The notes beneath the pieces are model-generated. The model ran no database searches. It was not told the DNA's origin and worked only from the letters and a program-made list of their open reading frames with translations. From contig JAFZOG010000093.1 in the NCBI GenBank assembly GCA_017550745.1, positions 1-38,896 on the forward strand: DNA of 38,896 nt, given 5' to 3'. Position 1 is the first letter of the stretch. Each line of letters opens with the position of its first letter. The position numbers and the translations under genes were made by a program. Positions 1-38,896 of this stretch are shown here, piece after piece. Origin of the DNA: Clostridia bacterium. GTDB taxonomy: Bacteria; Bacillota; Clostridia; Christensenellales; Aristaeellaceae.

Positions 1-446
1 ATGGCGCGGCCCAGAGCAACACGCTGGCGCTGACCGCCGGACAAAGCCTTGGGCTTACGGTTGAGCAGGTGGGCAATGTCCAGGATGCGGGCGGCTTCTT
101 CCACGCGGCGCTTGATTTCATCCTTGGGGGTCTTGCGCAGCTTCAGGCCGAAAGCCATGTTGTCATAAACCGTCATATGGGGATACAGCGCGTAGTTCTG
201 GAACACCATGGCGATGTCGCGGTCCTTGGGCGCGACGTCGTTGACCAGCTTATCGCCGATATACAACTCGCCGTCAGAGATTTCTTCCAGGCCGGCGACC
301 ATGCGCAGGGTGGTGGACTTGCCGCAGCCGGAGGGGCCGACCAATACGATAAATTCCTTATCTTCGATATCGAGGTTGAAGTCGCTGACAGCGGTGACGC
401 CGCCTGCGTAGATTTTGTAGATGTGCTGCAGAGATACGCTGGACAT
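1..446 (-). CDS. msmX: Sugar ABC transporter ATP-binding subunit (MsmX/UgpC type), N-terminal part
   Basis: This is the nucleotide-binding subunit of a carbohydrate ABC importer of the MsmX/MsmK/UgpC class, which powers one or several sugar permeases at the inner face of the membrane. About 148 N-terminal residues are visible and the rest lies beyond the window edge. The Walker A motif GPSGCGKST is near residue 38, the Q-loop reads [11 protein letters not shown], and the signature [14 protein letters not shown] is at the cut end. The ATG at 446 is preceded by AAGGAGG at good spacing. Family members in Firmicutes are often shared by several permeases, and no permease gene lies beside this one on the visible side. 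The substrate cannot be told from the ATPase. The family call is very safe; the gene symbol is by similarity only. Confidence 0.93.
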
Positions 447-522
447 GGTGAATCCTCCTTATTGTTTCAAGTATTCTTCCGGGCTGATCGGCTATTGCGC
501 CTATCCCCCATCGGTTGCACTT

Positions 523-551
523 ATTATACACAATTATTGCGCTTTTTTCCA
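523..551 (-). promoter_or_regulatory. Candidate promoter of the sugar ABC ATPase gene
   Basis: On the minus strand a perfect TATAAT (523-528) lies about 75 bases upstream of the ATG at 446. The -35 region 17 bases away is a poor TGGAAA, so the call rests mainly on the -10 box. It diverges from the sirtuin promoter at 640-668. Confidence 0.5.
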
Positions 552-639
552 TTCTGAAAAACTAACAAATATTCCCGGTTTTCTTCGTGCAATGTATGTA
601 TCCGATGGTATGATTTAATCAGGAACCTTCCATTTTCTC

Positions 640-668
640 TTGACATTTTCATTTGGGCGTCCCATAAT
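640..668 (+). promoter_or_regulatory. Sigma-A promoter of the sirtuin gene
   Basis: A perfect TTGACA (640-645) is followed after exactly 17 bases by CATAAT (663-668). The implied transcript has a leader of about 90 bases before the ATG at 766. This near-consensus promoter suggests steady vegetative expression. Confidence 0.8.
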
Positions 669-765
669 ATGCACAAAAAGGCGCTGTGACGGAAGGGGAG
701 AAAACGCACCGCGGCCCTCCGGAAACAGGGCGGATTTCAAATGCAGCGAAAGGAAGGCGCACACC

Positions 766-1509
766 ATGAGCGAAACCAAAATAGAGTCTTTGGCCAGGAT
801 GCTGAAAACGTGCCGCCGCGCCGTGTTCTTCGGCGGAGCCGGCGTATCCACCGAAAGCGGGATCCCGGATTTCCGCAGCACCGGCGGGCTGTACAACCAG
901 GAGTGGCGGTATCCCCCGGAAACGATCCTCAGCCACTCGTTTTTTCTGAATAATACGGAAGAGTTCTACCGGTTCTACCGGAAAAAGATGCTGTTCCCCC
1001 AAGCGAAGCCCAACGCGGCCCATGAAGCGCTGGCCGAACTGGAACGCATGGGCATCCTTTCCGCCGTGATCACACAGAACATCGACGGATTGCATCAGGC
1101 GGCGGGCAGCCGGCACGTGATTGAGCTGCACGGCACGGTGCACCAGAACTTCTGCACCCGCTGCCGCAAGTCCTATTCATTGGAAGTAATCCTAAGCGGC
1201 GAGGGCGTGCCCCGCTGCGCCTGCGGAGGCGTCATCAAGCCCGCGGTGGTATTATATGAAGAATCCCTGCCTTCGGACGCCATCGAGGACGCGCTGGATG
1301 CTATTGCCTCCAGCGATCTGCTCATTATCGGCGGCACGTCCCTGGCCGTATATCCGGCAGCCGGGTTCGTGCAGAATTACCGCGGCAGGCTGGTGATCAT
1401 CAATCGTTCCCCCACCCATATGGATCGCCAGGCCGACCTGCTCATCGACCAGCCGATCGGGGAAACCTTCCGGGAGACGATGAAGCTGCTGCGGGAAACA
1501 CAGGTTTAA
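766..1509 (+). CDS. Sir2-family NAD-dependent protein deacylase (sirtuin)
   Basis: The product removes acyl groups from lysines using NAD+, giving nicotinamide and O-acyl-ADP-ribose in the cytoplasm. At 247 residues it has the normal length for a bacterial CobB/SirTM-type sirtuin. Visible motifs in order are GAGVSTESGIPDFRS (24-38), TQNIDGLH (103-110), the catalytic His in ELHGTVH (His122), and four zinc cysteines (130, 133, 151, 153). GGTSLAVYPA follows for NAD binding. The ATG at 766 has AGGAAGG about 8 bases upstream; a longer open frame from 640 starts inside the promoter and is not credible. The gene stands alone between its own promoter and a 200-base gap. Whether it prefers acetyl or longer acyl groups cannot be read from sequence. 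Confidence 0.95.
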   Translation: MSETKIESLARMLKTCRRAVFFGGAGVSTESGIPDFRSTGGLYNQEWRYPPETILSHSFFLNNTEEFYRFYRKKMLFPQAKPNAAHEALAELERMGILSAVITQNIDGLHQAAGSRHVIELHGTVHQNFCTRCRKSYSLEVILSGEGVPRCACGGVIKPAVVLYEESLPSDAIEDALDAIASSDLLIIGGTSLAVYPAAGFVQNYRGRLVIINRSPTHMDRQADLLIDQPIGETFRETMKLLRETQV

Positions 1510-1637
1510 CTGCGAAAGTCTATTCTCCGCGCCTGCCAAAACCCAAACGCGGCGCGCTGTGTTTTCTTCCTGAGATCGAATATAAACTGCCTGATCCCAT
1601 CCCTATATCTGGAAATATTCTCATTTTCGCAAAACTT

Positions 1638-1666
1638 TTGTAAAAAAGAAGGACTTTCTTCATACT
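1638..1666 (+). promoter_or_regulatory. Candidate promoter of the HlyD-yggS-sepF-yggT-divIVA operon
   Basis: TTGTAA (1638-1643), a 17-base spacer and CATACT (1661-1666) lie 44 bases before the first ATG. Both hexamers are only moderate matches. The 200-base gap 1510-1709 contains no other convincing signal. Confidence 0.4.
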
Positions 1667-1709
1667 TTGACGAATAAATCAGAGTTATCCTGATGAGTTG
1701 GAGGAAATC

Positions 1710-3260
1710 ATGCAGCCCCCACAAGGTTCCAATCCGCAGGGCGGATACCCCGGCGGCCAGGGTTCAAGCCCTTCTCCCTGGGATCAGCCGCCCATGCTGA
1801 ATCAATGGATACAGCGGCCCGTGCCGGGGCAGCAGACCGGAAACGGGCCGATGCCGGGAGCGGCGCCCCCGCCGGCGCAGATCATGCCGGATCCGTCCCT
1901 GCAGCCGCCTTATTACGGCACGGGCCCACAGTCTATGCCCGGAGGGGAATATGGAAACGGCCCCCAGCCCGGCCAGCCGGATTATTCTTATGAAGAGATG
2001 CCTGCAGGGGCGGGATCCGCGCCTGTGTATCAGGTGCCCAAGACAGGGCTTCCCCGCGCGCGGCGCTCCCGGCCCAAATGGTGGATTTTCGTGCTGTTGG
2101 TCCTGGTGGTGGCCCTGGCCGGGTTCTTTGTTTGGCGGATGCTGACGCCCGGACAGGTTCAGTACGGCGTTGTGCGTTACGGCTCCATGTCCGCCACCTA
2201 TAGCGGCGACGCGGTGCTGGTGCGCAACGAAACCGTGGACGTGCAGGAGAACGTTTCCCAGATCGACTACCTGGTGGACGAAGGCAGCCGCGTCAAGCGC
2301 GGCGAGATCGTGGCCACCATCTACACCTCCGGCTTCAGCGCCAAGGAATGGACGACGCTCAAGCGTTACCGCGATCAGATCAAGGAATACCATAAGCTGC
2401 TGATTTCAGGGGCGACCACGGATTCCACCCTCCTGAACCTGATGACCCAGGTGCAGTCCAGGGCCATGGAGGTGCAGCGGCTGGTGCAGGGCGCGAAGGG
2501 CAGCGTCAGCGAACAGGAAAAGCTGCTCAAGAAGGCCATGGAAAACCAGCAATCCTACATCAAGCAGAAATACCCCGACGAGCAGAAGCTGAGCCGCCTG
2601 TATGACGACGAAAACACGCAGCTCCAGCGCATTTCCACCTGGACAAAACAGTTCGCCGCTCCCGGCGACGGGCTGGTGAGCTTTTACACCGACGGGTTTG
2701 AAAAAGCCCTGAACATGAACACCTACGCCGACTACAGCCCCTCGCAGGTGCGGGCCATGTACAACGGGCAGGCACCAACGCTGGAAACCACCGTTACCAC
2801 AAGGAACGCCGTGGACGTCTACCGCATGGTGCGGGAGGACAAATGGGTGGTGCTGATGCTGTGCCACGACCAGGACCGTACGCCCGCCAATGGGCAGAGC
2901 TTCCAGCTTGTGATCGAAAGCTTCGACAATCATCCCCTGCCCGCCACGGTCATCGACAGCGCCCGGTCCGGCGGCGAGCTGCTGGTGCGGCTGGAGGTAA
3001 ACGACGTTTCCTTCCTGCCCGACGTCATGTACCTGCGCCAATGCCAGGTACGGCTGAGCGAAAACGTGTACAGCCTCACGGTGCCCGCCAACGCGGTTTA
3101 CGTGCAGAACGGCCGCAAGGGCATCGTCATGTCCACGGAAGGCGGCGAATACTGGACGGGCGTGGAGGTCATCTCCTATTCCGACGACGGCCAGTATGCT
3201 TACGTGGTGCCGGACAAGCCGGAAGTGGTGTATGAAGGCGTCGTGGTGAGGCTCTTCTGA
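1710..3260 (+). CDS. HlyD-like single-pass membrane protein with Pro/Gly/Gln-rich cytoplasmic N-terminus
   Basis: The 516-residue protein resembles the periplasmic-adaptor (HlyD) fold but belongs to a Firmicutes type with no partner pump nearby. Residues 1-120 are rich in Pro, Gly and Gln and should be disordered in the cytoplasm. A membrane helix spans about 124-144 after a basic stretch. The outside part starts with a biotinyl/lipoyl-like segment (DYLVDEGSRVKRGEIVATIY, about 187-205), then a helical hairpin region and a beta-rich C-terminal part. The start at 1710 is set by GGAGG at 1700-1704. It is the first gene of the division operon, 48 bases before yggS. From this context I infer a role in envelope or septum biology, not efflux. 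Family call good, function open. Confidence 0.8.
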   Translation: MQPPQGSNPQGGYPGGQGSSPSPWDQPPMLNQWIQRPVPGQQTGNGPMPGAAPPPAQIMPDPSLQPPYYGTGPQSMPGGEYGNGPQPGQPDYSYEEMPAGAGSAPVYQVPKTGLPRARRSRPKWWIFVLLVLVVALAGFFVWRMLTPGQVQYGVVRYGSMSATYSGDAVLVRNETVDVQENVSQIDYLVDEGSRVKRGEIVATIYTSGFSAKEWTTLKRYRDQIKEYHKLLISGATTDSTLLNLMTQVQSRAMEVQRLVQGAKGSVSEQEKLLKKAMENQQSYIKQKYPDEQKLSRLYDDENTQLQRISTWTKQFAAPGDGLVSFYTDGFEKALNMNTYADYSPSQVRAMYNGQAPTLETTVTTRNAVDVYRMVREDKWVVLMLCHDQDRTPANGQSFQLVIESFDNHPLPATVIDSARSGGELLVRLEVNDVSFLPDVMYLRQCQVRLSENVYSLTVPANAVYVQNGRKGIVMSTEGGEYWTGVEVISYSDDGQYAYVVPDKPEVVYEGVVVRLF

Positions 3261-3308
3261 ATCCGCATTTCATGACACCGATTACTACGCAAAGAGGGAA
3301 GCCAGACA

Positions 3309-3974
3309 ATGCTCAAGGATCGCGTGGCCCAGGTGATGGACACCCTGAAGCGGGAAAGCGAGCCGTGGGGAAAATGCCCCCGGCTGATCGCGGTGACGAA
3401 GTATTCCACACCGGAAGAGATTCTTCCCCTGGCGGAGCTGAACGTGACCGACATTGGGGAAAACCGGGTGCAGTCCCTGCGGGAAAAGCTGCCCAGCCTG
3501 CAAGGAAAATTTTCAATTCATCTCATCGGACAGTTGCAATCCAACAAAGTTAAATATATAATAAAGGATGTATGCATGATCCATTCGTTGGATCACGCGT
3601 CCCTGGCCCAGGAAATCGACCGTCAGGCCGATCGGGCGGGGATACGGATGCCGGTGCTGCTTCAGGTGAACATCGCCAGGGAGCCTCAAAAGGGCGGCGT
3701 GACGGAAGAAGAGCTGTTTCCCTTCCTGCGCCAGTGCGCCAAGCTCAAGGGGCTGCAGGTGAAGGGGCTGATGACGATGATGCCCCTTCACGCGCCGGAA
3801 GATGTGATCACAGGATATTTTACCAGGATGCGCGCGCTGCTGGATCAATGCCGGGCAGAAGCGGTGGCGGATACCGATATGACCGAGCTGTCCATGGGCA
3901 TGTCGCAGGATTACGCGATCGCGGCGCGCTGCGGCGCCACCATGGTGCGCGTGGGTTCAGCTTTATTTCGATAA
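3309..3974 (+). CDS. yggS: YggS/PROSC-family PLP-binding protein
   Basis: This is the conserved pyridoxal-phosphate homeostasis protein (COG0325), a single TIM-barrel domain that binds and buffers PLP and has no proven enzyme activity. The PLP lysine is in LIAVTKYSTPEEI (Lys31). The family motif HLIGQLQSNKVKYI follows, and the C-terminus carries ELSMGMSQDYAIAARCGATMVRVG, which forms the phosphate-binding site. The length of 221 residues is usual. The ATG at 3309 has AGAGGGA upstream. It sits between the HlyD-like gene and sepF, 21 bases before sepF, the common arrangement in Firmicutes and Actinobacteria. Confidence is high for family and context; its exact cellular role remains unsettled in the literature. 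Confidence 0.95.
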   Translation: MLKDRVAQVMDTLKRESEPWGKCPRLIAVTKYSTPEEILPLAELNVTDIGENRVQSLREKLPSLQGKFSIHLIGQLQSNKVKYIIKDVCMIHSLDHASLAQEIDRQADRAGIRMPVLLQVNIAREPQKGGVTEEELFPFLRQCAKLKGLQVKGLMTMMPLHAPEDVITGYFTRMRALLDQCRAEAVADTDMTELSMGMSQDYAIAARCGATMVRVGSALFR

Positions 3975-3995
3975 AACGGCAGGAGGATTTCAGGC

Positions 3996-4958
3996 ATGGC
4001 TTTCGCGGATTTTTTTACCAACGTGAAAAACAAAGCGGCTCAGATGTATTCCAATTTCTTTTACGCGGGCAAGGACGTTCCCGCAGCTCCACGCCAGGAA
4101 CGTTCCTACGCAAGCCAGGAGCCGGCTCCTCCCCGGCAGTTCCAGGACAGCCAGCAGCAGTATCAGCCGTATTACGGTGATTACCAGTATCAGCAGCCTT
4201 ACCAGCAGCAGTATCAGCCTTCCTATCAGCAGCAGATGAGCGGCCAGGCTTCTCAGCCCCAGCAGCCTTTCCAGTACGGGCAGCCGGAGCAGCAGCCCCA
4301 GCAGCGGTCCCACCGCGCTGTCCGCCAGAACGGCAACGTGTTCAAGGTGGATTTCGGCGACAATCAGCAGCAGCCCCAGCAGCCTGCGGCCCAGCCTGTT
4401 CAGGAATCCGCTTCCCTGCTGAACGCCCGCATCATCAATGCCCGCGGCATGGGCGACTGCCGCAGCGCCATCACCCTGCTGCGCAACGGAGACGCGGTGC
4501 TGGTGGTGATGGAAAATATCACGAATCCGGGGGATATGCGCAGGCTGGTGGACACCCTGAGCGGCGCCTGCTATTCCCTCACCGCCACCATCACAAAGGT
4601 GTCCCGTTACGGCGTGTATCTCCTGGCCCCGCAAACCATCGCCGTTTTTGCGGATCAGGCCACGAACCAGATGAACGCAGGCCCTGCCCGCGGGCAGGCC
4701 CAGCGCTATCAGCCGAACGCTTACGCGCCTCAGCAGCCCATGTACACCAATCCCCTGCAGCAGCCCGCCCAGCAGCCGCAGGCTTACAGCCAGCAGCAAC
4801 AGCAGGAATTCACCCAGCGCGTGGCCGCCCCCCAGGAAGCCGCCCGGGAATTCTATCAGCGCCCCATGCCCCAGGAGGCGGGCATTCCGTCCTTCTCCAC
4901 CCAGCCTGCGGCGTCAGGCTATACGCCGGATGAGCATACCAGCGCTGTAGCGCAATAA
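3996..4958 (+). CDS. sepF: Cell division protein SepF with long Gln-rich flanks
   Basis: SepF is a membrane-binding protein that anchors and bundles FtsZ at the septum. Residues 1-20 form the amphipathic membrane-targeting helix (MAFADFFTNVKNKAAQMYSN). Residues 45-140 are an extreme Gln/Pro/Tyr-rich linker. The SepF domain covers about 142-220 (ARIINARGMGDCRSAITLLR to YGVYLLAPQTIAVF), with the Gly-rich dimer region. Another 100 residues of Gln/Pro/Ala-rich sequence follow. The total of 320 is about twice the usual 150, and the C-terminal extension after the domain is unusual. AGGAGG at 3981-3986 fixes the start. The gene lies between yggS and yggT in the division operon. The low-complexity tract is encoded by repeated cag codons, mostly in 4130-4320. 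Confidence 0.95.
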   Translation: MAFADFFTNVKNKAAQMYSNFFYAGKDVPAAPRQERSYASQEPAPPRQFQDSQQQYQPYYGDYQYQQPYQQQYQPSYQQQMSGQASQPQQPFQYGQPEQQPQQRSHRAVRQNGNVFKVDFGDNQQQPQQPAAQPVQESASLLNARIINARGMGDCRSAITLLRNGDAVLVVMENITNPGDMRRLVDTLSGACYSLTATITKVSRYGVYLLAPQTIAVFADQATNQMNAGPARGQAQRYQPNAYAPQQPMYTNPLQQPAQQPQAYSQQQQQEFTQRVAAPQEAAREFYQRPMPQEAGIPSFSTQPAASGYTPDEHTSAVAQ

Positions 4959-4999
4959 GCTGAACGGCATCTTTGCAGCCGAATCAGGAGGAACAAGCC

Positions 5000-5260
5000 A
5001 TGTTTTTGATTCGCGTCATTCGTTTTCTTCTCAGCATTTACGCGCTGATGCAGCTGGTGCAGTTCGCGCTCCCCTATATCGGCGGCGTGCAGAGCCCCTG
5101 GATGGTCACGCTGGGCAAATTCTGTGAGCCGGGCATCCGCATAGGCAATCAAGTCATCTCCCGCCTGCTGCCTGACCGCCAGTTCAAAATCGACATGGGC
5201 CCCCTTGCCGCGGCGGCGCTATGCTATCTTGCCCGCCTGATCCTGGGGATCTTCTTCTAA
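5000..5260 (+). CDS. yggT: YggT-family small membrane protein
   Basis: This 86-residue protein has a hydrophobic helix at each end (about 3-26 and 66-86) joined by a polar loop that includes a WMVTLGKFCEPGIRIGNQVI segment. The shape and the position between sepF and divIVA match the YggT/YlmG family, implicated in division and membrane organisation in Gram-positive bacteria and in nucleoid placement in plastids. AGGAGG just before the ATG at 5000 fixes the start. The RNA-binding gene ylmH that usually stands between yggT and divIVA is missing; divIVA follows after only 39 bases. Family assignment rests on size, helices and context more than on long motifs. Confidence 0.82.
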   Translation: MFLIRVIRFLLSIYALMQLVQFALPYIGGVQSPWMVTLGKFCEPGIRIGNQVISRLLPDRQFKIDMGPLAAAALCYLARLILGIFF

Positions 5261-5299
5261 TCGTTCATACCATCCCAAAATCGGAAAGGAGCAATCACC

Positions 5300-5854
5300 A
5301 TGGCTATTACCGTTGCGATGATCGAGGAAAAAGAGTTTAAGACCAAAATGCGGGGCTACGATCCCAATGAAGTGGATGAATTTCTGGATGAAATCTGCGA
5401 TGAAATGGTGGCCCTGCAGGAGGAGATCGCTACGCTGAACCAGCGGTTAAGCCAGGCTTCCCAGCAGTCCAGCGCTTACGCGCCTTCGGCAGTGCCTGCC
5501 CCGGCGCCGGTTGTTCCCGTGCCCGCTCCCGTTCCGGCTCCTGCCCCCGTAAAGAAGGAGGAGCCCGCGCCCCAGAAGGATGAAGTGAGCGCTTCCGCCC
5601 AGAAGCTGCTTGCCCGGGCCCAGAAGGTATACGACGATACCCTGGCCGATGCGCAGCAGGAGGCGGAACAGATTCTGGCGGACGCCAAAGCGAAAGCCGC
5701 GGAGCAGATCGGTTCCCTCGAGGATCAGCGCGACGCGCTGGCCAAGGAAGTGGATGAGCTGAAAGCTTCGGCCAAGGATTACCGTGAACGCTTCCTGCGC
5801 CTGATTGAGGATCAGCAGCATGTGCTGAAAGCCGAAACCGCCCTGTTTGAATAA
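5300..5854 (+). CDS. divIVA: DivIVA-domain cell division/polarity protein
   Basis: DivIVA proteins recognise curved membrane at poles and septa and recruit division or polarity factors. The 184-residue product has the standard N-terminal domain with FKTKMRGYDPNEVDEFLDEI (about 13-32). A first coiled coil follows, then a Pro/Ala/Val-rich linker (about 58-90) and a second long coiled coil (95-180). The usual lipid-binding Phe/Arg pair is represented by Phe13 and Arg18. AAAGGAG precedes the ATG at 5300. It is the last gene of the division operon and is followed by a strong terminator at 5870-5896. It could also be classed as the GpsB/Wag31-like branch, but the length fits DivIVA better. Confidence 0.93.
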   Translation: MAITVAMIEEKEFKTKMRGYDPNEVDEFLDEICDEMVALQEEIATLNQRLSQASQQSSAYAPSAVPAPAPVVPVPAPVPAPAPVKKEEPAPQKDEVSASAQKLLARAQKVYDDTLADAQQEAEQILADAKAKAAEQIGSLEDQRDALAKEVDELKASAKDYRERFLRLIEDQQHVLKAETALFE

Positions 5855-5869
5855 ACCCGTGGCCCTTCC

Positions 5870-5896
5870 CCGGCGCATTCTATGCGCCGGTTTTTT
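5870..5896 (+). terminator. Rho-independent terminator of the division operon
   Basis: A perfect 8-base stem (CCGGCGCA at 5870-5877, TGCGCCGG at 5883-5890) with a 5-base loop is followed by six T. It ends the HlyD-to-divIVA operon. Confidence 0.9.
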
Positions 5897-5968
5897 GTGT
5901 TGCCGTTTTTGCATACGCCGATGATAAGCTATATTATACCACACCGGCTGAACGGACATAAAAACGTT

Positions 5969-6739
5969 TCACGGATCAATCCGGTACAGCGCGCAGGCGT
6001 TATTCCAGGTGATTTGGGCCATTTCCTCGATGGGAAGCTCCCGCAGCTCGGCCAGCTTGGCCAGGGTATACACCGTGTGGGCGGGCTCATTGCGGCGGCC
6101 GCGCTTGGGTTCCGGGCTCAGGTAAGGGCTGTCGGTTTCCACCAGCAGCCGGTCGAGAGGCACCTCCCGGGCGGCGGCCTGAAGGTGCGGGGCCTTTTTA
6201 AAAGTCAGCGGCCCGGCGAATGAAATATAAAACCCCATCCGCACATATTCCCGGGCGATCTCGGGGCTGCCGGAAAAGCAGTGGATAATGCCCGCGGGCA
6301 GGCGTTTGCGGCTCCTGAAAAAGTCCGCCATGTCCCCGTGGGCGTCCCGGATATGAAAAATCACAGGCACATCCAGCTGCACGGCCAGGTCCACCTGCTG
6401 CGCCATGACGCGATGCTGCACATCCCGGGGGGAAAGGTCATAGTAATAATCCAGCCCGATTTCGCCCAGCGCCACCACCCGCTTGCCGGCCAGCATCCCA
6501 GCGAGCGTTTCCAGGTAATCCGCGGGAGCGTCCTTGGCTTCGTGGGGATGCACGCCCGCCGCGGCATACACCCCGGCGTGGGTGTCGGCAAAGTCAATGC
6601 ACCGCCGGGAAGAGGGCAGGTCGCTCCCCACGCACACACAGCGCGTGACCTGGGCCTCCAGCATCCGCTGATAGGCTTCCTCCCGGTCTTCATTGAATTT
6701 TTCATCGTCCAGATGGCAATGCGTATCAAAAACGTTCAC
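5969..6739 (-). CDS. tatD: TatD-family metal-dependent DNase
   Basis: TatD enzymes are TIM-barrel hydrolases that degrade DNA with two metal ions. Metal ligands are visible in FDTHCHLDD (His7, His9), GEIGLDYYYD (Glu), FHIRDAHGD, IHCFSGSPE and VETDSPYLSP, the last followed by the family's NEPAHT. The start is best taken as GTG at 6739: AAGGAG lies 6 bases upstream and the protein then begins directly with the first metal motif, giving 256 residues, the normal length. A longer frame reaches 6763 but would place the ribosome site inside the gene. It lies 86 bases downstream of fbp on the same strand and is probably co-transcribed. No terminator of its own is clear on the minus strand before divIVA. 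Confidence 0.94.
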   Translation of the reverse strand: MNVFDTHCHLDDEKFNEDREEAYQRMLEAQVTRCVCVGSDLPSSRRCIDFADTHAGVYAAAGVHPHEAKDAPADYLETLAGMLAGKRVVALGEIGLDYYYDLSPRDVQHRVMAQQVDLAVQLDVPVIFHIRDAHGDMADFFRSRKRLPAGIIHCFSGSPEIAREYVRMGFYISFAGPLTFKKAPHLQAAAREVPLDRLLVETDSPYLSPEPKRGRRNEPAHTVYTLAKLAELRELPIEEMAQITWNNACALYRIDP

Positions 6740-6756
6740 GGCGCTTCTCCTTGATC

Positions 6757-6781
6757 GCAGCAATCCCTTTGCTGCTTTTTT
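6757..6781 (+). terminator. Plus-strand terminator-like hairpin at the 5' end of tatD
   Basis: GCAGCAA (6757-6763) pairs with TTGCTGC (6769-6775) and is followed by six T on the plus strand. All neighbouring genes run on the minus strand, so as a terminator it would stop only antisense transcription. On the minus strand it is a hairpin in the fbp-tatD spacer without a T tail. Confidence 0.55.
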
Positions 6782-6825
6782 GATGTGTGCTTGACACAGC
6801 TATAGAACGGCCACGAAGTATTCCT

Positions 6826-8742
6826 CTACTTTTGGATATTGACAGCCCCGCTGCGGTAAGCGTCCAAAAGCGTCACCAGGTCGTTCATCCGTTCCTTTAG
6901 GCGTTTGCCCTCATCCGTATCCCGGACATATCTGCGCTCAGGATAGCGGGTGAACTCGAAAGACTGGGAATGGATATCCCGCCCGGTTTCCTGGGCGTCC
7001 CGGAGGCTGGTAAAGGGTTGGTGGCTCATCAGGCGCATCCCGTGGCTGTTGGCGATGAGGGTATAGCCTGCGATGCCGGTGGTTTTCTGGTAAGCGCGGC
7101 AGAAGCCGCCGTCGATCACGATCAGCCTGCCGTTGGCTTTCAGCGGGCTTTCGCCGTGGGTGACGCGCACGGGGGTGTGGCCGTTGATGATGCGGGATTC
7201 CCCATCGGTGAGGCCGAACTCAGCCAATATTTCCGCGCACTTGCTTTCTTCGTTGTAATACGTGTAGTAGGCGTTTCTGGGTTCCTGCCAGGATCGCTGA
7301 TCGGGGATATAAGCCCGGGCAAAGGTCTTGACCTGCCGCCCGCAGACGGGAGAATCGCTGCCGCACCACAGATACCACATGAAGTCCAGCGCGAAGCTGC
7401 CGCCGGTATAGAACGCCTGCCGGGCGGTCTGGTCGCAGTAATCCATGAAGGCCTTGCCGCTGCGGTATTCGCCGCCCATCCGTTTTTTCAGGAAGGAGCC
7501 GTCCGGGTTCAGCGGCACGCAGCCATGGAACAGCAGATTGCCGTTGCAGACGCGGTACAGGCAGCCGCGGCTGTACAGGAAGGCTATGTGCTCGCGCAGC
7601 CTGGGGCTGTGGGTAAATGCCTGGCGCAGACCTGCTATGATTTCTTCTTCCTCGGGGGTGAGGGCGTAAGGATCCTCCGGGTTCAGGGTAGGCCAGGCCA
7701 TATCTTTTAACTGCCAGATTTCCCCATTGATCTCGATCCGCTTCTTCACCGGATCCAGCTTGTGGAGCAGCAGCCTGTCCTCCATTTCGAATTCAGGGTT
7801 GCGCCGGATGAGCTGGCCCTCCAGCTTGAACATCATCATCATCATGGCCTGCATCGCCGCTTTTTCGGGCGGCAGGTCAGGGTACAGCTTCTGGGCAAAC
7901 AGGATCAGCGGCCGCAGGGGGATGCCGTAGCCGCGTTCCAGCACATCCATATTGCTGTAATTCAGGGAATTGCGCAGCACCGCCGCGATGCACGCCTCGC
8001 AGCCGGAGGCCGCGCCCATCCACACCACGTCGTGGTTGCCCCATTCGATATCCACGGAATGATGGCGCGCCAGGATATCCATGATGCTGTCCGCCCGGGG
8101 GCCGCGGTCAAATATATCGCCCACAACATGCAGCCTGGCCACCGCCAGGGATTTGATGAGGGAGGCCAGCGCCACGATCAGGCTGTCCGCGCCGGACGTG
8201 GCGATGAGGGAGGAAATGATGGCGTCATGATACCGGCGGCGGTTGTCCTCCTGCTCGGTCTGGACGGCGATCTCGTCCTGGTAGTGCAGCAGCTCGTCCA
8301 GCAGAAACGCCCAGTCCGGCGGCATAGCGGCGCGCACCTGATCCCGCGTGTACTTGGAGGACAGCATCCGGGCCAAATGCACCATGTGTTCCACCTGCGC
8401 CCTGAACCAGCCGGGGGTGGCCGTGCCTTTCTGTCGGTGCTGGCGCAGAATGGCGTCAGGATAATAAATCAAAGTGCACAGCTCGTCGGCCTCCGCCTGG
8501 GTCAGCTGGTTCCTCAGCCATAGGTTCACCTTTTCCCGGATCACGCCGGAGCAGTTGTTCATGATATGGCAGAAGGCTTCGTATTCCCCGTGGATGTCGC
8601 TCATGAAATGCTCGGTGCCCTTGGGCAGGCTCAGCCGCGCACTGATCCGGGTGATCTCCGTACACAGCGCTTCCACGGTCGGATACTGCTCCCCCAGCAG
8701 CTGCAGGTATTTCAGACGCTCGGCGGATAATTGCTCTTTCAT
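6826..8742 (-). CDS. fbp: Class III fructose-1,6-bisphosphatase
   Basis: This enzyme hydrolyses fructose-1,6-bisphosphate to fructose-6-phosphate in gluconeogenesis. The class is typical of Firmicutes and belongs to the calcineurin-like metallophosphatases. The 638 residues match the length of the Bacillus enzyme. Metal and catalytic motifs are MSDIHGEYEAF near residue 47, VVGDIFDRGPRADSI near 205, EWGNHDVVWMG near 234, and INGHTPVRVTHGESP near 540. The ATG at 8742 has GGGAGG about 11 bases upstream, slightly far. Only about 31 bases separate the ATG from the T-run of the preceding gene's terminator, and no promoter is visible there, so transcription probably comes from read-through. tatD follows 86 bases downstream. 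Confidence 0.97.
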   Translation of the reverse strand: MKEQLSAERLKYLQLLGEQYPTVEALCTEITRISARLSLPKGTEHFMSDIHGEYEAFCHIMNNCSGVIREKVNLWLRNQLTQAEADELCTLIYYPDAILRQHRQKGTATPGWFRAQVEHMVHLARMLSSKYTRDQVRAAMPPDWAFLLDELLHYQDEIAVQTEQEDNRRRYHDAIISSLIATSGADSLIVALASLIKSLAVARLHVVGDIFDRGPRADSIMDILARHHSVDIEWGNHDVVWMGAASGCEACIAAVLRNSLNYSNMDVLERGYGIPLRPLILFAQKLYPDLPPEKAAMQAMMMMMFKLEGQLIRRNPEFEMEDRLLLHKLDPVKKRIEINGEIWQLKDMAWPTLNPEDPYALTPEEEEIIAGLRQAFTHSPRLREHIAFLYSRGCLYRVCNGNLLFHGCVPLNPDGSFLKKRMGGEYRSGKAFMDYCDQTARQAFYTGGSFALDFMWYLWCGSDSPVCGRQVKTFARAYIPDQRSWQEPRNAYYTYYNEESKCAEILAEFGLTDGESRIINGHTPVRVTHGESPLKANGRLIVIDGGFCRAYQKTTGIAGYTLIANSHGMRLMSHQPFTSLRDAQETGRDIHSQSFEFTRYPERRYVRDTDEGKRLKERMNDLVTLLDAYRSGAVNIQK

Positions 8743-8773
8743 CTTTATATCAGCCTCCCGGCCCCATATCCTC

Positions 8774-8813
8774 GAAAAAAAACATGGCGCATGGTTTGGC
8801 CCAATGCGCCATG
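8774..8813 (-). terminator. Strong terminator between the zinc-ribbon SPFH gene and fbp
   Basis: A perfect 10-base stem (arms 8783-8792 and 8804-8813, 11-base loop) is followed on the minus strand by eight T (8775-8782). It sits directly after the SPFH stop codon and about 31 bases before the fbp start. Confidence 0.92.
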
Positions 8814-8827
8814 GGGAAAAGCTGCGT

Positions 8828-9853
8828 TTACGCCTGCTTCGCGCCGCATTCCGGGCAGAACTTGGCAGAGCGGGGAATGCGCTGGCCGCACTCGGAGCAG
8901 AACTTGGTGTCCGCGGCGGGGGCGGCAGAATCGGCGGCCTGGCGGATTTCCTGAGGCTGCTGCGCGGGGGCTGCCTGCTGATACTGGGGCACCACAGGCG
9001 CTTGCGCCGCGTTCTGCATGGCCTGGGCCATCATGGCTGCGGCGCCCATGCCCGCGCCGATACCGCCCATCCCGTTGGGATTGTTGGCGGCGTCGCGCAT
9101 GGCCTCGGCGGCCTGGAACTGGGTGTACTGGTTCAGGTCGCCCACCACGCCCATGGAGGTGCGGCGGTCGATGGCCTTTTCCACTTCGTCAGGCAGGGAG
9201 ATGTTTTCGATCACGAAGCTCTCCAGCTTGAGGCCCAGATTGGCGACCCGGGGAGCCAGCGTGTTCAGCGCGAACTGGGACAGCTCGTCGTAGTTGGCGG
9301 CCAGATCCAGGGCGGGAATCTTGCTCTGGGCGATGGCGTCGCTCAAACCCGACACCAGCGTGCGCTTGATCTGCCCGGTCACGCCTTCCACGGACATGTA
9401 AGCGGTAGTGCCGAACACTTCCTTGAGGAAGGCAACGGGATCGCTTACCCGGAAAGAATAGATGCCGAACGCCCGCAGGCGGATCATGCCAAACTCGGCG
9501 TCACGCATCATGACGGGGTTGCTGGTGCCCCATTTCTGGTCCAGGAACTGCTTGGTGTTGATGAAGTACACTTCCGCCTTGAAGGGGGAGTTGAAGCCGT
9601 ACTTCCAGGATTTGAGGGCGGTCATGATGGGCATGTTCTGGGTGGACAGCTCATACCGTCCGGGCTGGAACACGTCCGCCAGCTTGCCTTCGTTGACCAT
9701 GATGGCCACCTGGCTCTCGCGCACGGTCAGCTGCGCGCCCATCATGATTTCCTTGCCGTTGTTCTCGTAACGGTGCACCATCGTGTCGTTGGAATCGTCC
9801 TTCCATTCGATCACGTCAATGAGCTGGCCCTTGATTTTATCCAAAAGTCCCAT
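8828..9853 (-). CDS. SPFH/Band-7 protein with C-terminal double-cysteine zinc ribbon
   Basis: The 341-residue protein has an N-terminal SPFH (band 7) domain of the YdjI type, about residues 15-240, beginning MGLLDKIKGQLIDVIEWKDD. A low-complexity Ala/Met/Gln linker (about 250-305) leads to a zinc ribbon at the C-terminus with two CxxC pairs (FCSECGQRIPRSAKFCPECG). There is no membrane helix. Such proteins assemble as scaffolds at the membrane, and in Bacillus a related protein is linked to membrane stress. GAGGAGGG 10 bases before the ATG at 9853 fixes the start. The gene lies 53 bases downstream of the receiver-like gene and ends at a strong terminator. It is not closely related in layout to the second SPFH protein at 21923. 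Confidence 0.88.
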   Translation of the reverse strand: MGLLDKIKGQLIDVIEWKDDSNDTMVHRYENNGKEIMMGAQLTVRESQVAIMVNEGKLADVFQPGRYELSTQNMPIMTALKSWKYGFNSPFKAEVYFINTKQFLDQKWGTSNPVMMRDAEFGMIRLRAFGIYSFRVSDPVAFLKEVFGTTAYMSVEGVTGQIKRTLVSGLSDAIAQSKIPALDLAANYDELSQFALNTLAPRVANLGLKLESFVIENISLPDEVEKAIDRRTSMGVVGDLNQYTQFQAAEAMRDAANNPNGMGGIGAGMGAAAMMAQAMQNAAQAPVVPQYQQAAPAQQPQEIRQAADSAAPAADTKFCSECGQRIPRSAKFCPECGAKQA

Positions 9854-9906
9854 AACAATCACCCTCCTCAAAATATTATGATCAAATCGATCATTTGATT
9901 CGCTGT

Positions 9907-10716
9907 TTACACTTCCGCCCGGCACAGCAGGTCCTTCACGCTGTCCAGCCAGGCGGACTCGGTCACGGTCAGGTCAAGGTCAAGGTATTCCTTGATTTTC
10001 TGGATGCTTTCATTGATATGCCCGTCCGTCCGCATGCCAAAGGATTCCTTGGTTTCAGGCGCCTGCCCGTGCATGGGCATGCACACAATGCGGATATGCC
10101 GCGGGGTCAGCACCGCCACGGCGTAATAGATCCCTTCCACATAGCGGCCAAAGAAATTGTTTCGCAAAGCGCTTTCCAGCCGTTCCTGGGCGTGGCCGTG
10201 ATGCTCGGAGAGATACACTTCTCCCTGGGGCATGTCGATTTCGTACAGCACGCAGGGCTCGTCCAGGCTCACATGGGCGCGGATGAGTTTCATCTCACGC
10301 ATTACGCCTTCCCAGTCGTGCATCTCGCCGGCCAGCAGGGAATGCACCAGTTCATCCCGCTGGATGGTCAGCATGGTTTCCTCATCGTAATAGGCGTCGG
10401 CATAGTCCATCCGCAGCCTGTTCAGCACGGAAACCGTCTGCTCCAGCACAGGCACCTGCTGCCCGGGCGTTTCACACACCAGGAAAATCGGCAGGCTCGG
10501 GCGGCCGTAACGCAGAAATTTGGTCAGCTGTATGCCATCTATGTTGAAAAATCGGTAGCCCACCGCATCGATGGCTTTGGAGTTGAGCAGGTCAATGGCT
10601 TCCTGAGGGGAAGACGCCATGTAAGGCGCGCGGCAGTTCAGCCTGCCCCAATCGATCTGATCCCGAAACTGGGTGCGCAGGTCTTCCCGGTCTGTTACAA
10701 GCAGCAGTTTGTACAT
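9907..10716 (-). CDS. Degenerate YesN-like receiver protein without phosphorylation site or DNA-binding domain
   Basis: The 269-residue protein starts like a YesN-type response regulator (MYKLLLVTDRED, then a DWGRL segment), with receiver-like spacing over residues 1-110. The acidic pair is reduced to Thr-Asp. The phospho-acceptor position, in a stretch reading DAVGYRFFNIDG, has no Asp. The remaining 150 residues resemble the middle part of YesN-type regulators. The protein ends in IQKIKEYLDLDLTVTESAWL, which looks like the start of an AraC helix-turn-helix, but the domain is not completed. I infer a phosphorylation-independent pseudo-receiver acting through protein contacts. GGAGGG precedes the ATG at 10716, the promoter is excellent, and the SPFH gene follows in the same operon. 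Confidence 0.7.
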   Translation of the reverse strand: MYKLLLVTDREDLRTQFRDQIDWGRLNCRAPYMASSPQEAIDLLNSKAIDAVGYRFFNIDGIQLTKFLRYGRPSLPIFLVCETPGQQVPVLEQTVSVLNRLRMDYADAYYDEETMLTIQRDELVHSLLAGEMHDWEGVMREMKLIRAHVSLDEPCVLYEIDMPQGEVYLSEHHGHAQERLESALRNNFFGRYVEGIYYAVAVLTPRHIRIVCMPMHGQAPETKESFGMRTDGHINESIQKIKEYLDLDLTVTESAWLDSVKDLLCRAEV

Positions 10717-10753
10717 AAACCCTCCAACCTCATTTTCCTCGTTACCGAAAGAA

Positions 10754-10782
10754 ATTATATCATAAACGACACCCTCTGACAA
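10754..10782 (-). promoter_or_regulatory. Promoter of the receiver-like/SPFH operon
   Basis: On the minus strand TTGTCA (10777-10782), a 17-base spacer and TATAAT (10754-10759) form a near-perfect sigma-A promoter; the spacer also ends in TGA, giving an extended -10. The leader is about 30 bases. Confidence 0.85.
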
Positions 10783-10972
10783 TCTTTTTTTCCCGGATAG
10801 GAAAAATTGTTGTCCCCTGCCCCCCGGCCTACGCTGAAAACGGTACACTGTACCGTTTTCCGGGCGCTTCGGCCCCTGCGGATTTCAGTCGGGAGAGCTC
10901 CCCCGACACCCCCCACTGGAAATGCTGCTTGGTCTCCCTCAAATAGATGAATAGTAACCGCTTTCGCGCCGC
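10783..10972. repeat. Hairpin-rich intergenic block with a 25-bp palindrome
   Basis: This 190-base block lies upstream of both divergent promoters, so neither transcript covers it. It contains an imperfect inverted repeat that reaches back to 10778 and ends at 10819. A perfect 11-base inverted repeat with a 3-base centre follows at 10836-10860 (left arm GAAAACGGTAC). A short GGGC/GCCC hairpin lies at 10862-10875 and a GTCGGG/CCCGAC hairpin at 10888-10907. No reading frame with a ribosome site is credible. It may be a dispersed intergenic repeat, an operator or a small RNA locus. Confidence 0.55.
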
Positions 10973-11001
10973 TTGACAAACGCCTGCGCGGATAGTACAA
11001 T
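10973..11001 (+). promoter_or_regulatory. Promoter of the glycan O-acylation operon
   Basis: TTGACA (10973-10978), a 17-base spacer and TACAAT (10996-11001) lie 33 bases before the ATG of the SGNH gene. It is a near-consensus sigma-A promoter. Confidence 0.85.
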
Positions 11002-11034
11002 GATTGCGTTCATTCTGGGAAAGGATCTCTACCG

Positions 11035-11787
11035 ATGAAAAAGCTGGCTGTGCTCCTCGTGCTGCTTGTGCTGGCGCTCGGTTCCGTTTTTCCGGCCGCG
11101 GCATCGCAGGCGGAAAGGCTGTCCGATGAACAGCTTGTTTCATATTATAAAAACGCCGTATTCGTGGGGGATTCCATTACCGCCCAGCTGCTGGTATACG
11201 TACGGGAACAGCAGCAGAAAGACCCCCATTTTTTTGAGGGCGTCAAGTTTCTCACTGCCCAAAGCTATTCTCTTTACACCGCCAGCCGCAAAAATCTCCT
11301 TTCCAGCGCGCCCAATCTAAAATACAGGGGCCAGGAAATGCCGATGTGCGCTATCCTGCAAAAGATAAAGCCCACCAGAGCCCTAATCCTTCTTGGCGTC
11401 AACGACTATATCGGCGAACAGATCCAAAAAGGCATCGGCTATGACGAACGCATCGTCGACCTGGCCGCTGACTTCTGCCCGGACACGGAGATCATTTTTG
11501 AATCCCTCACGCCGGTCACGCAGGCTTTCTGCCGCAAAAAGGATTACCGCACCCTGTGGGATGAATACAATGCGGCCATGCAGGAAATGTGCAGTCAGCG
11601 CGGGGTGGGTTATGTGGATATCGCCACGCGCCTAAAGGATGCGGACGGTTATCTGGACAAAGCCTATTCCAGCGACGGAAAATACCATTTGAACCCCAAG
11701 GGCCTGAAGCTGTGGATCGAAGCGCTGCTGGATTACGCGCAAGGGCAGTATGAGCAGGGCCTGTGGACGCCGGAGGATAACGTATGA
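11035..11787 (+). CDS. Exported SGNH/GDSL-family hydrolase
   Basis: The 250-residue protein has a signal peptide (MKKLAVLLVLLVLALGSVFP, cleavage probably after AAAS) and the SGNH hydrolase blocks: VFVGDSITAQL with the nucleophile Ser (about 42-52), ILLGVNDYIG with the block III Asn, and the C-terminal SDGKYHLNPKG with the Asp-His pair. Such enzymes remove or transfer acetyl groups on carbohydrates outside the cell. The stop codon overlaps the start of the DUF4358 gene by 4 bases, and an MBOAT acyltransferase and a DHHW protein follow. From this I infer that it trims or helps place O-acyl groups on an exported polymer. The start ATG at 11035 has AAAGGA upstream. Confidence 0.85.
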   Translation: MKKLAVLLVLLVLALGSVFPAAASQAERLSDEQLVSYYKNAVFVGDSITAQLLVYVREQQQKDPHFFEGVKFLTAQSYSLYTASRKNLLSSAPNLKYRGQEMPMCAILQKIKPTRALILLGVNDYIGEQIQKGIGYDERIVDLAADFCPDTEIIFESLTPVTQAFCRKKDYRTLWDEYNAAMQEMCSQRGVGYVDIATRLKDADGYLDKAYSSDGKYHLNPKGLKLWIEALLDYAQGQYEQGLWTPEDNV

Positions 11788-12248
11788 AGAAAAGCAGCGT
11801 ATCATTATTGATTTGCCTGTTCCTGATCGTCCTGGCTTTTACGGGCTGCCAGGAACAAAGCAAAAAAACCGCCCCTCCCCTGGGCGAGGCGGCGGAAAAA
11901 GCGCTGGCGGACCGGCAAAGCCTGGTGGCTTACACAGCGGATGATTTGGCGGACTTGACGGGCATCCTGCCGGAGGATTACACGGAAGCCCTCTTCTTGG
12001 TGGGCAGCGACAGCCTTTCTGGCAGGGAGGTCATCGCCGTGCGGGCCAAGGACGCGGGGTGCCTGAACAAGGTTACGGAAGCGCTGCAAAACTATCTTTC
12101 CCAGCGCATGGAAGAAACCCGCAACTATCTGCCGGACGCCTATCAGCTGCAAAGCCAGGCAAAGGTGGAAAGCAAGCATCTGACGGCCGTGCTGATCGTA
12201 GGCGCGCAATCGGCGGAAGAAACCAAAGCATTTCTGGCAGGCGAATAA
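11784..12248 (+). CDS. DUF4358 lipoprotein
   Basis: The 154-residue protein begins with a lipoprotein signal (MKKSSVSLLICLFLIVLAF, lipobox FTGC with Cys22) and then a single small domain matching the DUF4358 pattern: an LADLTGILPEDYTEAL segment, then a region ending in a helix before KHLTAVLIVGA. It should be anchored on the outer face of the cytoplasmic membrane. The family has no known activity, but in Clostridia it recurs beside MBOAT and DHHW genes as here, which suggests a structural or substrate-holding part of the acylation machine. It overlaps the SGNH gene by ATGA and precedes the MBOAT gene by 3 bases, so translation is probably coupled. Confidence 0.78.
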   Translation: MKKSSVSLLICLFLIVLAFTGCQEQSKKTAPPLGEAAEKALADRQSLVAYTADDLADLTGILPEDYTEALFLVGSDSLSGREVIAVRAKDAGCLNKVTEALQNYLSQRMEETRNYLPDAYQLQSQAKVESKHLTAVLIVGAQSAEETKAFLAGE

Positions 12249-12251
12249 ACG

Positions 12252-13595
12252 ATGGTTTTCTGTTCCTTCACATTCCTTTTGTTTTTTCTTCCGGCAGTAC
12301 TTCTGGGGCATCGTTTCCTGCCGCAAAGGGCCAAACGGCCTTTTCTTTTGTTGGCCTCGCTGGTTTTTTACGGCTGGGGATCGCCCCTGTGGCTGTTGCT
12401 GCTGCTGTATATCATGGCGGTGGATTATTTCGGCGCGAGGATCATGGACGCCTGCTCCAAGGGGAAAAAGCCCCTGCTGATCCTGCTGACAGCGCTGAAT
12501 CTGCTGCCGCTTTTGTATTTTAAATACGCTGTGTTTTTCCGGGATACCTTCGCAGCGCTGACCGGGCTTTTCCTCCCCATGGACGAGCCTGTTCTGCCTG
12601 CGGGCATCTCGTTTTTCACGTTCCAGGGCCTGTCCTACCTGTTCGACGTTTACCGGAATCACGCCAAGGTTCAGTGCAGGTTCGTCCTTTTCGGCGTTTA
12701 TCTCAGCCTGTTCCCGCAATTGGTGGCAGGCCCCATCGTACGCTATACGGACTTGGAGGCCCAGCTTTCCGCTCCCGCCCGGGTGGAGGCGGCGGACATG
12801 CGGCAAGGTCTTCGGCGCTTCACCGTCGGCCTGGGGAAAAAGCTGCTGCTGGCGGACGCTATGGGCCGGTTCTGGGGAAAAATGAGCCTTTCCCTTCCCG
12901 CCGCAGGGGTCACCGGGGCGTGGCTTGGACTGATGGCGTTTTCCTTTCAGATATTTTTTGATTTTTCAGGCTATTCCGATATGGCGCTGGGCCTGGGAAA
13001 AACCCTGGGCTTTTCCTTCCCGGAAAACTTCGACCGGCCTTACCGTTCCCTCAGCCTGACGGAATTCTGGCGGCGCTGGCACATGAGCCTTACCACCTGG
13101 TTCAAGGAATACGTGTATATCCCCCTGGGCGGCAGCCGGAAGGGGAAAGCGCGCCGGGACGTCAACCTGATGGTCGTATGGATGCTGACCGGCCTTTGGC
13201 ACGGGGCCGGGTGGAACTTCGTGCTGTGGGGCGTATATTTCGGGGTGCTGCTGATCCTGGAAAAACGGTTCCTGCTGAACCGGCCCGGGTATCAGCGTCT
13301 GCCTTCGCCGCTGAAGCAAACCGGCGCTTACCTGTTGGTGCTGCTGGGCTGGGGACTGTTTGCCGGGAAGCTGCAGGTGTTTCCCGCCATGATCGGCCTG
13401 TACGGCCTGGGAACAGCCCAGACGATGCTGGACTGCCTGTCCTATTTGCCGATGCTGCTGCTCTGCTGCGTCCTTTCTTTCCTGCCCGCGGTCAGGCTGC
13501 CCGGAAAAAGGCTGGCCGTGCCTGTGCTTACAGCGCTGTGCCTGGCGGCGCTGGCTGCCCAGGGGTACGCGCCGTTCGTTTATTTTCAGTTTTAA
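12252..13595 (+). CDS. MBOAT-family membrane O-acyltransferase (AlgI/PatA-like)
   Basis: This 447-residue polytopic membrane protein is the acyl-translocating transferase of the cassette. Family landmarks are ISFFTFQGLSYLFDVYR (about 117-133), the FDFSGYSDMALG motif, SLTEFWRRWHMSLTTWFKEY with the conserved Trp/His region, and LTGLWHGAGWNFVLWG with the catalytic His. About ten hydrophobic helices can be counted. AlgI, DltB and PatA relatives pass acyl groups across the membrane to a glycan or teichoic acid. The AlgI-like ending and the DHHW partner point to a polysaccharide and not to D-alanylation, since no dlt genes are near. The ribosome site before the ATG at 12252 is weak, consistent with coupling to the upstream stop. 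Confidence 0.94.
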   Translation: MVFCSFTFLLFFLPAVLLGHRFLPQRAKRPFLLLASLVFYGWGSPLWLLLLLYIMAVDYFGARIMDACSKGKKPLLILLTALNLLPLLYFKYAVFFRDTFAALTGLFLPMDEPVLPAGISFFTFQGLSYLFDVYRNHAKVQCRFVLFGVYLSLFPQLVAGPIVRYTDLEAQLSAPARVEAADMRQGLRRFTVGLGKKLLLADAMGRFWGKMSLSLPAAGVTGAWLGLMAFSFQIFFDFSGYSDMALGLGKTLGFSFPENFDRPYRSLSLTEFWRRWHMSLTTWFKEYVYIPLGGSRKGKARRDVNLMVVWMLTGLWHGAGWNFVLWGVYFGVLLILEKRFLLNRPGYQRLPSPLKQTGAYLLVLLGWGLFAGKLQVFPAMIGLYGLGTAQTMLDCLSYLPMLLLCCVLSFLPAVRLPGKRLAVPVLTALCLAALAAQGYAPFVYFQF

Positions 13596-13607
13596 GAGGG
13601 CTTCGCT

Positions 13608-14741
13608 ATGAAACAGAAATGGACCCTGCCGGACGGACTGGCGGTATATGGCGGTTTGGCGCTGCTGCTTTTACTGGGCGTGGCCGCGCTCCTGTTCCCT
13701 TCGGATTTTTCCGTGTGGGAGCGGCGGCGGCTTCAGGAAGCGCCGGCCAATTTTTCCCTTACCGATTGGACGCTGCAAACTGATCTGGAAGCGTATCTGT
13801 CGGACCAGGTCCCCTTTCGCCGTGCCCTGGTGAATACCTATGCCTGCTTTGAAACTGCCACAGGGCGGGCGGTTCAGCTGGATGCCTGGCCCCAGGCGGA
13901 CAGCGAAGGCCGCCTCCATTTTATCGAAAAGCCGGTCTCTGCCGCACCTGACGCGGTACAGAAGCGCATCGACGCGCTTCTTTCCCTGACGGAGGGCCTC
14001 CCCTGCCGGTTTTTGACGCCGCCCACGGCGGGCAGCCTGCTGCGCAGCAGCATGTGGCGCCCCCGCAGCGCGGTATACGATGCGGACGCAGCCCTGTATG
14101 AAACGGTATTTCAGCTGGAAAGCGCCGTGCCGGTGCTGGCTGCTTTTGCCGCCGGGCCTGATGCGGACCTGTATTTCCGCACGGATCACCATTGGAATCT
14201 TGACGGAGCGTGGCAGGCATATCGATGCTATTGTGAAGCGGCCGGGCTGGCCCCGGCGGAGGAAAGCCAGTTTTCCTGGGTCACCGGCAGCGAAGCACCG
14301 CGCTTTTTCGGCACCACCTATTCCCGTTCCGGCCTGCCGTTCGCGGACGCGGACGCCCTGGCCTACGCAGAGCCGAAGTATCCCCTCACCTTTCGCATTC
14401 TGGACGATGATACGGAGTACGACCGCCTGATTTTTCCGGAGGAAGCCAATACCTACGACGGGTATGCTCTTTTCCTGAAAGGCAATCACGGCTTGATCGA
14501 AATCCTGAATCCCTCTGTCCCGGAGCGCACCCTGTTCGTTTGCAAGGATTCCTTTGCCAACTGTCTGCTTCCCTTTTTATCCGCCAATTATTCCCGCATC
14601 GTGGCGGCTGACGCGCGCTACCTCACCGGTACGCTGAACGAAGCGCTGGCTGATGCGGGGCATGTGGACGAGGTGCTCTTCATCTATTCCCTGGACAGCC
14701 TTGCCACAGACACTTCCATCTTGCGGAAAATCAGGCGCTGA
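13608..14741 (+). CDS. DHHW-family protein (AlgX/AlgJ-like SGNH acetyltransferase)
   Basis: The 377-residue protein has one N-terminal membrane anchor (about 10-32) and an outside domain of the DHHW/AlgX type. The name-giving motif is in YFRTDHHWNLDGAW (about 187-200), and the Ser motif is VCKDSFANCLLPF (about 305-317), matching the Asp-His-Ser layout of AlgX/AlgJ. In alginate and cellulose systems these proteins take the acyl group delivered by the MBOAT protein and place it on the sugar. It starts 12 bases after the MBOAT stop, with GAGGG just upstream, and is the last gene of the operon before a bidirectional terminator. Family call strong; the acceptor polymer is unknown. Confidence 0.9.
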   Translation: MKQKWTLPDGLAVYGGLALLLLLGVAALLFPSDFSVWERRRLQEAPANFSLTDWTLQTDLEAYLSDQVPFRRALVNTYACFETATGRAVQLDAWPQADSEGRLHFIEKPVSAAPDAVQKRIDALLSLTEGLPCRFLTPPTAGSLLRSSMWRPRSAVYDADAALYETVFQLESAVPVLAAFAAGPDADLYFRTDHHWNLDGAWQAYRCYCEAAGLAPAEESQFSWVTGSEAPRFFGTTYSRSGLPFADADALAYAEPKYPLTFRILDDDTEYDRLIFPEEANTYDGYALFLKGNHGLIEILNPSVPERTLFVCKDSFANCLLPFLSANYSRIVAADARYLTGTLNEALADAGHVDEVLFIYSLDSLATDTSILRKIRR

Positions 14742-14773
14742 CTTCCGCTCCCGGCGCTGTCCCTGCTCCATGG

Positions 14774-14805
14774 AAAAAACCGCCTCATGGATGAAGCGGT
14801 TTTTT
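14774..14805. terminator. Bidirectional terminator between the acylation operon and argG
   Basis: AAAAAACCGC (14774-14783) pairs perfectly with GCGGTTTTTT (14796-14805) around a 12-base loop. The flanking A and T runs make it work in both directions, ending the plus-strand cassette and the minus-strand argG transcript. Confidence 0.9.
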
Positions 14806-14815
14806 GTTTTGCCGA

Positions 14816-16033
14816 TTATTTCTTGCCGTCCACCATGGCTTGTACTTTGATGGGCAGGCCGAAGAGGTTGATGAAGCCCGCGGCGTCCTGCTGGTTGTAA
14901 TCCGACGCGCCGAAGGTGGCGATATTTTCGGAATAGAGGGAATTCTCGCTCCACACGCCCGCTTTGATGATGTTGCCCTTGTACAGTTTCAGCTTCACGG
15001 TGCCGGTGACCTTCTCCTGGGTCTTGGTGACGAACGCGGAGAGCGCTTCCCGCAGCGGCGTGAACCACTGTCCGTTGTACACAAGCTCCGCGAACGTGAT
15101 GGAAAGCCGCTGCTTTTCATGGGCGGTCATCTTGTCCAGGCAAACGCTTTCCAGATAGGAATGGGCTTTGTACAGGATGGTGCCGCCGGGCGTCTCGTAC
15201 ACGCCGCGGCACTTCATGCCCACCAGCCGGTTCTCCACGATGTCCAGCAGGCCGATGCCGTTCTTGCCGCCCAATTCGTTGAGCTTGATGATAATGTTCT
15301 TGGCGCTCATGGCTTCGCCGTTCAGCTTGACCGGCTTGCCCTGGTCAAAGTCCAGCGTAATATAGGTGGGCTCATCGGGCGCCTGCAAGGGCGACACGCC
15401 CATTTCCAGGAAGCCGGGCTTATCGTACTGCGGCTCGTTGCCGGTGTCCTCCAGGTCCAGGCCCTCATGGCTCAGGTGCCACAGGTTCTTGTCCTTGGAG
15501 TAGTTGGTTTCCCGGTTGATTTTCAGCGGCACGTGATGGGCCTCGGCATAATCGATTTCCTCGTCGCGGCTCTTGATGCTCCACTCCCGCCAGGGGGCGA
15601 TGATGGGCATGTTCGGCGCAAAATGCTTGATGGCCAGCTCAAAGCGGACCTGGTCGTTGCCCTTGCCGGTGCAGCCGTGGCAGATGGCGTCGGCCTTCTC
15701 CTTCAGCGCGATTTCCACCAGGCCCTTGGCGATGCAGGGCCGGGCATGGGAAGTGCCCAGCAGGTATTCTTCATACACAGCCCCGGCCTGCATGGTGGGG
15801 ATGATGTAGTTGTCCACATAATCGTCAGTCAGATCCAGCACATACAGCTTGGACGCGCCGGTCTTCAGCGCCTTTTCCTCCAGGCCCTCCAGCTCATCCG
15901 CCTGGCCCACGTTGCCGGACACGGCGATGACCTCGCAATTGTTGTAGTTTTCTTTCAGCCAGGGAATAATAATGGAGGTATCCAGCCCTCCCGAATAAGC
16001 CAATACGACTTTCTTGATGCTGCTTTTATCCAT
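14816..16033 (-). CDS. argG: Argininosuccinate synthase
   Basis: ArgG joins citrulline and aspartate with ATP to form argininosuccinate, the penultimate step of arginine synthesis. The pyrophosphatase motif AYSGGLDTS is at residues 12-20. Further family stretches are [14 protein letters not shown] and [12 protein letters not shown], and the length of 405 is typical. AAAAGGAGT precedes the ATG at 16033. The usual partner argH is not next to it; on this side lies the unrelated dnaE-sigma operon, and on the other a shared terminator. A strong promoter and candidate ArgR boxes upstream point to arginine-controlled transcription as a single gene. Confidence 0.97.
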
Positions 16034-16051
16034 GGTTCCTTACTCCTTTTC

Positions 16052-16159
16052 TGAATAAATACACATAGATTATACATCCACTTTTCAATTTGTCAAGTGT
16101 TTTCTATGCTATTTTTCGATTATTTATACAGAAAAATAAATATGATGTATATTTTTACA
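16052..16159 (-). promoter_or_regulatory. Candidate arginine repressor (ARG) boxes upstream of argG
   Basis: Three AT-rich near-palindromic 14-mers resemble the general ARG-box form TGAAT-WWWW-ATTCA. One is at 16052-16065, with an exact TGAAT half on the plus strand, covering the expected transcription start. The others are at 16117-16130 (ending TATACA) and 16146-16159 (TGTA-N6-TACA). A promoter-proximal box plus distal boxes would suit ArgR repression by arginine. This rests on pattern alone. Confidence 0.4.
16069..16096 (-). promoter_or_regulatory. Promoter of argG
   Basis: On the minus strand TTGACA (16091-16096), a 16-base spacer and TATAAT (16069-16074) give perfect hexamers, 35 bases before the ATG. 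Transcription should start near 16062. Confidence 0.88.
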
Positions 16160-16178
16160 GGTAATGTGACCGTTTTCA

Positions 16179-17057
16179 TCACTTTTCCTCAAGCGGCAGG
16201 AGCGGCTTGGGCACAGAGCCCCGGAAAGCGGTGGCTTCCTCGCCGCTTTCCACCGTCAAATCCCCATGGACGGAGCGCATGGTTTCCCGGGCGATGTACA
16301 GGCCCATCCCCCGGCCCTCGCCCTTGCCGGAGAAGCCCGCGTCAAAAATGGAATGCAGATGCTTTTCCGGGATGGCGGGGCCGTTGTTCTTTACCTCAAA
16401 GGAATAGCTCTTCACATCCTCATTCAGGGTGATCCACAGGCAGGGATGTTCCGTATCCTTCATGGCGTCCATGGCGTTGTCGATGAGGTTGCTCAGCACC
16501 CGGCACATTTCCCAGGCGGGCAGCGGCAGGTTTTCCCATACCGCCTGCACGGCGCATTCCACATGGATGCCCTTTTGCTCCGCCTCGGCGATTTTTACGC
16601 GCAGCAGGGCGTTTACCGGCGCGCAGGAGGTTTTGAGCGCTTTGCTCAGGGACTGGATATCGCCGTACACCTGCTCGATATAACGGTTGGCCTCCTCGTA
16701 TTCTCTCATTTCGATCAGGCTGTAAACCACCTGCAGATGATTCAGAAAGTCGTGCCGCTGGGCCCGGAGGGTATTATTCATTGCGCTCATCTGGCTGACG
16801 GTCTCGTCAAGGCCCCGGAGCTTGAAGGACAGCTTGCCCGCTTTGTACGCCTCCCGGATGTCCATCACCGCGCCCCAGGATACCACCGCCGCCAGCATCA
16901 GCACCACGATGTCCCCCAGGGGGCCGTGGAGGGACTGGTTCACCCCGTCATGGAGGATATATACCGCCAGCGCGCAGACAGCGATGATCTGCAGCGCGTT
17001 GATCACAATGGAATACAAGGCCGCCTTTTTGACGTTCACCTGGCGCTGGATTTTCAT
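16179..17057 (-). CDS. Membrane histidine kinase of the Spo0B/CitA-like type, orphan
   Basis: The 292-residue protein has two membrane helices (about 12-34 and 45-66) joined by a short loop, so it has no outside sensor domain. A helical region follows with the phospho-acceptor in RHDFLNHLQVVYSL (His near 101), the Spo0B-type alpha motif. A complete HATPase domain comes next: N box NLIDNAMDA, G1 NNGPAI, F box SIFDAGFSGK and G2 GRGMGLYIA. It can therefore bind ATP and autophosphorylate. No response regulator is adjacent. Its start overlaps the sigma-factor stop by ATGA, so it is translated with the dnaE-rsbW-sigma operon. I infer a signalling role tied to that sigma factor. Confidence 0.88.
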   Translation of the reverse strand: MKIQRQVNVKKAALYSIVINALQIIAVCALAVYILHDGVNQSLHGPLGDIVVLMLAAVVSWGAVMDIREAYKAGKLSFKLRGLDETVSQMSAMNNTLRAQRHDFLNHLQVVYSLIEMREYEEANRYIEQVYGDIQSLSKALKTSCAPVNALLRVKIAEAEQKGIHVECAVQAVWENLPLPAWEMCRVLSNLIDNAMDAMKDTEHPCLWITLNEDVKSYSFEVKNNGPAIPEKHLHSIFDAGFSGKGEGRGMGLYIARETMRSVHGDLTVESGEEATAFRGSVPKPLLPLEEK

Positions 17058-17791
17058 GTTTTTTCCGTCAGCTCCTTTCGCAGGGCGGCCAGGATGCGCC
17101 GCTCCATGCGGGAAATCTGCATTTGGGTCTTATTCATGCGGGCAGCCGTGTCGCGCTGGCTGAGCCGCTTTGTATAGCGGAGAAACAGCAGATGCGTTTC
17201 TTCCTCCGTAAGTATCCTGAACGCGCGGGCCAAATCCTCCCGCTGCTCGGCGTCATCGAAACCGGTTTCCAGGAAAGGGATCCGGTCCGCCAGCGTCAGG
17301 CCGCTTTCATCCGCTTCCTCTAAGGAGGCTACGCGGCCGGCAGACCGGGCGTTCCACGCGGTGAGCACCTTTTCGATATCCCAGTTCAATGCTTCGGCAA
17401 GCTGCCTGGGAGTGGGCTCGGCGTGATGCCTGTTCAAAAACGCCTCCCGCGCCTTTTCGATCTCCATCCCCTGTTGGCGCAGCGCCCGGGGCGCGCGCAG
17501 CAAAGGGGCCTGATCCCTTAGATAATTGCGCACCGCGCCGGTGACCGTGGGCGTTAAGTAGCTGGTGAATTTCAGGCCCCGTTCCGGATCGAATCCCTTC
17601 AAAGCGCTGACGCAGGAAAGGCAGGCCACCTGATACAGGTCGTCATACTCCGCCCCGCGGTTCAAAAACCTTCCGGCAATCAAAGCGCACAGGGGCAGGC
17701 AGGCTTCCAGCGCCCGGTTCAGGGCGTCCTGCGTCGGCGAAGCGGCGTAGCGGCACGCCATATCGTGCATGAGCGCGGCGTCGATGGCCAT
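17054..17791 (-). CDS. Sigma-70 family RNA polymerase sigma factor, SigB/SigF-like
   Basis: The 245-residue protein has region 2 (EYDDLYQVACLSCVSALKGF and then GLKFTSYLTPTVTGAVRNYL, about 48-90), a region 3 segment (TPRQLAEALNWDIEKVLTAW), and region 4 with the helix-turn-helix LSQRDTAARMNKTQMQISRM (about 213-232). The three-region build and size fit the SigB/SigF/SigG group and not the ECF group. It is encoded 3 bases after an RsbW-like protein and overlaps the kinase gene, which supports a partner-switch style module. Which sigma it is cannot be said; no spoIIA or rsb genes are beside it and its targets are unknown. The ATG at 17791 gives the full family length. Confidence 0.87.
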   Translation of the reverse strand: MAIDAALMHDMACRYAASPTQDALNRALEACLPLCALIAGRFLNRGAEYDDLYQVACLSCVSALKGFDPERGLKFTSYLTPTVTGAVRNYLRDQAPLLRAPRALRQQGMEIEKAREAFLNRHHAEPTPRQLAEALNWDIEKVLTAWNARSAGRVASLEEADESGLTLADRIPFLETGFDDAEQREDLARAFRILTEEETHLLFLRYTKRLSQRDTAARMNKTQMQISRMERRILAALRKELTEKT

Positions 17792-17794
17792 GGC

Positions 17795-18172
17795 TCACAC
17801 CCCGGCGGGCAGCGTCATGCGGACGCAGTGCACGCCTCCTTCGTCCTGGTCCAGGGCCACGTCCCGCACCAGGGTCTGAATGATCATCTGCGCGATGTCC
17901 GCGTCGGCCTTCTCTTCCTCCTCGCAGCGGGTGCGCTCCCGGGCGGTGAGGGTCACGTGCAGGCCGTCCGGCTCCTGCTCACAGGAAAGGGTGAGGGTTT
18001 CGGCGGTGTAGTCCTGGTGCAGCAGCAAATCGCAGCTTTCCTCGATGGCGGTGTTCAAATCGTCCATCAGGTCCAGCGGCAGGTCATACAAAGCGCTCAC
18101 GCCGCTGGCGGCCATGCGCAGCACCAGCGCCCATTCCTTTTTCGCGGGCACGGTCAGGATCATCGGGGTCAC
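17795..18172 (-). CDS. RsbW/SpoIIAB-like anti-sigma protein with lost ATP-binding boxes
   Basis: The 125-residue protein has the size and helix pattern of RsbW-type anti-sigma kinases (HATPase_c_2). The N-box helix is DLNTAIEESCDLLLHQ and the last part (DIAQMIIQTLVRDVALDQDE) matches the region that in RsbW reads like GLFLIETLMDEV. The Asn that holds magnesium in the N box is absent and the Gly residues of the G1 and G2 boxes are missing. I infer that the fold is kept for binding the sigma factor encoded directly downstream while kinase activity is lost. The GTG start at 18172 overlaps the dnaE stop and has GGAG 5 bases upstream; an ATG at 18163 is the alternative. No RsbV-type antagonist gene is nearby. 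Confidence 0.7.
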   Translation of the reverse strand: MTPMILTVPAKKEWALVLRMAASGVSALYDLPLDLMDDLNTAIEESCDLLLHQDYTAETLTLSCEQEPDGLHVTLTARERTRCEEEEKADADIAQMIIQTLVRDVALDQDEGGVHCVRMTLPAGV

Positions 18173-21100
18173 GGCTTCTCCACCACCTTCATATCTTGTT
18201 CGTCCAGGTCAAAGAGCAGGGCGGTTTTCGTCTGGTTCGCGTCCCGCACCCACAGGGCCCGGGGGCAAAGCAGGGTGATCCCTTCCTGTGGCAGGTTGAT
18301 ATACACCGGCACGCTGCCCGGGGTTTTCCCCAGCATGGCCTGGATGCGGGGCATCTGTTCCCGGTTCATGCGCAGGTACAGCTTGGTTTTCGCTTCCTTG
18401 GCGATCTGGGCGTCCGTGCGGGTGTCCGCCGGCTTGGGCAGCGATTCGCCCAGGGCCTCTACCAAATCCACCAGCAATTTGGTGTCCTCGTCATCCCGGA
18501 CGGACAGTTTGCCCGTTACCAGCACCGCCTGGTCGGCGGCCAGGGCGCGGCCATATCGTTCGAATACCTTGGGAAACATGAGGCATTCCACCTGCCCGGT
18601 CTGATCCTCCAGGGTGAAAAAGCCCATCAGCGCACCCTTGCGCGTGGCCTTGCTGTGGGCTTCCACGATGATGCCGCCCATGACCACCCGCCGTCCGTCC
18701 TCGGAAAGGCCCTTATCCTCCCTGTCTTCCATCTCAGCCAGGTACGCCGTGTTCACCTGCAGGTTTTTCAGCTGTTCCGCGTATTCGTCCAGGGGATGGG
18801 CGCTGCAATACACCCCCGTCATTTCCTTTTCCTGGGAGAGCAGCTCCTTCAGCGGATACTCCGGGATGGACGGGAAGGTTTCCTTGGTGCGCATCGCCTC
18901 AGCGGGCTGGCCGAAATCGAACAGGGAAATCTGGCCGGTCACGTTCTGCTTGCGCTGGTTCAGCTGGGAATCCATGGCGGATTCGTATACCGCCACGCAC
19001 TGGGAGCGCGCCGCGCCCAGGCCGTCGAAGCACCCGGCTTTGATGAGGCTTTCCACGGCCCGCTTGTTCACATCCTCCCCGGCCACCCTGCGGCAGAAAT
19101 CGAAAATATCCTGGTATGGGCCGTGGTTAAAGCGCTCGCGCACGACGGCCTCCACCGCCTTTTCGCCCACATTCTTCACCCCGCCCATGCCGAAACGAAT
19201 GCCCTGTTTTCCCTCCGGCGTTTCATCCACCGTAAAGGGGGCGAAGGAAGAATTGACGCGGGGCGGCAGGATGGGGATGCCCTTCTGGCGGCAGTAATAG
19301 ATATACCCGGCGATCTTGGCGCTGTTGCCGGTGACGGAATTCATCAGCGCCGCCATGAACTCGGCGGGATAATGGTATTTGAGATACCCCGTCTGCAAGG
19401 CCACCACGGCGTAGCAGGCGGCGTGGGGCTTGTTGAAGGCGTAGGAAGCGAAGGAGGTCATCTCGTCGAAGATGGACTCCGCCACCTCGGCGGAAACCCC
19501 TCTGGACACCGCGCCGGGGATGTGGTCTTCCTCGGAGCCGTAGACGAAGTTTTTCCGCTCCTTGGCCATCACGTCCTTTTTCTTCTTTGCCATGGCGCGG
19601 CGCACCAGGTCGCTGCGGCCGTAGGAATAGCCTGCCAGGTCGCGCACGATCTGCATCACCTGCTCCTGGTACACCATGCAGCCGTAGGTCACGTCGAGGA
19701 TCGGCGCCAGCAGCGGCGTCTTGTACTGTACCGTTTCCGGGTGCTGCTTACCCCGGATATAGCGGGGAATGGAGTCCATGGGGCCGGGGCGGTAGAGGGA
19801 AATGGCGGCGATGATGTCCTCAAAGGTGCGGGGGCGCATGTTGGTCAGGAACGTGCGCATCCCGCCGCCTTCCAGCTGGAACACCCCGTCGGTGTCCCCC
19901 GCGCAGATCATGTCGAACACGGCGGGGTCGTCCATGGGGATGTCCTCGGGCCTCAGGTGGATGCCGCGCTTTTCGACCATATCCAGCGTATCCCGGATGA
20001 CGGTCAGCGTGCGCAGGCCCAGGAAGTCCATTTTGAGCAAGCCCAGCTTTTCGATGATGCCCATGGGGTACTGGGTAGTGATCACGTCGTCGTTCTTCTG
20101 CAGGGGTACGTAATGGGTAGCGGGCTCGCGGGTGATGAGCACCCCTGCCGCGTGGGTGGAAGCGTGGCGGGGCATGCCTTCCAGGGTCAGGCCCGTATCG
20201 ATCAGGCGCTTCACCTTGGGGTCGGATTCATACATATCCCGCAATTCCTTGTTCTGGCCCATGGCCTTTTCCAGGGTCATGTCCAGCGCCATGGGCACGG
20301 CCTTCGCCACCGCGTCCACATCGGCGTAAGGATACCCCAGCACCCGGCCCACGTCCCGCAGCACGCCCCGGGCCGCCATGGTGCCGAAGGTGATGATCTG
20401 GCACACGTGGTCGTGGCCGTATTTCCGAGCCACGTAGTCGATGACCTCCTGCCGCCGCTCGTAGCAAAAGTCCACGTCGATATCCGGCATGGACACCCGC
20501 TCCGGGTTCAGGAAGCGCTCGAACAGCAGCTGGTATTTCAAAGGATCCAGCATGGTGATGTTCAGGCAATAGGCCACAATGCTGCCCGCTCCGCTGCCGC
20601 GGCCGGGTCCCACCATGATGCCGTTGTCCTTGGCGTATTTGATGAAATCCCACACGATAAGGAAATAATCCACATAGCCCATGGAGGAGATCACGTTCAG
20701 CTCATATTCCAGGCGTTCCCGGGCTTCCCGGTCGTCCGGGGCATAGCGCTCCTTAAACCCCTCCTCGCACAGCCGCCGCAGCATCGTATCGGACGTTTCC
20801 CCCTCCGGCACGTCGTACCGGGGCAGGTGAACGGTGTGGAAGTCAAAGTCCACCCGGCAGCGCTTCGCGATTTCCTCCGTGCGCCGGATGGCCTCATCCT
20901 GCTCGGGGAACAGCCCCCGCATTTCGTCCTCGGATTTGACATAGAGCTCCTGGGTGTGCTGGCGCATCCGGTTGTCGTCCTCCAGGGTCTTGCCCATCTG
21001 GATGCACATCAGCACTTCCTGGGCGTCCGCGTCTTTGCGGGTCAGGTAGTGGCAGTCGTTGGTGACCACCAGGGGAACGCCGGTGCGCCTGCTCATCTCG

Positions 21101-21663
21101 ATCAGCCTTGGCCGCACGGTCTTTTCCTCATCCAGGCCGTGGTCCATCAGCTCGATATAATAATGGTCGGGGCCGAACAGGTCAGCCATCTTCTTGATGT
21201 ACGCTTCCGCGTCGGTGTAGCGCTCCTCCAGCAGCAGCTTGGGCAGATCCCCGGAGATGCAGGCGGACAGGGCGATCAGGCCCTCATGGTGCTTGCGGAT
21301 GAAATCATAGTCCATGCGGGGGCGGTAATAGAAGCCGCGCGTGAACGCCTCGCTCACCAGCGCCATCAGGTTCCTGTAGCCGGTTTCGTTCTCGCACAGC
21401 AAAATCAGATGGCTGTATTCCCGGGAGAGGGTGCGCTTGTCCTCCATGTCTGGGCACACGTACACCTCGCACCCGATCACGGGATGGATGCCCGCGTCTT
21501 TGCACGCCTGGTAAAACTCCACCGCGCCGTAAAGCACGCCATGGTCGGTGATGGCGCAGGCGTCCATGCCCAGCTCCTTTACGCGCTGAACCAGCTTCTT
21601 GATCCGGCACGCCCCGTCCAGCAGGCTGTACTCTGTGTGCAGGTGCAGATGCGCAAACGCCAT
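18169..21663 (-). CDS. dnaE: DNA polymerase III alpha subunit, DnaE type
   Basis: This is the replicative polymerase chain used in Firmicutes beside PolC, mainly for primer extension on the lagging strand. The 1164 residues include an N-terminal PHP domain with metal motifs HLHTEYSLLDG (6-16) and ITDHGVLYGAVEFY. The palm has the catalytic acidic motif PDIDVDFCYERR near residue 394 and GPGRGSGAGSIVAYC before it. Fingers, a helix-hairpin-helix region and a C-terminal OB domain (VLVTGKLSVRDDEDTKLLVD) follow. AAGGAGGG lies 8 bases before the ATG at 21663. The stop codon overlaps the RsbW-like gene, so this essential gene heads a four-gene operon with a sigma factor and a kinase. Confidence 0.97.
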   Translation of the reverse strand: MAFAHLHLHTEYSLLDGACRIKKLVQRVKELGMDACAITDHGVLYGAVEFYQACKDAGIHPVIGCEVYVCPDMEDKRTLSREYSHLILLCENETGYRNLMALVSEAFTRGFYYRPRMDYDFIRKHHEGLIALSACISGDLPKLLLEERYTDAEAYIKKMADLFGPDHYYIELMDHGLDEEKTVRPRLIEMSRRTGVPLVVTNDCHYLTRKDADAQEVLMCIQMGKTLEDDNRMRQHTQELYVKSEDEMRGLFPEQDEAIRRTEEIAKRCRVDFDFHTVHLPRYDVPEGETSDTMLRRLCEEGFKERYAPDDREARERLEYELNVISSMGYVDYFLIVWDFIKYAKDNGIMVGPGRGSGAGSIVAYCLNITMLDPLKYQLLFERFLNPERVSMPDIDVDFCYERRQEVIDYVARKYGHDHVCQIITFGTMAARGVLRDVGRVLGYPYADVDAVAKAVPMALDMTLEKAMGQNKELRDMYESDPKVKRLIDTGLTLEGMPRHASTHAAGVLITREPATHYVPLQKNDDVITTQYPMGIIEKLGLLKMDFLGLRTLTVIRDTLDMVEKRGIHLRPEDIPMDDPAVFDMICAGDTDGVFQLEGGGMRTFLTNMRPRTFEDIIAAISLYRPGPMDSIPRYIRGKQHPETVQYKTPLLAPILDVTYGCMVYQEQVMQIVRDLAGYSYGRSDLVRRAMAKKKKDVMAKERKNFVYGSEEDHIPGAVSRGVSAEVAESIFDEMTSFASYAFNKPHAACYAVVALQTGYLKYHYPAEFMAALMNSVTGNSAKIAGYIYYCRQKGIPILPPRVNSSFAPFTVDETPEGKQGIRFGMGGVKNVGEKAVEAVVRERFNHGPYQDIFDFCRRVAGEDVNKRAVESLIKAGCFDGLGAARSQCVAVYESAMDSQLNQRKQNVTGQISLFDFGQPAEAMRTKETFPSIPEYPLKELLSQEKEMTGVYCSAHPLDEYAEQLKNLQVNTAYLAEMEDREDKGLSEDGRRVVMGGIIVEAHSKATRKGALMGFFTLEDQTGQVECLMFPKVFERYGRALAADQAVLVTGKLSVRDDEDTKLLVDLVEALGESLPKPADTRTDAQIAKEAKTKLYLRMNREQMPRIQAMLGKTPGSVPVYINLPQEGITLLCPRALWVRDANQTKTALLFDLDEQDMKVVEKP

Positions 21664-21703
21664 GGCCGTCCCTCCTTTTTGAACCTATATTTTCACGTTT
21701 ATC

Positions 21704-21732
21704 ATTATAACGCAACCGAGGCGGAATGTAAA
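21704..21732 (-). promoter_or_regulatory. Promoter of the dnaE-rsbW-sigma-kinase operon
   Basis: On the minus strand TTTACA (21727-21732), a 17-base spacer and TATAAT (21704-21709) lie 41 bases before the dnaE ATG. Confidence 0.82.
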
Positions 21733-21832
21733 TCTGTTCAGCCAATGAAATTGGAATCGCACGGTTATCCGACAATTCAGCCCGTTTTCTGTATCTTTCA
21801 AGCGTTTGTATCTGGCGCAAAGCCCGCGGATA

Positions 21833-21841
21833 TGGTATACT
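21833..21841 (+). promoter_or_regulatory. Extended -10 promoter of the prohibitin-like gene
   Basis: TGG followed by TATACT (21833-21841) is an extended -10 element about 80 bases before the ATG at 21923. The -35 region (TGGCGC) is poor, as is usual for this promoter type. Confidence 0.6.
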
Positions 21842-21922
21842 TTTACCGTCAACAGAAATCGGGAAACCGCCGCGGCGGATGCCGCCGTCCCATTCCGCGC
21901 AAGATACAAGGAGGTACAGACC

Positions 21923-22879
21923 ATGTCCCAATTCACCACCCCGCTCAACACGCCCACCCCCAAGGCCCCCAAGATCGCGGGCAAAAAGAGCATGACGGGC
22001 CTGATCGTGGCCATCGTCATCGTTCTGATCGCGGCAGTGATCGCTTTCCGCTGCACCGTGCAGATCGACACCGGCTACACCGCCATTGTGACCACCTTCG
22101 GCAAGGTGGAGGACTACACCATGGAAGCCGGCTTCCATCTGAAGAGCCCCTTCCAGGAAATCATCCTGATGGACAACCGCGAGCAGAAAACCATGTTTTC
22201 CACCCAGGCTTTTTCCAGCGACATCCAGCAGGTGGACATTATCGGCTCCATCAACTACGCCATCAATAAGTCCACCGCCATGACGCTGTTCAAAGAGGTA
22301 GGCACGGACTATTTCAACAAGCTGATCAACCCCCGCATGCTGGAAAACACCAAAGCCGTTTTCTCCAAGTACACCGCCGAAAACCTGGTCAGCGCCCGGG
22401 AGCAGCTGTCCATCCAGATCCGCGACAACCTGAGCCGCGAGATGGAACGCTACGGCATATCCATCATCAGCGTGTCCATTGAAAACATCGACTTCACCGA
22501 CGCCTTCACCGACGCCGTCGAGGCCAAGCAGGTCGCCGCCCAGCGCAAGCTCCAGGCCGAGATCGAGCAGGAGCAGAAGACCATGGAAACCCAGCAGCAG
22601 GCGGAGCGCCAGAAGATCGAAGCCGACGCCAAGGCCGCCGTGGTGAAGATCAACGCCGACGCGGAAGCCTATTCCACCCGCGTAAAGGCCGAAGCTGAGG
22701 CCGAGGCGAACCAGAAGATCGCCCAGAGCCTGACCGAAAACCTGATCGAATTTACCCAGGTGAACCAGTGGAACGGCCAGCTGCCCGCCTATGTATCCGG
22801 CGGCGCGGCGGAAGCCCTGCCCGTGCTGAGCCTGAACAACGCCGATGCCGCCCGGACGCCCGCCGAAGCAGCGGAATAA
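21923..22879 (+). CDS. Prohibitin-type SPFH membrane protein
   Basis: The 318-residue protein has one membrane helix (about 25-44) and a classic prohibitin SPFH domain: VQIDTGYTAIVTTFGKVED (about 46-64), then VSIENIDFTDAFTDAVEAKQ leading into a long charged coiled coil (about 195-275) rich in Ala, Glu, Gln and Lys. SPFH proteins form large ring assemblies on membranes that organise proteases and other proteins. AAGGAGG precedes the ATG at 21923. It has its own promoter and terminator, so it is a single-gene unit. An NfeD partner, common with flotillin-type proteins, is absent. The second SPFH protein at 8828 lacks a membrane helix and carries a zinc ribbon, so the two are not recent duplicates. 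Confidence 0.92.
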   Translation: MSQFTTPLNTPTPKAPKIAGKKSMTGLIVAIVIVLIAAVIAFRCTVQIDTGYTAIVTTFGKVEDYTMEAGFHLKSPFQEIILMDNREQKTMFSTQAFSSDIQQVDIIGSINYAINKSTAMTLFKEVGTDYFNKLINPRMLENTKAVFSKYTAENLVSAREQLSIQIRDNLSREMERYGISIISVSIENIDFTDAFTDAVEAKQVAAQRKLQAEIEQEQKTMETQQQAERQKIEADAKAAVVKINADAEAYSTRVKAEAEAEANQKIAQSLTENLIEFTQVNQWNGQLPAYVSGGAAEALPVLSLNNADAARTPAEAAE

Positions 22880-22908
22880 CCTTGTCCGGATAAACATAAC
22901 CTTTCCTT

Positions 22909-22942
22909 GCCCGACCGGGAAGCCCGGCCGGGCTTTTTCTTT
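22909..22942 (+). terminator. Terminator of the prohibitin-like gene
   Basis: An 11-base stem (22909-22919 with 22923-22933, one A-C mismatch, 3-base loop) is followed by a T-rich tail. Confidence 0.85.
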
Positions 22943-22968
22943 TATCCTGCGAAAATTCCAAAAGAATA

Positions 22969-22997
22969 TTGAAATCTTTTCCGCGGTATTGTATCAT
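22969..22997 (+). promoter_or_regulatory. Promoter of the AAA-CYTH gene
   Basis: TTGAAA (22969-22974), a 17-base spacer and TATCAT (22992-22997) lie 19 bases before the ATG, so the leader is very short and just holds the AGGAGG site at 23004-23009. Confidence 0.7.
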
Positions 22998-23016
22998 ATT
23001 TTCAGGAGGTGGGAAG

Positions 23017-24165
23017 ATGCAGGAGAGCGTGTTTGAAGGCCGCGGCGAAGCGCAGAGCGCGGTGAACCCCAACCAAAAAATCACGAAGATCGTTATTACC
23101 GGCGGGCCCTGCGCAGGCAAGACCACAGCCATGAGCTGGATCCAAAATGCTTTTACAAATAAAGGATATATGGTGCTTTTCGTGGACGAAACGGCTACCG
23201 AGCTGATCGGCGGCGGCGCGCCGTGGAAATTCACCAAAAGCAACCGGGACTACCAGTTCCGGCTGACCCAGCTGATGCTGGCGAAGGAGCAGGCGTTTAC
23301 GGAAATCGCCAAAACGTTTGACGCGGACAAGGTGCTGATCGTGTGTGACCGCGGAGCGCTGGACAACCGGGCTTACATGAACGACGAGGAATTCCGCTAT
23401 GTTTTAAAACGCCTGGATACCAACGAAGTGGCCCTGCGGGACCATTACGACGCCGTGTTCCACCTGGTCACGGCGGCCAAAGGCGCGGAGCAGTTCTATA
23501 CCCTGGCTAACAACGCCGCCCGGTATGAAACCGTGGAGGAAGCGGTGAAGGTGGACGATTCCCTGATCGACTCCTGGACAGGGCACCCCCACCTGCGGGT
23601 CATCGACAACCGGTTTGACTTCGATGAAAAAATGCTGAACCTGATCGGCGAGATCTCTTCGTTCCTGGGCGAGCCCAAACCCATGGGCACGGCCCGCAAG
23701 TTCCTGATCAAATACCCCGACGTGCGGGCGCTGGAGAAGAAGCCGAACTGCCAGTCCGTGGACATCATGCAGGCGTACCTGCACAGCGAGGTCCCCGGCG
23801 AATTTATCCGCATCCGCCAGCGCGGGCAGGACGGCAATTATATCTATTATAAGACCCGCAAGCGCCAGATTGAGGGCGGAAAACGCATCGAGCTGGAAGA
23901 ACGCCTGACCCAGGACGAATACCTGGACCTGATGATGCAGGCCGATCCCGCCTACCGCCCGATCCGCAAGCATCGCTGCTGCCTGAGCGAAAACGGCCTG
24001 TATTACAACATCGATCTTTACCCCCAGTGGACCGATCAGGCGATGATGGAAATCGAGCTGTATAAGGAGGACCAGGAAGTCATCATCCCCGAGGGTATCC
24101 AGGTCATCCGCGAAGTGACCGGCGAGGTGGAATACACCAACCCGTATATCGCCAGGATCAAATAA
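23017..24165 (+). CDS. P-loop kinase-like ATPase fused to a CYTH domain
   Basis: The 382-residue protein joins an N-terminal P-loop domain of the AAA_28 type to a C-terminal CYTH (triphosphate tunnel) domain. The P-loop is VITGGPCAGKTTAMS (26-40), and the second acidic motif is LIVCDRGALDNRAYM (107-121), similar to NadR or nucleoside kinases. The CYTH part runs from about 223 (TARKFLIKYPDV) through FIRIRQRGQDGNYIYYKTRK and ELEERLTQDEYLDL to MEIELYKEDQ near 350. The first ExExK motif of true tunnel enzymes is reduced here to GTARK, although later charged positions are kept. The layout resembles eukaryotic TTD14 and plant TTM1/2 fusions. Substrate unknown; a phosphate-compound kinase or sensor is possible. 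Confidence 0.82.
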   Translation: MQESVFEGRGEAQSAVNPNQKITKIVITGGPCAGKTTAMSWIQNAFTNKGYMVLFVDETATELIGGGAPWKFTKSNRDYQFRLTQLMLAKEQAFTEIAKTFDADKVLIVCDRGALDNRAYMNDEEFRYVLKRLDTNEVALRDHYDAVFHLVTAAKGAEQFYTLANNAARYETVEEAVKVDDSLIDSWTGHPHLRVIDNRFDFDEKMLNLIGEISSFLGEPKPMGTARKFLIKYPDVRALEKKPNCQSVDIMQAYLHSEVPGEFIRIRQRGQDGNYIYYKTRKRQIEGGKRIELEERLTQDEYLDLMMQADPAYRPIRKHRCCLSENGLYYNIDLYPQWTDQAMMEIELYKEDQEVIIPEGIQVIREVTGEVEYTNPYIARIK

Positions 24166-24184
24166 TCCGCCGGCGGGTCAGAGT

Positions 24185-24213
24185 TGATTTTATAAGATAT
24201 TTATAGTATAATT
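24185..24213 (+). promoter_or_regulatory. Promoter of ileS
   Basis: TTGATT (24185-24190), a 17-base spacer and TATAAT (24208-24213) lie just 33 bases before the TTG start. The transcript would have a leader of about 27 bases, too short for a T-box riboswitch. Confidence 0.82.
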
Positions 24214-24246
24214 CTCGGCATACCATGTTATTAGGGGGCTTGCAGC

Positions 24247-27200
24247 TTGAAGTACGAGGAACTGGACAGCAAACTGGATTTATCCGCTCTGCAGAAGGAA
24301 GTGCTTTCCTTCTGGAAGGAGAACCACACCTTTGAAAAATCCCTGGAGGGGAAAAACAGGGAGGTCGTGTTCTACGACGGCCCGCCCTTCCCCACCGGCA
24401 AGCCGCACCACGGCACGGTGCTGGTTTCATTTATTAAAGATATGATCGCCCGGTACTGGACCATGCGCGGCAATTCCGTGCCCCGGGTCTGGGGCTGGGA
24501 CTGCCATGGCCTGCCCATTGAAAACCAGGCGGAAAAGACCCTGGGCATCGCGGACAAGAGCATCATCGAAAAATCCACCAGCATCGAAACCGCCGACGAA
24601 GCCGCGAAGGCGGAAGGTACGGTCAACGACAAGTGGCACCGGGCCGTGCAGGGCGCGGTGGACGAGGCTGCCCGCTTCCCGCAGTTCAAGGGAATGCACG
24701 TGGGCATGGCGGCTTTCAATAACGAATGCCGCAATATCGTAAGCAGCAATAACGAAGCCTGGCGGGAGTACATCGAGGAAATGGCCCGCTGGGTGGACTA
24801 TGACCACGCCTATAAGACCATGACGCCCCAGTTCATGGAGAGCGTGATGTGGGCCTTCAAATCCTGCTACGACAAGGGCCTCATCTATTCAGGCTACCGC
24901 GTGACGCCCTACTGCATGCACTGCGAAACCTCCCTGTCCATCTCCGATACCCGCGAGAGCGATTCCACCCGGCCCCGGCAGGACCGCTGGATCATCGCCA
25001 AGTTCCGCAGCGAGAGCGAACCGGAGCTGAACGGCAAGCCAGTGTATTACCTGGCCTGGACCACCACCCCCTGGACGCTGCCCTCCAACCTGGCGCTGAG
25101 CGTGCATGAAAGCCTCACCTACGCTTATGTGGACGTGGGCGAGCAGGTTTACGTGGCCTGCGAAAACACCCTGGCCAACTTCAAGAACGTGTTCGGCGAA
25201 AAGCCAAACGTCATCCGGCGCGTTCAGGGCAAGGACATGCTGGGCAAGCTGTACACCCCGCTGTTCCTCTACTTCGCTTTCATGCGCAAGGACGGCGCGT
25301 TCCGGTTCGTATCCGCGGACTACGTGGACGCCTCCGAGGGCGTGGGAATCGTGCACACCGCCCCTGCCTTCGGCGAGGACGACTACTGGACCTGCCGCAA
25401 GAACGGCATCCCCACCGACATCGTGAACCCCGTGGACGCAAAGGGCCACTTCACCGAGGAAGTGACCGATTTCTTCGAGGACAGCAAAACCCGCAACGTG
25501 ATCGAAATGAACCCGATCATCGTGCGCTTCCTCTACGCCAACGACAAGGCCGTGGCGGACGGGAGCCTTGTGCATAATTACCCGCACTGCTGGCGCTGCA
25601 AGAATCCCCTGATTTACAAGGCCATGAGCGCCTGGTATTTTAACATCGAAAAGATCAAGCCCCAGCTCATCGCGGAAAACGAAAAGATCAACTGGGTGCC
25701 CCAGACCGTCAAGCACGGCCGCTTCGGCAACTGGCTGGAAAACGCGCGGGACTGGAACATCTCCCGCAACCGCTACTGGAGCACGCCGATCCCCATCTGG
25801 GAGTGCGACTGCTGCCATGCGCGCCGGGTGCTGGGCAGCATCAAGGAAATCAAGGAAGTCAGCGGCATTGAGCTGAATGATCTGCACCGCCAGTATATGG
25901 ACCAGGTCACCTTCCCCTGCGATTGCGGCGGCACCATGAAGCGGGTGCCCGAGGTGCTGGACTGCTGGTTTGAATCCGGCTCCGTCACGTACGCCCAGAA
26001 GCATTATCCCTTTGAAAACAAGGACTGGTTCGAGACCCATTTCCCCTGTGACTTCATTGTGGAATACACCGGCCAGATCCGCTGCTGGTTCTATTACATG
26101 CACGTTATGGCGGTGGCCCTGTTTGGCAGGCCCGCGTTCAAGAACTGCATCGTCCACGGCACCCTGCTTGCCAAGGACGGCAAGAAGCTGTCCAAGTCCT
26201 CCAAGAACTACACCGACCCCATGGAACTGATGCGCGGCTACGGCACCGACGCGTTCCGCCTGTACCTGTACCAGAGCAACGCCATGCTGATGGGGGACCT
26301 GAAGTTTGACGACGACGGCCTCAAGGACGCTTACCAGCAGCTGGTGGCCCCGCTGTGGAACGCCGCCAACTTCTTCATCTCTTACGCCAACGTGGACGGC
26401 TACCATCCCGACAGCCTGAAGGAGCCGAAAACCGATCATCAGCTGGACCGCTGGATTCTGGCCAAGCTCCAGGAAACGGAAAAGACCATCCGGGAAGCCA
26501 TGGACTTATACCAGGTGGACGGGTACGTAACGCCGCTGGTGAGCCTCATGGACGGCCTGACCAACTGGTACATCCGCCGTTCCCGCCGCCGTTTCTGGGG
26601 CAGCGAAATGACCGAAGACAAGCAGGCCGCCTATGACACGCTGTACTACGTGCTGGTGAACCTGATCAAGCTCTACGCGCCGGTGGCCCCCATCCTGAGC
26701 GAAAAGCTGTACCGCATCCTGACCGGCGAAGAATCCGTGCATCTGGCCGACTGGCCCAGCATCCCCGAATCTTTTGCCGATGACAAGCTGATTGCCGACG
26801 TGGAGCTGGTGCGCCGCGTCATCCGCCTGACCCGTTCCATCCGCGAAAAGCAGAAGGTGAAGAACCGCCAGCCCCTGAGCCTGATGCAGATCGCCCTGAA
26901 CGATCCTTTAGGCGCGCAGGTGGTGGCGTCCTTCGCGGACATCATCAAGGAAGAGCTGAACGTGAAGGAACTGGAGATCCTGGACGACGTGGACCACATC
27001 GCCACGGTGTCCTACAAGCCCTGCTTCCCCGTCATCGGCCAGAAGTATCCCGCCCAGCGCCCCGCCATCATCAAGGCGGTGCAGACCGGGAAATTCACGC
27101 TGGCGGACGGCAAGGTGCTCCTGGACATGGACGGCGGGCAGCAGGCCTTTGACGAGGACATCCTGCTCATCTCCTACAACGCCAAGCCCGGCATGCACGT

Positions 27201-27498
27201 GGTCAGCGAAAGCGGCGCGGTGGTCTCCCTGGATCTGACCATTACCGACGCGCTGCGCCAGGAGGGCCTGGCCCGCGACATCGTGCGCAACATTCAGGAT
27301 GCCCGCAAGGCCCAGAACTACAACATCACCGACCGCATCACCATCTCCATCACCGGCGGCACGCTGCCAAAGGAATGGGTGGACTATATCTGCGGCGAAA
27401 CCTTGGCCGCTGTGGGCGAAGTCTCCGCCCCTGACGCCACCGTCACCGTGGAGGGCGAAGGCAAGGAAAACATCGAAATCGCCATCGTACGGCAGTAA
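24247..27498 (+). CDS. ileS: Isoleucyl-tRNA synthetase with altered HIGH motif
   Basis: The enzyme charges tRNA-Ile with isoleucine. The 1083-residue chain is of the longer, eukaryote-like (IleRS2) kind. The N-terminal catalytic part has VFYDGPPFPTGKPHHGTVLV, where the class I HIGH signature reads HHGT (54-57): the last His is Thr. GWDCHGLPIENQAE follows. The editing domain is present (TTTPWTLPSNLALS). The KMSKS loop is KKLSKSSKNYTDP near residue 646, and an anticodon-binding domain closes the protein. The start is TTG at 24247 with AGGGGG upstream; no ATG fits. IleRS2 enzymes are generally resistant to mupirocin. No T-box precedes the gene, unusual for a Firmicute. It follows the AAA-CYTH gene but has its own promoter. 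Confidence 0.96.
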   Translation: MKYEELDSKLDLSALQKEVLSFWKENHTFEKSLEGKNREVVFYDGPPFPTGKPHHGTVLVSFIKDMIARYWTMRGNSVPRVWGWDCHGLPIENQAEKTLGIADKSIIEKSTSIETADEAAKAEGTVNDKWHRAVQGAVDEAARFPQFKGMHVGMAAFNNECRNIVSSNNEAWREYIEEMARWVDYDHAYKTMTPQFMESVMWAFKSCYDKGLIYSGYRVTPYCMHCETSLSISDTRESDSTRPRQDRWIIAKFRSESEPELNGKPVYYLAWTTTPWTLPSNLALSVHESLTYAYVDVGEQVYVACENTLANFKNVFGEKPNVIRRVQGKDMLGKLYTPLFLYFAFMRKDGAFRFVSADYVDASEGVGIVHTAPAFGEDDYWTCRKNGIPTDIVNPVDAKGHFTEEVTDFFEDSKTRNVIEMNPIIVRFLYANDKAVADGSLVHNYPHCWRCKNPLIYKAMSAWYFNIEKIKPQLIAENEKINWVPQTVKHGRFGNWLENARDWNISRNRYWSTPIPIWECDCCHARRVLGSIKEIKEVSGIELNDLHRQYMDQVTFPCDCGGTMKRVPEVLDCWFESGSVTYAQKHYPFENKDWFETHFPCDFIVEYTGQIRCWFYYMHVMAVALFGRPAFKNCIVHGTLLAKDGKKLSKSSKNYTDPMELMRGYGTDAFRLYLYQSNAMLMGDLKFDDDGLKDAYQQLVAPLWNAANFFISYANVDGYHPDSLKEPKTDHQLDRWILAKLQETEKTIREAMDLYQVDGYVTPLVSLMDGLTNWYIRRSRRRFWGSEMTEDKQAAYDTLYYVLVNLIKLYAPVAPILSEKLYRILTGEESVHLADWPSIPESFADDKLIADVELVRRVIRLTRSIREKQKVKNRQPLSLMQIALNDPLGAQVVASFADIIKEELNVKELEILDDVDHIATVSYKPCFPVIGQKYPAQRPAIIKAVQTGKFTLADGKVLLDMDGGQQAFDEDILLISYNAKPGMHVVSESGAVVSLDLTITDALRQEGLARDIVRNIQDARKAQNYNITDRITISITGGTLPKEWVDYICGETLAAVGEVSAPDATVTVEGEGKENIEIAIVRQ

Positions 27499-27554
27499 CG
27501 ATTTCTCCTGGAAACTCCTAAACTGCTTCCGCTATCCATTTTTCCGCATCGTGT

Positions 27555-27596
27555 AAAAATACAGCCGCCGCAGAAGATTGTTTCTGCGGCGGCTGT
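27555..27596 (-). terminator. Long hairpin terminator between ileS and the minus-strand acidic protein gene
   Basis: A perfect 15-base stem (27561-27575 with 27582-27596, 6-base loop) is followed on the minus strand by ATTTTT. On the plus strand the tail is only TTT, so it mainly ends the minus-strand gene but may also slow ileS transcripts. Confidence 0.85.
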
Positions 27597-27643
27597 TTAC
27601 GGTATGCGCCTGTTTTCTTCTTTGCAAACAGATGTGTGTTGGG

Positions 27644-28078
27644 TCATTCTTCCGGGCGTTCCTCTTCGGGGGCGGAAGATTCTTCCTGCTTGTTCTCCTC
27701 CGCGGGCGCTTCCGCATCTGCCGCGCCATCGGGGGCGTTTTCCGCTTCAGCCCTGGCCTGCTCAGCGACTTCCTTGGCCTGGGCGAAGAAATCATCCACC
27801 GCGCCGCGGATCTGCTCCCACTCCTCCTGGGTCAGGTCTTTCACTTTGTTCAGGATTTCCTCGGCTTTGGGCTTGCAGTTCATGGTCTGGATGCTTTCGT
27901 TCACGGCCTGCTTCACCTTATCGGCAGCTTCATTCACCGCGTTTTTCGCCTGCTGATAGATGGGCTCGCCCTTCTTTGCAAAGGTTTCTATGGCTTCCTG
28001 GGTTTTCTCCATGCCGACGGCGACGGCGCCCATGCCGGCCTTGACCATTTTTTTCAGTTCATCGGTGATCTGTTCCAT
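27644..28078 (-). CDS. Small helical protein with acidic disordered tail, unknown function
   Basis: The 144-residue protein is almost wholly helical for the first 105 residues, with short heptad-like stretches (MEQITDELKKMVKAGMGAV, then AKNAVNEAADKVKQAVNESI). A Glu/Ala/Pro-rich tail follows, ending PEEERPEE. There is no signal peptide or membrane helix and only one Cys. The helical part recalls phasin-like or YtxH-like proteins, but I cannot assign it to a family. A good AAGGAGG site precedes the ATG at 28078, and it has its own extended -10 promoter and a strong terminator, which supports a real, separately controlled and perhaps abundant protein. It lies between ileS (convergent) and the glucokinase gene (same strand). 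Confidence 0.72.
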   Translation of the reverse strand: MEQITDELKKMVKAGMGAVAVGMEKTQEAIETFAKKGEPIYQQAKNAVNEAADKVKQAVNESIQTMNCKPKAEEILNKVKDLTQEEWEQIRGAVDDFFAQAKEVAEQARAEAENAPDGAADAEAPAEENKQEESSAPEEERPEE

Positions 28079-28143
28079 GCTGTGTTCCTCCTTTCAGGAC
28101 AGCGCGTCAGGTATTCTCTGTTATCATCCCTGACTGCGGAAGA

Positions 28144-28152
28144 ATTATACCA
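28144..28152 (-). promoter_or_regulatory. Extended -10 promoter of the small acidic protein gene
   Basis: On the minus strand TGG directly precedes TATAAT (28144-28149), an extended -10 element about 65 bases before the ATG. No good -35 is seen. Confidence 0.6.
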
Positions 28153-28223
28153 CGATTTGCATGTTCCGTCCCCGGGTTTTGCGTGAAAACAGCATATTTC
28201 CAGCTGAAATGTCGCGCAATCCA

Positions 28224-29150
28224 TCACAGCAGCACCTGGTCCAGCATCGCCGCGCCGATGATGCCCGCGTCGTTGCCCAGGGTGGCGGGCACGATTTCGG
28301 GGCAGCCGATCACGTCGTAGCTGAATACGGTGTCCTTCATCATGGCCCGAAGCGGACGGTACAGCAGGTCGCCCGCCGCGCTGACGCCGCCGCCCAGCAG
28401 CACGATCTGGGGCCGCAGGATGGTGACCAGGTTGCCGATGCCCACGGCCAGGGATTTGATATATTCGTCCAGAATATCCTGGGCCGCAGTGTTGCCCTGG
28501 CGCACCGCGTCAAACAGCATCCGCGCGGTGGGCTTGCCGCCGTTTTCGGCAATGAACGATTTCAGGGAAGGCGCTTCGCTGTTGCTCAGCTCCCGCATGA
28601 TGGCGGAGGCGGAGCCGTACGCTTCAAAGCAGCCCTTTTTCCCGCAGGTGCAGGGAAGGCCGTCCACACGGATGGTCATATGGCCGGGCTCAAAGCCGCA
28701 GCCATTGCCGCCGCGGAACAGGTGCCCGTTGTACACATAACCGCCGCCCACGCCGGTGCCCAATGTCAATAGCAGCACGCTCTGATAGCCCCGGCCCGCG
28801 CCCTGGAAATACTCGCCCACGGTGGCGGCGTCCGCGTCATTGGCCACATAAACGGGAATACTGCCCAGGTGCTTGGCCAGCTCGGTCTTGATATCCTTGT
28901 TTTTCCAGCCAAGGTTATTCGCGTGGATCACGATGTCCGTGCCGGGCATCAGGCTGCTTGGCACGCCGAACCCCACGATGCCCACGTCGCCCAGGCTGAG
29001 AATCCCTTCCGCCAGCTTGGCAATGGTTTCTTCAAAGGTAAGGCCCTTTTCCGTGGGAATGGTCTTATGCTCCACAATTTCGTTCTGGTCGTTGACCACG
29101 CCCAGCTTCGCTGACATGCCGCCCAAATCCACGCCGACTCTCAGTTTCAT
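28224..29150 (-). CDS. glcK: ROK-family glucokinase
   Basis: The 308-residue protein phosphorylates glucose or a related hexose with ATP. ROK landmarks are the phosphate loop VGVDLGGMSAKLGVV (5-19), ANDADAATVGEYF (about 106-118), LLTLGTGVGGGYV, EPGHMTI with the sugar-binding Glu and His, and the zinc motif CTCGKKGCFEAYGSAS. LGGGVSAAGDLL near the end binds adenosine. The usual Thr of the DLGGT loop is replaced by Met-Ser here. GGAGGA precedes the ATG at 29150. No helix-turn-helix is present, so it is a kinase and not a ROK repressor. It has its own promoter. The gene symbol is by analogy; another hexose such as N-acetylmannosamine remains possible. Confidence 0.9.
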   Translation of the reverse strand: MKLRVGVDLGGMSAKLGVVNDQNEIVEHKTIPTEKGLTFEETIAKLAEGILSLGDVGIVGFGVPSSLMPGTDIVIHANNLGWKNKDIKTELAKHLGSIPVYVANDADAATVGEYFQGAGRGYQSVLLLTLGTGVGGGYVYNGHLFRGGNGCGFEPGHMTIRVDGLPCTCGKKGCFEAYGSASAIMRELSNSEAPSLKSFIAENGGKPTARMLFDAVRQGNTAAQDILDEYIKSLAVGIGNLVTILRPQIVLLGGGVSAAGDLLYRPLRAMMKDTVFSYDVIGCPEIVPATLGNDAGIIGAAMLDQVLL

Positions 29151-29205
29151 ATCAAGCGTCCTCCATTCGTTCTGCCGTATCAATCGTTTGTTTGTTTCCA
29201 ATGTT

Positions 29206-29234
29206 ATTTTACCAGATAATCCAGCAAAGAGCAA
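29206..29234 (-). promoter_or_regulatory. Promoter of the ROK kinase gene
   Basis: On the minus strand TTGCTC (29229-29234), a 17-base spacer and TAAAAT (29206-29211) with an upstream TGG, about 55 bases before the ATG. The match is moderate. The terminator of the upstream Sel1 operon lies 20 bases away. Confidence 0.5.
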
Positions 29235-29253
29235 GAAATTTGTTATCCGGCGC

Positions 29254-29281
29254 AAAAAAGCCTCTCCGAAGCCGGAAAGGC
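29254..29281 (-). terminator. Terminator of the darA-holB-ricT-pigL-Sel1 operon
   Basis: A 9-base stem (29260-29268 with 29273-29281, one mismatch) is followed on the minus strand by six T (29254-29259), 10 bases after the Sel1 stop codon. Confidence 0.88.
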
Positions 29282-29290
29282 ATATTGCCG

Positions 29291-31915
29291 TTATTTCCAT
29301 TGCTGATTCAGGACATCCATGCGGGCTTCCGCGTCCGCGCTGCCCGCCTTGATCGCCCGCTGGTACCACAGGGCGGCCTGGGCAGGATTCACATTCACGC
29401 CCCTGCCGTCGCGGTAAGCGTCGCCAACCGTGACCATGGAGGCCGCGTCTCCCGCTTCCGCCGCCTTTTTATACCAGGCAAAGGACAGGGCCGGGTCATA
29501 GATCTCATCGAAATAATCGTACAGCCCGCCCAGCCGCTTCATGGCTTCCACGTTCCTGAGGGCAGCGGCCTGCTCGTAATAAGAAACCGCCTTCTCCAGA
29601 TCCAGCATCCCGTAGTCCTCGTAGCTGTACAGATCGCCCAGGCGCTGGATGGCGTTCACCTGGCCCTTTCCCGCCGCCTGCTCATAATACGCGGCAGCCT
29701 GAGCCAAATCCACCGTGCCGTAATGATCGTAGCTGTACAGATCGCCCGCGCGCCTGGCGGCTTCGGCGCTGCCCATTTCCGCTGCCGCGCGGTAATTTTC
29801 CAGGGCCTGGGCGGTATCCTGTTCCACGCCGTCGCCGTACTGATAGATCAGGCCCAGCTTTGCGTACGAATCGGCGTCCCCCGCTTCCCCGGCTTTTTTG
29901 TACCAGGCAACCGCAAGGCCGATATCCCGGATCGCGGGATCGTACCGATACAGTTCGGCCAGCCGCTTCATGGAATTCAGATCGTCCAGCCCGGCCGCCT
30001 GTTCATAATAGGCTATGGCTTTTTTCATATTCAGCAGCCCGTCTTCCGTGCTGCAGTACAGGTCGCCCAGGCGGCGCAGGGCTTTCAAATCTTCGTTTTT
30101 TCCCGCCGCCAGCTCATAGCAGTACACGGCTTTCCGCAGGTCTTTCAAAGCGCTGTCCGCGTCGCTGTACAGGTCGCCCAGACGGACGGCGGCGGCTGTA
30201 TTGCCCTGATGGAGGCTGACGGTCAGGAAATCCCGCGCCCGCTCCACGTCCCTTTTTCCGTAGGACGCATCCATATACATTTCGCCCAGCACAGCCACGG
30301 CGTCCATGCTGCCCATGCCGGCAGCGGTTTGCAGGTGTTTTTCCGCAGCGTCCGCATCCTGCATGCCAAAGTCCCCGCGCAGCAACAGCATGCCCAGGCG
30401 CTCATGCGCCTCCATGCTGCCCGCGTCAGCGGCTTTTTGGAACGCTTCCGCGGCGCTTTCGTATTCGCCCGCCGCAAGCAAGACCCGGCCCTGGCCGGTG
30501 TAAGCGTCCGTCACGCCGCCTTCCGCGGCCTGCTTGTAATACAGAAGCGCTTTTTCCGGATCGGCGGCGCCGCCGATCCCGTTTTCACAGCAGTATCCGG
30601 CTGCATAGGCGGCCTGGGCATGGCCCAGCTCCGCCGCCCGGCGATAGTTTTCCAGCGCGCTGCGATCGTCCTGCCGCACGCCTTTGCCCTGGGCGTCCAG
30701 CTGGCCCAGCCGGTAATAGGCCTCCGCCACGCCGCCTTCCGCCGCCTGGCGGTAGTAGCCCAGCGCCTTCATGAAGTTCGTCCCCGTGCCCCGGCCTTCC
30801 TCACAGCAGACCGCCAGGTTGTAAGCGGCCCAGGCAACGCCCGCGTCAGCGGCCTTTTCATACCACTGTACGGCGGCCTGCCCATCCCGCCCGGTTCCTT
30901 TGCCCGCGGCATATGCGCGGCCCACCTTCGCCATGGCTTCCGCGTTTCCCAGGAACGCCGCGGCGCGATAGTACTTCAGCGCTTTTTCGTCGCTCTGCTC
31001 CGCGCCCCGGCCGGTTTCATAGATCAGGCCGAGATTGTAATACGCCCAATCCACGGCCCCTTCCGCCGCTTTTTCATAATAAGCCAGCGCTTTCGCATCG
31101 TCCTGCGCCGCGCCCTTGCCGGCTGCGTAAAAATACCCCGCCTTGGCATTTGCCTCTCCGTGGCCCAAAGCGGCGGCCTGCTCGTAATATTTCAGCGCCT
31201 GGGCGTCATCCTGCTTCATCGACTGGCCCAGCTCGCAGGCCACACCCAGCTGATACAGCGCGTCCGGGCAGCTGGCCTCCGCGGCTTTCTGGTAGTACTC
31301 CAGCGCTTTTCTCTGGTTTTTCAGCGCGCCGCCCCGACCCTGGGCATAGTAACGCGCGACGCTGGCATTGGCCCAGACATAGCCCGCTTCCGCGGCCTTC
31401 TCATAATAATGCAGTGCTTTCGCTTCGTCCTGGGCCACGGACAGGCCGCTCTCGTAATAATGCGCGATCCTCCAGCAGGCGGAGGCATTGCCGGTTTCAG
31501 CGGAAGCCAGATAGCATGCCGCCGCCTGGCCGTAATCCACCGGCATATCCGCCAGGCCCTTTGCGTAATACTCGCCCAGGGCGAACAGCGCGCTGCCGTG
31601 GCCCTGCTCCGCCGCGTAACGGATCGCAGGCGCGGCTTCGGTGAACCGTTCCTCGGCGAAGCTGTCCATTCCCGCTTCATATACCGATTCCAGCCGGGCC
31701 AAGCCGCAGTTGGTGCAAAACTTTGTTTCGTTCAGTCTTCCGCACGCATGGCACGTCCATCCGCCCCGAACGAAGCCGCATTCGCCGCAGTAATTGCCCT
31801 CATTTTCCGTCCAACAGTTCAGGCACTCCCATTTTTCTGTTTTTTCCGCCAACGCGGGCACAGCGAACAGCAGCGCGCAAAAAACGCACAGCAGCGCCAT
31901 CCGGATCCTTTTCAT
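29291..31915 (-). CDS. Exported Sel1-repeat protein with two N-terminal zinc ribbons
   Basis: The 874-residue protein begins with a signal peptide (MKRIRMALLCVFCALLFAVP, cleavage after ALA). Two small zinc ribbons follow at about 30-71: CLNC..CGEC and CHAC..CTNC. The rest is a run of roughly twenty Sel1/TPR-like repeats of about 35-36 residues, each with a core like AxxYYEKAAExGxxxAxxxLGxxY. Such solenoids bind other proteins. The zinc ribbons are of a cytoplasmic type, so finding them after a signal peptide is odd; they would have to stay reduced or hold zinc outside. It is the last gene of the darA operon, 36 bases after the PIG-L gene, and ends at a terminator. Function not recognised; a cell-surface scaffold is my inference. 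Confidence 0.85.
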   Translation of the reverse strand: MKRIRMALLCVFCALLFAVPALAEKTEKWECLNCWTENEGNYCGECGFVRGGWTCHACGRLNETKFCTNCGLARLESVYEAGMDSFAEERFTEAAPAIRYAAEQGHGSALFALGEYYAKGLADMPVDYGQAAACYLASAETGNASACWRIAHYYESGLSVAQDEAKALHYYEKAAEAGYVWANASVARYYAQGRGGALKNQRKALEYYQKAAEASCPDALYQLGVACELGQSMKQDDAQALKYYEQAAALGHGEANAKAGYFYAAGKGAAQDDAKALAYYEKAAEGAVDWAYYNLGLIYETGRGAEQSDEKALKYYRAAAFLGNAEAMAKVGRAYAAGKGTGRDGQAAVQWYEKAADAGVAWAAYNLAVCCEEGRGTGTNFMKALGYYRQAAEGGVAEAYYRLGQLDAQGKGVRQDDRSALENYRRAAELGHAQAAYAAGYCCENGIGGAADPEKALLYYKQAAEGGVTDAYTGQGRVLLAAGEYESAAEAFQKAADAGSMEAHERLGMLLLRGDFGMQDADAAEKHLQTAAGMGSMDAVAVLGEMYMDASYGKRDVERARDFLTVSLHQGNTAAAVRLGDLYSDADSALKDLRKAVYCYELAAGKNEDLKALRRLGDLYCSTEDGLLNMKKAIAYYEQAAGLDDLNSMKRLAELYRYDPAIRDIGLAVAWYKKAGEAGDADSYAKLGLIYQYGDGVEQDTAQALENYRAAAEMGSAEAARRAGDLYSYDHYGTVDLAQAAAYYEQAAGKGQVNAIQRLGDLYSYEDYGMLDLEKAVSYYEQAAALRNVEAMKRLGGLYDYFDEIYDPALSFAWYKKAAEAGDAASMVTVGDAYRDGRGVNVNPAQAALWYQRAIKAGSADAEARMDVLNQQWK

Positions 31916-31951
31916 AACCTGTCTTCCTTCTTTCCCCGGAAACCTTCGGCT

Positions 31952-33703
31952 TCACTGCCAGTCGATGTGCTCCAGAAAATCGTTCTTTTCTTCATCCGGG
32001 CCGACTGCCGTAAAGTACAGGCCGAAGCGGGAATTATCGTATTCCTTGTCCGATTTTTGAATGCTGAAATAAGCCTGCTGGGTCTGGTGCTTGTCGTACG
32101 CTTCCTTGGTCAGGAACAGGGGGGTGATCACGCCGGTTTCGTCCAGCGGCCGGTTCCAGTCCATCACCACCACGTTTTTCTGATAACGGTGGACATACAG
32201 CTTTTTCACCTGCCAGGTTCCGTACATTGCCGCGGACTCAGGATCGTAGTTTGGGTCAGCCGCCAGCGCGATGCCCTCCGCCGTCATTTTCACAGCGGCC
32301 TTGTGCTGTCCGTGGCCATACTCGCCGTCAAAGTCCTGGGTAACGATGACCTCCGGTTTGTACTGCCGGAAGGCCCGCACCAGCAGCTTTTGCGGTTCAT
32401 ACTTGGCCCAGCGGGACTCCGCCTGGGTTTCGCTCATGCTCATCTCGTCCGGCAGGCCCAGCACGATGGGATAGCTCCGGGATCCCTCCGTCCACAGGCC
32501 GTCCAGGGCTTCCCGCATCCGCATCCGCTCGCCTTCCGCAACGTAGAGCACATTCGCCTGCGCTCCCCGCGCCAGGTAGTCCGCCAGCGTACCGCCCAGG
32601 AACAGCAGTTCGTCGTCCTGATGGGTGCTGACCAGCAGCAGGTCCAGCTTTTCCTGGGTTTCCTGCCAGGTCTGTACCGCGTGGCGGGGGTAGTTGTCGG
32701 CATACACCCGCACGGTGGAAAGCGACACCTCCTGTCCGGACGGGGCAATGACCACCCGGCAGGTGTCAGGCGTCAGGGCGATCCAGTCGTTATAAAACAC
32801 CGTGGTATGCTCCTCGGAGGAAATCAGGCTGCCGCCCGCGTCAAACAGCTGCGCGGTATAGGAGTCCGGCCGCTTGTTCCATTCCATGGTCAGCAGCACG
32901 GCCTGGGCCGCCGGGGAAATATCCACCGTTACCGCCGGGCGGGACGCGGACTGGCTCCAAACCGTGGAAAGCTTGGTATCCCGCAGGGCGTCGGGCATGG
33001 AGCACAGGTCGGTGACGCTGATCGGCTCGCTGGCCTTCCCGCTGATCGAAATGCTGATATAGACGGGCGAACGGAACAGCACCACCCGCTCCCCGTCCGC
33101 GCTTCCCTGGATCGTCAGGGTCTTTCTTCCGCCCTTCCATTTGGCCATGTTCAGGGCTTTTTTCAGCTTCGCGGTGTCCACGGTGTCCGTGGCTTTCTCC
33201 AGGGAAAGGATGAAGGAATACTCCACTTCAAAGGTATTCTCGTCCCACAGGTACAGATACACGGTGTCCAGTTTCCTGTCCGCGTGGATATTGCCGGTAA
33301 AGGTCAGGTGGGTCTCCTTGCGGAAGGGAACGGGATCGGTGATGGCGGCGTTCCCGTCGATCGCCTCTTCCATCTCTCCGGCGCAGGGCGCCGCGCTGAG
33401 CTTTACTTTTTCATGCTGCACATAGCCGGTCTGCCCGTCCGCAAGCACCCTGTAAAACTTCCCCGTGTCCCCCACCACCGTCAGGGTCTCCCCTTCGCCC
33501 AGCTGGTAAATCTTTTCGGAAGAGGTTTTGGGCTGGCTGTACACCTGGGCGGAGCGTTCTCCCTTCGCAGGAGAGCATAAGGTATCAAAAGAACGTGGCG
33601 TCGGCATTTCGTCCGCCAGCGCCGCGTCCATGGGCAGCAGCGCCGCAAGCAGCAGCGCCGCAAGACAGGAGGAGAACCAAATCATCCAACGTTTATTGCT
33701 CAT
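31952..33703 (-). CDS. Exported SH3b-PIG-L family deacetylase
   Basis: The 583-residue protein has a signal peptide (about 1-30, ending MDAALA), an SH3b domain (about 44-95, AQVYSQPKTSSEKIYQLGEG to GYVQHEKVK), a central region of beta-rich sequence (about 115-365), and a C-terminal PIG-L domain. The metal motif is LLVSTHQDDELLFLGG, with HQDDE in place of the usual HPDDE, and the second His site is GEYGHGQHKAA. PIG-L enzymes remove acetyl groups from N-acetylglucosamine derivatives. With an SH3b domain the likely place of action is the cell wall. The ATG at 33703 overlaps the ricT stop; a second ATG 24 bases upstream is possible. The ribosome site is weak, consistent with coupled translation. 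Confidence 0.87.
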   Translation of the reverse strand: MSNKRWMIWFSSCLAALLLAALLPMDAALADEMPTPRSFDTLCSPAKGERSAQVYSQPKTSSEKIYQLGEGETLTVVGDTGKFYRVLADGQTGYVQHEKVKLSAAPCAGEMEEAIDGNAAITDPVPFRKETHLTFTGNIHADRKLDTVYLYLWDENTFEVEYSFILSLEKATDTVDTAKLKKALNMAKWKGGRKTLTIQGSADGERVVLFRSPVYISISISGKASEPISVTDLCSMPDALRDTKLSTVWSQSASRPAVTVDISPAAQAVLLTMEWNKRPDSYTAQLFDAGGSLISSEEHTTVFYNDWIALTPDTCRVVIAPSGQEVSLSTVRVYADNYPRHAVQTWQETQEKLDLLLVSTHQDDELLFLGGTLADYLARGAQANVLYVAEGERMRMREALDGLWTEGSRSYPIVLGLPDEMSMSETQAESRWAKYEPQKLLVRAFRQYKPEVIVTQDFDGEYGHGQHKAAVKMTAEGIALAADPNYDPESAAMYGTWQVKKLYVHRYQKNVVVMDWNRPLDETGVITPLFLTKEAYDKHQTQQAYFSIQKSDKEYDNSRFGLYFTAVGPDEEKNDFLEHIDWQ

Positions 33704-34736
33704 TGTTTTCGTTTTCCGCCGTTTCATCTTCGCCATCCGATTCGATGACTGCTTCCGGCAGATCATCTTCGGCGATTTCTTCTATTTCAGCCAGCGCTTC
33801 GTCCGGCGTCAGGCCCTCTTCCCGGGCATATTCCTCCAGAGATTCTTCGTCCGGCGCGTTGATATCTCCGTTTGCCGTGTTTTCCTCTTCCGTTTCCTCC
33901 GCTTTCTGCTTTTTGGAGAAACGCGCCGGCAGTACGCGCTGCACATCCTCCAGGGGATAGTCCTTCTGCTCGGTGCTGTCGCCTTTGGGGATGCGCACGC
34001 GGACGGTTTCCTTCAGGATATTCAGATCGATCACCGTGCCCGTGCCGTCCGGGGTGATCACATCCTTCCCCACCTTGGGCATGCGTTTGCGGGTGGCTTC
34101 ATAGTGATCCTCTTCATATTTCAGGCAGCACATCAGCCGTCCGCAAATGCCGGAAATTTTCGTGGGATTCAGGGACAGGTTCTGCTCCTTGGCCATCTTG
34201 ATGGACACGGGCTGGAAATCGCCCAGGAATTGTGCGCAGCACGCCATCCTGCCGCACATGCCCAGCCCGCCCATCATCTTGGCTTCATCGCGCACGCCGA
34301 TCTGGCGCAGCTCGATGCGGGTATGGAAGGCGGCAGCCAGATCCTTGACCAGCGCGCGGAAATCCACCCGCTTGTCGGACGTGAAATAGAACAGGATCTT
34401 GCTGTTGTCAAAGGTGTATTCGCAGCCTACCAGCTTCATTTGCAGCTTGTGCTCCTGCACCTTTTTCTGGCAGATCGCCATCGCTTCCTTTTCCCGGACG
34501 CGGTTCTCCGCGTCATGCTGGGCATCCTCGGCCGCGGCGATGCGAATGACTTTCTTCAGCGGCGGGGTAATCAGGTCATCGCTGACCTCTTTTACCCCCG
34601 TCACCACTTCGCCGTACTCGATGCCCCGCACCGTTTCCACCAGCACCGCGTCCCCGGCGGTAGGCCAGTACACGCCCGGGTCAAAATAATACAGCTTGCC
34701 CGCGTTCTTGAACCGAACGCCGATCACACTTGCCAT
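33693..34736 (-). CDS. ricT: PSP1-domain protein RicT (YaaT)
   Basis: RicT is part of the RicA-RicF-RicT complex that in Bacillus carries iron-sulfur clusters and steers RNase Y processing, competence, biofilm and sporulation. The 347-residue protein has the PSP1 domain with GVRFKNAGKLYYFDPG at the start and a cysteine-rich core: GMCGRMACCAQFLGDF and GICGRLMCCLKYEEDHYE. These Cys match the cluster ligands. An acidic tail (about 290-347) is longer than usual. GGAGG precedes the ATG at 34736; this start lies 13 bases inside the holB end. The order darA-holB-ricT is as in Bacillus. ricA and ricF are not in this window. Confidence 0.93.
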   Translation of the reverse strand: MASVIGVRFKNAGKLYYFDPGVYWPTAGDAVLVETVRGIEYGEVVTGVKEVSDDLITPPLKKVIRIAAAEDAQHDAENRVREKEAMAICQKKVQEHKLQMKLVGCEYTFDNSKILFYFTSDKRVDFRALVKDLAAAFHTRIELRQIGVRDEAKMMGGLGMCGRMACCAQFLGDFQPVSIKMAKEQNLSLNPTKISGICGRLMCCLKYEEDHYEATRKRMPKVGKDVITPDGTGTVIDLNILKETVRVRIPKGDSTEQKDYPLEDVQRVLPARFSKKQKAEETEEENTANGDINAPDEESLEEYAREEGLTPDEALAEIEEIAEDDLPEAVIESDGEDETAENENNEQ

Positions 34737-35737
34737 GTTTTCGTTTCCTCCGATATGGTCTGCATAAGTCCTTCCGATAAAGCCGCCCAGCCAACATTGG
34801 CGTATTTCTGGCGCCGGGCGGTCAAAACAGCTTCCAGGATCCTGCACAGCGAGGCGGCCGGCGCTTCCTGCCATGCAGGCGGGAAATCATCGCTTCGGTC
34901 GTCGCCGCCCAGCGATTTGGCATGCAGCAGCGCGCGGATCTCCTGCTCTAAAATGTCCAGCAGCCTGTCCCCGTTATCCTTCTGGTCCTTTAGGGCCTGC
35001 GCCGCAGCCGGAAGCGTTCCCATTCCCCGCACGGCCAGAAAGCTGCGCTTTACCGTATCCCGCGCCTGCCAGTAGGAAGCGTCGTCCTGCATCTGCAATG
35101 CCCGTCCAAGGCTGCCTTCGCAGAAAACAGACAGCGCTTTGGCCCGGTCTGCCGGGATGCCGCGTTTGACCAGGGCCTGCTCGATCCTTCCCGCTTCCCA
35201 GGGCTGCACGCGAACGATCCGGCAGCGGGAGCGGATGGTGGGCAGCAGCGCGGATTCCGCGTCGCAGGTGAGGATGAAATACGTGTCCTCCGCCCCGTCC
35301 TCCAGGGTCTTGAGCAGGCAGTTCTGGGCCTGCGGCGTCATCCGCTCTGCGTTTTCGATCAGCACCACGCGCCGCCCGCCCTCCAGGCTGTGGCGGTTTA
35401 GGCTGTCGATCATCTCACGAAGCGCGTCGATCTTGATCGTTTTCTCCTTGGGCAGTGGGGCGGGAAACAGTGCGTCCGGATGCGTGCGGGCAAGAAACCG
35501 CCTGCATCCCCGGCAGGATCCGCAGGGTTTTTTCTCTGCATCCTTTTCGCTGTCGCACAGCAACGCCTGGGCCAGCAGCCGGGCAAACGTCCGCTTGCCC
35601 ACGCCGCTTTCCCCGATGAAAAGCACCGCCTGCGTCATACGGCCATCCAAATAATCGCGCCAAAGGGCGGAAAGCGGATCGCTCCCCGCCGCGCATTCCC
35701 TCAGCGTCATACCGCTCGGCAGTTCAATATTTGACAA
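34724..35737 (-). CDS. holB: DNA polymerase III delta-prime subunit
   Basis: HolB is the stator of the clamp loader that places the sliding clamp on DNA. The 337-residue protein has the AAA+ motif VLFIGESGVGKRTFARLL near residue 42, a zinc site CGSCRGCRRF near 71, the sensor and arginine-finger stretch with IRSRCRIVRV near 169, and a helical C-terminal collar domain. The start is uncertain: TTG at 35737 overlaps darA by 14 bases with GGTGGA 5 bases upstream, while ATG at 35710 has no good ribosome site; I use the TTG. It lies between darA and ricT, the normal Firmicutes order. Confidence 0.9.
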   Translation of the reverse strand: MSNIELPSGMTLRECAAGSDPLSALWRDYLDGRMTQAVLFIGESGVGKRTFARLLAQALLCDSEKDAEKKPCGSCRGCRRFLARTHPDALFPAPLPKEKTIKIDALREMIDSLNRHSLEGGRRVVLIENAERMTPQAQNCLLKTLEDGAEDTYFILTCDAESALLPTIRSRCRIVRVQPWEAGRIEQALVKRGIPADRAKALSVFCEGSLGRALQMQDDASYWQARDTVKRSFLAVRGMGTLPAAAQALKDQKDNGDRLLDILEQEIRALLHAKSLGGDDRSDDFPPAWQEAPAASLCRILEAVLTARRQKYANVGWAALSEGLMQTISEETKTWQV

Positions 35738-36053
35738 ATTGATCCACCGCTAAAATGAATACCGTCGCGCCGCCTACGGTCACTTCGATGGGATAGGAAG
35801 CGTACATGCCGGAAGATCCGCCCATCGTGACCGGCGATGTGGCGATCTGCTTTCTGCTCTTGCATACTTTTTCAATAATGCCCAGGCATTCCTGCACGCG
35901 GTTATCCTCCACGCCCGCCAAAATCGTCGTGTTGCCGGATTTCAAAAACCCGCCGGTGGTTGCCAGCTTGGTCACGCTGAAACCGTCGTTCATCAAGTTT
36001 CCAATCAGCCGGGACGCGTCCTCGTCCTGCACGATGGCAACGATCAATTTCAT
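35724..36053 (-). CDS. darA: Cyclic-di-AMP receptor DarA (PstA, PII-like)
   Basis: DarA is a trimeric PII-like protein that binds the second messenger c-di-AMP. The 109 residues equal the Bacillus length. Family stretches are MKLIVAIVQDEDASRLIGNL at the start, the first binding loop KLATTGGFLKSGNTTILAGV (about 29-48), and the end GGATVFILAVDQFVKY. Two consecutive ATG codons (36056 and 36053) are possible; the second has the better 8-base spacing from AAGGAG and gives the standard N-terminus. It heads a five-gene operon with holB, ricT, the PIG-L and the Sel1 genes. Neighbours tmk and yaaR of Bacillus are missing. Osmolyte or wall homeostasis is the general c-di-AMP theme. Confidence 0.95.
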   Translation of the reverse strand: MKLIVAIVQDEDASRLIGNLMNDGFSVTKLATTGGFLKSGNTTILAGVEDNRVQECLGIIEKVCKSRKQIATSPVTMGGSSGMYASYPIEVTVGGATVFILAVDQFVKY

Positions 36054-36168
36054 CATGGTCACTCCTTCCAACGTTTCTATCAACAAGGCAGTCTTTTAGC
36101 CTGCCGTTCTCCCCCTTTCTGTCTTATGCCCGTTGAAGCCATAAAACAGAACCTTTCAGCCCCCTGTT

Positions 36169-36197
36169 ATTATACTACATCAAGCCCGAAATATCAA
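36169..36197 (-). promoter_or_regulatory. Promoter of the darA operon
   Basis: On the minus strand TTGATA (36192-36197), a 17-base spacer and TATAAT (36169-36174) lie about 115 bases before the darA start. A leader of about 110 bases is transcribed; I see no riboswitch-like fold in it. Confidence 0.85.
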
Positions 36198-36343
36198 CCG
36201 AAAACCTGTTCATACACGCAGCGAACGCATGAATAAACAATCTGTAAACAATTGCTTTTTGATGCTGCCCGCCGTGTGTTGACCTTTTTTCATAGCTACA
36301 GATTCAGTTTGTATCATGAAAAGGATGCGGACAAATCAGAAAT
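36198..36343. other. Intergenic remainder upstream of darA, nothing recognised
   Basis: This AT-rich stretch is part of a 336-base gap between darA and the DUF4179 gene. Outside the darA promoter and the terminator at 36344-36378 I see no reading frame with a ribosome site, no RNA gene and no strong inverted repeat. Confidence 0.5.
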
Positions 36344-36378
36344 ATAAAACTCCCGCAGGGCTTACCGCCTTGCGGGAG
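36344..36378 (-). terminator. Terminator of the ECF sigma/DUF4179 operon
   Basis: CTCCCGCA (36350-36357) pairs with TGCGGGAG (36371-36378); on the minus strand TTTTAT follows. It lies 12 bases after the DUF4179 stop codon. Confidence 0.8.
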
Positions 36379-36389
36379 CTATATTGGGG

Positions 36390-37568
36390 TTATTCTATGA
36401 TCCGTTGAATTATAATGGCTTCGTCCGCGTGTTCTCCGCTTTGGGAATATTCGGGAACGAGGGACAATCCATTGGCGCTGTCCGTACGGGGATACAGCAA
36501 TTCAAAATATATGTCCCGCGTCCCTTCTCCCCGAATGGACTGCACCCCTGCTGCGCCGATCCGCTTCCCATTTTGGTACAGGCTCCAGTCAATGATCATA
36601 TCCAGGTTTTCTTTGGTTTCACAATCCGTCCACGCCTTCACCCATGCTTCCGGCGCGGTGACGTGAACCGTTCCTTTCAGGTCAACTTTGCCCAGGGCAA
36701 ATTCCGCGCTGGCCTGGTACCGGTCCTGCCGGGAGCTGCCTTTCAGGTATTCGTAATGATCGTTCCGGTTCAGGGTAAAGAACACATCGGTATTCCCCAG
36801 GCGTTCATAGAAGCTTTTATACGTAGCGCCATCCTGGAATATGATATTGCGGCTACGGAACAGCACCAATTTGAACGTCAACGTATCCGCCTGTCGGTCT
36901 TTGGGAATCTTGCATTCTTTCCAACCGGTGATGCTGCCGTCCTCCTGCACGTAGTTGTCGCCGCCGACAATATCCAGATACGTGCCGTCTTCCAGGAACA
37001 GCCCGTCGTGGATCGTTGCATAGGAAGATATGCCCCATCGCTGGCTTTTTCCGTCCAGCCAAACGTTCAGCCGCTGTAGTTCGGGCACATCGTCCCTGAA
37101 TGTTTCAGCGGCAACAGTGTTTTCCAGCTCCAATTGCCACGGATATTCGCCCTCCGGTGCGCCTTCATGCAGTTCAACGGAGGCATGGTTCCCGCTCATG
37201 CGGTATGACATGAACACACGGTTTCCTTCGTAATACGCCTGGCTGATTTCAATCGTAATGCCGTTTTCCGTAGTCAGGGAAGCGGACACCGATTCGGACG
37301 CTTCTTCCAAAACCGGAAGCCTGCTGTCCGCATCCTGCCTTTGTGCCATCTCACCGAACAATCTCAGCCCGGCGGCGAGGGCGGCGGTCATGGACAAGAT
37401 AATCAAAACAATCGCCAGAATCATCAAAACAGAAATTTTCTTTCCCACAGGTTTTTCTCCTTTCGCTTTCGCAATCACCCGCTGCGCGAGCCATGGATCT
37501 TCCTGCACATGCGAAAGGGAGTTGTGTACTGCCTTCTGGACGCGCTCCTGTTCCTCGTGCAGGGTCAT
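36390..37568 (-). CDS. DUF4179-type membrane anti-sigma factor
   Basis: The 392-residue protein has a 44-residue cytoplasmic N-terminus with a helical segment (EEQERVQKAVHNSLSHVQED), one membrane helix (about 45-66, SVLMILAIVLIILSMTAALA) and about 320 residues outside the cell with an early beta-rich part (LTTENGITIEISQAYYEGNR). This layout and the position behind an ECF sigma gene match the DUF4179 proteins that act as anti-sigma factors in Clostridia and Bacilli. The N-terminus would hold the sigma factor and the outside part would sense the envelope. Its ATG overlaps the sigma stop by ATGA. Since the sigma gene is broken by a stop codon, this anti-sigma may now lack a partner. Confidence 0.82.
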   Translation of the reverse strand: MTLHEEQERVQKAVHNSLSHVQEDPWLAQRVIAKAKGEKPVGKKISVLMILAIVLIILSMTAALAAGLRLFGEMAQRQDADSRLPVLEEASESVSASLTTENGITIEISQAYYEGNRVFMSYRMSGNHASVELHEGAPEGEYPWQLELENTVAAETFRDDVPELQRLNVWLDGKSQRWGISSYATIHDGLFLEDGTYLDIVGGDNYVQEDGSITGWKECKIPKDRQADTLTFKLVLFRSRNIIFQDGATYKSFYERLGNTDVFFTLNRNDHYEYLKGSSRQDRYQASAEFALGKVDLKGTVHVTAPEAWVKAWTDCETKENLDMIIDWSLYQNGKRIGAAGVQSIRGEGTRDIYFELLYPRTDSANGLSLVPEYSQSGEHADEAIIIQRIIE

Positions 37569-38077
37569 GATTCATCACTTCCTTCCAAAGCAAAGCGCAG
37601 TTTTCGTCTTGCGCGGTTCAATCTGCTGCCGACCGCCTGCCGGGAAATGCCCAGGATTTCGGCAGCTTCCTCATACGTCATTCCTTGCAGCCAGCAGAGC
37701 AGCGCCACCTCCCGCAGCTTGACGGGCAGACGTATGATTTCTTTTGTCAACGCATCATCATTCCGATCTGCAGGGGCTGGCCGCTCCGGCAGCATGTCCA
37801 GCGTAACGGAACGGTCAATATGCTTGAACCATCACGTCCTGTATACATTTTTACAGGTGTTGATCGCAATTCGCGACAACCAGGTCTTTTCGGAAGCTTC
37901 TCCCCTGAAACTGTCCAGATTCCGATAGGCTTTGATAAATGTTTCCTGCACAGCGTCCTTTGCCATCTCCTCATCGTGCAAATACATGATGCAGAGCCGC
38001 AGCAGGGGAAGCTGGTAAAGAGCTACCATGCGTTCAATTCTTTCTTCCTTACTGTCAGGGCCCTTGACAGTTTCCAT
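37565..38077 (-). pseudogene. ECF sigma factor interrupted by one in-frame TGA
   Basis: Read through, the gene gives a normal 170-position ECF sigma factor. Region 2 is in CIMYLHDEEMAKDAVQETFI and AYRNLDSFRGEASEKTWLSR (about 29-69). Region 4 is in LREVALLCWLQGMTYEEAAE and ILGISRQAVGSRLNRARRKL. At position 82 (37832-37834) the codon is TGA, in a stretch reading VYRT-stop-WFKHIDRSVTLDML. The frame on both sides is the same and every other conserved part is intact, so a single base change explains it. Start ATG at 38077 with a G-rich site upstream. A restart at the ATG at 37795 has no ribosome site. Other genes here use TGA as a normal stop. It may be a recent pseudogene, a sequencing error, or read-through; I cannot decide. 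Confidence 0.85.
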
Positions 38078-38171
38078 GGCAGTCCCACCCCCTTTCACCT
38101 ATTAGACACTAAAATTTAGCAAAAAGCAACATGACAAATTTGAAAATGAATTTAATACCTTTTCGCAAAAC

Positions 38172-38199
38172 AAAAAACCTGTCCGTCATGAACAGGTTT
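38172..38199 (-). terminator. Terminator behind the tRNA-Asn 3' fragment
   Basis: On the minus strand AAACCTGT pairs with ACAGGTTT around a 9-base loop (arms 38192-38199 and 38175-38182), with six T at 38172-38177. It lies just behind the CCA end of the tRNA fragment, as expected for the original tRNA terminator. Confidence 0.8.
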
Positions 38200-38202
38200 A
38201 TG

Positions 38203-38249
<47 letters not shown>

Positions 38250-38288
38250 AAATTATCCGAAGCTTGCAGCTCTTTTATATCAACGGTT

Positions 38289-38758
38289 TTAAGCACTCTT
38301 GATAATTTGTCTACCATTTTGTCTACCAAACAAGGCTTGTTCCAATCTTTCGGCTTCCTTTTTACTGCGGTCATCGGAAACTTCATCGTAGATTTTCAGG
38401 ATCATTTTCGCATCCGCATGGCCCATCCAGCGAACACATGTATTTAGCTCCACTCCGTTATCCCGGCACATGGTGCAAAAGGAATGACGTAAATCATAGG
38501 GAACAACCGTGAAAGGAATCCAAGGTGGGATTTCCGCTTCCTTTAGCCGAGCTTCTTCTTCCTTACCTTCCTGTCGAAGTCTCTCCGCTTCTTTCAGTAT
38601 CGCTTTGTGTTCTTTTGTCCGTCGATACCATCGTTCCTGCATTCCGTTGATCGCCGTTTCCATGCTGAACACATAAGATTCCCATACCGATTTCCACGCC
38701 TGTATCGTGACTGGATTCCCATCAGCAGATGTGACCAGCATTCCATGTTTTCCTTCTA
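38289..38758 (-). pseudogene. Tyrosine recombinase/integrase, C-terminal remnant cut by an insertion sequence
   Basis: About 155 C-terminal residues of a phage- or ICE-type integrase remain. The catalytic His-x-x-Arg region is YDLRHSFCTMCRDNGVELNT, then VRWMGHADAKMILKIYDEV with the second His and the catalytic Tyr. The whole N-terminal core-binding half and the first catalytic Arg are missing. Reading back, the frame stays open through a stretch reading TLEGKHGMLVTSADG, a normal integrase context. It loses meaning where the IS end begins (near 38758), and a TAG soon follows. The ATG at 38741 is not a real start. The gene points towards the tRNA-Asn fragment, as integrase genes often do. The enzyme should be inactive. 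Confidence 0.85.
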
Positions 38759-38774
38759 GAGTCTGTTCACACTA

Positions 38775-38802
38775 TTGACAATTAATAAAATACAGCTATA
38801 AT
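38775..38802 (+). promoter_or_regulatory. Transposase promoter within the IS end
   Basis: TTGACA (38775-38780), a 16-base spacer and TATAAT (38797-38802) are both perfect. The expected transcription start falls on or next to the ATG at 38809 and no ribosome site is present, so the message may be leaderless. Confidence 0.75.
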
Positions 38803-38808
38803 ATAGTC

Positions 38809-38896
38809 ATGGAGATCACACAGGAGCAGTATGAGAAGATTGAAAAATATCTTCCGAGGCAGAGAGGGAACGTAAGCATAACCAATCTCCAACTGA
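38809..38896 (+). CDS. IS5-family transposase, N-terminal part
   Basis: Twenty-nine residues are visible, including EITQEQYEKIEKYLPRQRGN and then a TNLQ stretch. This matches the start of the first reading frame of IS427-group (IS5-family) transposases, where a QRGNV segment precedes the DNA-binding helices. The DDE catalytic part lies beyond the window. The ATG at 38809 follows a perfect promoter by 7 bases and lacks a ribosome site. The gene runs opposite to the broken integrase. Confidence 0.78.
   Translation, partial: MEITQEQYEKIEKYLPRQRGNVSITNLQL

Follow-up and report, generated by a model that had tools for sequence, protein, structure and literature searches.

The window analyzed here, a 38,896-nt stretch of DNA (contig JAFZOG010000093.1) from a Clostridia bacterium, carries on its minus strand a run of genes in the order dnaE, RSBW, SIG, and HK, with argG next downstream. 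The first gene, dnaE (18169..21663), encodes the DNA polymerase III alpha subunit (NCBIfam PRK06826, 1670.7 bits against a cut-off of 1260). It is followed by a GTG-started gene for an RsbW-like protein of 125 amino acids, a probable anti-sigma factor (RSBW; 17795..18172), then by a gene for a 245–amino acid sigma factor of the SigB/SigF/SigG type (SIG; 17054..17791), and by a gene for a Spo0B-type histidine kinase (HK; 16179..17057). The dnaE and RSBW genes overlap at GTGA, RSBW and SIG are separated by 3 bases, and SIG and HK overlap at ATGA. A sigma-A–type promoter (TTTACA-17-TATAAT, 21704..21732, minus strand) with 11 of 12 consensus matches is located upstream of dnaE, and comparable sites were seen by eye upstream of dnaE in sequences from the same genus. 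The exact coordinates thus agree with the first-pass annotation, which had described four overlapping or nearly touching genes behind one promoter. Since argG has a perfect promoter of its own (TTGACA-16-TATAAT, 16069..16096, minus strand; 12 of 12 matches), the operon probably ends at HK. One more promoter-like site, with 9 of 12 matches, lies within dnaE; when scored by consensus matches only, the region contains six promoter-like sites compared to 2.4 expected in shuffled sequences.

Several other genes of the window deserve mention. The protein encoded at 9907-10848 (minus strand) has an N terminus that looks receiver-like by eye, lacks the phospho-acceptor Asp, and has no Pfam match; it adjoins a Band_7/SPFH zinc-ribbon protein encoded at 8828-9925. 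Close to the contig end, 38289-38741 (minus strand) looks by eye like the gene segment for the C-terminal portion of a tyrosine recombinase.

In kinases of the RsbW/SpoIIAB type, the Asn of the N-box coordinates Mg-ATP. RSBW of the window has neither this Asn nor a Gly-rich lid. The same is true of its 84 relatives from the order, none of which has Asn at the position four residues after the N-box Glu (0 of 84) or a GxG-type lid pattern (0 of 84), in line with the earlier description of an RsbW-like protein without these boxes. Despite the loss of the Asn and the lid, the N-box Glu45 is invariant in window RSBW and in all 84 relatives, and 80 of the 84 retain Arg19, which we take to be the counterpart of SpoIIAB Arg20. 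Taken alone, the RSBW sequence does not reach the curated Pfam and NCBIfam cut-offs; homology to the RsbW/SpoIIAB family was found at the profile level: The family profile (A1) matched the solved structures of Bacillus subtilis RsbW (6m36, E 1.9e-12) and mycobacterial RsbW (8jzt, E 4.4e-11), and in the alignment with the latter protein, Asn is likewise absent from the N-box position. A confident AlphaFold2 model of RSBW (pLDDT 92.3, pTM 0.86) has no lid helix among its predicted elements. Since the ATP motifs are missing, RSBW is not expected to phosphorylate an RsbV itself, which argues, as had been proposed, against the usual partner switch. The accompanying statement that no RsbV gene is present holds for the operon but not for the genome, where five STAS-like matches were detected. 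Another locus of the window's genome (L235, 359-2958, minus strand) encodes, directly behind a 731–amino acid protein with an N-terminal membrane segment, an RsbW-like protein in which N and G boxes are recognizable; the boxes and the membrane segment were both assigned by eye.

For SIG, the best NCBIfam model was TIGR02980 (E 4.7e-51; 173.7 bits, below the cut-off of 234.35). Regions 2, 3, and 4 of the SigB/SigF/SigG subfamily were all recognized, with Pfam Sigma70_r2 and r4 above their cut-offs and r3 borderline (25.2 bits versus 25.3). Structure prediction for RSBW and SIG, carried out as a read-through fold, gave a pTM of 0.38 and no confident placement, from an alignment (A8) that contained 8 of 23 RSBW rows, all 23 SIG rows, and 2 fused rows. 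It is the genomic linkage of the two genes that suggests binding of SIG by RSBW.

The arrangement is well conserved in the genus. Where relatives are named (23 records), they are uncultured Clostridia sampled from rumen and gut. In 20 of the 24 same-genus loci examined, dnaE, RSBW, SIG, and HK follow each other in the same order on one strand; 4-base overlaps were found between dnaE and RSBW in 20 of 20 and between SIG and HK in 18 of 20 loci. Such conservation argues that the arrangement is not due to chance. As far as can be judged from sequence, the RSBW-SIG pair is also cotranscribed with dnaE, which supports the idea that its expression is tied to that of the polymerase gene. All three genes are under purifying selection, with median dN/dS values of 0.30 (0.06 to 0.79) for RSBW, 0.33 (0.12 to 0.49) for SIG, and 0.25 (0.04 to 0.48) for HK, calculated from pairs with dS below 1.5.

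The four remaining loci are incomplete. One of them (L106 in genome G023) is truncated where the contig begins. At L104 (G022), dnaE, RSBW, and SIG are present and no HK was found within 3.4 kb behind SIG, while at L107 (G009) and L108 (G019), dnaE is followed by HK, and RSBW and SIG are missing. Searches elsewhere in the G009, G019, and G023 genomes did not reveal RSBW, and the best sigma matches there had scores typical of other sigma factors; similarly, no HK was found elsewhere in G022. The G009, G019, and G022 genomes are 77 to 83% complete. In the dnaE tree, from the drawing of which sister relations were read, G019 is sister to G015, which retains RSBW-SIG (support 100/99), and G009 is placed elsewhere with lower support. 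Since G019 and G009 are not sisters, RSBW and SIG were probably lost twice, both genes together each time. G022 is sister to G001, which retains HK (100/100). Co-occurrence of HK with the RSBW-SIG pair within the genus (both in 21 genomes, HK only in 3, the pair only in 1, and neither in 0) is too uniform for testing.

Beyond the genus, RSBW and SIG are most often accompanied by two other genes. Of 396 genomes covered by an order-level search, 104 gave a match; the weakest matches are probably ordinary RsbW proteins. Sixty stretches were taken around part of the stronger matches and combined with three loci obtained earlier. A SIG homologue lies directly behind RSBW in 59 of the 60; the exception is L227. 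This locus belongs to a genome (G094) with two RSBW copies, one in a full operon (L226) and the other, L227, without an adjoining sigma factor. The order STAS-RSBW-SIG-GHKL was observed in 35 of the 63 loci, from nine families, including one locus (L199) with a weak GHKL match of 38 bits. RSBW-SIG alone was found in 24 loci, 18 of them in the window's family (f1) and 6 in family f23, and four loci (L112, L206, L227, and L233) are cut or exceptional. All 21 operon STAS proteins scanned matched Pfam STAS, with Ser57 invariant, and all 20 GHKL proteins scanned matched HATPase_c_2, with E45, N49, and GRG invariant. The GHKL proteins thus retain the ATP motifs that are absent from RSBW; a profile comparison between them and RSBW gave a weak match (probability 3.9).

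In the window, as in the rest of its family, the operon has no gene for a separate ATP-competent GHKL protein or for a STAS antagonist. Across 25 same-genus genomes, no orthologue of the operon-type STAS protein was found (70 bits or less compared to 139 to 142 bits in G025 and G037), nor of the operon-type GHKL protein (28 bits or less compared to 84 to 137 bits in G025, G027, and G037). One same-genus locus (L245, 2037-3434, plus strand) contains a compact operon for a STAS protein, an intact RsbW, and a short, 216–amino acid sigma factor, which by eye appears to be of the SpoIIA type. As judged by eye, many STAS-RSBW-SIG-GHKL operons precede an HlyD-like gene together with yggS-, sepF-, and divIVA-like genes; a cluster of this kind, with no RSBW-SIG, lies at 1698-5854 of the window. 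A SigB/SigF-like promoter upstream of the STAS-RSBW-SIG operons was considered and rejected: There was 1 match in 22 upstream stretches compared to a mean of 2.61 in shuffled sequences.

In genera g18 and g21, the RSBW-SIG pair lies between dnaE and two further genes at all seven loci. At the only one of these loci that was scanned (L177), the two genes encode a DnaD/DnaB-type protein and a helicase-loader–like ATPase. The SIG tree groups g1 with g18 and g21 (support 100/99), which makes the move of the pair behind dnaE look like a single event. A branch with support 89/88 has the window's family on one side, with f23 placed apart from it; two separate losses of STAS and GHKL are therefore likely, depending on where the tree is rooted. 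The position of the root likewise decides between f1 having lost the two genes and f1 never having had them.

The same combination extends to other parts of the class. A search with the RSBW profile at an E value of 1e-9 matched 125 of 392 genomes, 115 of them outside the order; loci were taken for 40 of the 115, and 36 had full context. Split STAS-RSBW-SIG-GHKL operons occur in several families beyond the window's order (e.g., L331-L341; 21 of the 36 full-context loci). In these other clostridial orders, an extra GHKL gene accompanied none of 11 ATP-intact RsbW proteins and 21 of 25 degenerate ones, that is, those lacking the N-box Asn as read from raw residues; the exceptions are L342, L344, L346, and L349. 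The sample behind these counts leans towards degenerate RsbW since the profile was built from degenerate members, and the position rule for GHKL misses the GHKL protein of L218 (84 bits), which was detected in the order-level survey. The Fisher value for the association of N-box state with GHKL is 2e-6, which ignores relatedness and is not a proof. In the SIG tree of the class, the ATP-intact loci fall into one group together with three of the four exceptions (100/98). Most of the correlation therefore falls on this one split and comes close to a single evolutionary event rather than many independent ones.

The histidine kinase at the end of the operon has a different set of associations. HK contains SPOB_a (E 4e-19) and HATPase_c (E 1.5e-18) Pfam domains, and its phospho-acceptor H102 as well as N190, D193, N194, G250, and G252 are invariant in 25 aligned rows. 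The first-pass annotation had described it as an orphan kinase with neither a sensor domain nor a response regulator. We likewise found no separate sensor domain, but hydropathy predicts two membrane helices; and while the neighborhood indeed contains no response regulator, the genome does encode a REC-LytTR regulator elsewhere. Full-length or near–full-length HK-like proteins occur in 27 genomes outside the genus, and 21 of their loci were read. Eight of the 21 lie beside NfeD-FloA, and a REC-LytTR regulator is present at seven of these eight, the stretch of the eighth (L294) ending before the regulator position. The other 13 loci, some of them shortened by the contig, have neither FloA nor the regulator.

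An orthologue of this regulator was found in 21 same-genus genomes and in G040 (273 to 300 bits compared to 82 or less for other matches, G040's own aside), and FloA is its neighbor at 18 of 20 loci (19 same-genus and 1 of G040). Both regulators that were scanned contain the Pfam Response_reg and LytTR domains. Across 41 genomes, HK and the regulator are both present in 22, HK only in 3, the regulator only in 0, and neither in 16. The HK-only genomes are G017 (65% complete), G023, and G011, where HK is a fragment at a contig end. This co-occurrence has a p value of 9e-9, which ignores relatedness, largely reflects a contrast of the genus with other families, and is not a proof. In G001 (L085), HK and the regulator gene are convergent neighbors. 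G009 and G019, which lack RSBW-SIG, retain both HK and the regulator, and G022, which retains RSBW-SIG, lacks both. Taken together, co-occurrence with the regulator, adjacency to it elsewhere, and separability from RSBW-SIG suggest that the dnaE operon carries, in HK, what is most likely the kinase of a LytTR two-component system, and phosphotransfer from HK to the LytTR regulator, encoded at G000:C110:60330-61073, would be expected.

These data bear directly on the proposal that an orphan kinase acts on the anti-sigma/sigma pair. Direct action of HK on RSBW or SIG, by phosphotransfer or binding, would replace the missing STAS and kinase branch, and the position of HK as the next gene, with a 4-base overlap at 18 of 20 loci, behind a pair that in the window's family has no STAS or GHKL gene of its own, is what such a role would predict. 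However, HK co-occurs with the LytTR regulator and lies next to it in G001 and, outside the genus, at 7 of 21 loci. It is also found without the pair in G009 and G019, as is the pair without HK in G022 (the genomes being 77 to 83% complete), and other genera of the family have RSBW-SIG with no HK behind. We therefore consider a route from HK to the sigma factor unlikely and regard direct action on either protein as highly improbable. The place of HK in the operon and its 4-base overlap with SIG in most relatives do fit some joint role with the pair.

Overall, the reading we favor, with a probability of about 0.7, is that RSBW is an anti-sigma factor without kinase activity that holds SIG as part of a split-type partner switch, with the release partner located elsewhere, and that HK works with a LytTR regulator. 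RSBW would hold SIG without binding ATP or acting as a kinase. In a split switch of this kind, one RsbW paralogue would bind the sigma factor, and a second, ATP-competent GHKL protein would phosphorylate the STAS antagonist, which in its unphosphorylated form would pull the holder off the sigma factor. In the ancestor of the three genera, RSBW-SIG may have come to sit behind dnaE and thereby under its housekeeping-type promoter. Release of SIG would then presumably fall to a STAS protein encoded outside the operon or to some other partner, with HK riding in the dnaE operon and working with its LytTR response regulator.

How SIG might be released is the point at which other readings diverge. 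The presence of STAS proteins in same-genus genomes and of the STAS–intact RsbW–sigma operon at L245 makes release in trans by other STAS proteins possible. A fully classical switch in trans, with a STAS protein from another operon (e.g., one of the SpoIIA type) binding RSBW and the kinase of that operon phosphorylating it, draws on the same two observations (the five matches in the window's genome and the operon recognized by eye) and on the retention of Arg19 in 80 of 84 relatives. Yet no same-genus STAS protein scores like the operon STAS proteins (70 bits or less versus 139 to 142), and we consider this switch possible but clearly less probable than the favored reading. More doubtful is control of SIG by an anti-sigma factor that is no kinase and lacks a dedicated antagonist, its supply being coupled to replication genes (dnaE plus, in two genera, the genes for the DnaD/DnaB-type protein and the helicase loader) and its release to a new input, which might be a replication protein or some ligand occupying the vacated ATP pocket. 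RSBW might also have ceased to be an anti-sigma factor and become a stabilizer or assembly partner of SIG, whose activity would be set by transcription of the operon. An operon with no antagonist or kinase, its housekeeping-type promoter, and the joint presence or absence of RSBW and SIG would all suit such a partner, but the RSBW profile resembles those of RsbW anti-sigma factors, and kinase-less RsbW1 of Mycobacterium smegmatis is an inhibitor (PMC7693655), so that we find a stabilizing role unlikely.

If the reading of RSBW as a kinase-less holder of SIG is correct, the window's family offers a natural experiment: Its operon is without the control branch, and the holder and the sigma factor are still under selection beside replication genes. 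Packing into one operon in the relatives would also make the split switch easy to test outside pathogens. Our literature searches for such a system in Christensenellales or Clostridia returned no description, and any claim of novelty is limited to those searches.

The closest classical counterparts are the Bacillus operons sigB, with the gene order rsbV-rsbW-sigB, and spoIIA, with the order spoIIAA-spoIIAB-sigF. The relatives of the window share with them the STAS-RsbW-sigma order and a sigma factor of the SigB/SigF/SigG type. In the Bacillus systems, however, one protein is both the anti-sigma factor and the kinase, whereas RSBW lacks the ATP motifs. HK resembles kinases of LytTR two-component systems in its Spo0B-type helix domain and in having a REC-LytTR orthologue that adjoins it in some other genera; unlike in those systems, the kinase gene of the window's genus lies behind dnaE, and the regulator gene is mostly found beside FloA elsewhere. 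The SigF switch of M. smegmatis (PMC7693655) resembles what we propose. There, SigF is bound by RsbW1, which is not a kinase, and RsfB is phosphorylated by RsbW2, which shows no binding to SigF. Common to both are an RsbW homologue without kinase activity in the anti-sigma role, a second homologue with the N, G1, and G2 motifs as the kinase, and a STAS antagonist with a regulatory serine. In contrast to the mycobacterial case, the clostridial roles are assigned from sequence, and the window's family has no STAS or kinase gene in the operon. The RsbW genes of M. smegmatis are located at three loci (PMC7693655); in many clostridial families, they sit in one compact operon together with the STAS and sigma genes. 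The mycobacterial division of labor between a holder RsbW and a kinase RsbW may thus be common in Clostridia, where it would be packed into a single operon.
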